DNA of 64,000 nt from the NCBI GenBank assembly GCA_016235165.1, contig JACRLX010000012.1, positions 48,886 to 112,885 on the forward strand, given 5' to 3'. The stretch comes from Rhodocyclales bacterium. GTDB taxonomy: Bacteria; Pseudomonadota; Gammaproteobacteria; Burkholderiales; Rhodocyclaceae. Of the stretch, positions 1 to 64,000 are shown in pieces (the stretch's first letter is position 1; each line of letters begins with the position of its first letter). The notes under the pieces are model-generated. The model saw only the letters and a program-made list of their open reading frames with translations, was not told where the DNA came from and made no database searches. A program made the translations under genes and the position numbers.

Positions 1-2709
<2,709 letters not shown>

Positions 2710-2719
2710 GGGCGGCCGA

Positions 2720-3094
2720 TCAGAGCGTGGCCGCGTAGGCGTCGGCGGTGAGCAGGCTGTCGAGTTCGCCGGGGTTGGATGGCTTGACGCGGAACAGCCA
2801 ACTGGCATAGGCATCGGCATTCACCGATTCCGGCGCGTCGACCGCCGCCTGGTTGGCGGCGACGACTTCGCCCGAGACCGGGGAGTAGATGTCCGAGGCG
2901 GCCTTGACCGATTCGACCACCGCGCATTCCTCGCCGGCCTTGACTACGCGGCCGACCTCCGGCAGTTCGAGGAAGACGATGTCGCCCAGCGCGCCCTGCG
3001 CATGGTCGGTGATGCCGATGGTGACGGTACCGTCGGCTTCGAGCCTGGCCCATTCGTGGGAGGCGGCGTATTTCAGGTTGGCGGGGGTGTTCAT
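2720..3094 (-). CDS. gcvH: Glycine cleavage system H protein
   Basis: A 124-aa lipoyl carrier protein of normal length. The lipoylated lysine is in the [15 protein letters not shown] motif. The protein shuttles the aminomethyl group from GcvP to GcvT in the cytoplasm. It lies immediately upstream of gcvP. A GGAG-type ribosome site precedes the ATG. In most relatives gcvH follows gcvT directly; here 3.3 kb of defence-like genes separate them, with 135 bp of non-coding sequence just before gcvH that may carry its own promoter. I see no clear -35/-10 there. Confidence 0.97.
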
Positions 3095-3229
3095 GACTGG
3101 CTCCAGATTAGAACAAGAAAGAGTGTTCGATTAAGGGTTGCAAATACGCGCGCTGTTTAGGTACACTTCGTTCCGAAGCTGTGAGTGAAACTCGGCCCCG
3201 CGCCGTGTGAACCTTCGGGGTTCCTATAC

Positions 3230-4105
3230 TCATGGCTTTTTCCTTTTGTCCTTTCCAAAGCGCGTCTCTGCGTTCAGTGGCCGTTGGGCATTGAAGAATG
3301 TGCCGTGGCTCGGTCCGAAGTGCAGGTCGTGGATTTCACCGATCTGCGGCCAGAGCAAATTCAGGAAACGCTCTTCGTGCTTCGGAACACCTGTTTCCGG
3401 GTCGCTGCGCGGTTCGAAGAAGCGCTGCATCGCCCAAAGAAAATAATCGACGGCTTGCAGGCAGGGGTCGCTTTTCGGTGTCGATACGCGAATGCGCCAC
3501 ACGTCCTTCCCGCCGCGGGCGAAACCGTAGTTGGAGGCAAAGTCGCGCTCGGCATGGTCGAGTGCCGTCCGCAGCGCCTCATTGCGGTCACTCTGGCCGC
3601 GTCGGGCGATGCAGACTTCATAGGCGTCCGCCAAACGGTGGAACTTGCCGAACAGGGAGCGCATCAGGCCATCGTACAGTTCATTATGCTGGTATCGGTA
3701 GTTCGGTTCGGTCTGATTGCGCCGCAATACGTCCTGAACCACCTGCTCCTTGTCACAGACGACAGTATGGAAGCGAAGCGCGTTGCCTTCGGCCACCAGC
3801 AGTTTGAATACTTCATAACGCACTTCTGGCACATCGTCCTTGGCATGGAACATTGCCGCGGTCTTGTCGCGCGCCGGGTCGAATGACGGCACGTTCGCAA
3901 AGTAGGGGTTGGCGAGCAGCGCGCGGCGCAGTTCGTTCAGGCGATGCCCGAGTCCGACCGGGTCATCCACTTCCAGTTTGCCGAGAATGAAAAAGCGCGA
4001 ACATCCAGGTGTGCCGACAATGGCGCGCCGACGATTGGCAAACAGGGTCGGATCGCCGGCCTCGTCGACGAAGATTTTCAGCACATCGTTGGCGGAATTC
4101 AGCAT
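3230..4105 (-). CDS. DUF3800 family protein, third gene of a Septu-like defence module
   Basis: The ORF track starts this at 4255, but the ATG at 4105 (MLNSANDVLKIFVDEAGDP) overlaps the end of the HNH gene by 7 nt and gives a 291-aa protein beginning at the family motif. The FVDEAGD motif near the N terminus and later acidic residues (DPCLQAVDYFLWA) are typical of DUF3800, a family with a predicted RNase H-like fold that is often found near mobile and defence genes. Its reaction is not established. Translational coupling to the HNH and ATPase genes suggests it works with them as effector or accessory. Base composition is visibly lower in GC than the flanking gcv genes. Confidence 0.75.
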   Translation of the reverse strand: MLNSANDVLKIFVDEAGDPTLFANRRRAIVGTPGCSRFFILGKLEVDDPVGLGHRLNELRRALLANPYFANVPSFDPARDKTAAMFHAKDDVPEVRYEVFKLLVAEGNALRFHTVVCDKEQVVQDVLRRNQTEPNYRYQHNELYDGLMRSLFGKFHRLADAYEVCIARRGQSDRNEALRTALDHAERDFASNYGFARGGKDVWRIRVSTPKSDPCLQAVDYFLWAMQRFFEPRSDPETGVPKHEERFLNLLWPQIGEIHDLHFGPSHGTFFNAQRPLNAETRFGKDKRKKP

Positions 4106-4824
4106 TTGGCCTCGGCACAGAACTCGGCGAAAGGCGATTCCAGACGTCCTGGCCCATCGAGAAAGTAGCTGGCTACATCCGGTTGAAATGGCTGCGTGCG
4201 CCACTCGTCGTAGCGACCACGTAGATCCTTCTGTTTCAGATTTCCGTGACGACACAATTCAAGACTGTCTTGCACTCTGGCCTTCAGATCATCAAGGCGG
4301 TTCTGTCGTGTTTCCTGCAAGGTATCGCGGTCGAGGGTAAGAATTTCGATGGTCTTGGCGGCGCGCGGGTCCACTTCGTTTAGGTCGGCGCGCCAGCGTG
4401 CTGTCAAGTTGCCGAACTCATCGATGAAAAAGAATGACCAGACATCTTCCTCCAGCGGATTGATGATCGGCTCTCCCGGTTCGGTTTCTGGTGGAAAGCG
4501 ATCGCTCTTGTTCAGGTTGCAGATGCCACAAGTCCACAGGAAGTTTTCCCACTTCATCGCCTCCAACGGGAAGACCGCCTTGGGACGGAAGTGTTCGACC
4601 TGGGATGCCTCGCTGCCGCTGCAATACATGCAGCGTTGTCCGACACCGCTCATTGCACCAAGACTCTCCACGACGGGCTTGAACCATTTCGCCTTGCGGG
4701 CATTCCCATAGCGCCGTTCTGCCTCGTCTTTGGGATCCTCAGCGTCGGCAATAGCCCTGGATTCCTTTTCCAGCTTATTGCGGGTCGCTTGCGGCAACGC
4801 GGCCCTGGGCGGGAGGCTGCGCAT
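4099..4824 (-). CDS. HNH nuclease of TIGR02646/PtuB type (Septu-like defence)
   Basis: 241 aa. Two zinc-knuckle CxxC pairs frame the HNH-type core: CMYCSGSEASQVEHFRPK and then LWTCGICNLNKSDRFP. This is the arrangement of the TIGR02646 retron/Septu HNH family (PtuB). The predicted role is nucleic-acid cleavage once the partner ATPase is triggered by phage. The ATG at 4824 shares one base with the stop of the ATPase gene (TGATG), and its own stop overlaps the DUF3800 start, so the three genes form a tight operon. Assignment to Septu rests on motif and gene order; a solitary retron-type HNH is the main alternative, but no reverse transcriptase is present. Confidence 0.8.
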   Translation of the reverse strand: MRSLPPRAALPQATRNKLEKESRAIADAEDPKDEAERRYGNARKAKWFKPVVESLGAMSGVGQRCMYCSGSEASQVEHFRPKAVFPLEAMKWENFLWTCGICNLNKSDRFPPETEPGEPIINPLEEDVWSFFFIDEFGNLTARWRADLNEVDPRAAKTIEILTLDRDTLQETRQNRLDDLKARVQDSLELCRHGNLKQKDLRGRYDEWRTQPFQPDVASYFLDGPGRLESPFAEFCAEAKC

Positions 4825-6164
4825 CAGATGGTCTCCGGCTCGCGCTCGAAGGCCAGCGCCATTTGCTGCCGTAGATGTTCAAATTCCTTCGTTTCTGTCA
4901 TGGTGAATCGCGCCCCAGCCTTGCTCTTGGCGTTCAGTCGCTTCCATTGTTCAATTCGCTGATTGGCCCAATGGGAACGCACCGACTTCAGTCCGAAGGC
5001 CGTTCCGAGCAAGGTCTTCTCGGCCTTGCCCAGCCGAAGTTTCTCGAACTCGTCCGAGTCGAGCGGACGTGGCTCCCGATTCAGATCGCTTTGAGAGGGC
5101 AACACAAATACGCCGTTAGGGTCGGCAGCCTGTGCCACTAGCGGGCTATGGGTTGTCACCAGAAACTGCACATTGGGGAAATGCAGCTTGAGCCATTCCG
5201 GGATATCCCGCTGCCAAGCCGGGTGAAGATGGGCCTCGATTTCGTCGATCAGAACCACGCCGGGCCGCAGCACAATAGGTCTTCCCTTGCTATCTGTCCC
5301 GAACAACCCGTCTATGCCATACACCTCGAACATGCCATGCACCAAATCCAGCACGGTGGCGTAGATGCTGCGACAGCCGTCGCTGATGTCGCGCATGGGC
5401 AGTTCCAGCTTGTTCCTGTCCTCGATAAATACTTGATCCACTGTAGTGCGGCTGATTTTCATTCCATGAGGCAATAGATCGTCGCTCAATAGCGCGGTAA
5501 CGCCATCGATGAGTTGCTTTAGTTCAGTGCTTGGCGACTTCAGGAGTTGTGATTCCAGCCAACGCGAGTGATTGGTCTTCAACCAAGCCTCGCTCTCACT
5601 TAGCGCCGCATCTTCCCGAAACAAGGTGACAAAGCGACTTACCACGCCGCCCCTGGCAGCCAACATGCCTGCCTGCGTCGAGTCGCCGGACAAGCGGCGC
5701 ATGGGACCGTAGCCGGCACAGAACCAGCCTGGGGCATTCGGATTCCAAGGGCCGCGTTGAGCCGAGCTTGTCCGCTTGTTTTTGGGCAACGGGGCTGCCC
5801 GGAAAATTGGAATTTCCTCCCCCTTCTCCAATTGCCAGCGTACTTCGGCATCAAATGCCCCTCCTGGGGGCTTCCCACCGGGTTTGAATTTATCGTGGGT
5901 CTGATCCCAATCAACCTGAGTCATTGCTTTTGCCCGGTGCTCATTTCGTGCGAGCCATCCAGCAGGCGCTCTGCCAATCAACTCGTATCCTGCGTCGGGC
6001 CCCATCATCGCTAGTGCAATGCTTTTCAGTAGGGTGGATTTTCCCGATGCATTGCCTCCCACGAACACTGTCCAGCCTGCATAGCTGCTGTCCTCGCGCT
6101 GGAAGTCAAAATGCAAATCTGCAAAGCCCTTGAGGTTTTCCAGAGTGATGGATTTAACGTACAT
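4824..6164 (-). CDS. AAA/SMC-like ATPase (PtuA-like) of the defence module
   Basis: 446 aa. Walker A is GGNASGKST at about residues 36-44, an ISDGCRSIY segment occupies the ABC signature position, and Walker B is VVLIDEIEAHLHP followed by a switch histidine in VTTHSPLVAQA. This is the OLD/PtuA-like class of ABC ATPases (AAA_21/AAA_15) that sense phage infection and activate a nuclease partner. The HNH gene follows with a one-base overlap, matching the ATPase-HNH order of Septu. It lies on the same strand as the gcv operon, downstream of gcvT and a 65-codon remnant, so it could be carried on gcv transcripts. Confidence 0.82.
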   Translation of the reverse strand: MYVKSITLENLKGFADLHFDFQREDSSYAGWTVFVGGNASGKSTLLKSIALAMMGPDAGYELIGRAPAGWLARNEHRAKAMTQVDWDQTHDKFKPGGKPPGGAFDAEVRWQLEKGEEIPIFRAAPLPKNKRTSSAQRGPWNPNAPGWFCAGYGPMRRLSGDSTQAGMLAARGGVVSRFVTLFREDAALSESEAWLKTNHSRWLESQLLKSPSTELKQLIDGVTALLSDDLLPHGMKISRTTVDQVFIEDRNKLELPMRDISDGCRSIYATVLDLVHGMFEVYGIDGLFGTDSKGRPIVLRPGVVLIDEIEAHLHPAWQRDIPEWLKLHFPNVQFLVTTHSPLVAQAADPNGVFVLPSQSDLNREPRPLDSDEFEKLRLGKAEKTLLGTAFGLKSVRSHWANQRIEQWKRLNAKSKAGARFTMTETKEFEHLRQQMALAFEREPETI

Positions 6165-6182
6165 GGCGGATTCCTCGTTGAT

Positions 6183-6380
6183 TCATGCGACCGTGGCGGT
6201 GGTGTCTTGGGCTGCCTGAAAGGCCCCTGGCCAACCTCCGTGGGTTTCGATGATTTGATCGATCTCCGCCATCACGCGGATGGATTTGTTGAGGGCGACG
6301 ACGATGCGCTGGTAGGTGCGAACTTTCCAGTCGGCGTCGATGTTGTCGACGATGAAGAGGTCGGAGGCCTGCTTGCTCAT
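6183..6380 (-). pseudogene. 65-codon ORF, probable deletion scar of a larger restriction/helicase locus
   Basis: The N-terminal ~22 residues (ASDLFIVDNIDADWKVRTY) resemble the start of PLD-domain SNF2/DEAD helicases of phage-defence loci. The rest (ALNKSIRVMAEIDQIIETHGGWP) resembles the C-terminal tail of N6-methylase or restriction proteins from such loci. This is from memory of the families, not a search. The simplest reading is that a deletion joined the 5' end of one gene to the 3' end of another. It lies 18 bp upstream of the ATPase gene and 46 bp after gcvT. It may instead be a real small protein. Confidence 0.4.
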
Positions 6381-6426
6381 GAGCGCGTCAGGTCAACTCG
6401 AACTGGATGCCGGGTAGCAATGCAGT

Positions 6427-7602
6427 TCAGAGCAGCGGCTTGCCGTTGCGGACGAATACGGGTTTGACGACCCTCGCCCTGAGGCGCTTGCCACGGACTT
6501 CGACTTCGACTTCGCTGCCGATGGCGACACCCTGCGGCAGGCGGGCGAGGGCGATGGATTTTTCGAGGGTCGGGGAAAAGCTGCCGCTGGTGGTCTCGCC
6601 TTCGCCCAGCGGGGTGATGACTTTCTGGTGGGCGCGCAGCACGCCGCGGTCGAGCAGCAGCAGGCCCTGGAACTGGTTGCGCGGCGGGAGTGCATCGGCA
6701 CCCTCGATCGCGGCCTTGCCGACGAAATCGCGGCTGGCGTCCTTGAGGTCTACGGTCCATTTGAGGCCGGCCTCGTAGGGCGAGATGTTCTCGTCCATGT
6801 CCTGGCCGTAGAGGTTCATGCCGGCTTCGAGGCGCAGCGTGTCGCGTGCGCCCAGGCCGCAGGGCTGGATGCCGGCGCCGCGCAGCTGGTACCAGACCAG
6901 GGCGGCCTCGCCGGCGGGCAGGGTGATTTCGAAACCATCCTCGCCGGTGTAGCCGGTGCGCGCGACCAGCCAGTCGGCCTCGTTGAAGCGAACTTCGGCG
7001 GCCTGGAACACGCCCAGGGCTTCGGTGGCGGCACGCAGTTCGGGGAAGGCCTTCCAGAAGCGCTCGCGCGCCTGCGGGCCCTGCACCGCGATCATGGCCA
7101 CGGCATCGACGCCGCTGTGGCGGCGTTCGTGGGCGCCTGAACCCTGGGCGGCGATGATGGCCACGGCGTCGCTGCCGCGGCGGCGACGCACTTTCAGCTT
7201 GGCATCGAAATGGGTCAGCACGCCGCGCATCCAGGTGACATCCTTTTCCGTGGTGCCGGCATTGACCACGATGCGGTAGCGCTCGGGGCCGAGGTAATAC
7301 ACGATCAGGTCGTCGATTACGCCGCCGCCCTCGTCGAGCATGCAGGAATACAGCGCCTTGCCCGGCACGGTCAGCTTGGCGACGTCGTTGGCCAGCAGTT
7401 TGCGCAGGTAGTCGCGGGCGCCGGGGCCGACGAGGTCCAGCGCGCACATGTGGGAGACGTCGAACATGCCGGCCTCGCGGCGCACGGCATGGTGCTCCTC
7501 GATCTGGGAGCCGTAATGGATGGGCATTTCCCAGCCGGAGAAATCGACCATCCTGGCGCCGGCGGCGAGATGGGAGTCGTAGAGCGGGGTGCGTAGCGGC
7601 AT
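6427..7602 (-). CDS. gcvT: Aminomethyltransferase, T protein of the glycine cleavage system
   Basis: The ATG at 7602 (MPLRTPLYDSHLAAGARMVDF) is the family start; the track's longer 407-aa version adds 16 residues from the leader. The product is 391 aa, longer than the usual ~360. It transfers the methylene unit from GcvH to tetrahydrofolate, releasing ammonia. Family landmarks are FSGWEMPIHYGSQIEEHHAVR, SCMLDEGGGVIDD, ARTGYTGEDGFEI and GLGARDTLRLEAGMNLYGQDM. The extra length is partly an internal tandem repeat of 21 residues (7063-7188). Expression is expected to follow the tandem glycine riboswitch just upstream. Confidence 0.96.
   Translation of the reverse strand: MPLRTPLYDSHLAAGARMVDFSGWEMPIHYGSQIEEHHAVRREAGMFDVSHMCALDLVGPGARDYLRKLLANDVAKLTVPGKALYSCMLDEGGGVIDDLIVYYLGPERYRIVVNAGTTEKDVTWMRGVLTHFDAKLKVRRRRGSDAVAIIAAQGSGAHERRHSGVDAVAMIAVQGPQARERFWKAFPELRAATEALGVFQAAEVRFNEADWLVARTGYTGEDGFEITLPAGEAALVWYQLRGAGIQPCGLGARDTLRLEAGMNLYGQDMDENISPYEAGLKWTVDLKDASRDFVGKAAIEGADALPPRNQFQGLLLLDRGVLRAHQKVITPLGEGETTSGSFSPTLEKSIALARLPQGVAIGSEVEVEVRGKRLRARVVKPVFVRNGKPLL
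7063..7188 (-). repeat. In-frame 2 x 63-bp tandem duplication inside gcvT
   Basis: Two adjacent 21-codon units encode RRRRGSDAVAIIAAQGSGAHE and RRHSGVDAVAMIAVQGPQARE. They are similar but not identical, so the duplication is not a recent assembly artefact. Normal GcvT has one copy of the (D)AMIAVQGPxAR segment. The duplication keeps the frame. Confidence 0.85.
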
Positions 7603-7649
7603 GGCGATCCTTGGACTGGCGGCGACAAGAAGGCGACGGGATACCGTCA

Positions 7650-7822
7650 CATCCCCATCTGTCCTTGGCGCCTGAGAGATTTACTCCGTCGGCGGGCAGG
7701 CTTCACGCAAGCATGAGCTGCCGCTCTCCAGATTTGTGCTGCGTCGCCGGTCCGTTTGCCTGAGCGGTTCCTGGGGGTTGCGCCTTCGGCGGTGGCTGGG
7801 AAGCTGCCACGCTCTCCCGACG
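7650..7822 (-). ncRNA. Tandem glycine riboswitch upstream of gcvT
   Basis: Read on the minus strand, the first aptamer runs from CGGGAGAG through CGCCGAAGGCGCAA to CTCAGGCAAACGGACCG. The second runs from CTGGAGAGCGGCAG through CCGACGGAGTAAA to CTCTCAGGCGCCAAGGACAG. A short linker separates them, and the second ends about 48 nt before the gcvT ATG. These are the conserved blocks of the two-aptamer gcv riboswitch, which turns on glycine cleavage genes when glycine is high. Confidence 0.95.
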
Positions 7823-7906
7823 ACCGGGGCCGATTATCCTACAAACCGCAGGGTCGGGGTTCGGCATCCGCCAGACGGGTGTTTACGGGGGCCGAAGTTT
7901 GCTGTA

Positions 7907-7922
7907 CTGTACGAAAAAACAG
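7907..7922 (+). promoter_or_regulatory. LexA/SOS box upstream of lexA
   Basis: CTGTACGAAAAAACAG is a perfect CTGT-N8-ACAG operator 15 bp upstream of the lexA ATG, consistent with autorepression and DNA-damage induction of lexA-imuA-imuB. An overlapping CTGT sits 5 bp upstream of it. Confidence 0.92.
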
Positions 7923-7937
7923 CCACAGGAGCAGAGC

Positions 7938-8543
7938 ATGGCCGACGACCTCACCCCACGCCAGCAGGAAATCCTCGATTTCATCCGCAACAGCATGGAA
8001 GTCTTCAGCATGCCGCCGACGCGCGCCGAGATTGCCAGTGCCTTCGGCTTCGCCTCGCCCAATGCCGCCGAAGACCACCTGCGCGCGCTGGCGAAAAAAG
8101 GCGCGATCACGCTGGAGCCGGGTTCGGCGCGCGGCATCCGCCTGGTCGAGCAGCTCGGCCTGCCGCTGATCGGCTCGGTGGCGGCCGGCAGCCCGCTGCT
8201 GGCGGTGGAAAACCGCCTCGGCAATTTCCGCATCGACCCGGCGCTGTTCCAGCCGCATGCCGATTACCTGCTGCGCGTGCGCGGCCTGTCGATGATCGAG
8301 GCCGGGATACTCGATGGCGACCTGCTCGCCGTGCATCGCACCAGCGAGGCCAGCAACGGCCAGATCGTCGTCGCCCGGCTCGGCGACGAGGTCACGGTCA
8401 AGCGTTTCAAGCGGCGCGGCAGCATGGTCGAGCTGATCGCCGAGAACCGCGATTTCGCGCCCATCCTGGTCAATACGCGCAAGGAGCCGCTGGCCATCGA
8501 AGGCGTGGCTGTAGGGCTCATCCGCGGCGGCCACGCCCTATAG
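7938..8543 (+). CDS. lexA: LexA repressor, SOS regulator
   Basis: The start [15 protein letters not shown] at 7938 was chosen because it lies downstream of the SOS box; the track ORF begins inside the operator. 201 aa, normal length. Domains: an N-terminal winged helix (residues ~1-65, [23 protein letters not shown]), an Ala-Gly self-cleavage site in [10 protein letters not shown], the catalytic serine in [14 protein letters not shown], and the lysine in [11 protein letters not shown]. It represses SOS genes until RecA filaments promote autocleavage. It heads an operon with imuA 12 bp downstream. Confidence 0.96.
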
Positions 8544-8555
8544 ACGCTTCACGTC

Positions 8556-9305
8556 ATGAATCCCGCCCTTGCCGGGGCGCTGGAACGCGGCGAGATCCGT
8601 CGCGGCGATGCCTTCGCCGCGGTGCCAGCGCCAGCGCGGTGCGTCCCTTGGGGAACTCTTGCCAGCGGCTTTCCCGCCCTCGATGCCGATCTGCCCGGCG
8701 GCGGCTGGCCGCGCGGGGCGCTGACCGAACTCCTGGTTGAGTACGAGGGCATCGGCGAGATCGGCCTGCTGCTGCCGGCGCTGGCGGCGCTGACCGTCTC
8801 CGGCCGGACCGTCCTGTTGGTGGCGCCGCCGCATGCCGCGCATGCACCGGCCTGGGCGGCGGCCGGCGTCGAGCTCGATTGCCTGCGTCTGGTGTTTCCG
8901 CGCAGCCCGCGCGATGCGCTATGGGCCGGCGTCGAGGCCCTGCGCTGCGGCGGCGTGGCGGCGACGCTGCTGTGGCTGGATGGCTGGTTTCGCGGCGGCC
9001 TGCCGGCCAACAGCCTGCGCCGCCTGCAGGTGGCGGCGGGCGAGGGCGGCGGCGTCGCCTTCTGCTTCCGTCCCGCGCCATTCGCGGCGCAGTCCTCGCC
9101 GGCCGCCTTGCGTCTGCAATTGCAGGCCGCCGGCCGGCAATTGCGTGTGCAGCTGCTCAAGCGTCGCGGTCCGCCGGCGCGGCGGGACATCCTGCTCGAC
9201 ATCGCGCGTCCGACGCGGCTCCCGTCGGGAGTGACCCATGCTCTGGCTGGCCCTGCATTGCCCGCCGCCGGCGAGCGCCAGGAACGACGTCGCGCCGCCG
9301 CCTGA
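8556..9305 (+). CDS. imuA: ImuA, RecA-like translesion mutasome component
   Basis: 249 aa. The segment DADLPGGGWPRGALTELL followed by IGLLLPALAAL is the ImuA/SulA-like, RecA-related fold, with a degenerate P-loop region. It lies between lexA and imuB in the standard LexA-ImuA-ImuB SOS operon. ImuA takes part in damage-induced mutagenesis together with ImuB and DnaE2. Its 3' end overlaps imuB by 68 bp, indicating translational coupling. The C terminus is rich in Ala and Arg. Confidence 0.9.
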   Translation: MNPALAGALERGEIRRGDAFAAVPAPARCVPWGTLASGFPALDADLPGGGWPRGALTELLVEYEGIGEIGLLLPALAALTVSGRTVLLVAPPHAAHAPAWAAAGVELDCLRLVFPRSPRDALWAGVEALRCGGVAATLLWLDGWFRGGLPANSLRRLQVAAGEGGGVAFCFRPAPFAAQSSPAALRLQLQAAGRQLRVQLLKRRGPPARRDILLDIARPTRLPSGVTHALAGPALPAAGERQERRRAAA

Positions 9306-10569
9306 CGGCGGTCTCCGCGGCGAGCTCCCTGTCGCACAGGGCGTTGCGGCGCACGCCGACGATTTCTGGCCGACCCTCGCCTGCTGGGCCGGACGCTACA
9401 CCCCGCACGTCAATCTTGCGGCCGACGCACTGCGCCTCGACATCGGCGCCAGCCTGCGCCTGTTCGGCGGCCTGGAGGCCCTGCTGGGGCAACTGCGTGC
9501 CGAACTCGCGGCGATGCGGGTGGCGGCGCAACTGGCGGTGGCGCCGACGCCCCTGGCTGCGCTCTGGCTGGCGCGCGCCGGCGACGGCACGGTCTGCGCC
9601 GATCATGAGGCACTGCGCGCGGCGCTGTCTGCGCTGCCCTTGTCCGCCTTGCAATTGCCGCCGCCGCTGGCGCGGCGCATCGAGGGCTTCGGCCTGCGCT
9701 GCCTTGGCGCCGTGCTGGCGCTGCCGCGCGCCAGCCTGGGGCGTCGGCTGGGCAAGGACTTCGTGCTCGATCTGGCCAGGGCGCTGGGCGAGCTTGCCGA
9801 TCCGCAGCCCTGTTTCGTGTTTCCCGAACGCTTCGAGCAGGAAGTGGAACTGCCGGCGCCGGTGGAGTCGGCGCCGGTACTGCTGTTTGCCGCGCGCCGC
9901 CTGATCGCGGCGCTGACGGGCTGGCTGGCGGTGCGCAATGGCGCGTTGCGCAGCATCGAACTGCGCCTGGGGCATGCGCAGGGCGCATGCACTGTCGTGC
10001 CGCTGGCGTTCAGCCAGCCGATGCATGCCGCGCCGCGCATCGAGCGCGTGCTCAAGGAGCGCCTCGACGCGCTGCGCCTGCCGGCGTCGGTGCTGAGCCT
10101 GCGCCTGTGCGCGGGAGCGAGCGAGCCGCGCTCCGGGGGCAGCCAAATGCTGTTCGAAGGCGCGGGGCAGGGACAGGAGATGCTGGCCGAATTGCTCGAT
10201 CGCCTCACCGCTCGCCTGGGGGCCGAGGCGGTGCGGGGCCTGGCCTGCCATGCCGACCATCGGCCGGAACGGGCCAGCCGCATGCCCGCGCAAATATCCG
10301 CCGCCGGGGCGCCGGAAACCGACAGCCTGCCAAGGCCTTTATGGCTGCTGGAGTCGCCCGAAGCGTTGCGCGAAGTTCGCGGCCGTCCCCGGCGTGGCAG
10401 CGAATTGCGGCTGCTGGGCGGCCCCGAACGCATCGAATCCGGCTGGTGGGATGGCGTCGATGCGCGCCGCGACTACTTCGTCGCCATCGATGGCAGGGGT
10501 ACCTGGCTGTGGATTTTCCGCGACTCCGGCGGTCCCGGCGGCTGGTTCCTGCATGGCCTGTTTTCCTGA
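9238..10569 (+). CDS. imuB: ImuB, catalytically inactive Y-family polymerase-like adaptor
   Basis: 443 aa. The start MLWLALHCPPP replaces the DxD active-site strand of real Y-family polymerases, as expected for ImuB, which acts as an adaptor between the beta clamp, ImuA and DnaE2. A helix-hairpin-helix-like region (IEGFGLRCLGAVLALPRASL) and a little-finger region follow, and the C terminus (DYFVAIDGRGTWLWIFRD) is the usual ImuB ending. It overlaps imuA. DnaE2 is not next in line; it sits 19 kb away. 167 bp without features separate it from the next gene. Confidence 0.92.
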   Translation: MLWLALHCPPPASARNDVAPPPDGGLRGELPVAQGVAAHADDFWPTLACWAGRYTPHVNLAADALRLDIGASLRLFGGLEALLGQLRAELAAMRVAAQLAVAPTPLAALWLARAGDGTVCADHEALRAALSALPLSALQLPPPLARRIEGFGLRCLGAVLALPRASLGRRLGKDFVLDLARALGELADPQPCFVFPERFEQEVELPAPVESAPVLLFAARRLIAALTGWLAVRNGALRSIELRLGHAQGACTVVPLAFSQPMHAAPRIERVLKERLDALRLPASVLSLRLCAGASEPRSGGSQMLFEGAGQGQEMLAELLDRLTARLGAEAVRGLACHADHRPERASRMPAQISAAGAPETDSLPRPLWLLESPEALREVRGRPRRGSELRLLGGPERIESGWWDGVDARRDYFVAIDGRGTWLWIFRDSGGPGGWFLHGLFS

Positions 10570-10736
10570 AATCCCATCCGGCTACGTAGATACCGCAGTT
10601 TGCCGCGTAATTCACGGATAAACAGAAATTCCCGGGTTTGAGACGATGCCTCCCGCGGCGCGCCTGCGCTTGCGATTTCCGCGTTTGGCGCGACACCGGG
10701 TTTCAAAAGGGAAAGCACGATGGAAAAGGCCGCGCC

Positions 10737-13088
10737 ATGAGCGTCGACACTTCCGCCGACCAAAGGCTGGCAGGACAGCGTTCGCTCCATCTGCTGCTGT
10801 TGCTGTTCGCGGTGATGCTTCTCGCCGTCTTTGGCGGCGAACTGCTGGTCACCTACCTGCTGGAACGCCTGTTGCCGGTGGGGGTGAACGAATGGACCCG
10901 GATCCTGCTCGATGCCGGACTGCTGGCGTTGATCGTTTCCGCCGTGGTCCTGCCCTTCATGCTGCGCTTGCGGCGACTGCATCTGCGCCAGGCGCGCAAT
11001 GCCCGGCGCCTGCAATACACGCTCGACCAACATGCCATCGTCAGCATTGCCGACGCCAGCGAGCAGCGTCAGCTGCAGCAGCATCTGCTCGACGCCAGGG
11101 ACGCCGCCGAAAAGGCGGCCCGCCTCAAGAGCGATTTTCTGTCCACCATGAGCCACGAGATACGCACCCCGCTCAACGGCGTGATCGGCATGACCGACTT
11201 GCTGCTCGATACCCGGCTCGATTCCGAACAGGCGGAATTCGCGCGCATCATCAAGAGCTCGGCGGACAGCCTGATGACCATCGTCAGCGACATCCTCGAT
11301 TTCTCCAAGATCGAGGCTGGCCGCCTTGTCATCGAAGCCACCGATTTTTCGCTGCGGCAAACCGTCGAAAGTGCACTCGACGTGTTTTCGGGCAAGCGCG
11401 CCGATGGCAGCCTGCTGCTTTCCAGCTTCATCGCCCCGGATCTGCCCGATCACCTGATCGGCGACCCGACCCGTGTGCGCCAGATCCTGCTGAACTTCCT
11501 TTCCAATGCGATCAAGTTCACCGAGCGGGGCAATGTGACGGTCAGCGCGCTGGCGGCGGAAAGCGGATCGGACGCGGATGGACGGATCGTGCTGCGGCTG
11601 GCGGTCAGCGATACCGGCATCGGCATCAGCGCGCAGGACCAGGCCCGGCTGTTCCTGCCATTCTCCCAGACCGACAGTTCGACCACGCGCAAGTATGGCG
11701 GCACCGGGCTCGGCCTGTCGATTACCAGGCGTCTCGCCGAAGCCATGGGCGGACATGCCGGGGTAGCGAGCGAGCCGGGCAAGGGATCGACCTTCTGGGT
11801 CGAACTGCCGTTTGCCGTCGGCGAGGAGAAGCGGGCGGTACCCGATCCCGCGCGCTTGCTGCGCGGAAGGCGCGTGATCCTCGCCGGTGACATCCATGGC
11901 GCCGCCCCGATTTGGCGAGGCTATTTGCAGGCCTGGGGGGTCGAAACGGAATCCGTGGTCGGCCTCGCCGAACTGGAACAGCGCTTCGTTGCCGCCACCG
12001 ATGCCCGGATTCCCTACGACCTGGTGCTGGTGGCGCCTCCCCTGCGCGACGCCACCCTGCCCGCTGCGATAGCCGCGATGCACGGCGATGGCTTCGCAGT
12101 GCCGATGATCTGCTGCCAGCCGGTCTCGCGCCGCGGCGAGCGGCGGGCGCTCGATCGCCAGGGCGCGCGCGTGCTGGTCGGACCCTTGCGCCAATCCGCC
12201 CTCTATCACGCTTTGGCGGCTGAACTGGATGGCGCCACGTCACCTCGCGCGCGCCGCGCCGAGGATGTGGATGTCATCAAGGCGAAGGCGTTTTCCCGCG
12301 GCAGGGGGCAACGCGTGCTGCTGGCCGAGGACAACGCGGTGAATCAGAGGGTTGCCGTGCATATGCTGGAACGCCTCGACTATCTGGTCGATGTCGTTGC
12401 CAGCGGCGCCGAGGCGGTGGCCGCCGCTGCCAGCGGTCGCTATCGACTGGTCTTGATGGATTGCCAAATGCCCGAAATGGACGGCTTCGAAGCTGCCCGC
12501 GCGATTCGCGCCGCCGAAGCGGGCAGCGATCGACATTTGCCTATCGTCGCCATGACCGCCAACGCCCCGCAGGGCGATCGCGAGCGCTGCCTGGCCGCCG
12601 GCATGGACGACTACCTGTCCAAGCCGGTCGATGCCGCGCAGCTTGCTACCACCCTGGCGGCACGCCTGATGTTTCGGTCGCCGCTGGCGCCCGGCCTTGG
12701 CGCGCTCCCGCAAGCGGAGCCGGCAATCGCGGACGAAACTCCGGCCGACCCCATCGACTTCGCACGCCTGGACGAAATTTTCGGCGACGACCAGGACGCT
12801 ATCGAGCAATTGCTCTCGGCGCTGGCAGAGACCATGGCGAGATCGCAGCGGCGCCTTGGCGAGGCGATGCGGACTGGTGCCGCCGTGCCGGCCACGCTTG
12901 CCCACGAGTTGCGCGGATTGGCCCACAACGTGGGCGCCGAGCGTTTGGCGGAGGTGGCCAGTCGGCTCGAAGCCAGTCTTGCCACCGATGACGAAATGCT
13001 TTCCGCCGCCCTGGTTCCCGACCTGATGGCGGAATGCCAGCGCAGCATTGACTTCATTGCCAGGCGCGGCGTGCGCCAGAAAGTGTGA
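10737..13088 (+). CDS. Hybrid sensor histidine kinase with REC and Hpt domains
   Basis: The ATG at 10737 ([10 protein letters not shown]) is preferred over the track start, which adds 33 unlikely residues. 783 aa. Two N-terminal membrane helices (~15-40 and ~55-80) enclose only a short loop, so there is no large periplasmic sensor. HisKA follows with [19 protein letters not shown], then HATPase ([30 protein letters not shown]), a degenerate receiver-like segment, a REC domain ([29 protein letters not shown]) and a C-terminal Hpt with [15 protein letters not shown]. It is a complete phosphorelay kinase. The output partner is unknown; an HDOD-REC-GGDEF gene follows 90 bp later. Confidence 0.9.
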
Positions 13089-13178
13089 ACATGGCTTCGC
13101 TGCTGTTTTCGATCCCCCTACGACGATGCGCCAAGCGCCGCCGAACTGCCGCAGGCGGCCTGAGATCGGGAGCTTCCC

Positions 13179-15071
13179 ATGCTTGATTCTTCCATATTCG
13201 TCGAACTCAAGGCCAGCGGCAACCTGCCGTCGCCGCGTGGTTCGGCGCTCAAGGTACTGGACCTTTGCCAGCGTGACAACCTGACGCTGCCCGAGCTGAT
13301 CCACGCGGTGCAGGTGGACCCGGCGATGGTCGGGCGCCTGCTCAAGATGGCCAACTCGGCGGCCTTCGGCAGGCCGCGCCCGGTGGTGGCACTGACGCCG
13401 GACGTGCTGATGTCGATCGGCATCCAGTCGGTGCGCCAGCTGGTGCTGGCGTTTTCGCTGGTGTCCGGCAACCGCCAGGGACAGTGCGCCGACTTCGACT
13501 ACGAGGCCTTCTGGTCGCGCTCCGCGGCCACTGGCGTTGCCATGCAGTTGCTTGGCGCAGCGACGAGGGCGGCGCCGCCCCCGGAGCTGTTCACCGTCGG
13601 CCTGTTGGCCAATGTCGGCCGCCTGGCCCTTTCCGCCATACATCCGCTGGCCTATGGCAAGCTGCTGCAACAGGTCGGCGGCAGGCTCGGCAATGGGCTG
13701 ACCGCGCTGGAGGAGCATGCCTTCGGCTACTCGCATGCCGAGGTTGCCTCGGCGATGATGCAGGATTGGGGGCTGCCGCGTTTGTTCTGCGACGCGGTAT
13801 TGCGTCACGAGCAACCCGATGCCGACGGTCCGCGGCGCGATTCGCGCAGCGCGCAACTGGTCCGCTGCATCCATCTTGCATCGCGCCTGGCGGAACTGTG
13901 CTTTGTCCAGGGCGAAGAGCGCCGTGCCGGTTTCCTGGAGCTGCTGCCGCTGGCGCACGAACTCGAAATTGCCGACGGCAATCTGGCCAAGCTCGGCGAC
14001 CAGATGCTGAGTGAATGGAAGGAGTGGAGCCAGCTGCTGGAAATCGCCGTGCGCGAAGTGACGCCCTTTACCGCGCTGAACACGGCGGTTCAGCAGGTGG
14101 GCGAGTCGGTCGGCGAATGCCGCAAGCTGTCGGTGCTGGTGATCGACGAAGACGCGGCGGCGGCGGAGCGCCTGAAACTCCTGCTGGAAAGTGGCGGGCA
14201 CCGGGTGAACCTGGCGCAGGGCGGGCACGACGGGCTGGTCGAGGTGCTTGACCGGCAGCCGCAGCTGGTGTGCGTAGACCTGTGCGCGGATCTGGACCGT
14301 GGCCTGGAACTGATCCGCACCCTGCGCCAGACGGAGCTTGGGCGCTCGGTCTATATCATGGTTCTGACCCGTCCCGACGATGACGAGCGCCTGACCATGG
14401 CACTCGAAGCCGGTGCCGACGACTACCTCGACAAGCCGGTGGTGCCCAAGCTGCTGGATGCCCGCCTGCGCGCCGGGCACCGCATGATCCGCGAACAGCA
14501 GCTGTTGCGCCTGGAACAGGAAACCCTGCGCCGGCGCCTTCTGGAACTGGCGATCACCAGCCAGCACGCGCGCGAGGCGGCGCTGACCGATGTGCTTACC
14601 GGGCTATACAATCGGCGTCATGCCATCGACCGCCTGAAACAGGAATGGGCGGCAGCGGATCGCGGCATGCGGCCCCTGGCGGTACTCATGCTGGATATCG
14701 ACTATTTCAAGGCGGTCAATGACAGCCACGGCCACGATGCCGGGGACGAGGCCCTGCGCCAGGTGGCCGATACCCTGCGCGCGATTTCCCGCATGTCGGA
14801 CGTCGTCTGTCGCTACGGCGGCGAAGAGTTCCTGGTGATTGCGCCCGATACCTCGCTGGATGGCGCGCTCCAGCTGGCCGAGCGCATGCGCTCGGCGGTG
14901 GCGCAGCGCAACTTGGCGCTGGCAACGCAATGCGTCAAGCTGACGATCAGCCTGGGCGTCGCCGTCAAGGGCGATGGCATCAGCGGCGCGGAACGCCTGC
15001 TGAAAGCGGCCGACGATGCGCTCTACCGGGCCAAGCAATATGGTCGCAACCGGGTGGAAAGCGGGCCGTGA
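13179..15071 (+). CDS. HDOD-REC-GGDEF response regulator / diguanylate cyclase
   Basis: 630 aa. N-terminal HDOD domain (about 15-215, [26 protein letters not shown]), then a receiver domain (~305-425, [15 protein letters not shown], phospho-acceptor region VCVDL, and DDYLDKPV), then GGDEF (~460-625) with an intact GGEEF active site. An RMSD I-site lies exactly five residues before GGEEF, so product inhibition by c-di-GMP is likely. It presumably makes c-di-GMP when phosphorylated by one of the adjacent hybrid kinases. Its stop overlaps the next kinase's GTG start (GTGA). Confidence 0.92.
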
Positions 15072-17446
15072 GCAACTTCTGGATGCAACTGCCGGCGAAT
15101 TTCCTCGCCTCGATCCTGTTGATCGTGACCAGCATGCTGATCGCCGGCATGCTGGTGGTGAGTTTTTTCGGCAGTCCGCTGGGTCGTTCGAAGAGCCTCG
15201 CCTACAAGGCCATGGCCATCCTGATCGCCTCCTGGGCGGTGCTGGCGTGGAAGAGCGCCAACTATTACAGCGCGCACATGTCCGAGCTTGCCTACCAGGA
15301 GGGTTATGCCCAGGCCAGCCGCCAGGTCGATGGTGTCGCCGACGAGATCGAGAACTCCCTGCGCTCCCTGCGCAACGTGCCGCGCGTGTTGTCCGGCGAA
15401 GATGCGGTGAGGCGGCAATTGCAGGCCTTCGGGCCGCACGTTGCAGCGTCCGCATTGCCCTACGAGGAACGCAAGCGGCTGTGGACCGAGGCCGGCCAAC
15501 GGTCCGGCCTGCATGCCTTCCTCGGTGCCGCCGCCGCCGGTCTTGGCGCCGAGGTGGTATGGGTGGTGAATGCCGCGGGCGATTGCATTGCCGCCAGCAA
15601 TGCCGGACGCGCCCAAAGTTTTGTCGGCGCCAACTACGCGAAGCGGGAGTACTTTCAGGATGCCAGCCGTGGGCGTCCCGGCCAGCAGTATGCCGTAGGG
15701 CTCGTGACCGGTGTCGCCGGCCTGTTCTATTCGTATCCGGTGCGCGATGCGGCGGGCGCCTTTCTCGGGGCCGTGGTGGTCAAGCGCGACATCACCGAGT
15801 TGCGCCGCTGGACGCGGCCGTATCATGCCTTCGTCACCGATAACCAGGGCGTCATCGTCCTCGCCGAGGATCGCAGCCTGGAAATGCGCAGCATGCCGGA
15901 CGCGACGGTCGGCATGATGACGCCGGAGGCGCGTCGCGATCGCTACAAATTGCACGACCTGGAACCCGCCGATGCGCATCCGGTCGAGAACGCGCGCGAA
16001 TTCGACCTGATGCGCATCGGTGATTCCAAGGTGCCGGTCATCCTGGTATCCCGTGCCGTGGCCGACGGCCAGGTCAGCATCCACCTGCCGCGGCCGCTGC
16101 CCGAATTGGCACGCATCCAGTCAGAGCGGCCGTGGATCTTTTCGCTGATCGCGGTCGCCGGCATCACCCTGATCATGGCCGTGATCGCCGTCGTGCTCTA
16201 TGTTCGCGCCAATCGCGAGGCGGCGCTGGTGGCCGAGGGCGCCAGCCGCGCCAAGAGCGATTTCCTGGCCAGCATGAGCCACGAGATTCGCACTCCGATG
16301 AACGGCGTGATCGGTCTCGCCAACCTGCTGCTCGACACACCGCTGAATCCGCAGCAACGCGAGTTTGCCCACGACATCGCGAGTTCCGGCGAATCCTTGC
16401 TGGCGATCATCAACGATATCCTCGATCTCTCGAAAATCGAGGCCGGACGCATGGAGTTCGACAGCCATCCGTTTGCGCTTTCCGCCGTGGTTGATGCGAT
16501 TGCCTCGGTGCTCAGGCATCGCGCGGCGGCCAAGGGTATAGGCTTGCACGTCGAGATCGCGCCGGAGGCGGCCGGCACTTACCTGGGCGACAGCCTGCGC
16601 CTGCGCCAGATCCTGCTCAACCTGGTCGGCAATGCCCTCAAATTCACCGATGCCGGCGAAGTTTGCGTTCGGGTTTCCCGCATCGATGCCGGCTTGCATT
16701 TCGATGTCATCGATACCGGCATCGGCATTGCGCCGGCGGTGCGCGAGCAATTGTTCTCCGAGTTCACCCAGGCCGAAGCCAGCACCGCTCGCCGCTATGG
16801 CGGCACCGGGCTGGGCCTGGCGATCAGCAAGCGCTTGGCGCAGGGCATGGGCGGCAGGATCGGCGTCGATAGCACGGAAGGGCAGGGTAGTCGCTTCTGG
16901 TTCGAGCTGCCCTTGCCGCCGGCACCCGAACAGATCGCGCTCGATCTGCCCGCGGCCGTGCCGGGCGGCCCGGTGACGGTGCCGGAACCGGCGGTCGCCG
17001 TGGTATCAGCGCCGACTTTCAGCACCTCCGCCGCTGCGGCGGACTCCGCGCGCGGCGCGACGCGCCTGTTGCTGGTCGAGGACAACAAGGTCAATCAGAA
17101 GGTGGCGCTGACCTTGCTGGCGCGTCTCGGCTATCAGGTCGATCTGGCCGAGGATGGCCGGCAGGCGGTCGAGGCCGTGCAGCGCCAGACTTATGCCCTG
17201 ATCCTGATGGACATGCAAATGCCGGTGATGGATGGCCTGGAGGCGACGCGGCGGATTCGTGCCCTGGCGACGGCCGGCCCGCGCATGCCGATCGTCGCGC
17301 TGACCGCCAACGCCATGCAATCCGACCAGGAGGCATGCCGTCAGGCCGGGATGGATGATTTCCTCGCCAAGCCTTTCGATCGCGCCGGTCTTGCGGCCTG
17401 CATCACGCGCTGGCTGGCGCGACGTTCGGAGCCCATTCCTTCGTGA
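15068..17446 (+). CDS. Cache-domain hybrid histidine kinase with REC
   Basis: A GTG at 15068 ([12 protein letters not shown]) overlapping the previous stop by 4 nt is chosen; the track start is upstream inside the GGDEF gene. 792 aa. Two N-terminal hydrophobic stretches are followed by a periplasmic double-Cache-like domain (~65-350, [24 protein letters not shown]), a second membrane helix (~360-385), HisKA ([19 protein letters not shown]), HATPase ([19 protein letters not shown]) and REC ([26 protein letters not shown]). It senses an unidentified small ligand outside the cytoplasm and, from the overlap, probably feeds the REC-GGDEF protein. Confidence 0.9.
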
Positions 17447-17583
17447 AGCATTTCGCACTGCGTGACCGGGCCGCCCGAGCATGGAGACGAAGCTGGTCAG
17501 CTACCAGCTGTTGATCGCGCTTAGCTCGGACCCCGGCGCGACGGTGCGTGAGTCACACGGGCTATTGACCGATCGTCGGGACG

Positions 17584-17614
17584 AAAAAAAAGCCCGCCTT
17601 GCAGCGGGCCCTTT
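17584..17614 (-). terminator. Rho-independent terminator of the first cytochrome operon
   Basis: On the minus strand GCCCGC-TGCAAG-GCGGGC is followed by eight T residues. It lies 15 bp past the stop of the haem-binding protein gene. Confidence 0.93.
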
Positions 17615-17628
17615 AACCACAAATCCGC

Positions 17629-18696
17629 TTACTTGAACTGCAGGACCAGCGGCTCCTCGACGAATGCGTGGCGCACCTGGGCATTGTCGAACATGGCGAG
17701 GCCGAAGCCGTAGCTCTTCTTCAGGTCGTTGAAGTTCACGTCGAACTTGGAGCCGGTGACCAGCTTGCGCGAGATTTCCATGGTCCACTTGCCCTTGGCC
17801 CATTTGCCGGCAAACTTGACTTCGCCGCGGTCGCCGACGAAGGGCGCAACCAGGATCGAGGAAACCTCGTCGCCCGGCTTGAACTTGCTGTCATCGAAGG
17901 CCACCTTGTCTTCGACCGGCAGCCAGTAGGTGCCGCCCTTGTTGGCCGGCTTGCCGTTCTTGTTCATGAACTCCGGCTTGCCGTTGACCAGCTTGATGTC
18001 CTCGTAGCCGCCGCCCGTCTTGGGATCGGTCTTGCGCCCGGCGCTCTTGGCCTTCTCCGGATCGAAGCGGGTGTGATCAAGATAGCCGTCGTCGATCTGG
18101 CCCAGATATCCTCCGCGCACCCACTTCATGTGCCAGAGGTCGCCCAGTTCTCCCGCTTCCTCGAGGTATTTGTTGCCATAGGGCTTGCCCGGCTCGCCGC
18201 CGTGGCAGGCGATCGCGCAGCCGAACTTGTCGAAGCCGACGATGCTGTTGTTCATGTTCCACAGTATGCCGATCTTGTCTTCGTAGTAGACATCGTTGTC
18301 GCCGCCCTTGTCTTCCGGGTCCTTCAGCTGGACCCAGGAACCATCCTTCTGCTTCTGGTAGGGGCTGCGACGCTCCGACAGCGTCGCATCATTGTAGGTC
18401 AGCAGCATGTAGAGGTTTTCCTTGTCGTAGGCCACCTGCAGGGTCGCCTCGGTCGCGCCCTTGTTGAAGTTGGCGCCCTTGACGGCCTTGAGCTTGGTCA
18501 CCGGCGCGGTCTTCCAGATCGCGTCGGAGGCCGAGCCATCGACGGCGGGGGCGGCGGCGGCCATCACGGCCGTGACGGCGATGGGTTTGTGCTCCTTCGG
18601 CTTGTCCTTCGGCGCCGGTTCCTTGGCCAGGACGGCGCCGCTTGCGGCCAGGGTCAGCGTGGCGAGAACGGCGATGGAAAGAGTTGTGCGTTTCAT
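17629..18696 (-). CDS. Periplasmic ethylbenzene-dehydrogenase-related haem-binding protein (paralogue A)
   Basis: The start is the ATG at 18696 (MKRTTLSIAVLATLTLAASG), preceded by a strong AAGGAGG; the 564-aa track ORF runs into the next gene. 355 aa with a Sec signal peptide cleaved near VLAKEPA. The fold is the EB_dh/DMSO-reductase gamma-like haem-binding domain (VAYDKENLYMLLTYND, YEDKIGILWNM, GKWTMEISRKL). It carries one unusual CX3CH haem motif (FGCAIACHGG) rather than CX2CH. It is last in an operon after a heptahaem cytochrome and cytochrome b, so it is probably a periplasmic electron carrier for that pair. Confidence 0.85.
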   Translation of the reverse strand: MKRTTLSIAVLATLTLAASGAVLAKEPAPKDKPKEHKPIAVTAVMAAAAPAVDGSASDAIWKTAPVTKLKAVKGANFNKGATEATLQVAYDKENLYMLLTYNDATLSERRSPYQKQKDGSWVQLKDPEDKGGDNDVYYEDKIGILWNMNNSIVGFDKFGCAIACHGGEPGKPYGNKYLEEAGELGDLWHMKWVRGGYLGQIDDGYLDHTRFDPEKAKSAGRKTDPKTGGGYEDIKLVNGKPEFMNKNGKPANKGGTYWLPVEDKVAFDDSKFKPGDEVSSILVAPFVGDRGEVKFAGKWAKGKWTMEISRKLVTGSKFDVNFNDLKKSYGFGLAMFDNAQVRHAFVEEPLVLQFK

Positions 18697-18737
18697 GGTC
18701 TTACCTCCTTGATGGAAATGCAATCGGTGTAGCGAAT

Positions 18738-19352
18738 TCAGTGCTCGTGCCAGCCCGTGATCATGGTCTTGTACATCGCACCGACAGTGTTGCCGGTGCT
18801 GCCAAGGTAGATGTGGGCGATCATGAACATGACGATGGCGGCACCCGTCAGGTAGTGCAGCACGGCCACCGGCAGCAGGCCGTCCATGCCGAACAGGCGG
18901 TCGGGCGCGAATTCGGGAAACAGGAAAATCAGGCCGGTCAGCAGCAGGAGCGGCATCGCCAGGTACATGATGGCCCAGTAGATCAGCGACTGCAGGGTGT
19001 TGAAGTTGTTCTGCAGGGTTACCGGGAAGGGATGCGGCTCGCCGCGGAAGATGCCCCAGACATACCAGCGGGCCTGCTTCAGGCAGCGGTCGATCACGCC
19101 GGGCGGCTTGGGTACGTATTGCCACCAGTTGCCGGTGACGATGTTGGCGAGGGCGAAGAAGGCGTAGGCGGCCACCAGCGCGAGCCCGGCGATGTCGTGG
19201 ATGCGCGCCGCGAGCGAGAACTCGACCAGCGGCAGCTTGGGATCGGCAAAATGCAGGCTGACGCCGGTGACGGTCAGGACGATGATCAGCAGGGCATTGG
19301 TCCAGTGCCAGAGCCGGATCCACAAGGGCAGGAGATAGGTGCGCTCGCTCAT
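18738..19352 (-). CDS. Membrane cytochrome b (b561/hydrogenase-type, PhsC-like)
   Basis: 204 aa with four membrane helices and haem-ligand-like histidines in LWHWTNALL, IHDIAGLA and LHYLTGAAIVMFMIAHIYLG. This is the di-haem cytochrome b found with periplasmic multihaem enzymes, which exchanges electrons with the quinone pool. The ATG at 19352 overlaps the stop of the heptahaem gene by 4 nt, and the EB_dh gene starts 41 bp downstream. Substrate is not shown by the sequence. Confidence 0.85.
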   Translation of the reverse strand: MSERTYLLPLWIRLWHWTNALLIIVLTVTGVSLHFADPKLPLVEFSLAARIHDIAGLALVAAYAFFALANIVTGNWWQYVPKPPGVIDRCLKQARWYVWGIFRGEPHPFPVTLQNNFNTLQSLIYWAIMYLAMPLLLLTGLIFLFPEFAPDRLFGMDGLLPVAVLHYLTGAAIVMFMIAHIYLGSTGNTVGAMYKTMITGWHEH

Positions 19353-20359
19353 TTTGCTTGGTCCTTGTTGCGCTTCATGGCGGCCAGGGCGCGCAGCACG
19401 CCATGCGCCAGCACGCCGAGCAGGGTGGCCAGCACCAGGCCGATGATCAGGTTATCCAGCAGCGGATGCCGCGTCGCGCCGATGACATAGGAATTGGAGA
19501 GGATGACGCTGTTGGTGAAGCCGTACTTCTGCTGCTCGCCCTTGACCAGATGGCGGTAGAGCCGGGTCTTCAGCGAGCTGTTGGCCGAGTGGCAGGCCAG
19601 GCACTTCTTCTCCGCCTTTTCCTTGTTGAGGATCTCGTGCGAGAGCATCTTGCCTTCGGCGACTTCCGGCGTGTGGCATTCGATGCAGCGCACGGCATTC
19701 CAGTGTGCCTTGGCGTTGGGCAGCCAGCCGTGGATGGTATCGATGTCGGGGCGCTTCTTCTTGCCGCCCGCCAGCTTTTCGTCATCGGGGGCGAACCTGG
19801 CGAACATGGTTTCCGAGTTGTGGCATTCAAGGCAGCCGTGGTTGTCCTGGGCGACGATCTTTTCCGGATCCTTGAGGCGCTTCTGGATCACATTGACATG
19901 GACGTTATGGCAGGTGTTGCAACTGAATTTTTCCTTGAGGCCGCTGTTCTTGGCGTGCACCGAGGCGTTGAATTGCGGTTCCAGGCGCAGCGATTTCGCC
20001 GCATGGCATTCGGTGCAGGGGCTGGTGGTGGTCTTGCCGGCTTCGGCGTGCGGATACTCGGTGTAGTGGTTCTTGGCGTGGCACTGGCGGCAATCCATCA
20101 CGCCGTGGTCCGATGGGTTGAAGATCGCCGGCTCGATGTGCGATTCCTTGAGCTTCGACAGGTCGAGATCGGCGCGCGGCGGCTTCTTCACGGCGGCGGC
20201 GCTGTGGCACTCGTAGCAGGCGGCGTTGGCCTTGCGGTTGGCTTCTATCGTTGCCTGGTCGACCGGCGCGGCGTCGGCCGCCACGGCGGGCAGGCGCAAC
20301 AGTGCCAGCGATGCGCCGAGAAGTACGGCGACTAACGGCTTATTGAATGAATGGAACAC
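19349..20359 (-). CDS. Heptahaem c-type cytochrome with C-terminal membrane anchor
   Basis: 336 aa. An N-terminal signal peptide (AVLLGASLALLRLPAVAADA) is followed by seven CXXCH motifs (CYECH, CRQCH, CTECH, CNTCH, CLECH, CIECH, CLACH) and a C-terminal transmembrane helix (LLDNLIIGLVLATLLGVLAHG). It is predicted to sit on the periplasmic side and pass electrons between the cytochrome b and a soluble partner. It is first in the operon and lies directly behind the sigma-54 promoter at 20398-20413. No catalytic family was recognised. Confidence 0.88.
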   Translation of the reverse strand: MFHSFNKPLVAVLLGASLALLRLPAVAADAAPVDQATIEANRKANAACYECHSAAAVKKPPRADLDLSKLKESHIEPAIFNPSDHGVMDCRQCHAKNHYTEYPHAEAGKTTTSPCTECHAAKSLRLEPQFNASVHAKNSGLKEKFSCNTCHNVHVNVIQKRLKDPEKIVAQDNHGCLECHNSETMFARFAPDDEKLAGGKKKRPDIDTIHGWLPNAKAHWNAVRCIECHTPEVAEGKMLSHEILNKEKAEKKCLACHSANSSLKTRLYRHLVKGEQQKYGFTNSVILSNSYVIGATRHPLLDNLIIGLVLATLLGVLAHGVLRALAAMKRNKDQAK

Positions 20360-20397
20360 GATGCCCCCGGTAAATTGAAACCTGCTGTCCTGATGAA

Positions 20398-20413
20398 CGC
20401 AATCCCCATGCCT
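20398..20413 (-). promoter_or_regulatory. Sigma-54 promoter of cytochrome operon A
   Basis: On the minus strand AGGCATGGGGATTGCG matches the -24/-12 consensus TGGCACG-N4-TTGC at GGCA, G and TTGC, with exact GG-to-GC spacing. It lies 39 bp before the heptahaem ATG. Confidence 0.8.
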
Positions 20414-20476
20414 GAGGCTTGCCCAAGCTAACTCATTGATAACAAGCCTTCAGCACTTTGATGGGAGGATCATGCC

Positions 20477-20514
20477 TGTCGCTGGACGGTGACAGTTGTC
20501 GCTAATCAGTGACA
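20477..20514 (-). promoter_or_regulatory. Paired enhancer sites for the NtrC-type regulator (operon A)
   Basis: Two 18-bp palindromes on the minus strand, TGTCACTGATTAGCGACA (20497-20514) and TGTCACCGTCCAGCGACA (20477-20494), lie exactly 20 bp apart, on one DNA face. They are centred about 100 and 120 bp upstream of the inferred transcription start. The distal site overlaps the regulator gene's stop codon at 20502. Role as activator sites is inferred. Confidence 0.75.
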
Positions 20515-21899
20515 ACCCCCCAGCGCTTCATCCGCACGTACAGGTTTTGCCGCGGGATGCCCGAGAGGCGCGCCGCCTCCGAGACGTTGCCCTCCGCTTT
20601 GGCAAGGATGGCACGCAGGTAATCCTGTTCGAAGCGCGCACGTGCCTCTTCGTACCCGGGAATGTCCTCGGCGCGTTGCTGCGGCTCCGCGTCTTGTTCG
20701 ATCGGGCTGCAGTCCGCCTGGGAAATGCCCGAGGGGCAAAGATGCATGACGTCCACCGGCCCGCCGGGATGCAGGGCCACCGCGCGCTCGATGCAATGCT
20801 TGAGCTGACGCACATTGCCCGGCCAGGGGCAGGCCTCCAGCGTGTCCACGGCGGCCGGTGTCAGCGGTCCGCAGGCCTTGCCGAATTTTTCGTTGAAGTG
20901 GTCGAGGAAGTGCATCGCCAGCGGCACGGTGTCGCCCTTGCGTTCGCGCAGCGGCGGCAGGCGCAGCGCGACGACGTTGATGCGATAGTAAAGGTCCTCG
21001 CGGAAGCGGCCGGCCTTGACCTCGCCGGGCAGCGGACGGTTGGTGGCGCACACCAGGCGGAAGTCGGCGTGGCGCGGCTGGGTACTGCCGATGCGGGCGC
21101 ATTGGTGGTCCTGCAGCACGCGCAGCAGGCTCGACTGGAGCTTGGGGCTCATGTCGGCGATTTCGTCGAGGAACAGCGTGCCGCCGTCGCTCTTCTCGAA
21201 GTAGCCGGCGCAGGCCGCGCTGGCGCCGGTGAAGGCGCCCTTCTCGTAGCCGAAGAGCAGGCTTTCGAGCAGCGACTCTGGCAGGCCGCCGCAATTCACT
21301 TCCATGAAGGGCCCTGTGGCGCGCGGGCTCCAGGCGTGGACCAGCTTGGCCACCAGGTCCTTGCCGGTGCCGCTTTCGCCTTCCAGCAGCAGCGTGGTGT
21401 CGAGGCCGGAGACCTGGCGCAACTGGCCCAGCATGCGCTCCATCGCCGGGCTTTGGCCGATCACGGCGGGCGTACCGTCTTCGCCCAGCCGGGCACGCAG
21501 GCCATCGATCTCGCGGTAGGCGCGGTCGAGTTCCAGCGCCTTGCCGATCACGGCCTCGAGGGATTCGAGGTCCTCGAAGGGCTTGGTCAGGTAATCGAAC
21601 ATGCCCTCGCGCACCGCTGCCACCGCATCGCGCACGTCGGCATAGCCCGTCATCAGGATGCCGACCAGGTGCGGGCGGCGGGCGCGGAACTCGCGCATCA
21701 GCTCGATGCCGTTGTCGGCCGGCAGGCGCTGGTCCATCAGCACCAGGTTGAAATCCTCGGCGGCGAACAGGCGGCGCGCCTCGGCGCCGTCCGCGGCGAG
21801 CCGGACCTCGCTGGTCTCGGCGATCAGGTGGTCGATCAGGGTGCGCGTGTAGTGGTCGTCGTCGACGACGAGAACCTTGGGGCGATGTGTGGTGGTCAT
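20502..21899 (-). CDS. NtrC-family sigma-54-dependent response regulator (system A)
   Basis: The ATG at 21899 (MTTTHRPKVLVVDDD) overlaps the kinase stop (ATGA); the 1106-aa track ORF fuses it to an out-of-frame reading of the kinase. 465 aa. REC domain with LVLMDQRLP phospho-acceptor and DYLTKPF, AAA+ domain with Walker A GESGTGKD, the sigma-54-contact GAFTGA loop and Walker B GGTLFLDEIADM, and a C-terminal Fis-type HTH (GNVSEAARLSGIPRQNLY). It should activate the adjacent cytochrome operon, which has a sigma-54 promoter and paired enhancer sites. Confidence 0.93.
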   Translation of the reverse strand: MTTTHRPKVLVVDDDHYTRTLIDHLIAETSEVRLAADGAEARRLFAAEDFNLVLMDQRLPADNGIELMREFRARRPHLVGILMTGYADVRDAVAAVREGMFDYLTKPFEDLESLEAVIGKALELDRAYREIDGLRARLGEDGTPAVIGQSPAMERMLGQLRQVSGLDTTLLLEGESGTGKDLVAKLVHAWSPRATGPFMEVNCGGLPESLLESLLFGYEKGAFTGASAACAGYFEKSDGGTLFLDEIADMSPKLQSSLLRVLQDHQCARIGSTQPRHADFRLVCATNRPLPGEVKAGRFREDLYYRINVVALRLPPLRERKGDTVPLAMHFLDHFNEKFGKACGPLTPAAVDTLEACPWPGNVRQLKHCIERAVALHPGGPVDVMHLCPSGISQADCSPIEQDAEPQQRAEDIPGYEEARARFEQDYLRAILAKAEGNVSEAARLSGIPRQNLYVRMKRWGVVTD

Positions 21900-23650
21900 T
21901 GTGGCAGCCATAGGGCGAAACATGCGCCGCCTTCCGGGCGATTGGTCGCCGTGACATGCCCGTCGTGCAGCAGCGCGACATGGAGCACGACCGGCAGACC
22001 AAGGCCCGTGCCGTCGGCGCGGGTGGTGAAGAAGGGAACGAAGATCTTGTCGAGGACTTCGGGGGCGATGCCGCGCCCGCCGTCGGCGACGGAAAGCGTC
22101 CACCCGGCGCGGCCGCTCGCGGCGTCGGTCGCCGGCTCCAGGCGCAGGGTGATCGGCGCCTGCCCCTCGGTCGCCTGCGCGGCATTCAGCAGCAGGTTGA
22201 ACAGGGCATGACGGATCAGTATCGGGTCCAGCGTCAGCAGCGGCGGCTCGGTGGGCAGTTCGAGCTTCACCGGCAGGTGGTGGGGCTCGGCCTGGCGGAA
22301 CATCAGCACCGTGTCCTCGATCAGCGGCGCCATGGCGGTCGGCTTGCTCTCGAAGCAGGAGACCTTCGAGAACTCGAGCATGCGTTTGACGAAACCGCGG
22401 CAGTCTTCGCCGGCGTGGCGGATCTCGGCCAGCAGCGCGCGCGCGCGCCGCGGATCGTCGGCTTCGCGGTCGGCGAGCTGCGCCATGTTGACCACGCCGA
22501 CCAGCGGGTTGTTGAGCTGGTGGGCGATGCTGCCGACCATGGTGCCCAGCGCGGAAAGCTTTTCCACCTGCAGGATGCGCTGATGCTCGGTATCCAGGTG
22601 CAGCAGGCGGTGTTCCAGTTCGTGCTGGCGCTGGTAATCCTTCTCCACGCGCTGCAAGGCAACGTGGAACACGCCGAGCACGCCGGTGGCGAGCGCCAGC
22701 GAAAGCGCGATCACGGCCGCCATGTAACCGGTGAAGGTGGCCTCGAGCTCGGTCACGTCGCGCAGCACCGCCAGCTTGCCGATGGGATGGCCGGCGGCGT
22801 CGGCCAGCGGTACCAGGGCCATGTGCAGCGAGCGCCCGCCCTCGCTGATCCTGACGCTGCCGCCGTTGAGCAGGCGCGCGAAGGCCGGGGGATCGAGCCC
22901 GGCCGGCAGCGACGGACGCGTCTGCGCCAGGATTACGTGGCTGGGAAAGCGCTCCCACTCGCCCTGGCGCTGCATCAGCGCCTGGCCGCGCTGCCACTGG
23001 TCCTGCGCCAGGTAACGCTTGTCCACCAGCACCAGGAGGTCTACCGCCAGGTTGTCCCGTATCTCGTCGATCAAATGCTTGACCTCCTCGCCGAGCTCGA
23101 CGTAGCCGAGACTGCGGCCCGCTTCGCGCCAGGGCACCACGGTGCGCAGCGTGAGGGTGCCCAGGGGGCCGAGTTCCAGACCATGTACCGGTTCCTTGCG
23201 GCTGTGCGTCTGCAGCATCGTGGCGCGGTCGATGCGGTCGCCGAAGTCGGCCGGGGTGTGCAGGCGGTAGAGGTTGATCCGGTCCGGCCCGGTGAAGTAC
23301 AGATGGGTGATGCGGTGGTCGCGGCGCAGGGCATCGAACAGCGGCCGCGCGCTGCGTTCCAGTGCGGCGCGGTCGCCGCGGCGAAAGGCCTCGACGATCG
23401 CCGGGTTGCCGCGCATGGCATGGACCACGGCGCGCATCAGGTTGCCGTCCTTGTCCAGCTTGACGGCGAACAGCTTGGCCACCGCCTGCGCGCGTTCGGC
23501 CAGGTCGCGGTCGCGCACCTTGGCCTCCATCAGATACAACGCGCCGGCGAAGACCGCCATGATCAGGCCGATCGCCGCCGCGAACGGGCCGAGGAAGGCG
23601 GCCTTGATGCGCTTGGGCCGGTGCGGCGGAGACGGGGAGGCGGGATTCAT
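21896..23650 (-). CDS. Cache-domain sensor histidine kinase (system A)
   Basis: 584 aa. Transmembrane helix ~18-40, a large periplasmic double-Cache-like region (~45-300, ITHLYFTGPDRINLYRLH), a second helix (~305-330), HisKA with the H box GSIAHQLNNPLVGVVNM, and HATPase (ADGGRGIAPEVLDKIF, ADGTGLGLPV). It is the cognate kinase of the regulator that follows with an ATGA overlap. A signature RINLYRLH resembles sensors of small anions or organic acids; the ligand cannot be told. It is divergent from a paralogous kinase across 141 bp. Confidence 0.9.
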   Translation of the reverse strand: MNPASPSPPHRPKRIKAAFLGPFAAAIGLIMAVFAGALYLMEAKVRDRDLAERAQAVAKLFAVKLDKDGNLMRAVVHAMRGNPAIVEAFRRGDRAALERSARPLFDALRRDHRITHLYFTGPDRINLYRLHTPADFGDRIDRATMLQTHSRKEPVHGLELGPLGTLTLRTVVPWREAGRSLGYVELGEEVKHLIDEIRDNLAVDLLVLVDKRYLAQDQWQRGQALMQRQGEWERFPSHVILAQTRPSLPAGLDPPAFARLLNGGSVRISEGGRSLHMALVPLADAAGHPIGKLAVLRDVTELEATFTGYMAAVIALSLALATGVLGVFHVALQRVEKDYQRQHELEHRLLHLDTEHQRILQVEKLSALGTMVGSIAHQLNNPLVGVVNMAQLADREADDPRRARALLAEIRHAGEDCRGFVKRMLEFSKVSCFESKPTAMAPLIEDTVLMFRQAEPHHLPVKLELPTEPPLLTLDPILIRHALFNLLLNAAQATEGQAPITLRLEPATDAASGRAGWTLSVADGGRGIAPEVLDKIFVPFFTTRADGTGLGLPVVLHVALLHDGHVTATNRPEGGACFALWLPQ

Positions 23651-23791
23651 GGAGGCCGCAGTGTGCCCCGGACCTTGCGGGTTGGCAACCGCTGCACAAT
23701 GCCCGGTCAGGGGAACTCCGGTTGGGTATCATCCCGCCCATGACCGCGGCGTGAAGTCGCAACGCGGTTCGACATCGAGCCGGGAGCGCCC

Positions 23792-25189
23792 ATGATCCTC
23801 CGTCCGTTTGCCCCGCCGGCAACCTTTGCCGCAGCGAGTCTGGTTCTGATCGCCCTGACCGCGATCGCGACCGGCTACGTCCAGTCCAGCTTTTTCCGCG
23901 ACGCCGTAATCCAGCGCGAGGCGGTCATCGTGCGCGATTTGGCCACGGCAATCGCCGCGCGCGACCTGCGCGCCACCGATCTCGATCATCCCGGCGACCT
24001 CGAGGCGCGCAGCCATCTGCAGCGCCGCTTTGCCGTGCTGGCGGATCTCTCCGGCGTGGTGCGGATCAAGGTCTTCAATGCCGATCAGGTGGTCGTCTGG
24101 TCCGACGAAGCGGGTCTGATCGGGCGCCGGCTGGCGGAGGACAGCCACCTGACGCAGGCCATCAGCGGCGGCGTCGCGGCGGTATTCGATCCGGGCGAGC
24201 GCGCGTCGCATGCCGGCGAAGCGCTTCCGCCCCAGCCGCTGATCGAGTTCTATGTGCCCTTTTCCGTGGCCAGGCCGGGCAGCGGCGGCGACCGCGTATA
24301 CGGCGCGGTGTCGCTGTACCGCTCGGCCGAGGGCCTGACGGCCACCCTCCGACATGGCTTGCTCCTGCACTGGGCGGTCAAGGCCATCGGCGGCGCGATC
24401 CTGTTTGTCACGCTGTTCTGGCTGTTTGGTGCGGTCTATCGCCGCCAGCGCGAGGCGGAGCGCCAGTTCCGCGAACTGTCGAGCGGGCACGCGCGCATCG
24501 TGCAGATGGAAAAACTTTCGGCGATGGGCCAGATGGTCGGCGAGATTGCCCACCAGTTCAACAATCCGCTGGTCGGCGTGATCAACCTGGCGCAGCGCGC
24601 CGAGGCCCATGCCGACGATCCCGTTCGGGTGCGGGAACTGTTGGCCGAAATCCGCCGCGCCGGGGAGCATTGCAGCAGCTATGTGCAGCGCATGCTGCGC
24701 TTCACCCGCCTGGCCCGGTCCGAACCGCAACCGGTGGCGCTGGAGGCGCTGATGCGCGAGACGGCGGTGTTCTTCCGCGAGACCGTCGGCGCCACGCCCG
24801 AAGTCCTCTGCCGCAGCAATCCCGAGGCCGGTCAGGCGGCGGTCGTCACCGCCGATCCGGTACTGCTGCGCCATGCGCTGTTCAACCTGATCCAGAACGC
24901 GGCGCAGGCCGATCCGCGCGGTCCGCTGGCGGCAAGCCTCGAAGCCGCCGCGCAGGACGGCCATGCCGGATGGGAGATCGCGGTGGCGGATCGCGGACCC
25001 GGCCTGGCCGCCGAGGCCGTGCCGCATCTGTTCGAGCCGTTTTTCAGCACCCGCCCAGGGGGTACCGGCCTGGGGCTTTCGGTGGCCCGCCACATCGCCG
25101 TGCAGCACGGCGGCGAGTTGCGCGCGGAGGCCAATCCCGGCGGCGGTGCGCGCTTCGTGCTTTGGCTGCCGGCCATGGAGGCCATGTGA
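23792..25189 (+). CDS. Sensor histidine kinase (system B)
   Basis: 465 aa. Helix ~8-30, a shorter periplasmic domain (~35-185), a second helix (~195-220), HisKA with EIAHQFNNPLVGVINLAQ and HATPase ([24 protein letters not shown]). The H box and flanks closely match the system A kinase, so the two are paralogues with different sensor domains. It is transcribed away from system A and coupled by GTGA to its own regulator. Confidence 0.9.
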   Translation: MILRPFAPPATFAAASLVLIALTAIATGYVQSSFFRDAVIQREAVIVRDLATAIAARDLRATDLDHPGDLEARSHLQRRFAVLADLSGVVRIKVFNADQVVVWSDEAGLIGRRLAEDSHLTQAISGGVAAVFDPGERASHAGEALPPQPLIEFYVPFSVARPGSGGDRVYGAVSLYRSAEGLTATLRHGLLLHWAVKAIGGAILFVTLFWLFGAVYRRQREAERQFRELSSGHARIVQMEKLSAMGQMVGEIAHQFNNPLVGVINLAQRAEAHADDPVRVRELLAEIRRAGEHCSSYVQRMLRFTRLARSEPQPVALEALMRETAVFFRETVGATPEVLCRSNPEAGQAAVVTADPVLLRHALFNLIQNAAQADPRGPLAASLEAAAQDGHAGWEIAVADRGPGLAAEAVPHLFEPFFSTRPGGTGLGLSVARHIAVQHGGELRAEANPGGGARFVLWLPAMEAM

Positions 25190-26547
25190 ATCCGAAGATC
25201 CTGCTGGTCGACGACGACTCCTTCACCCAGTACCTGTTCAAGGACCTGTTGCGCGATCGCGCGGTCGAGCTGCGCGTCGCGACGAACCTGGCCCAGGCGC
25301 GCGTGGCTTTCCGGCAGGCCGACTTCAACCTGATCGTGCTCGACCAGCGGCTTCCCGACGGCAATGGCCTCGACCTGTTCGCCGAGCTGCGCCGCGAACG
25401 CTCCCACCAGGTGGCGATCCTGATCACCGGCTACGCCGAGGTGAAAGACGCCGTGCGCGCCGTGCGCGAGGGGCTGTTCGACTACCTGACCAAGCCCTTC
25501 GAGAACCCGGACGAACTCGACGCGGTCATCGTCCGCGCGCTGGAACTCGATCGCGCCTACCGGGAGATCGGCGAACTGCGTGCCACGCTGGCGCAACGCC
25601 GCGCCGGCCCGACCATCATCGGCCGCTCGGCGGCGATCGAGGGCCTGCTGCTGCAGGTGCGCCAGGTGGCGCCGCTCGATGCCACGGTACTGGTGGAGGG
25701 CGAGAGCGGGACCGGCAAGGAACTGGTGGCGCAGATGATCCACGCGCTGAGCCCGCGGGCGGGCAAGCCGCTGCTGGAAGTCAATTGCGGGGCGCTGTCG
25801 GAGGCCCTGCTCGAAAGCACGCTGTTCGGTTACGAGAAAGGCGCCTTCACCGGTGCCGCGCGCGCGACTGCCGGCGTCATCGAGGAAGCCGACGGCGGCA
25901 CGCTGTTCCTCGACGAGATCGCCGACATGAGCGCCAAGCTCCAGGCCAGCCTGCTGCGCGTGCTGCAGGAACGGCGCTTCATGCGCCTGGGTGGGGCGGC
26001 GCCGAAACACAGCGATTTTCGCCTGGTATGCGCCACCAACCGGCCGCTGGAAGAAGAAGTGCGCGCCGGCCGCTTTCGCGCCGACCTCTTCTACCGCATC
26101 AACGTCGTCGCCCTTTCCATTCCGCCGCTGCGCGAACGGCCCGAGGACGTAATGCCCCTGGCGCTGTTCTTTCTCGACCGCTTCAATCGCAAGTTCGGGC
26201 GCGAACTGGGCCCCTTCACGCCGGAGGCCGCTGCGGCGCTGGAGGCGGCGCCCTGGCCGGGCAACGTCAGGCAGCTCGAACATGCGGTCGAGCGCATGGT
26301 GGCGGTCGGCAGGGGCGGCATGATCGGCGCGGGCGAGCTCGGCAAGCTGGGTGCGCCCCCGGTTTCCTGCACCAACCAGCCGCTGCCGGGCTACCGGGAG
26401 GCCCGCGAGGCGTTCGAGCGCGACTATTTCACGCGCCTGATGGCCGAGGCGGGCGGCAAGGTCGCAGAGGCGGCACGCATCTCCGGGCTGGCGCGGCAGA
26501 ACCTCTACCCACACCTGAAGCGCCTGGCGATTGACACGGAGTCGTGA
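25186..26547 (+). CDS. NtrC-family sigma-54-dependent response regulator (system B)
   Basis: The GTG at 25186 (VNPKILLVDDDSFTQY) overlaps the kinase stop by 4 nt; the track shows it inside a 625-aa ORF. 453 aa. REC (IVLDQRLPDGNG, DYLTKPF), AAA+ with GESGTGKE, GAFTGA and GGTLFLDEIADM, and Fis-type HTH (GKVAEAARISGLARQNLY). The domain order and motifs parallel system A throughout. The target is predicted to be the haem-protein operon starting at 26714. Confidence 0.93.
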   Translation: MNPKILLVDDDSFTQYLFKDLLRDRAVELRVATNLAQARVAFRQADFNLIVLDQRLPDGNGLDLFAELRRERSHQVAILITGYAEVKDAVRAVREGLFDYLTKPFENPDELDAVIVRALELDRAYREIGELRATLAQRRAGPTIIGRSAAIEGLLLQVRQVAPLDATVLVEGESGTGKELVAQMIHALSPRAGKPLLEVNCGALSEALLESTLFGYEKGAFTGAARATAGVIEEADGGTLFLDEIADMSAKLQASLLRVLQERRFMRLGGAAPKHSDFRLVCATNRPLEEEVRAGRFRADLFYRINVVALSIPPLRERPEDVMPLALFFLDRFNRKFGRELGPFTPEAAAALEAAPWPGNVRQLEHAVERMVAVGRGGMIGAGELGKLGAPPVSCTNQPLPGYREAREAFERDYFTRLMAEAGGKVAEAARISGLARQNLYPHLKRLAIDTES

Positions 26548-26569
26548 CGAGTGTCATGATCTCGTGACG
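26532..26569 (+). promoter_or_regulatory. Paired enhancer sites for the NtrC-type regulator (operon B)
   Basis: Two 18-bp sites 20 bp apart, TGACACGGAGTCGTGACG (26532-26549) and TGTCATGATCTCGTGACG (26552-26569), share TCGTGACG exactly. Read in reverse complement they give CGTCAC-N6-GTGTCA and CGTCAC-N6-ATGACA, close to the operon A sites. The first overlaps the regulator stop codon at 26547, as in system A. Confidence 0.72.
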
Positions 26570-26646
26570 TTTCCGGCAAGATCCCAGGGTCCCGCGGGCT
26601 GAGTCAATTCGCTGATTCGCAAGAGAAACACGCGAGTCGGCGCGGT

Positions 26647-26662
26647 GGGCACGGCGCTTGCG
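26647..26662 (+). promoter_or_regulatory. Sigma-54 promoter of cytochrome operon B
   Basis: GGGCACGGCGCTTGCG matches GGCACG-N4-TTGC with exact spacing; only the first consensus base differs. It lies 51 bp before the ATG at 26714. Confidence 0.85.
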
Positions 26663-26713
26663 CTCTTCCACCTCCATCAGGGGCTATCCCTGACCCACGG
26701 GGAGGAGAAAATC

Positions 26714-28030
26714 ATGAAAGCGCACATAGCCGTTGCCGGCCTGGCCGGCCTTTGCAGCCTGTCCGGCCACGCCGCCGATCCGGCGAGAATCAACTGGGAC
26801 AGCGTGCCCAAGAGCCAGTTCACGCTGTTCTATCCCGGCCAGTCCACGCAGGAATGGATGAAGAGCGCCGCGCACAAGGCGGGCGCCACGGGCGTCAATG
26901 ACGGCAAGAACTGCCTGGAATGCCACAAGGACGAGGAAGCCGACCTGGGCAAGACCATCGTCAGCGGCAAGAAGCTGGAGCCGACGCCGGTCGCCGGCAA
27001 GCCGGGATCGGTCAACGTCACGGTACAAGCCGCCTACGACAAGGAGAACGTCTACCTGCGGGCGAGCTGGCCGACCCACGCCAAGGAGGCCGGCGTATTC
27101 CACGACTACAAGGTTTTCAAGGGCGGACAGTGGAGCACCCATTCCGCCGGGCGGACCTACAAGGATGTGCGCGAGGGCAAGGCCAAGGTGTCCTACGAGG
27201 ATCGCTTCAACGTCATGGTCGGCGACAACAAGGGCACCGTGGCCGGCTTCGAGGCCGAAGGCTGCTGGGTCACCTGCCACAACTCGATGCGCGACACGCC
27301 CAACGAGCCGACCAAAGAACAGGTCAAGGCCCACCCCGTGCTCGGCGACGCCGGGATGAAAAAGAACGACATCCGCAAATACCTGGCCGAAACGCGCAGC
27401 GCCATGGACGACCGCGGCGGCTGGGACAAGGTCAAGGACAAGGCCGCGCTCGATGCGCTGATGGCCAGGGGCGTGTTCCTCGACCTGTGGCAGGCGCGCG
27501 CCTACCGCTCACTGCCGGTCGGCAAGGCCGACGACTCCCACGTCTTCCAGTGGCGCAACTTCGACAAGGGCAAGAAGCCCTTCGATTCCAACTGGGATGG
27601 CGACAAGAAGCAGCCCAGGTTCATGTTCGATCCGGCGAAGAACTCCGGCCGCGTGGCGCTGACCGAAGCGCAGTTCCGCGACCCGAAAGCGCCGAGGCTG
27701 GACGACGGCAACAGCATTCCCTATGACGCGAGCAAGATGAAGGACGGCGACCTGCTGCCCGGCTTCATCCTCAACGCCAGGCAGGACGGCTCGGCGGCCG
27801 ACCTCAACGCCAGCGGCAAGTGGGAGAAGGGCGTGTGGACCATGATGATCTGGCGCAAGCTCAACACCGGGCAGAAGGACGACGTGGCGCTGGCGCCCGG
27901 CCAGACCTATCCGATCGGCATTGCGGTGCATGACGACGCCAGCACCACGCGCTTCCATTACGTCAGCATGCCGCTCAAGCTTTCGCTGGGCAAGAAGGAT
28001 GGGCACGTCAATGCCGTCGAACTCAAGTAA
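26714..28030 (+). CDS. Periplasmic ethylbenzene-dehydrogenase-related c-type haem protein (paralogue B)
   Basis: The start MKAHIAVAGLAGLCSLSG at 26714 follows GGGGAGGAG; 438 aa with a signal peptide cleaved near GHAADP. One ordinary haem motif (CLECH) lies near residue 70, and a CX3CH motif (EGCWVTCHNSM) lies in the EB_dh core, at the same place as in paralogue A. Core strands read AAYDKENVYLRASWP and GVWTMMIWRKLNTG. It is longer than paralogue A through an N-terminal mono-haem extension. It overlaps the NapC-type gene by 20 bp, suggesting it receives electrons from that quinol dehydrogenase or delivers them to it. Confidence 0.86.
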   Translation: MKAHIAVAGLAGLCSLSGHAADPARINWDSVPKSQFTLFYPGQSTQEWMKSAAHKAGATGVNDGKNCLECHKDEEADLGKTIVSGKKLEPTPVAGKPGSVNVTVQAAYDKENVYLRASWPTHAKEAGVFHDYKVFKGGQWSTHSAGRTYKDVREGKAKVSYEDRFNVMVGDNKGTVAGFEAEGCWVTCHNSMRDTPNEPTKEQVKAHPVLGDAGMKKNDIRKYLAETRSAMDDRGGWDKVKDKAALDALMARGVFLDLWQARAYRSLPVGKADDSHVFQWRNFDKGKKPFDSNWDGDKKQPRFMFDPAKNSGRVALTEAQFRDPKAPRLDDGNSIPYDASKMKDGDLLPGFILNARQDGSAADLNASGKWEKGVWTMMIWRKLNTGQKDDVALAPGQTYPIGIAVHDDASTTRFHYVSMPLKLSLGKKDGHVNAVELK

Positions 28031-28646
28031 GGGCCCGGAGAGCGCCCCGCGCGCGCGCCGCCTGTGGGGCGCGCTGCACGACTTCTTCAGGAGCCCCTTG
28101 AACGGCCTGGTCGCCGGCGTGGCGGCCGCGGCGGCGCTGGGCGTTTCCTTCGTGGTGGCGGAAGAGCTCAACATCCGCGGCAACTCGACGGCATTCTGCG
28201 TTTCCTGCCATTCGATGGGTGCCTACGTCTATGAGGAGTTCAAGCAGTCGAAGCATTACACCAACGCCTCGGGCGCCCGTCCGGAATGCGGCCAGTGCCA
28301 CGTCGCCAAGCGTTTCTGGCCGGCGGTGTACGACCACATGATGGGCACCCATGACCTGATCTCGGAACACACCAACGATTGGAGCACGGCCGAAAAATTC
28401 GACGCCAGGCGCGCCAGGATGGCCGAGAAGGCGCGCCTCAAGATGCTTGCCGAGAACAGCCACACCTGCCGCGAATGCCACAAGATGGAAGCCATCGCAC
28501 CGACCCGCAAGCGGGGTCAGCGCGCCCATGAGGATGCGATCAAGAAGAACAGCACCAATTGCATCGCCTGCCACTACAACCTGGTGCACAAGGAGGCGCC
28601 GCTGACGGAGAAGTTCTCGCAGGCGATCAAGAGCGTCGGCGACTAG
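28011..28646 (+). CDS. NapC/NirT-family tetrahaem membrane cytochrome c
   Basis: The ATG at 28011 lies inside the end of the upstream gene. 211 aa. One N-terminal membrane anchor (~28-48) and four CXXCH motifs (CVSCH, CGQCH, CRECH, CIACH), with the FCVSCHSMGAYVYEEFKQSKH block of the NapC/NirT family. Such proteins oxidise membrane quinol and pass electrons to periplasmic reductases. No reductase catalytic subunit is encoded nearby, so its partner is the EB_dh protein or something elsewhere. A GTCGCCG/CGGCGAC hairpin without a T-run follows. Confidence 0.92.
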   Translation: MPSNSSKGPESAPRARRLWGALHDFFRSPLNGLVAGVAAAAALGVSFVVAEELNIRGNSTAFCVSCHSMGAYVYEEFKQSKHYTNASGARPECGQCHVAKRFWPAVYDHMMGTHDLISEHTNDWSTAEKFDARRARMAEKARLKMLAENSHTCRECHKMEAIAPTRKRGQRAHEDAIKKNSTNCIACHYNLVHKEAPLTEKFSQAIKSVGD

Positions 28647-28724
28647 CCCGCGCCCGCGCGTCGCCGCCGGCCGGATCGCGGCGACGTATGATCCATACTC
28701 CGTGTCCGTGGCCTTCGTGATTCG

Positions 28725-29510
28725 ATGAGCTTTCTTGCCGTTTGCCTTGCCGCGCTGCTGGCCTCGGGCCTGACCCTGTTCTCGGGCTTCGGCCTGGGCA
28801 CGATACTCACGCCGGTGTTCGCGCTGTTCTTCCCGGTGCAGGCCGCGGTCGCCATGACGGCGGTGGTGCATCTGGCCAACAACCTGTTCAAGATCGGGCT
28901 GGTCGGCCGCGACGCGGACTGGCGCGTGGTGCTGCGCTTCGGCCTGCCGGCGGCGCTGGCGGCAATCGTCGGCGCCGGCCTGCTGGGGCTGTTCGCCGGC
29001 CTGCCGGCGCTGGCGAGCTACGAGCTGGCCGGACGGCCGCACGAGCTCACGCCGGTCAAGGCGGTGATCGGCCTGCTGATCGTCGGCTTCGCCTTGCTCG
29101 AACTCTCGCCGCGCTTCGCTCGGCTTTCCTTCCCGCCGCGCTGGCTGCCGCTGGGCGGGCTGCTGTCGGGCTTCTTCGGCGGGCTGTCGGGTAACCAGGG
29201 GGCATTGCGCTCGGCCTTCCTGATCAAGGCCGGGCTGTCGAAGGAGGCCTATGTCGGCACCGGCGCGGCCTGCACGGTGCTGGTCGATGCCGTGCGGCTG
29301 GTGGTCTACGGCGCGAGCTTCCAGGCCACGGGCTGGAGCGTGCTGGCGGGAGAGGGTGGCCGGCTGGTGCTGGCCGCTTCGCTGGCCGCCTTCCTCGGCG
29401 CCTGGCTGGGCAAGAAGCTCCTGAAGAAGGTGACGCTGCGCGTCGTCGAACTCGTGGTCGCAGCGGCGATGGTCGTCATCGGCGGGGCATTGGCGGTCGG
29501 GTTGGTCTGA
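28725..29510 (+). CDS. TSUP family (TauE/SafE) anion transporter
   Basis: 261 aa with about eight hydrophobic helices. The family repeat is seen as LTLFSGFGLGTILTPVFALFFP near the N terminus and SGFFGGLSGNQGALRSAFLIKAG in the second half. The family exports sulfite, sulfonates or related anions. It starts 78 bp after the NapC-like gene on the same strand and may share its transcript. A sulfur link for operon B is possible but not shown. Confidence 0.85.
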   Translation: MSFLAVCLAALLASGLTLFSGFGLGTILTPVFALFFPVQAAVAMTAVVHLANNLFKIGLVGRDADWRVVLRFGLPAALAAIVGAGLLGLFAGLPALASYELAGRPHELTPVKAVIGLLIVGFALLELSPRFARLSFPPRWLPLGGLLSGFFGGLSGNQGALRSAFLIKAGLSKEAYVGTGAACTVLVDAVRLVVYGASFQATGWSVLAGEGGRLVLAASLAAFLGAWLGKKLLKKVTLRVVELVVAAAMVVIGGALAVGLV

Positions 29511-29617
29511 AGCCCGCGGGTCTGCCGCAGGCGAAGACGTCGACGGCGTCGATGAAGGACAAGGCCGTCACGGCGGATGTCCGGGCGGTAGTGCGGCAGC
29601 CGTGACGATCTGGTAGG

Positions 29618-29633
29618 CTGTATATAAAACCAG
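29618..29633 (+). promoter_or_regulatory. LexA/SOS box upstream of dnaE2
   Basis: CTGTATATAAAACCAG matches CTGT-N8-ACAG with one mismatch and an AT-rich centre, 20 bp upstream of the dnaE2 ATG. Confidence 0.82.
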
Positions 29634-29653
29634 CCATCGTTCCAGCTCCCGCC

Positions 29654-32600
29654 ATGTCCGCCCTGCCGACCTACGCCGAACTCCATTGCGTTTCCAACTT
29701 CAGCTTCCTGCGCGGGGCTTCCCATACCGAGGAACTGGTGGCGCGTGCGGTCGAACTGGGCTATGCGGCGCTGGCGATCACCGACGAGTGCAGCTTTGCC
29801 GGCAGCGTGCGCGCCCACCTCGCGGCACGCGGCCAGCCGCTCAAACTGATCCACGGCACCGAATTGACCCTGGCTTGCGGCATGAAGCTGGTGCTGCTGG
29901 CCTGCAACCGCGCCGGCTATGGCAACCTCGCGGCGCTGGTGACGCTGGGGCGGCGCCGCGCGGAGAAGGGCAGCTATCACCTGACGCGCATGGATCTGGC
30001 CGGCTGGGATGGCGGCGGGGTGCCGGATTGCCTGGCCTTGTGGATTTCCGCAGCAGGGACAAGAGTCGGCGCTGGCTCGCTTTGCGCGCCTGGGACGCCG
30101 CTTCGCGGGCAGGCGACGGCGACCTGGCAGGATGAAGCGCGCTGGCTCGCCGAACATTTCCCCGGCCGCGCCTGGATTGCCTATGAGCGCCACCTGCGAC
30201 CCGACGATGGCGAGCGGCTGAGGCATTTGCGCAGCCTGGCCGCCGCCGCGCGTTTGCCGTTGGTGGCGGCCGGCGATGTGCACATGCATGTACGTTCGCG
30301 GCGGCCCTTGCAGGATGCGCTGACCGCGCTGCGCCTGAAGACCACGGTGGCCGAGGCCGGCCATGCGCTGTTCCCCAACGGCGAACGCCACCTGCGTTCG
30401 CGCCTGGCGCTCTCGCGCCTGTATCCGCCCGAGCTGCTGGCCGAGACCATGAAGCTTGCGGCGCGCTGCGAGTTCTCGCTGGCCGAACTGCGCTACGAGT
30501 ATCCCGAGGAGGTGGTTCCGTCCGGCGAGACGCCGGATTCGTGGCTGCGCCGGCTGACCGAGGGCGGCCTCGCCCGCCACTATCCGGCCGGCGTGCCGGA
30601 CAAGGTGCGCAGACAGGTGGAGCACGAACTGCGGTTGATCGCGGAGCTGGCCTATGCGCCCTACTTCCTTACCGTACATGATGTCGTTGCCTGGGCCCGG
30701 CGGCAGGGCATCCTCTGCCAGGGGCGCGGTTCGGCGGCCAACTCGGCGGTTTGCTACGCGCTTGGCATCACGGCGGTGAACCCGGCGGAAAGCGAGATGT
30801 TGTTCGAGCGCTTTGTCTCGAAGGAACGCAACGAGCCGCCCGACATCGATGTCGATTTCGAACACCAGCGGCGCGAGGAAGTGGTCCAGTACATCTACGG
30901 GAAGTACGGCCGCGAGCGCGCCGCGCTGGCCGCCGCGGTGACTTGTTATCGCACCCGCGGCGCCTTGCGTGATGCCGGTCGCGCGCTGGGTTTTCCGCTG
31001 ACGGCAATCGAGCACCTGGCGGCCAACCTGGCCTGGTGGGACCGGCGCGAGGAACTGCCGGCCCGTTTTGCCGAGGCCGGGCTCGATCCAGCCGATCCGG
31101 CGGTGCAGCGCTGGCTGGGCATCGCCGCGATGCTGGTCGGCTTCCCGCGCCACCTGTCGCAGCATGTCGGCGGCTTCGTCATCAGTCGCGGCCGGCTCGA
31201 TCGCCTGGTGCCGGTGGAGAACGCGGCCATGCCTGCGCGCACCGTGATCCAGTGGGACAAGGACGATATCGAGGCGCTGGGCCTGATGAAGGTGGACGTG
31301 CTGGCGCTGGGCATGCTCACGGCGCTGCGCCGCATGTTCGACGCCGTGACCCTGCGTCACGGTTGCCCCCTCGGCCTGGCCGAGGTGCCGCAGGGCGATG
31401 TCGCGACCTACGAAATGATTTCGCGCGCCGATACCGTCGGCGTGTTCCAGATCGAGTCGCGCGCGCAGATGGCGATGCTGCCGCGCCTCAAGCCGGCCGG
31501 CTTCTACGACCTCGTCATCGAGGTGGCGCTGGTGCGCCCGGGGCCGATCCAGGGCGGCATGGTCCATCCCTACCTGCGGCGGCGCGAAGGAAAGGAGCCG
31601 ATCCACTATTACTCGGAAGCCTTGAAAAGCGTGCTCAAGCGCACCCTGGGCGTGCCGATTTTTCAGGAGCAGGCGATGCAGATCGCCATCGTCGCCGCCG
31701 GCTTCACGCCCGGCGAGGCCGACCGGCTGCGGCGCGCCATGGCGGCGTGGAAGAAAAAGGGTGGCCTGGAACCCTTTCGCGACCGGCTGCTGGACGGCAT
31801 GCGCGAGCGTGGCTATCCCGAGGAATTCGCCGCCGCGCTTTACCGCCAGATCCAGGGTTTCGGCGATTACGGTTTTCCCGAGTCGCATGCGGCGAGCTTC
31901 GCCCTGCTGGCCTATGTTTCGGCCTGGCTCAAATGCCATGAGCCGGCGGCCTTCCTGCTCGGCCTGCTCAATGCGCAGCCCATGGGTTTCTACGGGCCGG
32001 CGCAACTGGTGCAGGATGCGCGCCGCCACGGCGTCGCGGTGAAGCCGGTCGATGTCACCGCCAGCGCCTGGGAGTGCTCACTGGAGGGCAAAGATCTTGC
32101 CACCGTGCGCCTTGGCCTGTTGCAGGTGAACGGCCTGCCCGCTGCCGCTGGCGCGCGCATCGTCGCCGCACGCGAACAGGCGCCCTTTGCCGATCTCGCC
32201 GACCTGGCGCGGCGCGCGCGGCTCGGGCAGGGCGAGCTCGACCTGCTGGCCGCCGCCGGCGCGCTGCGGCAGCTTGCCGGCCATCGCCGCCAGGCGGCCT
32301 GGGCCGCCGCCGCCGTGCCGCTGCAACGCGACCTTTTTGCCGGCATCGCGCCGCGCGAAGCGGATGTGCTGTTGCCCGCGCCGCGCGAAGGCGAGGAAAT
32401 CGTCGCCGATTACGGCAGCCTCGGTCTCACCCTTGGTCGCCATCCGCTGGCCTTGTTGCGCGGACGGCTGGCGGCGAAACGCTATCTGTCGGCGCTGGAG
32501 CTACGGCGCCAGGGCGATCGCGCCGTGGTGCGCTGCGCCGGGCTGGTTACCGGCCGCCAGCGCCCTGAAACCGCCAGCGGCGTGATCTTCGTCACCCTGG

Positions 32601-32815
32601 AAGACGAAACCGGCTGCGCCAATGTCGTGGTGTTCAACGAATTGGCGTCCCGCCAGCGCCGACTTCTGCTCGGCAGCCGCCTGCTCGGCGTGGCCGGCCA
32701 GTTGCAGGTGGAAGGCAGGGGCGAGCATGCCGTGGTGCATCTCGTCGCCAAGCGTTTGTTCGACCACAGCGGACTGCTGGGTACCTTGCTGACCCGCAGC
32801 CGGGATTTTCATTGA
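29654..32815 (+). CDS. dnaE2: Error-prone DNA polymerase III alpha-like subunit DnaE2 (ImuC)
   Basis: 1053 aa, standard length. N-terminal PHP domain (YAELHCVSNFSFLRGASH), C-family polymerase catalytic aspartates in EPPDIDVDFEHQRREEVVQYIY and MKVDVLALGML, a YFLTVHDVVAWARRQGILCQGRGSAANS palm segment, and a C-terminal OB fold (VVRCAGLVTGRQRPETASGVIFV) ending in TLLTRSRDFH. It performs translesion synthesis with ImuA and ImuB. In many relatives it follows imuB; here it stands alone with its own SOS box. A type II restriction-modification pair abuts its 3' end. Confidence 0.96.
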   Translation: MSALPTYAELHCVSNFSFLRGASHTEELVARAVELGYAALAITDECSFAGSVRAHLAARGQPLKLIHGTELTLACGMKLVLLACNRAGYGNLAALVTLGRRRAEKGSYHLTRMDLAGWDGGGVPDCLALWISAAGTRVGAGSLCAPGTPLRGQATATWQDEARWLAEHFPGRAWIAYERHLRPDDGERLRHLRSLAAAARLPLVAAGDVHMHVRSRRPLQDALTALRLKTTVAEAGHALFPNGERHLRSRLALSRLYPPELLAETMKLAARCEFSLAELRYEYPEEVVPSGETPDSWLRRLTEGGLARHYPAGVPDKVRRQVEHELRLIAELAYAPYFLTVHDVVAWARRQGILCQGRGSAANSAVCYALGITAVNPAESEMLFERFVSKERNEPPDIDVDFEHQRREEVVQYIYGKYGRERAALAAAVTCYRTRGALRDAGRALGFPLTAIEHLAANLAWWDRREELPARFAEAGLDPADPAVQRWLGIAAMLVGFPRHLSQHVGGFVISRGRLDRLVPVENAAMPARTVIQWDKDDIEALGLMKVDVLALGMLTALRRMFDAVTLRHGCPLGLAEVPQGDVATYEMISRADTVGVFQIESRAQMAMLPRLKPAGFYDLVIEVALVRPGPIQGGMVHPYLRRREGKEPIHYYSEALKSVLKRTLGVPIFQEQAMQIAIVAAGFTPGEADRLRRAMAAWKKKGGLEPFRDRLLDGMRERGYPEEFAAALYRQIQGFGDYGFPESHAASFALLAYVSAWLKCHEPAAFLLGLLNAQPMGFYGPAQLVQDARRHGVAVKPVDVTASAWECSLEGKDLATVRLGLLQVNGLPAAAGARIVAAREQAPFADLADLARRARLGQGELDLLAAAGALRQLAGHRRQAAWAAAAVPLQRDLFAGIAPREADVLLPAPREGEEIVADYGSLGLTLGRHPLALLRGRLAAKRYLSALELRRQGDRAVVRCAGLVTGRQRPETASGVIFVTLEDETGCANVVVFNELASRQRRLLLGSRLLGVAGQLQVEGRGEHAVVHLVAKRLFDHSGLLGTLLTRSRDFH

Positions 32816-32858
32816 GTTCCGCCAGCACCAGAAAACAGAACGCTGGTGGTAATGATCG

Positions 32859-33599
32859 TCATCCCAATCGTGCCGCCTCCGCCGCAACGTGACCCGCAAG
32901 CGCAGTGACAAATGCCTTAAGCCCTGTCATTGACGACATCTCCGCAAACTCGCCACTCGTGGCGGCGCTGCGCTTTGATGTGATGAGACTGGCGGTCGTG
33001 TAAAGCTGTTCCTGCACAAGCTTTTGGCATAGCAGGTCGTAGCGTTCGAGATAGGACGCATTCTTGAATTCCGCAAATACCGGAAAGTGCGGCGATGAGT
33101 CCTTGACCGGCGACCTGGACTTGGCGGCATCCTCGACCATCATCAGCCAGCCGACGAACGGACGCGGCTGTTTTCCGAACGCGCCTTCGCGGTAAGCCGT
33201 CCACAGATCGTGCGCGGTGCCGATGGCCTCTTCGGTGCGGTTGTTGAAGTTGTTGCCGAACGATGGGCCGACCTGGCTCTTCAGCTCGATGGTGGCGATC
33301 AGGTTGCCCTTGTGGATGACCAGCAGATCCCAAAGTTTGGTCGGCCGGAAGTAACCCGGCAAGGTCAGCACCGTGCGTTCACGATGAATCTGCGCGTGGG
33401 CCAAGCCGTTGGCTTTGACGATGTCAATCACCAAGGCAACGAACTCATCCATGTTCTTGCCGCCGGTAACGCCTGCACGTTCGCCCCGGTCGGTTTTGCC
33501 TGATTCAATCTGTTTTGTCGACGCTGCTTTCCGCGCCTTCCAGAACGCCTTTACGGCCTTGCGGGCGCGCTTTTCGTAATCGACAAGATCAAGAGCCAT
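32859..33599 (-). CDS. PaeR7I/XhoI-family type II restriction endonuclease
   Basis: 246 aa, equal to the R.PaeR7I length I recall. The catalytic PD-(D/E)xK-like region is in [37 protein letters not shown], followed by [16 protein letters not shown]. The family cuts CTCGAG as a homodimer; the exact specificity here is inferred. It begins directly after the stop of the methylase gene (TAA then ATG), so methylase is made first. The start [16 protein letters not shown] agrees with the family. GC is lower than neighbours. A separate small gap of 43 bp lies between its stop and the dnaE2 stop. Confidence 0.88.
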
Positions 33600-35339
33600 T
33601 TATTCCCCATTGCCTCCAAGGCCGGACTTTTCCTCGTGGCTGAGCCTGTAAAGCTTGAACACGGCACGATTGCACGCCTGCATATCCCGCTTCGTGGCGG
33701 CATCGATCAGTTCAAGCCGCAATGAATCGGAAACGCTTTGCCAATGCGGGAGACGCAGGCGTCTGAGATATTGCGCCTGGAATCTCAGGAAGCCGCCGCG
33801 CATTCTGGTTGAGTAAGTCGCTACGAATAAGCGGGTAACCGCCGAGAGCATTACGGCCTGAAGCGCGCGCAAGTTCCACTGCTCGGAAGTCACGAAATAC
33901 AGATTGTGATGCGGGTACAGTTCCCCCGGTTCGAAAACAATGTGAGCCTCGCCCTTGATGTCGGGAATCAGCAGCTTCGGCTTGCTGGCAAGGGATGGAG
34001 TGATGCGATCGATGGTGCGATACCAGTTGTTCGGGGTTTTCCGCGCACAGTGCCGACCGGCAATGACATCCTTCCGCGATTCAAGATAGCGACGCAGGCG
34101 CGGGTAGTTTTGTAGATCGACCAGTCCACCCGATTCGGAGAACGGATTGATCACGCCCTTCCGCCGCCACTTCACCTCGCCGGATACGATGTCGCGAGTT
34201 GTCACCAATGGCAGCTTTCGGTCCGGTTCGACATCGAGAGTGTCGAAGTCACCGATGAAAGCCTTGTCCGCGCCGGTCGCAACACCGATACCTACCACGC
34301 AACCCGCTTCCTCGAGGCTCGGAAACTGTCGCTCAAGTCGTCGAATAAGCGCCATCTGATCGGCGGATTCGAGGAGCCATGGCTCATCGCCTTCGGTGAC
34401 TCGCGCCAGTTCACGGACGGAGCCGCAATCGTGCGGCAAGGTCTCGGCGCGCAAGGCCTCGGCCAGTTTTTTCAAGGTCGCATGCTCGATGGCGGGGCGA
34501 TGGGCAATGCGTGTCGTGCCAGGGTTATCCCGACCAATGATGGTGATCGCCGGATAGGCGATCACATCGGAATGAAAGGCACGCGTGTCCACCATGTCGA
34601 CATAGATTTTCAGATGGAACTGGTTGGCTACAAGGCTGCGCAACGGGCCACCATAGCGGTTCTTCATCCAGCGATCGGCGCAGATGAAGCCCAGACTACC
34701 GCCAACTGAAAGTGCTGAAAGCGATCGCTCGATGAAGGGAATATATAGATCGGCCCGGTCATACATTGTTTGATAGCGGCCGCGATATTCCGCGAGCAAT
34801 GGCGCCGGTATCAGTTCTTGACGCACGTAGGGCGGATTCCCCACGATGAAATCGAAATCCCGGTCGAGATGAGTCAAAAGGAAGTCGCCACGGATCAACC
34901 ATCGGTCGGCAAGCGCCGTCGCAGTTTGCCTGACCAAATCTTCCTGCAACAGTGTCGTGATTACTGCGTCACGGGTAGATTCAAATGTTCCATGGTGAAG
35001 CTCCACCGCACGAATCGTGTCGCCCAGATCATTCAGCGCATCGCGCGGACCATTTTCGATCCGCCACGCCTTTAACAGCCGCTTGATTGCGGCTAACAGA
35101 AAGTCTCCACCGCCGAATGAGGGTTCCAGGAGGCACTTCCGGGTCAGCGCCTGGTCTTCGGTATATCCGATCAGATCGAGGATGAACTCGACAACTTCGA
35201 CTTTCGTGAAGATTGCCCCTCGCGATTCCGTTCCTTCCGCAGTCGACAACTTCTCCAGTGCAGCTGCCGCCTTGGCGGAAAGCGAGCCGCTCATTCGATC
35301 ATTCAAGTCAAGATTGAATTGCCGCGATGTGAAGTTCAT
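33600..35339 (-). CDS. Type II N6-adenine DNA methyltransferase (PaeR7I-type)
   Basis: 579 aa. SAM-binding motif I-like [19 protein letters not shown] and the catalytic NPPY motif ([19 protein letters not shown]) mark an N6-adenine methylase of the Eco57I/TaqI group. The C-terminal part is a target-recognition region ([36 protein letters not shown]). It should protect the same CTCGAG-type site as the endonuclease encoded immediately downstream. No controller (C) protein gene is visible. It is translated toward dnaE2. Confidence 0.9.
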
Positions 35340-35488
35340 GATCCCTGTGGTTTACGCTTAAGACTTCACCGGCGTCGGTTGAGTACATGGGGTAACAACG
35401 CCAATCTACTCATGAAGCAATCGCTGGTTTCATTATGCCAGCGATGCACCATCGATCGCCAAAGCCCCACATTCATCATTGGGCGGCC

Positions 35489-35620
35489 AGTGGCATGATC
35501 TTCGTTGATCTGGAAGAAGGAGCTGATCCAGCCGAGGGAATGGTGCTCGTCGATTTGGCGTCTCGCCAGCGCCGACTTTTGCGCAACACGCTGCCCACCC
35601 GCAGCCGCGACTTCCACTAG
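35489..35620 (+). pseudogene. Decayed second copy of the dnaE2 C-terminal end
   Basis: The plus-strand reading SGMIFVDLEEG, then VLVDLASRQRRLL, then LPTRSRDFH-stop matches the intact dnaE2 tail (SGVIFVTLEDETG, VFNELASRQRRLL, LLTRSRDFH-stop). About 36 codons between RRLL and TRSRDFH are missing. It lies beyond the restriction-modification genes, so those genes sit between two dnaE2 3' ends. It is the residue of the insertion event or of an older allele. Confidence 0.85.
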
Positions 35621-35629
35621 ACTTCCTGC

Positions 35630-36505
35630 ATGGAACGCATCGATTTTGCCGCCGCCGACGGCTACCCACTCGCCGCCTATCGCTTCGATCCGCACGGTCC
35701 GACGCGGGGACAGGTCGCGATCGCGGCGGCGATGGCGGTGCCGCAAGCCTTCTACAGCCACTTCGCGCGCTGGCTGGCGCGGTGCGGCTATGTCGCGTGG
35801 ACCTTCGACTATCGCGGTATTGGTGAATCGCTCAAGGGCCCGCGCCGGCGGGTGAAGGCCGATCTTGCCGACTGGCTGCACAAGGACTACGACGCCTTGC
35901 TGCGGCACATCGCGGCCGGGGCGCCCGAGCAGCCGCTGATGGTCGTCGGCCACAGCTTCGGCGGCCAGGTGGTGCCCCTGCTGCCTTCGCGCGAGCGCCT
36001 CGCCGGCTTGGTGAACATCGCCGTTGGCAGCGGTTCGACGCGCCATCTGGCGCCGCGCACGAGGCGTTCGGCACCATTGTTGTGGCATGTGCTGGCGCCG
36101 ACGCTTTGCCCCTTGTTCGGTTACTTTCCCGGGTCGCGCATCGGCGTCGTCGGTGATCTGCCCACCGGCGCCATGATGCAATGGCGGCGCTGGTGCCTGA
36201 CGCCGGAATACCTGCTCAGCGGCGAGCCCGGCGCGCGCGAGGCTTATGCCACGGCAAGCTACCCGGTGCTGGCGTTGAGCTTTGCCGACGATGAGCTGTT
36301 GCACGAATCCGGCTCGCACCTGTTGCACGGCGCTTACCGCCAGGGCGGGGTGGACTATCGTTCGATCACGCCCGCCGCGCATGGCTTGCAACGCATCGGG
36401 CATTTTGGTTTTTTCAAGCCCCAGGGCGAGGCCGCCCTGTGGCCGCTGGTCACCGAATGGCTGGACCATGCCGGCGGCGCCTGGCGGCGGACCAGGGCGC
36501 CCTGA
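35630..36505 (+). CDS. Alpha/beta hydrolase
   Basis: 291 aa. The nucleophile elbow is GHSFGG (MVVGHSFGGQVVPLL), an oxyanion region VPQAFYSHFARWL lies early, and the likely catalytic histidine is in RIGHFGFFKP near the C terminus, with an acidic residue in SFADDELL. It resembles a family of predicted hydrolases without known substrate. It starts 9 bp after the dnaE2 remnant stop, so it was probably the original gene downstream of dnaE2. It is convergent with the next gene. Confidence 0.8.
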   Translation: MERIDFAAADGYPLAAYRFDPHGPTRGQVAIAAAMAVPQAFYSHFARWLARCGYVAWTFDYRGIGESLKGPRRRVKADLADWLHKDYDALLRHIAAGAPEQPLMVVGHSFGGQVVPLLPSRERLAGLVNIAVGSGSTRHLAPRTRRSAPLLWHVLAPTLCPLFGYFPGSRIGVVGDLPTGAMMQWRRWCLTPEYLLSGEPGAREAYATASYPVLALSFADDELLHESGSHLLHGAYRQGGVDYRSITPAAHGLQRIGHFGFFKPQGEAALWPLVTEWLDHAGGAWRRTRAP

Positions 36506-36549
36506 CCGTTTCCGACGCGAAGCGAAAAGTCGGCGCTGACGATACGGCG

Positions 36550-39102
36550 CTAGCCGTCGAGCGCCCGGCGCAGATCGGCGATGGTCTGCTCCAGCTTGGC
36601 CAGCAGCAGCCGACAGCCGGCATCGATTTCCTCGGGCTTGCCTTCCTTCAGGATCAGCGCGTGCAGTTGTTTCGCGCTGTCGGCGAGTTGCGTGGCGCCG
36701 ACGCTGCCGGCCGATCCCTTCAGCGTATGCGTCAATTCCCGCAGCCCGGCCAGGTTGCCGCTGGTACGAAAGTCCTCGATGCGCGCGATGTCCTTGAGGT
36801 GGGTGTCGGCAAACAGCGCGAGGATGCGCGAATAGGTGCGCATGTCGCCGCGCACCACATCGAGGCCGCGGTCAATATCCAGGCCCGCCACCTGTTCGAG
36901 ACGGTGCCGCCACGCCACGGTGTCGCGCGGGGGCTCCGTCGCGGCAACCCGGCGCGCCGGCTCCGGGGGGGCGGCTTCATCGGATTCCCCGGCTTCGGTA
37001 GCGGTGGGCCGCTCGTCCGTTTGTGTCGGCCGCTGCGGGCTGCGCTGCAACCAGGTCAACAGCGCGGCATACAGGTCCTCGGGCTCGACCGGCTTGGCGA
37101 CGAAGTCGTCCATCCCCGCGTCGAGGCAGGCGCAGCGGTTTTCCTCGAACACATTGGCGGTCAGGGCGAGGATGGGTACGTCCCGACAGGAGCGCAGGCC
37201 ACGGATCGCACGTGTCGCTTCGAGGCCATCCAGGCGCGGCATCTGGATGTCCATCAGGATCAGCTGGTAGCGGCCCGAGGCGGCCTTGTCGATCGCATCC
37301 ATGCCGTCCACGGCGATGTCGGTATCCATGCCGGCGCCATACAGCAGTTCGAGGGCGACTTCGCGGTTGATCACGTTGTCCTCCACCAGCAGCAGCTTCG
37401 CTCCGCCGTGCTGGCGGCGCAGCTCGGCCTCGCTGCTCTCGGCGTTCAGCGTTGTGGTTTCGGGCATCACGCCGTGTCCGCGCTGCAGGCGCGCGGTGAA
37501 CCAGAAGCGGCTGCCCTGGCCGGGCCGGCTCTCGACCCCGACCTCGCCTTCCATCAGTTCGGCGAGGTGGCGGGTAATCGCCAGGCCGAGGCCCGCGCCG
37601 CCATAGCTGCGCGTGTCGGAGCCGTCGATCTGGCCAAAGGCGTGGAACAGGTTGGTCAGTTCTTCCGCGGCAACGCCGATGCCGTGGTCTTCGACTTCGA
37701 AGCGTAGCAGCAGCGTGTCGGCGAACTCCCCGATCAGCTTGACCCGCAGCTGGATACGGCCCTTTTCCGAGAACTTGATGGCGTTCGAGACGTAGTTAAA
37801 CAATGCCTGGCGCAGCCGCATCGGGTCGCCGCGCAGCCAGGGCGGAACCTGGTCGGCTTCGATGTCGAGCACCAGCTGCCGCGCCCTGGCGTCGTCAAAG
37901 GTCTGCGAGCGGACGTGGTCGAGGACTGCCGGCAGGGCAAAGTCCTTGTGATCCAGTTGCAGGGTATTGGATTCGATTTTCGAGATGTCGAGGATGTCTT
38001 CGATCACCGACAGCAGGTGGTTTGCCGCGGTATCGACCTTCGCCAGTCGCTCGGCCTGGGCTGGCGTCGGCTTGCCTCGACGCAGGAGATGGGTCAGGCC
38101 GATGATGGCGTTCATCGGCGTGCGGATTTCATGGCTGATATTGGCCAGGAAGCGGCTTTTGGCCTGGCTGGCCCGCTCCGCTGCTTCCTTGGCGGCGGCA
38201 AGCTCGGCGGTGCGTGCGACGACCTGTTCCTCGAGTTGGTCGCGATGCCGCGCCAGTTCTTCGCGGCTGGCGTCGAGCGCCGCGGTGCGCTCGGCGACCT
38301 GGTCGGTCATCTGGTTGAATTCACGCGCCAGCTCGCCAAGCTCGTCCGCGTCGCCCGCTTCGACACGGGCCGCCGCATCGCCGGTGGCCAGGCGCCGGGT
38401 GCCGGCGCGGATCTGGCTGAGGCGGCGCAGCACCAGGCGATCGATCAGCAGGCCGAGCAGCACGAACATCAGGGCGTAGGCAGGCAGGCTCCAGCCCAGG
38501 CGCTGCAACCAGCGGTCGAGGGCCACCGCGTCGTAGTGCGCGACCGGCATGCGCACGCTGATCAGGCCGCGGACCTCGCCGAGGCGGAATTCCTCTCCGC
38601 GCATGTCGCCGGCGGCGGGGGCGTACCCGTCGGCGCCATGGCAGCCCAGGCAAGGCGTCGCGATGCGCAAGGGCATGGCGTATTGCCGAAACGGATCGCC
38701 ATTGAAATCGACCACCGGCTCGATGCGTTCGCCGGCCTGGGGGTTGTCGCGAAACCACTTGATGGCGTCGAGTTCGGAACGGTCGGCCTGGTTCTCCGGA
38801 TTGCGCGGATGGTCGGAGACGGCGCGGAAATGAATCTTGCTGCCGGTCAGGCGCCCGAATTCGCGCGAGATGCGGTCCAGCGCCAGCTCCGGGGCGAATC
38901 CGGCGGGGCCGCGATTGGCGCCGACCTGTCCGTGATAGGTGAAATAGGTGGCATGCAGCAGGCCACCGATGGCGCGGGCATCGCGCCACAAGCGCTGTTC
39001 CTGTTCGCCGGCCTGGCGCCGGTATTCCAGCCCGAGGTCGAGCATCGAGACCACCCCCGCCAGGATGACGAGGGCAAACCAGATCTTTCCACGCAGGCTC
39101 AT
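36550..39102 (-). CDS. c-haem-sensing hybrid histidine kinase (Tll0287-like/DUF3365-HAMP-HisKA-HATPase-REC-Hpt)
   Basis: 850 aa. Membrane helix ~6-25, periplasmic DUF3365/Tll0287-like domain with one haem-c motif ([15 protein letters not shown]), second helix (~210-230), HAMP, coiled coil, HisKA ([19 protein letters not shown]), HATPase ([23 protein letters not shown]), REC ([26 protein letters not shown]) and C-terminal Hpt with [15 protein letters not shown]. The haem suggests redox or gas sensing in the periplasm. It is the last of three same-strand signalling genes and starts 47 bp after the GGDEF-EAL gene. Confidence 0.9.
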
Positions 39103-39149
39103 TTCAGCAAGACATCAAAGGCTGCCCAAGGGGCTTGAGTCTAGCGTAA

Positions 39150-42137
39150 TCAGTGCAGGTTCTTGCCGGCGGAGTAGATTGCGCCGTCATCCACCACGAC
39201 CCGGTTGGCCTGGATGTCGGCCAGCGCACTGCGTATCGTGCCGTCGGCGATCCAGTGTGCCGCATGTGGCGCGAGCAGGATTTCACGTGGCGCCATGGGG
39301 CGGGCGATGGCAAAGCCCTGGATGTAGTCGATGCCGACCTCGGCCATGGCGCGCAGGGTTGCCGCGTCCTCGACCCATTCGGCGATCGAGCGCATGCCGA
39401 GATTGCGCGAGAGGTCGCTGATCGCCTGCACGATGGAAAGGCGCGAGGGATGGCGCGCGGCCGATTCGACGATGGCGCCGTCGATCTTGATCACGTCGGC
39501 TTGCAGGTCGCACAGATACATGAAGGAGGTATAGCCGGCGCCGAAATCGTCCAGCGCCAGCTTGACGTCGAATTCGCGCAGACGCTCCAGCACACGGCGC
39601 GTCTGGTCGAAATCGCGCAGCGCGACACCCTCGGTGATTTCTGCGCAGAGCCGCGCCGCCGCGCGCGGGTGGGCGCGCAGCATGGCATAGGCATCGGCCA
39701 TGAACTGCTCGTCGTTGATCGAGGCGCCGGAAAAATTGACGGTGACGAAGCGTGTGCCGGCCAGTTGCGCCAGGTGGGTATCCAGCCATTCGAGCACCGT
39801 GCCCAGCACCCAGCGGTCGATCACGCCGACCCGGCCGTGGGCTTCGGCCACGCTGATCACGCGGCTGGCCGGCATGGTGCTGCCGTCGGGCGCGCGGGCC
39901 CGCAGCAGGACTTCGAAATCGAGGCAGCCCTGCGGGTCGTGCAGCGACATGATCGGCTGCATGGCGATGGCCAGGAATTCCGGCGCCCGCTCCGGCGTCA
40001 GGCGCGAAACCAGCACGCGCTCCTCGTCGTGTTCCTGGAAGGCCGGCGCGTCGGCGCCATAGGCGACCACATGGCCGGAAGTGGCGATGCGCTTGGCCTC
40101 GCGACAGGCGCGGTCGGCGGCGGCGATCAGGTCCGCGACCTCGATGCCGGGCGTGACTTCCACCGCGCCAAAGGAAACGCCGATGCGGAAGGCCAGCTCC
40201 TGCACGCGGAAGGGGCTGCCGTCGATCAACTCGACCAGTTCGCGGCATTTGGCGCTGGCCTCGGTCAGGGCCATGCCGCGCAACAGGATGAGGAATTCGT
40301 CGCCACCGATGCGCCCCAGCAGGTGTTCGCTGCCCAGCGATTTGTTGATCCGGTTGCACAGCTGGCGCAGCACTTCGTCGCCGGCGGTATGGCCGAACAG
40401 GTCATTCACGGTCTTGAAGCGGTCCAGGTCCATGTAGGCCAGGGTTATCGGCGACTGGTCGCCCGCCGCGCGGATCGCGCCGCGCAAGGCCTGCTCGATG
40501 GCGCGGCGCGACAGCGTGCCGGTGAGCTGGTCGTGATCGGCCAGGTACATCAGCTTGCGGTTGGCGGTGACGGCCTCGGTGATGTCCTCGATCGAGCCCT
40601 CGATCAGGCTCTCGCCGATCGAGGCGCGGGCTTCATACCAGGCGTGCTGGTCCCGCGACTGGAAACGCAACTGGCCGCGCGGGCCGTCGGCGAGCAGGCT
40701 GGACAGCGCTTCCCAGCTGCCGGGCTCGAAATAATCCTGCCAGCGCGCCTTGCCTTCCAGCACGCCCTGTCCCAGCAGGCGGCCCAGCGCCGGGTTGCCG
40801 CGCAGCAGGCGGCCGGTGGCATCGGCGGTGAAAAACGCCACCGGAACCTGGTCATAGGTTTTTTGCAGGGCCATCTCGGCGCCCTCGCGACCGGAGCGCT
40901 CGATGCGCATTTGCTCCGCCAGGGCCATCGCCACCAGCAGGCCGGAACTCAGGGCGGCGGTGACGCTGTTGACATAGGGCAAGGGGCCGGGGAGGCCGAA
41001 CATGGCCTTGATCACTTCGGCGAATCCGGCGATCGCGGTGACCACCAGCGAGCCGGCGAACCACATGGCGATGCGCGAGCGCGACACCAGCAGGATGCTG
41101 CCAAGATACCAGACGATGATGCCGTAGCCGACGAAGGAGCCGATCCACAGCATCGGAATGAAGTTGCGGTAGGGCAGCAGGAAGGCGGCCGCGAACATCG
41201 GCAGCCAGAGCAGTTCCAGGACGCGAATCGGGAGGTGTTCGCCAAGTCGCTTGAGGTCGTCCTGAAACAGGCGTGTGAAGAGGAAGGCCGTCAGCGGGAA
41301 ATTGCAGGCGAGCACGAACTTGCGTGTGCCATCGAGCCACGCCGCCGGCACCTGGTGTCCCAGCCAATGCATGTCCCAACCGGCGGAAATCGCACCGACG
41401 CGCGCGCTCACCAACAGCCAACCGGCGAATGCCAGATATACCGGCTCGCGGTTGACCAGCGCGGCCAGCAGCATGAAGATCGCCAGCACGGTCAGGCCGC
41501 CTTCGAGCAGCCCCATGTCGTTGGCGAATCCGCGTTGCGCAATGTCGAACTCGGTTGCCTGCCAGGCGGTCACTGAAAGCCGGGCCGGCCCGACGAAGGT
41601 GGCGCGGCACAGCAAGGGTACGCCGGAGAGATTTACGCCGTTGGTCGCAAACCCCGCGTTGGCCAGTATCAGTGCGTCGCTGCCGCCTGCCCGCGTCGCG
41701 CTGCCCAGCGGCTTCAGGTCGGTACCGCGCCAGCAGCTCAGGGTACGCGCGTGGCGCGACGGAAAGACCACCACCGGCGGGCCGGCGGCGTCGACTTCAA
41801 GCCTGGGCGGCGTAAAGCGGAACCAGACCGGAGCCTCGGAGAGCTGGGTGTCGAACGAGGTCGTCGGACGCGCGCCGCGGAGCGCCTCGCGTGCCGCCGC
41901 CGGTTCCATGCCGCCATCGTCGGGAATGAATGAAAGCGCGGCAAACTGCAGGTCGGGCGGGGGGCGCTGGCCGGTGCCGGATTCCCAGGCCGATAATGCG
42001 AGCAGCATCAGCGCGCCCAGGGTGAGCGGAATTACCGCGTAGGAGAGGCCGGCAAGCCAGCGCGTATTGCTGCGCACCAAGCCGCGCAGGGCCTCGCGCG
42101 ATGCGAGCAAGAGCAGGCGCCGCGTGCGGGAACTCAT
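39150..42137 (-). CDS. Membrane 7TM-type PAS-GGDEF-EAL protein
   Basis: 995 aa. An N-terminal helix, a periplasmic region (~50-200), about seven membrane helices (~205-410), a PAS domain (~425-545, TYDQVPVAFFTADATGRLLRG), GGDEF with intact IGGDEF, and EAL with the variant DFEVLLR in place of EALLR. Other EAL metal and catalytic positions look kept (TVNFSG, EITEG, DDFGAGYTSF, VIKIDG, AEWVED). It may both make and break c-di-GMP. It lies 43 bp downstream of the FeeM-like gene. Confidence 0.88.
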   Translation of the reverse strand: MSSRTRRLLLLASREALRGLVRSNTRWLAGLSYAVIPLTLGALMLLALSAWESGTGQRPPPDLQFAALSFIPDDGGMEPAAAREALRGARPTTSFDTQLSEAPVWFRFTPPRLEVDAAGPPVVVFPSRHARTLSCWRGTDLKPLGSATRAGGSDALILANAGFATNGVNLSGVPLLCRATFVGPARLSVTAWQATEFDIAQRGFANDMGLLEGGLTVLAIFMLLAALVNREPVYLAFAGWLLVSARVGAISAGWDMHWLGHQVPAAWLDGTRKFVLACNFPLTAFLFTRLFQDDLKRLGEHLPIRVLELLWLPMFAAAFLLPYRNFIPMLWIGSFVGYGIIVWYLGSILLVSRSRIAMWFAGSLVVTAIAGFAEVIKAMFGLPGPLPYVNSVTAALSSGLLVAMALAEQMRIERSGREGAEMALQKTYDQVPVAFFTADATGRLLRGNPALGRLLGQGVLEGKARWQDYFEPGSWEALSSLLADGPRGQLRFQSRDQHAWYEARASIGESLIEGSIEDITEAVTANRKLMYLADHDQLTGTLSRRAIEQALRGAIRAAGDQSPITLAYMDLDRFKTVNDLFGHTAGDEVLRQLCNRINKSLGSEHLLGRIGGDEFLILLRGMALTEASAKCRELVELIDGSPFRVQELAFRIGVSFGAVEVTPGIEVADLIAAADRACREAKRIATSGHVVAYGADAPAFQEHDEERVLVSRLTPERAPEFLAIAMQPIMSLHDPQGCLDFEVLLRARAPDGSTMPASRVISVAEAHGRVGVIDRWVLGTVLEWLDTHLAQLAGTRFVTVNFSGASINDEQFMADAYAMLRAHPRAAARLCAEITEGVALRDFDQTRRVLERLREFDVKLALDDFGAGYTSFMYLCDLQADVIKIDGAIVESAARHPSRLSIVQAISDLSRNLGMRSIAEWVEDAATLRAMAEVGIDYIQGFAIARPMAPREILLAPHAAHWIADGTIRSALADIQANRVVVDDGAIYSAGKNLH

Positions 42138-42180
42138 TCAGACCGGTGGCGACGCGGGCCGGTCATCGGGCGCTGCGGCG

Positions 42181-42906
42181 TCAGCGCCTTTGCCGAAGCT
42201 CCGCGCGGGAGGAAGGTTCGCGGTCGCGGCGTGCCACGGGTTCGACGACCGGGAAAGGAGTCAGCTCGATGTCTGGATGATGGATGTCGAAGAACAGCGG
42301 GTACCACGGATGATTGACCTCTTTCCAGCGGTGCTTGGTCGCGACGATGTCGCAGACCATCACGCGATGCGGAATCATACCGGCGTGGGCCATCGGAATG
42401 AACTCGCCCCCCGGGAAAACGTCCTCGAAATACAACCACTGGTAGAAACGGTCCATCGGGGTGCGCGCGGCGGCGACGATACAGTCGATGCCGCCGGCTT
42501 CGCACTGGAGGAACATGGCCTTCAACAGCATCGCTTTCACCACGCGGCCCACCGCCGCCTGGCTGACAGCCAGGCGGGTCGCCTCGGTCAGCAGCATGGC
42601 GCGCAAGCGTTCGGGCAGCGCCACCGACTGTTCGACATCCAGCGGCCGCGCCTCGTTGGTTCGGTAGCGCATGCTCCCCAGCGGCATTCCGTCGAGTTTG
42701 GACAGCGCAACCAGAACGCGGCTGCTGCCATCGAGGTCGCTTTCCTCGGGGCTGGCAAATCGGGTCGCGAGTTCCGGCACGTGGCGACCGTAGGCACTGC
42801 GCCGGATGGTGACGGCCTTCGCCAGTTCCGCCTCGTCGCGTACGCAACGTATCACGAAAGGCAGGGACTCGGTGAGCCCGGATAGCGATCTGGAATTAGT
42901 ATTCAT
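42181..42906 (-). CDS. FeeM-like N-acyl amino acid synthase / AHL-synthase-fold GNAT acyltransferase
   Basis: The ATG at 42906 (MNTNSRSLSGLTESLPFV) is chosen; the track ORF reads upstream. 241 aa. FVIRCVRDEAELAKAVTIRRSAYGRHVPEL, LDGMPLGSMRYRTN and EATRLAVSQ are features of the FeeM and LuxI-related acyltransferase fold, which uses acyl-ACP or acyl-CoA. FeeM-type proteins make long-chain N-acyl amino acids. Substrate is not shown. No LuxR gene is nearby, but a c-di-GMP protein follows. Confidence 0.7.
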   Translation of the reverse strand: MNTNSRSLSGLTESLPFVIRCVRDEAELAKAVTIRRSAYGRHVPELATRFASPEESDLDGSSRVLVALSKLDGMPLGSMRYRTNEARPLDVEQSVALPERLRAMLLTEATRLAVSQAAVGRVVKAMLLKAMFLQCEAGGIDCIVAAARTPMDRFYQWLYFEDVFPGGEFIPMAHAGMIPHRVMVCDIVATKHRWKEVNHPWYPLFFDIHHPDIELTPFPVVEPVARRDREPSSRAELRQRR

Positions 42907-42926
42907 GGGGTCGAATATGCCTTGTT

Positions 42927-42942
42927 TTGTCTTGATTGACAA
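42927..42942 (-). promoter_or_regulatory. Possible operator palindrome upstream of the acyltransferase
   Basis: TTGTC-TTGATT-GACAA is a perfect 5-bp inverted repeat with a 6-bp spacer, 20 bp before the ATG. On the minus strand it overlaps a possible -35 TTGTCA with a weak CATATT 17 bp on. The function is a guess. Confidence 0.3.
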
Positions 42943-43010
42943 GTAGTTGGAAGCCAATATTGCGATGCAAGGTGAAAATTCGCCACACTTCGGGGGCGGC
43001 ACGCGCAATT

Positions 43011-43700
43011 TCAGGAGTTGCTGCGGTAACCGTAGCGTCGCGCCAGCACTTCGGGATTTGCGCCGAAGTAATGGGCCGCGCGCAGGCGCCACATCAGCAG
43101 CATGGTGCGCCAGACTCCATGCTGCTCCCAGCGTCGTGCCGAAGTCGTCACCGGCTCCGCCAGGCAAGCGGGTGCGGCTTCGCGCTTGAGCCTGGCACAG
43201 AGGCGTATGTCTTCCATCAGGGGGATGTCTTGGTAGCCACCGATGCGCTCGAACAGGTCGCGGCGCAGGAAGATGGCCTGGTCGCCGGTGGCGATGCCGG
43301 TAAGCCGGGAGCGCCAGTTCATCATTCGCTCGACAATCCGCAGCAAGGGGTGGCTGCCGTCGATCCGCACATCGAAGCGTCCCCAAAGCGCTCCGGCGTC
43401 GATTGCACCGACGATGGCGTCGAAAGCCCGCGGCGGTAGCTCGGTATCGGCGTGGAGGAAAAGCAGGATCTCGCCGTGGCTGATGGCGGCGCCGGCATTC
43501 ATCTGTCTGGCGCGGCCACATGCCGCGATCAGGACATGGTCGGCCAGCCCGGCACAGCGGGCGGCGGTGCCGTCGCGGCTGCCGCCATCGGCGACCACCA
43601 ACTCCACGCCTTGCGCCCGCAGGGCTTGCAGCGCCGCCAACCGGGCGCCAATCGCGGATGCTTCATCGAGCACCGGCAGGATGATCGACAAACGCCTCAT
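43011..43700 (-). CDS. Family 2 glycosyltransferase, TIGR04283 type (arsenosugar/rSAM-associated)
   Basis: The ATG at 43700 (MRRLSIILPVLDEASAIGAR) overlaps msrA by 4 nt. 229 aa. GT-A features are VVADGGSRDGTA, FLHADTELPPRAFDAI and YQDIPLMEDIRLCARLKR, as in the TIGR04283 family linked to radical-SAM arsenosugar biosynthesis. arsS is encoded 5.6 kb away (49283-50278), which supports that link but is not the usual adjacency. It ends the msrB-msrA-GT operon. Confidence 0.8.
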   Translation of the reverse strand: MRRLSIILPVLDEASAIGARLAALQALRAQGVELVVADGGSRDGTAARCAGLADHVLIAACGRARQMNAGAAISHGEILLFLHADTELPPRAFDAIVGAIDAGALWGRFDVRIDGSHPLLRIVERMMNWRSRLTGIATGDQAIFLRRDLFERIGGYQDIPLMEDIRLCARLKREAAPACLAEPVTTSARRWEQHGVWRTMLLMWRLRAAHYFGANPEVLARRYGYRSNS

Positions 43701-44305
43701 CGATCCGACCAGAGGAATTCGATCCGCGCATCGCGTCCGCAGGCTTGGCGATAAAAGCTGTAACGAACCGGATTCTTCCTGTGGTAGTCCTGGTGGTAGC
43801 CCTCGGCCGGCCAGAATTTCCATGCCGGCGCGATCTCGGTTTCGATCCGGGTGAAGCGCCCGCTTTTCAGCAGATGGTCGCGACTCGCCTCGGCGAGCTT
43901 GCGCTCCGCGTCGTTCTGGTAGTAGATGCCGCTGCGGTACTGGTTGCCCTTGTCGCAGAACTGACGGTCCTTCACCGTGGGGTCGATGTGGCGCCAGAAA
44001 TGGTCGAGCAGCTGCGCGTAGCCGAGCTTGCGCGGATCGTAGATGACGCGCACGGCTTCGGTGTGGCCGGTGCCGCCGTGCGCCACCTGTTCGTAGGTGG
44101 GGAAGGGAATTTTGCCGCCGATGTAGCCCGATTCGGCCTCGATCACGCCGGGCAGTTTTTCGAAATCGTGCTCCACGCACCAGAAGCAGCCACCGGCAAA
44201 GATGGCGGTGGCCATGCCGGGAGGTACCGGAATCGATTCCGCGCTGGCGGCGCAGCCAAGCAGACTTCCGGCCGCCAGCAAAGCCGTTGCGAGCGAGCGC
44301 TTCAT
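43697..44305 (-). CDS. msrA: Peptide-methionine (S)-S-oxide reductase MsrA, exported
   Basis: The ATG at 44305 (MKRSLATALLAAGSLLGCAAS) overlaps msrB by 4 nt. 202 aa. The N terminus is a signal peptide with a possible lipobox (SLLGC), so the protein acts in the periplasm. The catalytic motif is GGCFWCVEHDF; YIGGKIPFPTYEQVAHGGTGHTEAV is standard MsrA. It repairs oxidised methionine in exported proteins together with the exported MsrB. Confidence 0.94.
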   Translation of the reverse strand: MKRSLATALLAAGSLLGCAASAESIPVPPGMATAIFAGGCFWCVEHDFEKLPGVIEAESGYIGGKIPFPTYEQVAHGGTGHTEAVRVIYDPRKLGYAQLLDHFWRHIDPTVKDRQFCDKGNQYRSGIYYQNDAERKLAEASRDHLLKSGRFTRIETEIAPAWKFWPAEGYHQDYHRKNPVRYSFYRQACGRDARIEFLWSDR

Positions 44306-44802
44306 GTGCGCAGCGCCGGCAAGGCGTCGCCGCGGGCGACGAAGCGCAGGGCGATACCGTTGTTGCAGTAGCGTTTGCCGGTGGGCTGCGGGCCGTCGCT
44401 GAAGACATGGCCCTGATGGCCGCCACAGCGCGAGCAGTGGTATTCGGTGCGCGGATAAATCAGCTTGAAATCGGTCGACGTCCCCAGCGCTCCCGGCAGG
44501 CCCTGCCAGAAACTGGGCCAGCCGGTGCCGCTTTCGTATTTGTGCGCGGCATCGAACAGGGGCAGGTTGCAGGCCGCGCAAAGGTAAGTGCCGGGCCGTT
44601 TTTCGTTGTTGAGCAGGCTGCTGCCGGCACGCTCCGTGCCGTCCTCGAACAAGACCTGGTAGGCCTCGGCCGAAAGCAGTTTCTTCCATTCGTCACGAGT
44701 CTTGCTGACGGCGAACTTTCCGTTGGCGCCCGCGGCGACGCCGGTCAGCAACGGCGTGGCAAGCAGTCCGGTGACGGTATAAAGCCAGCTGCGGCGATTC
44801 AT
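44302..44802 (-). CDS. msrB: Peptide-methionine (R)-S-oxide reductase MsrB, exported
   Basis: The ATG at 44802 (MNRRSWLYTVTGLLATPLLTG) follows a GGAG site; the track start adds 17 residues. 166 aa with a Tat- or Sec-like signal (NRRSW). Zinc cysteines CAAC and CSRC, the GTGWPSFWQ block and the catalytic cysteine in GKRYCNNGIALRF are present. It is first in the msrB-msrA-glycosyltransferase operon. Confidence 0.95.
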   Translation of the reverse strand: MNRRSWLYTVTGLLATPLLTGVAAGANGKFAVSKTRDEWKKLLSAEAYQVLFEDGTERAGSSLLNNEKRPGTYLCAACNLPLFDAAHKYESGTGWPSFWQGLPGALGTSTDFKLIYPRTEYHCSRCGGHQGHVFSDGPQPTGKRYCNNGIALRFVARGDALPALRT

Positions 44803-44949
44803 GTGCTTCTCCTGTCGTTGGTTGACGGCGCCGGTAGCGATGGCGCTCCCCATTTGGTCGCGCCCGGCGGCTTTTCCTTACGCCAGCCGATTTCCCATGT
44901 TAGTCAGATTGCGTCAAAATGCGTTCCATTCCCAATTACGACACTGTTC

Positions 44950-45528
44950 ATGGAGCCGGACCGTCATTCCGAATTGAACGCCCTGCGCCCGGATCTGCTG
45001 CGTTTTGCGCGCTTGCAGTTGCGCGACGCCGGGGCGGCCGAGGATGCGGTGCAGGAAACCCTGCTGGCTGCGCTTGCAGGCGGCAAGAACTTCGAGCAGA
45101 GGTCCGCGTACAAGACCTGGTTGATCTCCATCCTGCGCAACAAGATCATCGACATCATTCGCAGCCAGGGCCGCGAGGCACCCCTGTCGACCCTGGCGGA
45201 CAACGATGAGGCGGAGGAGGCAATGATTGACGCCTTGTTCGAGACCGATGGTCACTGGCGCGCGGAGATGCGTCCGGCGCGCTGGGCCGACCCCGAGGCT
45301 TCACTGGAGCAGCAACAGTTCTGGCGCGTGTTCGAAGCCTGCCTCGACCACCTGCCGGAAAAAACCGCGCGCGTGTTCATGATGCGCGAGGTGCTCGGCC
45401 TCGAAACCGAGGAAATCTGTAAGGAAACCGGCATCAGCACGTCCAACTGCTGGGTGGTGTTGCATCGGGCGCGTCTGGCCCTGCGCGCCTGTCTGCAACA
45501 GGGTTGGTTTGCCGGGGCGGAGGCCTGA
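44950..45528 (+). CDS. ECF-type RNA polymerase sigma factor
   Basis: The ATG at 44950 (MEPDRHSELNALRPDLLRF) gives 192 aa; the track's 413-aa version includes untranslated upstream sequence. Region 2 is seen in AEDAVQETLLAALAGG and YKTWLISILRNKIIDIIRS, and region 4 in LDHLPEKTARVFMMREVLGLETEEICKETGIS. It should be held by the zinc anti-sigma gene that starts two bases after its stop. It is divergent from the msrB operon across ~147 bp, so oxidative stress is a possible trigger. Confidence 0.9.
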   Translation: MEPDRHSELNALRPDLLRFARLQLRDAGAAEDAVQETLLAALAGGKNFEQRSAYKTWLISILRNKIIDIIRSQGREAPLSTLADNDEAEEAMIDALFETDGHWRAEMRPARWADPEASLEQQQFWRVFEACLDHLPEKTARVFMMREVLGLETEEICKETGISTSNCWVVLHRARLALRACLQQGWFAGAEA

Positions 45529-45529
45529 G

Positions 45530-45712
45530 ATGCTGAGCTGCAAGCAGGCGACCGAGCTGATGTCGCAGGAACAGGATCGACGCCTGGGTCTCACCGAGCG
45601 CATCGGCTTGCGCCTGCATGTATTGATCTGCGATGCCTGTAGCAACTATCGGCGCCAGATGGCTTTCCTGCGCCAGGCATGCCGACGCTTCGGCAGCGGG
45701 GGGGCGCCTTGA
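45530..45712 (+). CDS. Small zinc-binding anti-sigma factor (ZAS/zf-HC2)
   Basis: The start MLSCKQATELMSQEQDR at 45530 is chosen by coupling to the sigma gene. 60 aa. The HxxxCxxC motif (LRLHVLICDACSNYR) with an upstream cysteine is the zinc anti-sigma domain. There is no membrane segment, so it would be a cytoplasmic ZAS protein whose cysteines could sense oxidants. Confidence 0.85.
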   Translation: MLSCKQATELMSQEQDRRLGLTERIGLRLHVLICDACSNYRRQMAFLRQACRRFGSGGAP

Positions 45713-45924
45713 ACGAGGTGCCGGAGGCAAACAGCGGTTGTCAGCGATGCGGCACGCGTTTCCGTTGCGGCATGGTCGGCGGCGATGGCGAATGCTGGTG
45801 CGCCGGGCTGCCGGCGGTGGCGGTCTTGCCGGTACCGCCGGCGGGGTCGGCCGCGTCCTGCTTCTGTCCGGCCTGTCTCGAAGCCGTGCGGGCGGAGCGG
45901 CTCGGTGCGGAGCGCCGGCAGTGA
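45709..45924 (+). CDS. Cysteine-rich CWC family small protein
   Basis: 71 aa if started at the TTG overlapping the previous stop (TTGA); an ATG at 45679 is the alternative. The pattern CQRCGTRFRCG, ECWCAGLPAV, CFCPACLEAV is that of the CWC family (predicted metal binding, function unknown). Its stop overlaps the next gene's GTG (GTGA), so four genes are coupled from the sigma factor on. Confidence 0.75.
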   Translation: MNEVPEANSGCQRCGTRFRCGMVGGDGECWCAGLPAVAVLPVPPAGSAASCFCPACLEAVRAERLGAERRQ

Positions 45925-47777
45925 AGTTGCTGAACAAGATACTGCTGGTTTCGGCGATCATCCTGGCGGTGCTGGTGACGGTGCTGACTGTGCTTTCGGC
46001 GCTGAGCCTGCGCCAGTTCTCGATTTATACCGCCGAACGCCATGCCCGTTCGGTGGCAGAGACGGTCAAGGTCGGACTCACCGAGAGCATGATCAACGGC
46101 ACCATCAAGAAGCGCCAGCAGTTCCTCACCCGCATGTCGGGTATTCCCGGAGTCAATGAGGTTCGCGTCGCACGCGGTCCGGCGGTGGTGGCGCAGTTCG
46201 GCCCGGGTTTTGCCACCGAGGACGCTGTGCATCACGACGTCAAGCAAGTCCTGTCCAGCGGCCGGGAAATCTTCGAACTGGTTGAGGTCAACGGCGAGCT
46301 GATTTTTCATGCCGTGATTCCCTACATCGCCTCGGACCAGGGCATCCCCAACTGCCTGCAATGTCACACGGTGCGCGCCGGCACGGTATTGGGCGCGATC
46401 CAGGTCGATATTCCTTTCACCGAGGTGCGCCATCAGGGCCTCATCGCCGTTGCCCTGGTCAGCGTCGCCGTGCTGGTGGCCGCGCTGGTGGCCCTGGCCT
46501 TGTTGCGACGGATGATGGGTCCGTTGTCGGAAACCGCCAAGGCGGTACATGAGGTCACCTCGCAGGCGGTCGAAGGCGACTTCGGTGGTCGGGTGCGGCA
46601 ACGCAGCTCCGACGAGGTCGGCGACATTGCCTCGAACATCAATCGCCTGCTGGAATTCCTGCAACGCGAGGTCCGCACCATCCGCGACCGGGTCGGCGAG
46701 TTGATGAATTTCCAGGTCAAGGAGGGCGGCAACCAACTGGTGCACACCACCGAACTGGTCGAGACACTGGTCGAGGCGTCCCAGTTCAAGCAGGCGATCG
46801 AGGAAGATCAGACCAAGGCCGAAATCTACCAGCGCCTGGCCGACATGCTGAGCCGCAAATACCGGATACAGCGGTTCTCGATCTACGAGGTGGCTTCGAG
46901 CAAGAACCGCATGGCCGCGATGTCGATCGACGGCGATGCGGCGGCTACCTGCCGCTACTGCGATCCGCAGGTGATGGTGGACGCCAATTTCTGTCGCGCG
47001 CGCCGTACCGGCAAGGAGGTCAATGGGGTTGCCTTCCCCGGCTTATGCACCATGTTCCGTCCCGGCGCCGAAGGCGACACCCATGTCTGCCTGCCGATCA
47101 ACCAGTCGGGCAGCGCCGGCGCCGTGGTGCAGATCATCACCGGCGCCGATCAGGGCGACCTGGCCAGCCGTCTGGTGCCCTTTGTGAATGTCTATCTGCG
47201 CGAGGCCGGGCCGGTGCTGGAAGCCAAGCGCCTGATGGAACACCTGCGTGAAAATTCCCTGCGCGACCCGATGACCGGGCTCTACAACCGGCGTTTCCTC
47301 GAGGATTACGTCGGCGCACTGGTGTCCAGCAGCCAGCGACGCAAGGCCTCCTTCGCGGCATTGATGCTGGATCTCGATTTCTTCAAGCAGGTCAACGATA
47401 CCCACGGCCACGAAGCCGGCGACAAGGTGATCAAGACCCTGGCCGACCTGCTGGCGCGCAGCGTGCGCGGCTCCGATTTTGCCGTGCGCTATGGTGGCGA
47501 AGAGTTCCTCGTCGTTCTCGTCGATACCGGCATCGAACCGGCGTTGAAGGTCGCCGAGAAGATCCGTGCCGAAGTCGAGGCGACCAGGATCCCCCTGCCC
47601 AACGGAATTTTGCAGAAGACGATATCGATCGGCGTCGCCGAGTTCCCGGCCGATGCCGATACCTTCTGGCAGGTGGTGAAGTTCGCCGACGTCGCGCTCT
47701 ACAAGGCCAAGGCAAGTGGACGCAATCGCGTGATGCGCTTCCTGCCCGAAATGTGGGATGAAGACGGAGCCTATTGA
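45921..47777 (+). CDS. c-haem sensor diguanylate cyclase
   Basis: A GTG at 45921 (VKLLNKILLVSAIILAVL) overlaps the CWC stop. 618 aa. Helix ~6-28, periplasmic Cache/PAS-like domain (~30-180) with haem motif PNCLQCHTVRAGTVLGAI, second helix (~185-205), HAMP, a GAF-like region with cysteines (TCRYCDPQVMVDANFCRA), and GGDEF with GGEEF and an RGSD I-site five residues before it. It should make c-di-GMP in response to a redox or gas signal. Co-transcription with an ECF sigma/ZAS pair links it to stress. Confidence 0.9.
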   Translation: MKLLNKILLVSAIILAVLVTVLTVLSALSLRQFSIYTAERHARSVAETVKVGLTESMINGTIKKRQQFLTRMSGIPGVNEVRVARGPAVVAQFGPGFATEDAVHHDVKQVLSSGREIFELVEVNGELIFHAVIPYIASDQGIPNCLQCHTVRAGTVLGAIQVDIPFTEVRHQGLIAVALVSVAVLVAALVALALLRRMMGPLSETAKAVHEVTSQAVEGDFGGRVRQRSSDEVGDIASNINRLLEFLQREVRTIRDRVGELMNFQVKEGGNQLVHTTELVETLVEASQFKQAIEEDQTKAEIYQRLADMLSRKYRIQRFSIYEVASSKNRMAAMSIDGDAAATCRYCDPQVMVDANFCRARRTGKEVNGVAFPGLCTMFRPGAEGDTHVCLPINQSGSAGAVVQIITGADQGDLASRLVPFVNVYLREAGPVLEAKRLMEHLRENSLRDPMTGLYNRRFLEDYVGALVSSSQRRKASFAALMLDLDFFKQVNDTHGHEAGDKVIKTLADLLARSVRGSDFAVRYGGEEFLVVLVDTGIEPALKVAEKIRAEVEATRIPLPNGILQKTISIGVAEFPADADTFWQVVKFADVALYKAKASGRNRVMRFLPEMWDEDGAY

Positions 47778-47852
47778 TTGCCGCCGCGACAGGCCGGCAT
47801 ATTCAGTCAGGATGTTGCGTCGCCAGTGGCGACGGCTCGAAGGAGATCGGAC

Positions 47853-48593
47853 ATGAACACCACCAATCCAGCGTCGGACATTCACTCCCTGCGCATCGAG
47901 CTGCGGCGTCAGCTTGCCTTGCAGCGGCGCAGTTCGCTATACAACGTACTGGGCCTGGCCGCCGATTGCAGCGACGAGGCGATCGCCGGTGCGGTCGCCG
48001 GACTCACCGCCAACGGTGCGCAACCCGATGCCGAGGCCCGTTATGCGATCGAGATCCTAGGGCGGCCGCAAGCGCGCGAGGCCTTCGATCGCCAATTGCT
48101 CGATCAGTTGCGGCGGCCGCAGCCTGCGCCCCAGATCCTCGAACCGACAGCGCGACCGACGCGCTCACCCTGGGTGCTGCCGGTGACCGTGGGCATCCTC
48201 GGCCTGCTGGTGCTGGGTGGTGCCTGGCTGGGGCTCAGCGCGATGAAGGAGAATGCCGAGCGCGAGATGCGCCGGCTTGAGGTCGAGGCCAAGGCCGAGG
48301 AAGCCCGGCGCCGCGCCGAAGCCATACCCAAGGCTTCCGAGTTGATGCGCCAAGCGGCCGAAACCGCGGCCGCGGAACAGAAGCAGGATGCCGAGTTCAG
48401 GGAACGCATGGTCGAGGAATCGCGTGCCCGCGAGGAACGTTTTCGTGAAGAGCGCGAGAAGGCGTATCAGCAGGAACTGGCGCGCGAGGACAAGCGGCGG
48501 CAGGAAGCGCTGAAGGACGCCGATACCCGTGCCGCTCGCGACATGATGAATTCCCTGGGCTCGTCAGCGGCGCAAAAGGCCGCCGGCCGCTGA
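47853..48593 (+). CDS. Membrane protein with J-domain-like N terminus and coiled coil
   Basis: The ATG at 47853 (MNTTNPASDIHSLRIEL) follows AAGGAGA. 246 aa. Residues ~25-90 (SSLYNVLGLAADCSDEAIAGAV, YAIEILGRPQAREAFDRQLL) resemble a J-domain fold but lack the HPD motif, so no DnaK activation is expected. One membrane helix (~113-135) is followed by a long charged coiled coil rich in Glu, Arg and Ala. Function unknown. Convergent with the next gene, 4 bp apart. Confidence 0.65.
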   Translation: MNTTNPASDIHSLRIELRRQLALQRRSSLYNVLGLAADCSDEAIAGAVAGLTANGAQPDAEARYAIEILGRPQAREAFDRQLLDQLRRPQPAPQILEPTARPTRSPWVLPVTVGILGLLVLGGAWLGLSAMKENAEREMRRLEVEAKAEEARRRAEAIPKASELMRQAAETAAAEQKQDAEFRERMVEESRAREERFREEREKAYQQELAREDKRRQEALKDADTRAARDMMNSLGSSAAQKAAGR

Positions 48594-48597
48594 GGTG

Positions 48598-49281
48598 CTA
48601 GCCGGCGAGCCAGCCGGGCAGCTCGGAGAGCTGGCCGATCTCCCCGTCGGGCGTCGCGGGTATTCGCTCTGGCGCCTGGCCGAAGCGGTTGCACCACAGC
48701 ACGCGGAAACCATACGCCTTGGCCGAGTGGGCGTCCCAGCCATTCGACGAGAGGAAACAGATGCGTTCGGGTGGCAGTTGCAGGTGCCGAGCGGCGAGCG
48801 CATAGACCGACGGGTGCGGCTTGAAGACGCCGACTTCCTCGACCGAAAGCACGGCGTCGAAGACGCCTTCCAGGCCGGCATTGCGGACCACGGCGGCGAG
48901 CATGGCCGGGCTGCCGTTGGAGAGGATCGCCAGCTTCAGCCCGCGCGCCTTGAGCGTGGCCAGCATGGCCGGCACGTCGGGGTAGGCGCCAAGGCGCAGG
49001 TAGAGATCCATCAGCCGCGCGCGCAAGCCAGGTTTGTCGATGTTCAGCTGCGACAAGGCGAAATCCAGGGCGTCGCCGGTAACCTGCCAGAACTCGGCGT
49101 GATGCCCGGCCAGTCCGCGCAGCCAGGTGTATTGCAGCTGTTTCAGGCGCCACAGTTCGGAGAGCTTTTGCCAATCGTCGCCGAGTTCGTCGCGCGCGCC
49201 GGCGGCGGCCGTGTTGAAGTCGAACAGCGTGCCGTAGGCGTCGAAGACGCAGGCGGCGATGTCGGGCAATGTGTCGGCCAT
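48598..49281 (-). CDS. Haloacid dehalogenase type II (HAD superfamily)
   Basis: The ATG at 49281 (MADTLPDIAACVFDAYGTLF) lies 1 bp after the arsS stop. 227 aa. HAD motifs: nucleophile FDAYGTLFDF, LAILSNGSPAML, VFKPHPSVYALA and FLSSNGWDAHSA. The DAYGTLFD and SSNGWD forms are typical of L-2-haloacid dehalogenases (hydrolysing 2-haloalkanoic acids). It is coupled to arsS; whether the two work together is unknown. Confidence 0.85.
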   Translation of the reverse strand: MADTLPDIAACVFDAYGTLFDFNTAAAGARDELGDDWQKLSELWRLKQLQYTWLRGLAGHHAEFWQVTGDALDFALSQLNIDKPGLRARLMDLYLRLGAYPDVPAMLATLKARGLKLAILSNGSPAMLAAVVRNAGLEGVFDAVLSVEEVGVFKPHPSVYALAARHLQLPPERICFLSSNGWDAHSAKAYGFRVLWCNRFGQAPERIPATPDGEIGQLSELPGWLAG

Positions 49282-49282
49282 G

Positions 49283-50278
49283 TCAGCTCCCGCAGGTGGG
49301 CGCGGCGGCGGTGTCCGCACCCAGTGCGCCGCCGCAGCTCGATCCCTGTCCGGCGGTGCAGCCGTAGCAGTGCTCGGCGACCCGGATCGTGCGCTGTTCG
49401 AGCGTTGCCGCGGTCGCCTCGCTGATGTGCAGGCGTCGGCTGCCATCGGCGATGGCCAGGCCGAGTTGCTGGTTGAAATCGCAGTCGTAAAGCCAGCCCT
49501 GCCAGTCTACGCTGAGCAGGCTGCGACACATCACGCCATCGAGGTTGCCGGCCTGGTGGGCGTCGCGCAGGGTTTGCAGGTAGGCATTGAACTGGCCCTT
49601 GGAAATCAGCATGCTGCCAAAGCGCTGGATCGGCATGTTGGCCAGGCTGAAAAGCTGGCTGAAGACGATGTCATGGTTCTCGCCGAGATGGCGCTTGTAG
49701 TCGGCTTCCAGCCGCGCCTGCGGGGGCGGCAGGCTGGGCCCCTGCGGGTTATAGACCAGGTTCAGCGGCAGGCCGCCATCCGCGCGGCCGTAACCCAGCC
49801 GGTTGAGGCGGCGCAGCGCGCGCAGGCTGGCGGCAAAGACGCCGCTGCCGCGCTGGCGGTCGACGTTTTCTTCCAGGTAACAAGGTAGCGAAGCGACGAT
49901 TTCGACGCGATGGGCAGCGAGGAAGTCGGCCAGGTCTTCCTGCCCGGGTTCTTCGAGGATGGTCAGGTTGCAGCGGTCGATCACGCGCAGGCCGCGCGCC
50001 CGCGCCGCAACCACCAGGGAGCGGAAATGGGGGTTGAGTTCCGGAGCCCCGCCGGTCAGATCCAGGCAGCTTACCGAAGGGCTGGCGGCAACGAAGTCGA
50101 GCACCGCGGCGATGGTCTCGGTGCTCATTTCCTCGCTGCGCTTGGGGCCGGCATTGACATGGCAGTGCAGGCAGCTCTGGTTGCAACGGTAGCCGAGGTT
50201 GAGTTGCAGGGTCTCGACGCCGCGCCGGCGCAGGGCGGGAAAGTCGGTTTCGGTCAGCAGGGGCAGGGTGGCGTGCAT
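49283..50278 (-). CDS. arsS: Arsenosugar biosynthesis radical SAM protein ArsS
   Basis: The ATG at 50278 (MHATLPLLTETDFPALRRRG) gives 331 aa. The radical-SAM cluster motif is CNQSCLHC within LQLNLGYRCNQSCLHCHVNAGPKRSEEM, and the C-terminal SPASM-like cysteines are in EHCYGCTAGQGSSCGGAL. ArsS attaches the 5'-deoxyadenosyl group to methylated arsenic in arsenosugar synthesis. A TIGR04283 glycosyltransferase is 5.6 kb away. No arsM methyltransferase or ars repressor of classic type is in the window. Confidence 0.88.
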   Translation of the reverse strand: MHATLPLLTETDFPALRRRGVETLQLNLGYRCNQSCLHCHVNAGPKRSEEMSTETIAAVLDFVAASPSVSCLDLTGGAPELNPHFRSLVVAARARGLRVIDRCNLTILEEPGQEDLADFLAAHRVEIVASLPCYLEENVDRQRGSGVFAASLRALRRLNRLGYGRADGGLPLNLVYNPQGPSLPPPQARLEADYKRHLGENHDIVFSQLFSLANMPIQRFGSMLISKGQFNAYLQTLRDAHQAGNLDGVMCRSLLSVDWQGWLYDCDFNQQLGLAIADGSRRLHISEATAATLEQRTIRVAEHCYGCTAGQGSSCGGALGADTAAAPTCGS

Positions 50279-50450
50279 GGTTTTCTCCGGGGGAACCTCT
50301 GGCTTGGTCGCGCGACGCGGTACAAGCTTACATTCTGTGGTGGAAAAACTCCCCGGCGGCATGCGGCGATGGTGGTGTGCTTGAGAACCGCCGCCGGCAG
50401 CCGTTATAGTGACAGCGTAGCGGATTTCCCCCCAAGGCGGAGCATAGCGC

Positions 50451-51080
50451 ATGGACATCACCCACCTGCCGCTGGATTTCGCCGGCCTGCTGGCGCTTGC
50501 CGCCGGCCTCGGCTGGGCCGCCGGCCTGCGCCTGTACACCGTGATCTTCGTCGTCGGCCTGGCCGGCTACCTTGAAGTCGTGTTTTTGCCGCCCGGCCTG
50601 CGCTTGCTGCAACATCCGCTGGTATTCGGCGCCGCCGGCCTGATGCTGTTCATCGAGTTCTTTGCCGACAAGATTCCCTGGCTGGATTCCGCCTGGGATA
50701 CCGTGCATACCTTCATTCGCATCCCGGCCGGCGCGGCGCTGGCGGCGATGGTCTTCGGTGGTCAGGGTATCGAGTGGCAGACGGCAATGGCCGTCCTCGG
50801 CGGCACGCTGGCGGCCGGGACGCACTTCACCAAGGCCGGAGCGCGGGCGATGATCAACACCTCGCCCGAACCCTTCAGCAACATCGCTGCCTCGATCGGC
50901 GAGGATCTCGTGGTGCTGGGCGGCCTGTGGTTGATGTTCGCCCATCCCTGGATCATGCTCGGCCTGCTGGCGCTGGTGGTGGCGCTGATGCTGTGGCTGC
51001 TGCCACGCCTGTGGCGCGGTATCGCGGGCGTGGTGAGCCGCTTTGCACTGCCGCGGCCGACGGCGCGCGGACATTCCTGA
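50451..51080 (+). CDS. DUF4126 membrane protein
   Basis: 209 aa with about five hydrophobic helices. LAAGLGWAAGLRLYTVIFVVGLAGY at the N terminus and GGTLAAGTHFTKAGARAMINTSPEPFSN in the middle are DUF4126 signatures. Function unknown. It is divergent from arsS over 172 bp (no clear element seen) and convergent with the cytochrome operon. Confidence 0.8.
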   Translation: MDITHLPLDFAGLLALAAGLGWAAGLRLYTVIFVVGLAGYLEVVFLPPGLRLLQHPLVFGAAGLMLFIEFFADKIPWLDSAWDTVHTFIRIPAGAALAAMVFGGQGIEWQTAMAVLGGTLAAGTHFTKAGARAMINTSPEPFSNIAASIGEDLVVLGGLWLMFAHPWIMLGLLALVVALMLWLLPRLWRGIAGVVSRFALPRPTARGHS

Positions 51081-51112
51081 CGCCCGGTTCAACGCGGTAC
51101 GGGCGCCAAGCT

Positions 51113-51703
51113 TCATTTTCCGGACGCTGCCAAGGCGCGGGTGCGCCGCGCCTCGCCGAGTGCGCCCTTGATGCGCAGCAGGCTGCCGTCGAGCGCGGCC
51201 TGGCCCAACCACCATTGGTAGTCGGGCGACTGGTGCGCCAGCCCCAGGCGCAGGTCACGCAGATTGCCTTCGAGGGCGACGTACAGGGCCTCGATGCGGG
51301 CCAGTTCGGGTCCGCTGGTTTCCTTGCGTGCCGAGGCCAGCAAGGCGGCGGCCTCGCGCCGCTTCATCAGGCCGATCTCGATGCCGCGCTGCGCGGCCGC
51401 GTTCTGCCCCGTCGTATAACGCGGCGAATGGCAGGCGCGGCAACTGTCCTGCGCCGCTTCGCGTGCATGTTCGCGGCTGGCCTTTTTTCCGTAGTGCGGT
51501 ACCGTCGGCGTCGTCGCTTCGACGCGGTGGCAGCCGGCGCAATCGGGGGCGCGGCGACGTTCGCGCCCGGCTTCCAGCTGGAAAATGACGCCGTGCTTGG
51601 ACAGCGCCCAGCTTTTCTTCGCTCCATCCTCATGGCATTCGACGCAGGTCTTGCCGAAAGCGTGCAAGGCCGCTAGCCAGAGCAGGAGGGCGGTGCAGCG
51701 CAT
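51113..51703 (-). CDS. Periplasmic trihaem c-type cytochrome
   Basis: The ATG at 51703 shares one base with the stop of the octahaem gene (TGATG). 196 aa. Signal peptide MRCTALLLWLAALHAFG, then three CXXCH motifs (CVECH, CAGCH, CRACH) and a helical C-terminal half without haem. It is last in the operon and is probably an electron carrier for the octahaem enzyme. Confidence 0.82.
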   Translation of the reverse strand: MRCTALLLWLAALHAFGKTCVECHEDGAKKSWALSKHGVIFQLEAGRERRRAPDCAGCHRVEATTPTVPHYGKKASREHAREAAQDSCRACHSPRYTTGQNAAAQRGIEIGLMKRREAAALLASARKETSGPELARIEALYVALEGNLRDLRLGLAHQSPDYQWWLGQAALDGSLLRIKGALGEARRTRALAASGK

Positions 51704-53046
51704 CAGTTGTGCGTCCGGTTGTGGGCCGTGTATTCGCCCTCGTTCCACAGCGGGCGCGGGTCGGGGCGTGGCTTGCCGGCGACGGCGCGGGCGCGCAGCT
51801 CGTCGGCCTGCGTGGCAATCGCCGCCTCGGCCTGGCGCAGTTGCGCGTGGCCTGCCTCGACCAGTTTGGGCGCGCCATGGGCGGCCGCCTTGTAGGCGCC
51901 GAGGTTGGCGAAGTACCACATCTCGAAGTAGTCGCGCTCGATAGTCGAGACGTTGTAAAAGCCCGAAGCCTGGCCCTCGAAGAAGCCGATGCGCTCCCTG
52001 GGCCACCAGCGCTCCATCCAGTCGGTCGGATAGGGCGGTCGCTCGCCGGCGGCGGGGTAGAAGGCCTTCTCGCTGCGCAAGTCACGCAGCCGCCGCTCCG
52101 TGCGATGCAGCCCTTGCCAGGCGCGTTCGCGTTCGCGGTCGAGCCCGACGAGCGCCGCGCGCGCCATCTCCTCGCCGTGGCAGTCGGTGCAGACATCGAG
52201 CCAGCGCTGGCGCTTGATCTTGTTCTCTGCGGTCTGCGGGTTCACCTCGCGCAGGCCGAAGCCCCAGATGGACTTGTCGGCGACGATGTGCCGGCCGTCG
52301 CGCATGTGGCAGTAGGCGCAGGTCGGCACTTTGTAGTTCCCCTTTCGCAGCGGCTTGCTCCAGTCGGTGGTGGCGGCCTCGGCGAGATACTTCCTGCCGT
52401 GGGCCGAGGCATAGAAGGCCTCGTCATCGGGATGTGGCGGCCCGGAATGGCAGGTGGTGCAGGACTCGGCGCGGCGCGCCTCGGCGGCGTCGAAGCGGTG
52501 GCGCGTGTGGCAGGAATCGCACTTGGTGGCCACCGAGTGGCATTGCACGCAGGCCGTGGTTTCGGCCTTGGGCTTGTCGGCGAAATGCTTGCTGTCGACC
52601 GCGCGCTCCATGGCCAGCGCATGACTGGGGAAGCCGTGGCGCTTCTCCTCCTGCATCGCCTCGTGCTGCGCGCGGTGGCAATTGGCGCAGACCTGGGGCG
52701 TGGGCATGCGCAAGGCGCGGTGGTTGTCGCCATGGCAGTCCGGGCAGGCCACCGGCGCGCGCTTGACGGGCTTGCTGTGGCGGCTCTCGCGCCAGTCGGC
52801 GACGATGCCGGGGGTCAGTGCCTCGTGGCAGGCGATGCATTCGGCGGCCGGAAAGCGGCCCTCGACGCTTTGCACCGGCTGGTAGAAGCGCTCCGGGTCC
52901 CAGTAACCCTGGACGGGATCGGGCTGCCATTCGCGCGAGTAGATCCCGCTCCCGGCGCCGCCCTTGCTCCAGTCCACCCAGACCATGCCGGCGGCGATGC
53001 CGGCCAGCGCGAGCAGCAGCGGCGCCAGCAGCCAGCGCGGTTGCAT
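51703..53046 (-). CDS. Octahaem cytochrome c of the hydroxylamine oxidoreductase (HAO) family
   Basis: 447 aa. N-terminal signal/anchor (~5-25), then eight CXXCH motifs: CIACH, CPDCH, CANCH, CVQCH, CDSCH, CTTCH, CAYCH, CTDCH. Spacing and linking segments (CIACHEALTPGIVADW, KCDSCHTRHRFDAAEARR, CTTCHSGPPHPDDEAFYASAHG, VPTCAYCHMRDGRH) follow the HAO/HAO-like family. A C-terminal helical part (TIERDYFEMWYFANLGAYKAAAHG) is also HAO-like. Whether the cross-linking tyrosine of oxidative HAO is present cannot be decided by eye, so it may be oxidative or reductive. It is coupled to a small membrane protein and a NapH-GltD fusion. Confidence 0.85.
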   Translation of the reverse strand: MQPRWLLAPLLLALAGIAAGMVWVDWSKGGAGSGIYSREWQPDPVQGYWDPERFYQPVQSVEGRFPAAECIACHEALTPGIVADWRESRHSKPVKRAPVACPDCHGDNHRALRMPTPQVCANCHRAQHEAMQEEKRHGFPSHALAMERAVDSKHFADKPKAETTACVQCHSVATKCDSCHTRHRFDAAEARRAESCTTCHSGPPHPDDEAFYASAHGRKYLAEAATTDWSKPLRKGNYKVPTCAYCHMRDGRHIVADKSIWGFGLREVNPQTAENKIKRQRWLDVCTDCHGEEMARAALVGLDRERERAWQGLHRTERRLRDLRSEKAFYPAAGERPPYPTDWMERWWPRERIGFFEGQASGFYNVSTIERDYFEMWYFANLGAYKAAAHGAPKLVEAGHAQLRQAEAAIATQADELRARAVAGKPRPDPRPLWNEGEYTAHNRTHN

Positions 53047-53234
53047 CAGGGATCCTTGCGCTGCTTCAGGACCGCGCGCACGATGCCGATGCCGACCAGC
53101 AGTAGCAGCGGCAGCAGCGTCAGGCCTGGCGGTGTGTCGGTCGTGGTGCAGATGATGTCCATGCCGACGTTGTGCACATGGGCGAAAGTCGGCGCCGAGG
53201 CGACGGCGAGCAGGGCCGCAGTGACGCGCTTCAT
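53046..53234 (-). CDS. Small exported single-span membrane protein
   Basis: 62 aa. Signal peptide (MKRVTAALLAVASAPTFAHV), a short periplasmic piece (DIICTTTDTPP) and one membrane helix (LTLLPLLLLVGIGIVRAVL) with a positive C terminus. It overlaps the upstream gene by 4 nt and the downstream octahaem gene by one base. It is too coupled to be chance; it may anchor or assemble the complex. No family recognised. Confidence 0.65.
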   Translation of the reverse strand: MKRVTAALLAVASAPTFAHVHNVGMDIICTTTDTPPGLTLLPLLLLVGIGIVRAVLKQRKDP

Positions 53235-55603
53235 GTTGCCAGTCCCGGTGCCATCAGCGGCGGCGGCGCGGCGCGCCAGGCCTGCCAGGTCTTCCAGCCG
53301 GCCAGCCGCTGCTGCGCCAGCACGCAGCGCGCGGCGCGGCGGCCGGCGGCGGCGGCGGTGACGATCAGGTCGGGGCCGTGGGCGGCATCGCCGCCGGCGA
53401 AGATGCGCGGGTGCGAGGTTCGGCCATGGGCATCGACCTTGATCGCGCCATACTCGGTCGCGACACCGGCGGCATCGAGCCAGCGCGGCGCCGCCGGCTG
53501 CTGGCCGAAGGCGAGGATCACCGCTTCGGCGGGAAGGCAGACCTCGCTCGCCGTGTCGCCGGCGCCGACTCTGCAGCGCACGCCACGCGCCGCGGCTTCG
53601 CCTTCGATCGCCAGCGGGACGTGCTGGAACAGGAAGCTCACGCCTTCCTCGCTCGCCGCCCGGCGCTCGTGCGGGTTGGCGCGCAGTTTTTCCGCCGTGC
53701 CGCGGTAAGCGATGGCGACGCTCGTGGCGCCGTCGCGCAGCGCCGCGCGCGCGCAGTCCATCGCCGTGTCGCCTCCTCCCAGTACCAGCACGCGCTTGCC
53801 GGCCAGGCTGCCGCCGGTTGCGCCGGCTTCGCCGCGATTGATGCGGGCGAGGAAGGACAGCGCATCGTCGACGCCGTAAAGATCTTTGCCATGCAGGCCA
53901 ATCACGCGCGGCTGGCGCGCGCCGATGCCGAGGAAAACAGCGTCGTATTCGTCACGCAGGCGCAGGAAGGCGGCCTCGTCGATTTCGGCACCGAGTTCGA
54001 AGTCGATGCCAGCCTGTTCCATGAGGATGCGACGGCGATCCAGAATGCGTTTGTCGAAGCGGAAGGGCGGCAGGCCGGTGGCCAGCATGCCGCCCACCGA
54101 CGCCTCGCGGTCATACACCGTGACCTGCCAGCCGGCGCGGTTCATCGCCTCGGCGAAGGCCAGACCCGCCGGGCCGGCGCCGATCACGGCGGCGGTTTTG
54201 TCGAGGCGTAGCTTCGGCGTCAGCGGCGGGCGCCAGCCGCGCGCCAGCGCCTCCTCGGTCACCGCATGCTCGATGGCGCCGATGGCCACCGCCGCCTCGC
54301 CCTGGCGCAGGCGGGCGCAGGAGCCTTCACACAAGCGATCCTGCGGGCACAGCGCGCCGCAGAGCTCGGCCATGGGCGAGGTGCCAGCCATGATGTTTGC
54401 GGCATCCTCGATGCGCCCCCTGGCTGCCGCCATCAGCCATTCCGGGATGTGGTTGTGCAGCGGGCAGGCGGCGCGGCAGGTGGGTTCGCCGCAGTCGAGG
54501 CAGCGTGAAGCCTGGGTCTGGATCTCGGTCAACGAGAGACGCCCGGCGCAGGAGTCGATGCGCGGTAGCTCGGGCGCGGCGACGCGGCGCAGCAGGTGGG
54601 TCGCGTCCTGGCGCAGCGCGGGGCGCAGAAAATTCCTCACGTCGCGGATCTCCAGCGCGTCGGTGGGGCAGGATACTACGCAGCGCGCGCAGCCCATGCA
54701 GTCCTCCAGTCCGGTGACGCGGCCGTGTTCCTTGCCCTGCTGCCAGACCGGGATGCCCATGTCGCAGGCCTGCTCGCAGCGGCCGCAGTCGATGCAGCGC
54801 TTGCTGTCCATCTTCAGGTCATAACAGCCGGCGTGGTTGATCAGGCCGAAAGTCGCACCGAAGGGGCAGAGGAAGCGGCAATAGGCGCGGTTGCCGACCA
54901 GCGGCGCGAGGAAGAAGGTGCCGAAGTAGGTCGTCGCGACCAGGCCGTAGAAGCCGCCGACCAGCGACAAGGTCCAGCTGTTGGGGGGGAACTGGGTCGC
55001 CACCATGATGCCGACGTAATAGGCGAAGAACAGCCACTTCAGATGGCGCAGCTTCCAGGCCAGTTCGCCGCGCGGGGTCTGTTTGCGGAAGGGGAAGCCG
55101 ACGGTTTCGCGGATGCCGACGCAGGGGCAGCCGAAGCCGCAGATCACGCGCCGGCCGAAGAGGAAGACCAGGCCCAGCACCAGGAAGAAAGTCAGCGTGC
55201 CCGGGGTGTGCAGGGAGGGGAAGACCGGCTGCGACCAGAGGTAGCCGACATGGGGCTCGACGAAGGGATACAGCCAGGGCAGCAGCCACCACAGGCCGGT
55301 CACCACGCCGACCAGGATTACCAGCCGGCGCCGGGTGTAGGCGTTTTTCTCGCTGGCGATGCGCCAGAGACCGAAGGCCAGGATGATGGCGTATTCGGTG
55401 TAGCGGTTGAGCCAGATCGGGCTGTCGAACAGATACAGCCAGGTCTCGTTGAGCCAGCCGACGAAGGCCAGGGTGAAACCGGCCAGCGCCAGCAGATGCA
55501 CCGGCCAGCCGTAGCGCGAGGGCAGCGTGTCCTGCTCGCCCGCCGCCACCGCATGCGGCGCGCGGGGGAAGGAATGCGCCGGCTCAAGCGCGAGTGTTGG
55601 CAC
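53231..55603 (-). CDS. Fusion of NapH-like membrane ferredoxin and GltD-like FAD oxidoreductase
   Basis: A GTG at 55603 (VPTLALEPAHSFPRAPHA) is preferred; it overlaps the rhodanese gene by 20 bp. ~790 aa. Residues ~40-270: NapH-like polyferredoxin with membrane helices and CxxxCP motifs (CGFGCPC, CRFLCPFG). ~285-340: two 4Fe-4S clusters (CIDCGRCEQACDMG, CMGCARCVVSCPTD). ~375 on: glutamate-synthase small-subunit-like module with CLDCGEPTCRAACPLHN, FAD site AVIGAGPAGLAFAEAM, NAD(P) site VLVLGGGDTAMDC and GGDAAHGPDLIVTA. It could link NAD(P)H to quinol or periplasmic haems. Confidence 0.85.
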   Translation of the reverse strand: MPTLALEPAHSFPRAPHAVAAGEQDTLPSRYGWPVHLLALAGFTLAFVGWLNETWLYLFDSPIWLNRYTEYAIILAFGLWRIASEKNAYTRRRLVILVGVVTGLWWLLPWLYPFVEPHVGYLWSQPVFPSLHTPGTLTFFLVLGLVFLFGRRVICGFGCPCVGIRETVGFPFRKQTPRGELAWKLRHLKWLFFAYYVGIMVATQFPPNSWTLSLVGGFYGLVATTYFGTFFLAPLVGNRAYCRFLCPFGATFGLINHAGCYDLKMDSKRCIDCGRCEQACDMGIPVWQQGKEHGRVTGLEDCMGCARCVVSCPTDALEIRDVRNFLRPALRQDATHLLRRVAAPELPRIDSCAGRLSLTEIQTQASRCLDCGEPTCRAACPLHNHIPEWLMAAARGRIEDAANIMAGTSPMAELCGALCPQDRLCEGSCARLRQGEAAVAIGAIEHAVTEEALARGWRPPLTPKLRLDKTAAVIGAGPAGLAFAEAMNRAGWQVTVYDREASVGGMLATGLPPFRFDKRILDRRRILMEQAGIDFELGAEIDEAAFLRLRDEYDAVFLGIGARQPRVIGLHGKDLYGVDDALSFLARINRGEAGATGGSLAGKRVLVLGGGDTAMDCARAALRDGATSVAIAYRGTAEKLRANPHERRAASEEGVSFLFQHVPLAIEGEAAARGVRCRVGAGDTASEVCLPAEAVILAFGQQPAAPRWLDAAGVATEYGAIKVDAHGRTSHPRIFAGGDAAHGPDLIVTAAAAGRRAARCVLAQQRLAGWKTWQAWRAAPPPLMAPGLAT

Positions 55604-56594
55604 TTGCCGTCTCCACGCGTTCGTTCCAGGCTGCGGGAAATCCGCGTTCGCGCCAGGCCAGCATGCCGCCATTGACCACGCGCAGCCTGGCGAAACCCTG
55701 GCGCGCGAGCAGGCGCGCCGCCTGGCCGGAACGCACCTGGGTGCGGCAGATCAGCACTACGCCTTCGTTGCGCCAGGGTTCCAGTTCGGCGACGCGGGCC
55801 GGCAGTTCGCCCAGCGGGATGTTCAGCGCGCCCGGCACGTGGCCGGTTTCGCCGTCGAAATCCTTGGCCTCGCGCACGTCGATGATCGGTGTGCTACCCG
55901 CGTCGCAGAGCGCCTTGGCCATCTCCGGCGTGATCAGCAGGCCGGCCTTGAACTGGCGAATCAGGCGCGGCAGGAACATCAGCGCTGCCGCCAGCGCCAG
56001 CGCCAGCAGGCCGTTCTTCACCGCCCCGGCATCGCCGGCGAGTGCCGCGCGCCCGGCCTGGCCCAGCCAGGCGTAGGCGAAGGCGCCGGGCAGCATGCAC
56101 ACGGCCGAGGCCAGCGCGTAGGCAGCGAGCGGAATGCGCGTCAGGCCCAGGGCGTAATTGACGACGTTGAACGGGAACAGCGGCACCAGGCGGACGAAGG
56201 CGACGAAGCGCCAGCCCTCGGCCTCGACACCTTCGATGAGCTGTTTCAGCCAGCCGCCGGCTTTCCTCGCCACCCAGTCGCCGGTGACATGGCGTGCGAT
56301 CAGGAAGGCCAGTACGGCGCCCAGCGTGGCGCCGGCCAGGCTGTAGAGCGCACCGCCGACCACGCCGAACAGCACGCCGGCGGCCAGCGTCAGCACCGAA
56401 CCGGGCAGGAACAGCACCGTCGCTGCCGCGTAGATGGCGACGAAGGCCAGCGGCGCCCACCATCCCGCTGCCGCCAGCCATTGCTGCAATGCCTCCTGCG
56501 AGAAGGCATCCCGGTTGGCGATGGCGATGGCCAGGCCGGCCGCAAGCGCGATGGCCAGGGCGGTGCGTGTCACTTTAGCGCGAAGAGTAGCCAT
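55584..56594 (-). CDS. TVP38/VTT-domain membrane protein fused to rhodanese
   Basis: The ATG at 56594 (MATLRAKVTRTALAIALA) is chosen over the track start, which includes repeat sequence. 336 aa. An N-terminal VTT/DedA-like domain (~50-230, LPGSVLTLAAGVLFGVVGGALYS, FVRLVPLFPFNVVNYALGL) is followed by a rhodanese domain with the active-site cysteine in VVLICRTQVRSGQAA. It combines a lipid- or solute-handling membrane part with sulfur transfer. It is the first gene of the coupled octahaem operon. Confidence 0.88.
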   Translation of the reverse strand: MATLRAKVTRTALAIALAAGLAIAIANRDAFSQEALQQWLAAAGWWAPLAFVAIYAAATVLFLPGSVLTLAAGVLFGVVGGALYSLAGATLGAVLAFLIARHVTGDWVARKAGGWLKQLIEGVEAEGWRFVAFVRLVPLFPFNVVNYALGLTRIPLAAYALASAVCMLPGAFAYAWLGQAGRAALAGDAGAVKNGLLALALAAALMFLPRLIRQFKAGLLITPEMAKALCDAGSTPIIDVREAKDFDGETGHVPGALNIPLGELPARVAELEPWRNEGVVLICRTQVRSGQAARLLARQGFARLRVVNGGMLAWRERGFPAAWNERVETASANTRA

Positions 56595-56637
56595 TTGGCA
56601 TCGTGTCGGATATCGAGCGTAGCGAGCAAACCAGGAA

Positions 56638-56727
56638 CCCCCCGCGAGGGGGGCGAAGGGGGGCGGGCGATTGAATAGGCTGACTTTCATGATGCGGGGT
56701 GATGTTTCCCGCATCATGAAAGTCAGC
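56638..56727. repeat. Intergenic block with a perfect 20-bp inverted repeat and a GC hairpin
   Basis: GCTGACTTTCATGATGCGGG (56679-56698) and its exact complement (56708-56727) enclose a 9-nt loop; the second arm includes the sterol-desaturase stop codon. CCCCCC-GCGA-GGGGGG lies next to it at 56638-56653. There is no T-run. It may be a transcription stop or a dispersed repeat. Confidence 0.8.
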
Positions 56728-57568
56728 GGATTTCATGACCGATGGCGTAGTCGCCGCCGTCGTGGGTGACGGGGATCGCCAGCATGCCGGCGAAGCTGAC
56801 GCAGCGCGCGTCGCCGGTGAGGCCGCTGACGCCGATTTCCATGCTCTCCTGGGGCAGGCGGGCTTGCGCCCGATAGGTGCCGAACAGGCGATCCCAGATC
56901 GAAAGGTTGAAGCCGAAATTGCTGTTGGCCTCGGCATGGTCGGTCGAGTGATGCACGCGGTGCATGTCTGGCGTCACCAGCAACAGGCGCAGTGCGGCGT
57001 CGATGCCGGCAGGCAGCCTGACGTTGCCGTGGTTGAACATGGCCGTGGCGTTGAGCAGTACCTCGAACACCAGCACGGCGGCGGCTGGGGCGCCGAGCAC
57101 GGCGATCACGGCGAACTTGATCAGCATCGAGAGGATGATCTCGACCGGATGGAAACGGGCGCCGGTGCTGAGGTCGTAGTCGGGATCGGCGTGGTGCACC
57201 TGGTGCAGGCGCCAGAGCACCGGCACGGCATGGACCATCACGTGCTGCAGCCAGATGGCGAAGTCCATCGCCACCACCGCCAGCAGCAGCGCCAGCCAGC
57301 CCGGCACATCGATATTGTTGAGCAGGCCCCAGCCGCGCTGCGCGGCGAGCGCGGCGAAGGCCACTCCGGCGAAGGGGAAGAACACCCGCAGCAGCACGGT
57401 GTTGAACGCCACCAGGCCGAGGTTGGCGCTCCAGCGCTTGAGGCGGGTATGCAGCCTGGCGCGGCGCGGCGCGGCGACTTCCCAGGCGGCCATCACGGCG
57501 AAGACGCCGAGGAAGGCGGCGAGCCGGATCGCCGCTTCGTTGGCCAGCGCGAATTCGTTGAACGTCAT
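56723..57568 (-). CDS. Sterol desaturase / fatty acid hydroxylase family protein
   Basis: The ATG at 57568 (MTFNEFALANEAAIRLAAF) is chosen. 281 aa with about five helices and the di-iron histidine boxes LQHVMVHAVPVLWRLHQVHHAD and MHRVHHSTDHAE. It hydroxylates or desaturates a lipid substrate. It is divergent from the ArsR-rhodanese gene and may share the palindromic operator region at 57617-57652. Confidence 0.87.
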   Translation of the reverse strand: MTFNEFALANEAAIRLAAFLGVFAVMAAWEVAAPRRARLHTRLKRWSANLGLVAFNTVLLRVFFPFAGVAFAALAAQRGWGLLNNIDVPGWLALLLAVVAMDFAIWLQHVMVHAVPVLWRLHQVHHADPDYDLSTGARFHPVEIILSMLIKFAVIAVLGAPAAAVLVFEVLLNATAMFNHGNVRLPAGIDAALRLLLVTPDMHRVHHSTDHAEANSNFGFNLSIWDRLFGTYRAQARLPQESMEIGVSGLTGDARCVSFAGMLAIPVTHDGGDYAIGHEIR

Positions 57569-57616
57569 ATGCTTCTCTCCTGTTCGGGCTTGCGTCCGCT
57601 CGGGCGGCGGGCTACA

Positions 57617-57652
57617 ATTCAACCAGTCAACTATTCAACCGATTGGTTGAAT
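57617..57652 (+). promoter_or_regulatory. Palindromic operator of the ArsR-rhodanese regulator
   Basis: ATTCAACC-GATT-GGTTGAAT (57633-57652) is a perfect 8-bp inverted repeat; a third ATTCAACC half-site lies 16 bp upstream (57617-57624). It lies 20 bp before the regulator ATG, between divergent genes, as expected for an autoregulated ArsR-type repressor. Confidence 0.82.
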
Positions 57653-57672
57653 ATTACGGAGCGTCCCCCAGA

Positions 57673-58332
57673 ATGTCAACCGGAAACTTCAAGCAGGACA
57701 TCTACGAGCAGCTGGCGCGTGTGGCCAAGGCCATCGGCCACGCCAACCGGCTGGAGCTGCTGGAGTTCGTCAGCCAGGGCCCGCGCGGTGTGGATGAACT
57801 GGCAGCGATGACGAAACTGTCCGTGGCCAATGCCTCCAAGCACCTGCAGGAGCTGCGCCAGGCCGGCCTGGTCCGCGCGCGCAAGGAAGGCGTGCGGGTG
57901 TACTACGAGGTCGCCGGCCCCGACGTGGTGGATTTGCTCGGCGCCCTGGCCACGGTGGCCGAGTCGCGCGTGGCCGAGGTGGCGCAACTGCTGCGCACCT
58001 ATGTCACGGCGCGCGACGATCTGGAACCGGTGCCGGCGCGGGAACTGCTCAAGCGCGCGAAACAGGGCCTGGTCACGGTGCTCGACGTGCGCCCGCCCGA
58101 GGAATATGCCGCCGGTCACGTGCCGGGGGCGATCAACCTCACGCTGGAAACGCTTTCCGGCCACCTGCGGCGCCTGCCCAGGGGGCGCGAGGTCGTCGCT
58201 TACTGTCGCGGACCCTACTGCCTGCTCTCGGTGGATGCCGTCGCGCTGCTGCGCGAGAAGGGCTACCAGGCGCGGCGCCTGGAGGATGGCTTTCCGGAAT
58301 GGAAGGCGGCCGGGCTTCCCGTCGAAGCCTGA
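57673..58332 (+). CDS. ArsR-family regulator fused to rhodanese
   Basis: The ATG at 57673 (MSTGNFKQDIYEQLARV) is chosen; the track start lies in the operator. 219 aa. Winged-helix ArsR domain (~10-95, GVDELAAMTKLSVANASKHLQEL) and a rhodanese domain (~115-218) with the active site AYCRGPYCLLSVDAV. Such fusions sense sulfane sulfur (persulfide) through the rhodanese cysteine. It likely controls itself, the DsrE gene and perhaps the divergent operon. Confidence 0.9.
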   Translation: MSTGNFKQDIYEQLARVAKAIGHANRLELLEFVSQGPRGVDELAAMTKLSVANASKHLQELRQAGLVRARKEGVRVYYEVAGPDVVDLLGALATVAESRVAEVAQLLRTYVTARDDLEPVPARELLKRAKQGLVTVLDVRPPEEYAAGHVPGAINLTLETLSGHLRRLPRGREVVAYCRGPYCLLSVDAVALLREKGYQARRLEDGFPEWKAAGLPVEA

Positions 58333-58355
58333 GTTCGCCGGCAAGGGAGAAAATC

Positions 58356-58709
58356 ATGGCAAAGAACTTGTTCATACTCAACGATCCACCCTACGGCACC
58401 GAGCGCAGCTACAACGCGCTGCGGCTGGCGAACTCGCTGGCCAAGGCGGCCGGCGAGGAAGTGCGCGTATTTCTGATGGGCGATGCCGCCGCCTGCGCCA
58501 AAGCGGGGCAGAAGGTGCCGCAGGGCTATTACAACCTCGCCGACATGCTGGGCATGGTGGCGCGGCGCAGCACCGGGGTGGCGGTCTGCGCCACCTGCAT
58601 GGACGCGCGCGGCATCACCGAGGGCGAACTGGCCGAGGGCGCGGCGCGCGGCACCCTGGCCCAGCTCACCGAATGGACCACCTGGGCCGACAAGGTCCTG
58701 GTGTTCTGA
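58356..58709 (+). CDS. DsrE-family sulfur-carrier-like protein
   Basis: The ATG at 58356 follows GGGAGA. 117 aa. LFILNDPPYGTERSYNALRLANSLAKA and VRVFLMGDAAACAKAGQKVPQGYYNL are DsrE/DsrF-like. Cysteines at VCATCMDARGI match the position of the active cysteine in related sulfur-transfer proteins. It follows the sulfane-sulfur-sensing regulator by 23 bp. Confidence 0.88.
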   Translation: MAKNLFILNDPPYGTERSYNALRLANSLAKAAGEEVRVFLMGDAAACAKAGQKVPQGYYNLADMLGMVARRSTGVAVCATCMDARGITEGELAEGAARGTLAQLTEWTTWADKVLVF

Positions 58710-58721
58710 CGAGACCGAAGG

Positions 58722-59057
58722 GTGAGTCCGGTCAAGGTGATCTCGCAGCAGCCGCCCGGCGGGCGCTGCACTCTTTACGCCCGCTATGCTGAGGCCATCT
58801 GCGCAGCCACCGGCTGGTCGCACGCCGTCGTCCATAGCGAGAACCGTGACGCCCACGGCGTGGGTTTTCCCAGCCTGTGTATCCGCGATGTGGTGCTGCA
58901 ACCGGAGGACTTCTTCTTGCTCACGGCGGAAGACGTTTGCGGCCACCTGGAGCGCCTTGAAGTCGATTCCGTGCTGGTTCGGAACCTGCGCCCCCGGATG
59001 CAGGCCATCCTCGACGAGTTCATCGAATCGGCAGGCGTCGCGCCGGGCAAGGCGTAA
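58722..59057 (+). CDS. Unknown 111-aa protein in the sulfur-transfer cluster
   Basis: GTG start (VSPVKVISQQPPGGRC) 12 bp after the DsrE gene. It has cysteines in GGRCTLYARYAEAICAA, FPSLCIRDVV and AEDVCGHLERL, with no membrane segment and a mixed alpha/beta look. I do not recognise the family. Position suggests a role with the DsrE protein. Confidence 0.6.
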   Translation: MSPVKVISQQPPGGRCTLYARYAEAICAATGWSHAVVHSENRDAHGVGFPSLCIRDVVLQPEDFFLLTAEDVCGHLERLEVDSVLVRNLRPRMQAILDEFIESAGVAPGKA

Positions 59058-59090
59058 AGTAGCACGTTCATTCCGAACGCCTGTTTTGCC

Positions 59091-60026
59091 ATGGAAACCG
59101 ATCACGCCCGGCTGCGACGCATCCACCTGCTGGCCCTGTTGCTTGCCGCCCTGTCGCTGCTGATCGTCCTGATCAGCGCCTATATCCGCCTCAATGGCGC
59201 CGGGCTCGGTTGCTCTCCGTGGCCGGAATGCTATGGACAGATTTTGGCCGGCGGGCCGCACCCCCATGCCGGTGGCGTGCGCGTCCTGCATCGGGTCGTT
59301 GCCTCGCTGGCCTTGTTTCTCGGCTTCGGCCTGCTCTGGCAATGCCTGCGGCCGCAACCGCTGCCGGGACCGAAGGGATCTGCCACCGCATTGCTGGTCC
59401 TGATGCTCCTGCTTACGGTCGTCGGCGTGTTCAGCGCCGATCCGCACCGGGTCTGGGCCGGCGTGATCAACATGCTCGGCGGCGCGGTGCTGGTCCTGCT
59501 GTCATGGCGCACGGTACTGGCGGCAAGGATCGACAGGCCGCCAGCCGGGGTGCAAAGTGGCGCCGCGCTGGTGCATGCCGGGCTGGGTTTTCTGGTGTTC
59601 GCCCTGGTCCTCGGCGCCTTGATCGGCGCCCGTTACGCGGCCCCGGCCTGCCCGACGCTGCCCGGCTGCGCGGAAGCCGCGTGGCCGGCGGTGGATGGAC
59701 TGGCGGCGCTGAATCCGATCGCCACGGTGAATGCGCCGGCGATGCTGGGCGATGCCGGCGGCGCCGCCTTGCATCTATTGCATCGCTATTGCGCCCTCGC
59801 CACCGTGCTGCTGCTGGGGTTAGGCGCGATCCATGGTCTCGCGCGAGCCGGGGCGCGCGCAGTCGCGGCGTCGGTGCTGCTGTTGCTGCTGCTCCAGTTT
59901 GCGCTCGGGGTGCTGACTGTCCTCGGCGGCTTTGCACTCTGGCTGGCCGTTGCCCACAGCGCGGGCGCCGCCATGCTGCTGGCGGCCGGCGTGCATCTGA
60001 TGCTGCGACTGCGGGCTACGGTTTAG
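59091..60026 (+). CDS. COX15/CtaA-family haem A synthase-like membrane protein
   Basis: 311 aa with eight predicted helices in two four-helix halves. Histidines at the expected places: HRVVASLALFLGF, LVHAGLGFLVF, LLHRYCALATVL and VAHSAGAAMLL. An ECY/C loop (CSPWPECYGQ, ACPTLPGCAE) resembles the CtaA cysteine pair. It converts haem O to haem A for cytochrome oxidases; no oxidase or ctaB is in the window, so it is a lone copy. Its stop overlaps the convergent next gene by 4 bp. Confidence 0.82.
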   Translation: METDHARLRRIHLLALLLAALSLLIVLISAYIRLNGAGLGCSPWPECYGQILAGGPHPHAGGVRVLHRVVASLALFLGFGLLWQCLRPQPLPGPKGSATALLVLMLLLTVVGVFSADPHRVWAGVINMLGGAVLVLLSWRTVLAARIDRPPAGVQSGAALVHAGLGFLVFALVLGALIGARYAAPACPTLPGCAEAAWPAVDGLAALNPIATVNAPAMLGDAGGAALHLLHRYCALATVLLLGLGAIHGLARAGARAVAASVLLLLLLQFALGVLTVLGGFALWLAVAHSAGAAMLLAAGVHLMLRLRATV

Positions 60027-62818
60027 GCGACGCGCATGCCGTCCCGCGCCCGCGCCAAGGCGAGGTAGTGGGCGAACTCGACGGCCGGCAGTGGCCGCGA
60101 GTAGAAATAACCCTGGGCTTCCTCGCAGTGCTGGCGGCGCAGGAAGCCGACCAGTTCTTCATCTTCCACGCCCTCGGCAAGGGTCTTCAGGTTCAGGCTC
60201 AGCGCCATCTGGATAATGGCCTTGACCATCGAGGCGTTACCCGGCTGCTTCTCGATGTCATGGACAAAGGAGCGGTCGATTTTCAGCTTATCCACCTTGA
60301 AGCGCGTCAGGTAGGAAAGGCTGGAGTAGCCGGTGCCGAAGTCGTCGATCGAGAGCATCACGCCCAGCGCCTTGAGACGCTGCACGGTTTCCAGCATTTG
60401 GTCGGTGTCGTGGATCAGGATGGATTCGGTCAGCTCCAGTTCAAGGCAGTGCGGAGGCAGGCCGGATTCCTGCAGCGCCTGGCGCACGCAGGCCTCGATG
60501 TCGCCGCGCTTGAACTGGATCGCCGAGACATTCACCGCGATGACCAGTTGCGGCAGCCCGGTCTTGCGCCAGGCCGCCGCCTGGCGGCAGGCTTCGCGCA
60601 GCACCCAGGCGCCGATCGGCACGATCAGGCCGCTTTCCTCGGCGATGGTGATGAAGTGTTCCGGCGTCAGCAGCCCTCGCTCCGGGTGGTTCCAGCGGAT
60701 CAGGGCCTCGGCGCCGATGACGCGTCCATTGGCCAGGTCGATCTGCGGCTGGTAGTGCAGGCGGAATTCGCCGCGTTCCATGGCGTGCAGCAGGCCGACG
60801 CGCACGCGCTGGTGTTCGACGGCATCGATGTTCATCTGCTCGGTGAAGAAGCTGCACGCATTGCGCCCGGTTTCCTTGGCGTGGTACATGGCAGTGTCGG
60901 CACGCTTGAGCAGCGTGTCGATGTCGTGCCCGTCGTCGGGGAACACCGCGATGCCGATCGAGCTGGAAGTAGATAGCTCGTTGCCCTCGATGTTGAAGGT
61001 CGGCGTCAGCGCTTCGAGGATCTTGTCGGTCACGGTGGTGATGCCGTCGGTGTCGTGGACGTTGCCGAGCACGATGAGGAATTCGTCGCCGCCCTGGCGG
61101 CAGATCGTGTCGCTGTCGCGGATACACAGCATCAGGCGCGAGGCGACCGCCTGTAGCAGCAGGTCGCCGACGGCGTGGCCGAAGGAATCGTTGATGGTCT
61201 TGAAATTGTCGAGATCGAGAAACATCAGTGCGGTGCGGCTGCCGGAGCGCTCGGCCAGGGCAATCGCCAGTTCCAGGCGTTCCATGGCCAGGCGGCGGTT
61301 GGGCAAGCCGGTCAGCGGATCATGGAAGGCCATGTACTCGATGCGCTCTTCCGCGCGCTTGCGGTCGCTGATGTCGAGGAAGCCGAATACATAGTGCCCG
61401 GGGCGTCGCTCGGCATCGCGGATCACCGAAACATGCAACCATGCCGGGTAGGTTTCGCCGCCGCGCCGGCGGTGCCGGACTTCACCCTGCCAATGGTCGG
61501 CATGCCGCAGGTGCTGGCCGATCATGGCGGTGAATTTCTCGTCGCCCTGCTCGTCGCCCAGCAATTGCAGGGAATGTCCGGCCACTTCCTCGGCGACATA
61601 GCCGGTCATCTCGGTGAAGGCGCGGTTGACCGAGACGATGCGCATCGAGGCGTCGGCGATGACGATGCTTTCGCAACTGCTCTCGAACACGCGGGCCGAG
61701 AGGCGCAGCTTTTCCGCGCTCTCCTTGAGCGAATTCTTCTGCTGGTTGATATGCGATTGCAACAGGTTGAAGCTGTGCAGCAGGCGTTGTATCTCCTTGC
61801 TGCCCTCGGCCAGCAGGGGTTGCAGGGGCATCTTGCCCTGCGTCATCTCGTCAAGGGTTTTCGCCGCCCGTGACAGCGGCGTCAACTGGCCGTGCAGGTA
61901 AAGCCAGAGCAGGATCGGAATGATCAGCGAGGACAGCGTGGCACCGAAGTAGATCTTGTCGCGGATCGAATTGATCGATTCGAAGGCAATGCCGGTGGGC
62001 ATGCTGGCGACCACCATCCAGCCGGGAGTGCGCATGCGGCGCGCCGAACTCAATTCCTCCTCGCCCGTCGGGCCGGGGCCGACGCCGGAACCCTCCTGCC
62101 CCTCGCGATAGCGCCCGAGCATGCCGCCGCCGTTGGCCGGCAGCGCTTGCAGCACCAGCGAGGCGTTGGTCGAGGCCAGGTAGAGCTGATCCTTGAGCGA
62201 AACGACATGCACGCTTTCCTCGGTGCGCAGCTTGCCTGCCACGACGCCGGCGAACATGTCGTCGCCGAGGATGCGCACGCTGCCGATCAGCGCCGCCGTG
62301 ACGCGGCCTTCGCCATCGCGGATCGGCGCGCCCATCAGCAGCAGCGGCTGGCGATCGACGCCGTCGCGGGACGGCGCGTCGATGGCCGGAATGCCCAGGC
62401 GGATCAGCTTGCGGAAGAATTCGCGGTGGGTGAAATCGAGTTCGTCGGTGGCGCCGAACTGCGGACTCAGCGCCAGCGTCCGACCATCGGCCGAGACCAC
62501 GCGCAGGCCGCCGCCAAAGGCCCTCTGGTGCAGGTTGCCTTCGGCCAGAAACTGGCTCAGGCGCGCCGGGCTGGCCACCCATTGCGGCTTTACCGCTTTT
62601 GCCGCCTCGGCGAGGGTGGCCAGGCGGTCGCGGGTGGCATTGTCGAGGCTGTCGGCGATGCGCTGCACGCGCGAAAACTGGTGCGCCGTCAGGGCCGCCT
62701 CGAACTCGCTGCGGACTTCCCGTTCCAGCTTGAAGGCCAATACCATCACGGTGCTGACGAACAGCAGCGCGGTAAACAGGCTGAGCTTGGATTTGAGGCT
62801 GAGCGAATGTGCGGGCAT
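60023..62818 (-). CDS. Cache-HAMP-PAS-GGDEF-EAL signalling protein
   Basis: 931 aa. Helix ~12-30, periplasmic double-Cache domain (~33-290, DELDFTHREFFRKLIRLG), second helix (~295-315), HAMP, PAS (~375-490), GGDEF with RQGGDEFLIV, and EAL with AEALIRWNHPERG, TESILIH, IDDFGTGYSSLSYL and AEGVEDEEL. Both catalytic domains look intact, so it may be bifunctional in c-di-GMP turnover. A gap of ~206 bp to the IS630 element follows upstream; it holds a CTCTAAAAT promoter-like box and nothing else that I can identify. Confidence 0.92.
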   Translation of the reverse strand: MPAHSLSLKSKLSLFTALLFVSTVMVLAFKLEREVRSEFEAALTAHQFSRVQRIADSLDNATRDRLATLAEAAKAVKPQWVASPARLSQFLAEGNLHQRAFGGGLRVVSADGRTLALSPQFGATDELDFTHREFFRKLIRLGIPAIDAPSRDGVDRQPLLLMGAPIRDGEGRVTAALIGSVRILGDDMFAGVVAGKLRTEESVHVVSLKDQLYLASTNASLVLQALPANGGGMLGRYREGQEGSGVGPGPTGEEELSSARRMRTPGWMVVASMPTGIAFESINSIRDKIYFGATLSSLIIPILLWLYLHGQLTPLSRAAKTLDEMTQGKMPLQPLLAEGSKEIQRLLHSFNLLQSHINQQKNSLKESAEKLRLSARVFESSCESIVIADASMRIVSVNRAFTEMTGYVAEEVAGHSLQLLGDEQGDEKFTAMIGQHLRHADHWQGEVRHRRRGGETYPAWLHVSVIRDAERRPGHYVFGFLDISDRKRAEERIEYMAFHDPLTGLPNRRLAMERLELAIALAERSGSRTALMFLDLDNFKTINDSFGHAVGDLLLQAVASRLMLCIRDSDTICRQGGDEFLIVLGNVHDTDGITTVTDKILEALTPTFNIEGNELSTSSSIGIAVFPDDGHDIDTLLKRADTAMYHAKETGRNACSFFTEQMNIDAVEHQRVRVGLLHAMERGEFRLHYQPQIDLANGRVIGAEALIRWNHPERGLLTPEHFITIAEESGLIVPIGAWVLREACRQAAAWRKTGLPQLVIAVNVSAIQFKRGDIEACVRQALQESGLPPHCLELELTESILIHDTDQMLETVQRLKALGVMLSIDDFGTGYSSLSYLTRFKVDKLKIDRSFVHDIEKQPGNASMVKAIIQMALSLNLKTLAEGVEDEELVGFLRRQHCEEAQGYFYSRPLPAVEFAHYLALARARDGMRVA

Positions 62819-63024
62819 GTGAACGCGGAATCATCCACCGCTGGTGGCACCTGGTCCGCAGCCTACGTTTCGAGGCCTTTCCCGCCGCGTGCAAAATTCA
62901 CGGAATTGCGCCGAAACATCATTAACTTGTCGGAAAGTGTGAAAGGTTTGGCAGGAACCGGGCCAAATCGATCAAGCGGCGAGTGCCTCTAAAATCGGTG
63001 GCGGCGCGGGGCCCTGAATGACTA

Positions 63025-64000
63025 GGGTCTGTTCTCATTTATTGAGACTCGTATAAGTAGATGACATCAGAAAGCCAGCTCAGCCTGTTTCCAGAACGCG
63101 GTGATCAATGTGGGTCGTCGCTGCATGGACTTGAGCCGATTGCGGGCGAACTGACCGACTTCGCCGATGGTGTCGAGGCTCCGTTCAGTTCTTCCAGCCA
63201 AGCGTTGAGCTTCCGGCTGCGATGGATCGCCGCGCCATCCCAGATGATCAGCAGTGGCTTTTTGATCTGACGCCTGAGCGCACCGAGAAATTCGATGATT
63301 TGCTCGGAGCGAATGGCGCCAGGAAAGAAGCGAAAGTAGAACTGCGAGAAAGACAGACCGGCAATGGCCGAGAGTTGCTTCCAGGTAAAGCTGTGCTGGA
63401 GAACCGGTGTCTGTCCGCGCAGGCTCCAGGTACGGGCAACGCTGGGCCGTTCGCTCAATCCGGATTCGTCGATGAAGACGAGGGTGCGGCCTTCGCGCTG
63501 GGCTTTTTTTTGAGCGCAGGCCAGCCGTGCCGCTTCCACCGAACAATCTCCGGCTCGTTGCGCTGGATAGCGCGCTTCTCGGGCTTCTGGCAGGAGAATC
63601 CCAGCCGGCGCAGCAGGTGCCACAAATGGCCGGTGCTGTATTCCACGCCAAACTGCTTGGTGATGACTTTGCCGATCCGTGGCAGCGTCCATAGCTCGGT
63701 CGGATACCCGGCTGCCAATGCCCCAGCCATGAGTACCTTGCCCAGCTCTCGCTCCTGCTCGGCGTCGAGTTGGCGTGGCCGGCCCAAATCACCGCGCTTG
63801 AGCGACTCCTTGCCACCCTCGGCCAGCCGCTGCTCCCAGGTCGCTACTGTTTGTCGCGCCACACCGAGTTCCCGTGCGACCTCCGACTTCGACATGCCGC
63901 TTGCCAAGAGCTTTGCGCCCTTGAGCCGGCGTTTCTCCAATGCCTTGAAATCCCGCTTGTGCTTCATCGTCGTACCCCGAAACGAACACAAGCAGATTAA
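63025..64000 (-). mobile_element. IS630-family insertion sequence, degenerate, truncated by the window edge
   Basis: One end is placed at 63025, where GGGTCTGTTCTCATTTATTGAG begins just after a TA dinucleotide, the usual IS630 target. The other end lies beyond 64000. The boundary is inferred, as the second inverted repeat and TA copy are not visible. Confidence 0.7.
63067..63967 (-). pseudogene. IS630 transposase with poly-A frameshift and C-terminal internal deletion
   Basis: The start is the ATG at 63967 (MKHKRDFKALEKRRLKGAKLL), with an HTH (MSKSEVARELGVARQTVATWEQRL). The frame changes at a run of eight A (WPALKKK then AQREGRTLVFIDESG), as in IS630 elements with programmed slippage. The DDE-domain motifs VFIDESG and LLIIWDGAAIHRS are present. 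Then the PxYxPELNPxE segment with the third acidic residue is missing: the sequence jumps, in another frame, to SLDTIGEVGQF and the usual tail QRRPTLITAFWKQAEL. So it is inactive. Confidence 0.82.

Follow-up and report, generated by a model that had tools for sequence, protein, structure and literature searches.

A predicted sigma-dependent promoter within an ECF sigma gene of a Rhodocyclales bacterium faces genes for a zinc anti-sigma factor, a cysteine-rich protein and a haem-c diguanylate cyclase

Results

Organization of the locus

The DNA analysed here, which we call the window, is a 64-kb stretch of a Rhodocyclales genome. Four plus-strand genes follow one another at 44950-47777 with overlapping or abutting ends, and the coordinates and reading frames bear out the initial annotation in this respect. 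The first gene (44950-45528) encodes an ECF sigma factor, recognized by Pfam Sigma70_r2/r4_2 and by NCBIfam, where it scores 267.1 bits against the TIGR02943 family, above the curated cut-off of 162.2. It is adjoined, after a gap of 1 nt (45528 to 45530), by the gene for a 60-residue zinc anti-sigma factor of the ZAS type (45530-45712; Pfam zf-HC2; 76.8 bits against NCBIfam NF052368, antisigmaE), whose residues Cys4, His30, Cys34 and Cys37 include an H-x3-C-x2-C motif and an extra N-terminal cysteine. The third gene (45709-45924), for a cysteine-rich CWC protein (Pfam Cys_rich_CWC), overlaps the ZAS gene at a TTGA junction, and the fourth (45921-47777), for a 618-residue membrane diguanylate cyclase (DGC; Pfam HAMP and GGDEF) with a GTG start, overlaps the CWC gene at GTGA. 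The unusual TTG start suspected for the CWC gene is supported because in 19 relatives the protein likewise starts within an NTGA overlap, 9 of them using ATG and 10 GTG; a start at ATG 45679 was discarded in favour of the one in the overlap. A 96-residue reading frame from ATG 44919 was also rejected. It is out of frame with the sigma gene in the window, and since the frame varies among relatives, this ATG is taken as part of a conserved DNA element and not as a start.

The four genes lie divergent from those of exported methionine sulfoxide reductases, as had been noted: msrB (44302-44802, minus strand; Pfam SelR) and msrA (43697-44305, minus strand; Pfam PMSR), the latter with a lipoprotein-like signal. 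We re-assigned the msrB start to ATG 44802 (MNRRSW) because ATG 44853 sits in a predicted -10 element. A TIGR04283 arsenosugar-type glycosyltransferase gene (43026-43700, minus strand) overlaps msrA and is probably the third gene of the msr operon. A few kb away, at 39150-42137 on the minus strand, a 7TMR-DISM GGDEF-EAL protein is encoded, so that a second c-di-GMP enzyme lies nearby; its gene keeps its order beside msr-sigma in several relatives.

Conservation of the unit

How much of this arrangement is preserved in the genus? The sigma factor is encoded in 28 of 31 genomes, and in the 25 loci surveyed msrB is divergent from sigma-ZAS in 24, ZAS follows sigma in all 25, and CWC follows in 20. 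Frequencies such as those of msrB and CWC indicate that the arrangement is not due to chance. The DGC gene follows in only 12 of the 25, one of the 12 being truncated. The 4-nt CWC/DGC overlap was measured in the window and four other loci (G018, G030, G022 and G013), and the same junction, as ATGA, was found by reading in G006 (L110); in other loci the DGC gene is separated by 77-223 nt. Because the DGC gene is variably placed in the genus, and its homologues elsewhere are not near sigma, we conclude from these comparisons that msr-sigma-ZAS(-CWC) is the core unit and the DGC gene a clade-specific addition.

We also considered whether CWC is an obligate anti-sigma partner. This idea is unsupported: CWC survives the loss of sigma and ZAS in two genomes, and it is missing from three others (G005, G007 and G010) in which sigma and ZAS are present. 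One survivor is G016, which has lost sigma and ZAS to a deletion, so that its CWC continues in frame from the first six codons of the sigma gene (L104:6363-6720); the other is G002, which has a CWC-DGC pair without sigma. The G016 fusion is still divergent from msrBA, CWC having outlived the switch. The genes around CWC in other genera pointed to no clear function, and a search for a solved relative found none.

A promoter model and the msrB site

Upstream of msrB, relatives share the minus-strand pattern GTAAGGAAT...GACCAA. In the window the predicted sigma-dependent promoter of msrB-msrA reads GTAAGGAAA-N11-GCGACCAA (44854-44881, minus strand). A search of the whole 4.47-Mb genome with the exact promoter pattern gave only two matches, one for msrB and the other for a DUF1223 gene, which encodes an exported thioredoxin-like protein; the reversed pattern, run as a control, gave none. 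Allowing one mismatch adds a site inside the sigma gene itself, and one more gene. The site accompanies at least 19 DUF1223 copies of the genus, and its distance hardly varies. A matrix was trained on 18 of these DUF1223 sites only and then applied elsewhere. The consensus agrees with that of Neisseria sigmaE, GTMAGBWTT-N12/13-CGTCTAAH, a sigma factor that controls msrAB (PMC2893595).

Within the 64 kb of the window the two best matrix scores are 26.3 bits at 45419 (plus strand, in the sigma gene) and 26.0 bits at 44881 (minus strand, msrB), followed by 19.6 and 12.0 bits; the 19.6-bit site, antisense inside the DGC gene at 46418, was taken as chance. A near-consensus ECF promoter is thus predicted upstream of msrB, where a sigma motif had been anticipated, and the divergent msr genes are predicted to be under sigma control. 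In 325 kb from 24 other genomes of the genus, sites of at least 18 bits comprise 21 in the sigma gene, 18 at msrB and 3 others, one of which is identical to the arsS promoter of the same genome (G025). In G002 the genus-type sigma is absent and the DUF1223 motif is kept; these sites may thus also be recognized by a paralogue of sigma.

The window also holds arsS (49283-50278, minus strand; NCBIfam TIGR04167), which encodes a radical SAM protein and is a candidate regulon member. A weaker predicted sigma-dependent promoter, GTAAGCTTG-N11-GCGACCAA (50304-50331, minus strand; 9.8 bits), stands 25 nt before it, and five genomes of the genus (L262-L266) keep this placement, with GTAAGCAAT...CGACCAA 25-26 nt before arsS. 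Together with the TIGR04283 gene behind msrA, these sites suggest that arsenosugar-type genes belong to the sigma regulon. In three genomes (L259:1-4001, L260 and L261), that of the window included (G000 C1:41811), a one-mismatch site, GTAAGGAT...CGACCAA, precedes a gene for a fused TVP38/TMEM64-pyridine nucleotide-disulfide oxidoreductase. Further sigma-type sites lie near genes resembling bufferin precursors (DUF2282-like, with NPCAAK repeats; L268, L269, L074 and L077). Bufferins are known for copper chelation; taken more widely, the sigma family may act as a switch that responds to copper or thiols.

The region upstream of the sigma gene

A sigma promoter motif had likewise been expected upstream of 44950, and here the expectation failed. 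The best matrix score for a site upstream of and facing the sigma gene is -2.2, and the motif is absent from this position in all 25 loci. What is found instead is a conserved element, TTTCCCATGTTAGTCAGATTGCGTCAAAATGCG (44886-44926, plus strand), which does not fit the ECF matrix and whose conserved pattern is TTTGCC...TTAGTCATC..GGGTCAAAATGCG. A search of the element for a sigma70 pattern gave no match at 9/12; it is perhaps a weak housekeeping promoter. In G016 it is still in place before CWC after the deletion of sigma and ZAS, and in G002 a similar element precedes the CWC-DGC pair. Persistence of the element in these two genomes without sigma favours sigma-independent expression.

Might the operon nevertheless be positively autoregulated from a sigma-type promoter at its front? 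Autoregulation is common in ECF systems. The Neisseria rpoE gene provides a precedent (PMC2893595), and the upstream element does contain CGTCAAAA, which resembles the Neisseria -10. Against these points stand the scores just given, the lack of conservation of CGTC at the corresponding position of the element, and the retention of the element before CWC in a genome that has lost sigma and ZAS. Front-end autoregulation of the Neisseria kind is therefore very unlikely, and on the scores and the retention we have discarded it; with no ECF promoter upstream of 44950, sigma does not simply drive its own four-gene operon from the front.

A site within the sigma gene

The highest-scoring site of the window, GTAAGGAAA-N11-ACGTCCAA (45419-45446, plus strand), lies within the sigma gene and is predicted to be a sigma-dependent promoter facing ZAS, CWC and DGC. 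It coincides with the codons TGT AAG GAA ACC GGC ATC AGC ACG TCC AA(C), which specify CKETGISTSN in the region-4 helix-turn-helix, and a site of at least 18 bits is present here in 21 of the 24 other genus loci. Orthologues in the genus vary in the flanking codons, but almost all retain TGT AAG GAA and NCG TCC AA. The -35 element of the site has been lost in G017 and G013, and G013 retains the coupled DGC gene.

Is the motif simply a by-product of a conserved CKE..S.SN protein sequence and of codon bias, with all four genes expressed from the upstream promoter alone and independently of sigma? The motif is indeed in frame with strongly conserved residues, and codon conservation at the site is high within the genus, yet other stretches of the sigma gene are equally constrained. 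We weighed the codons by synonymous recoding of each sigma gene with local codon usage. The site of the window scores as high as the best of 2000 recodings (p=0.006), a maximum that random recodings do reach in about 0.6% of cases. Combined by Fisher's method, however, the tests give 1.6e-13 for the 18 informative lineages and 2.7e-13 for all 36, and an independent set of 24 sigma factors of the same family from other families of the class, gathered afterwards and with nothing re-tuned, gives 1.7e-6. The choice of cysteine codon also speaks against a by-product: Cys157, in the site, is TGT in 23 of 25 genes, whereas for Cys167, a little further on, TGC is used just as often (23 of 25). Finally, G041 offers a natural control. 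There the anti-sigma gene has been relocated and is divergent from sigma; the sigma gene lacks the internal site, and a 26.9-bit site is found 30-42 nt before the anti-sigma gene. A mere by-product is accordingly unlikely. Motif and codon constraint together point to a putative sigma-type promoter in the sigma gene that faces the anti-sigma gene, as in sigH-rshA. The open-access literature that we searched yielded no description of an intragenic promoter in the TIGR02943 sigma family.

The diguanylate cyclase

The cyclase comprises a periplasmic haem-c sensor of the Cache type, a HAMP domain, a cysteine-rich GAF-like domain, and an output domain with GGEEF and an RGSD I-site. The haem-c sensor claimed for it is supported. 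Its haem motif, CLQCH, occupies residues 145-149, and a comparison with 22 relatives and with 14 more diverse homologues shows no change at C145, C148 or H149; the GGEEF and RGSD motifs are intact (Pfam GGDEF, 7.7e-45). A model of the sensor domain (pLDDT 84) places CXXCH between strands 3 and 4 of a Cache fold, and the haem-c sensor GSU0935 is its best match in the PDB (E=5.7e-6, with a modest TM score of 0.47-0.52), ahead of WalK-type Cache domains. GSU0935 is one of the sCache_heme proteins; for signalling members of that family, binding of NO rather than O2 has been reported (PMC12889525). Against Pfam PF11845 the DGC of the window falls below the cut-off, and of 14 relatives, 4 give weak matches, the best at 0.0059; for this reason we term the sensor sCache_heme-like and not a Pfam member. 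A second set of cysteines, C344, C347, C358, C376 and C390, lies in the cytoplasmic GAF-like part (46800-47240). These five and a histidine are invariant in 22 relatives, and C358, C376 and C390 are so even in Campylobacterota, which suggests a second cofactor, possibly a metal or Fe-S sensor.

Does the cyclase belong functionally to the sigma regulon, or is it a passenger, co-transcribed at a low constitutive level, with its activity set only by the haem sensor? In about half of the genus the DGC gene is absent from the sigma locus or lies elsewhere. An element, TGGWTATTTGYTAGSAT, precedes several separate DGC copies (L045, L048, L049, L053, L064, L102, L105 and L107), those of G012 and G004, the two genomes with no linkage between DGC and sigma, included; it is probably the separate gene's own promoter. 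Sigma is no neighbour of the homologues in Azonexus, Campylobacterota, Magnetococcales and others, and among 13 full-length homologues in other taxa none has sigma within about 6 kb. These facts are what a passenger would lead one to expect. On the other side, several species keep the 4-nt overlap and have there lost the separate promoter, a combination that suggests selection for coupling. A passenger role is a real possibility, if one to which we give less than even weight. The direct link from sigma to c-di-GMP drawn in the initial annotation therefore stands in part: it could be made through the predicted promoter within the sigma gene, but not from the front of the operon, and the DGC is lineage-specific. 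We found no report in the open-access literature of a diguanylate cyclase in such a sigma/anti-sigma operon.

Discussion

We think it probable that the locus is a redox-type ECF sigma/anti-sigma module with negative feedback, in which a promoter in the sigma factor's own gene drives the anti-sigma gene and the genes behind it. The sigma gene would have a promoter to itself, apparently not of the ECF type, and the small zinc anti-sigma factor, by homology to MseR, would hold sigma inactive until its cysteines are oxidised or its zinc is lost. It is the MseR-like Cys4/His30/Cys34/Cys37 set from which we infer the label 'oxidant-type' for the switch. Freed sigma would then act on the divergent msrB-msrA, on the DUF1223 exported thioredoxin-like gene elsewhere and probably on arsS. 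It would also transcribe the anti-sigma gene and everything behind it, from a promoter whose motif is known by comparison and whose activity we infer, in the codons of its own region 4; anti-sigma made from this transcript would reset the switch. In the clade to which this genome belongs, the haem-c Cache-sensor DGC appears to be translationally coupled to the anti-sigma transcript, so that c-di-GMP output would rise with the response, under the control of a haem ligand or redox signal in the periplasm.

A broader proposal is that the region-4 helix-turn-helix codons of TIGR02943 sigma factors of beta- and gammaproteobacteria hold a promoter for their own sigma that provides anti-sigma feedback, and that in one clade this promoter has captured a haem-c DGC, switching oxidant repair and c-di-GMP together. 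We put the chances of this proposal at about even. A regulatory signal inside protein-coding codons would, as suggested here, be conserved over a wide range of bacteria, and silent codon changes give a concrete and cheap handle on how small ECF switches reset themselves. For a little-studied genus, the analysis provides a predicted regulon that joins exported methionine sulfoxide repair to a c-di-GMP output.

What is new in this arrangement, and what is familiar? Control of msr by an ECF sigma factor is already known from Neisseria sigmaE/MseR, and an anti-sigma promoter inside the sigma gene from Corynebacterium glutamicum sigH-rshA. The window resembles the N. meningitidis system (NMB2144-NMB2145) in pairing an ECF sigma factor with a small ZAS protein that has cysteines at the same positions, Cys4, Cys34 and Cys37 being functional in MseR (PMC2893595). 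It also shares the methionine sulfoxide reductase target, here predicted, and a near-identical promoter consensus and spacing (PMC2893595). Unlike the sigma gene of the window, that of Neisseria lies inside a six-gene autoregulated operon with msrAB at a distance; CWC and a diguanylate cyclase are absent there, and an intragenic promoter is unreported (PMC2893595, PMC3240639).

The sensor of the cyclase resembles those of the sCache_heme family (DUF3365/Tll0287; GSU0935/GSU0582) in having a Cache-like domain in the periplasm, with CXXCH placed between strands three and four. In the window it is fused to a GGDEF output and, unlike sCache_heme, accompanied by a cytoplasmic cysteine-rich GAF-like domain.

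The C. glutamicum sigH gene has housekeeping promoters and, within sigH, a sigma-dependent promoter that was demonstrated to drive rshA and proposed to shut the response down (PMC3489674). Both systems would thus have a sigma-type promoter within the sigma gene that faces a zinc anti-sigma gene, here as read from sequence. The sigH-rshA case, unlike ours, was shown experimentally, belongs to another phylum and sigma family, and has only the anti-sigma gene behind the promoter, whereas in the window CWC and DGC lie behind it as well and the site occupies codons of the region-4 helix.
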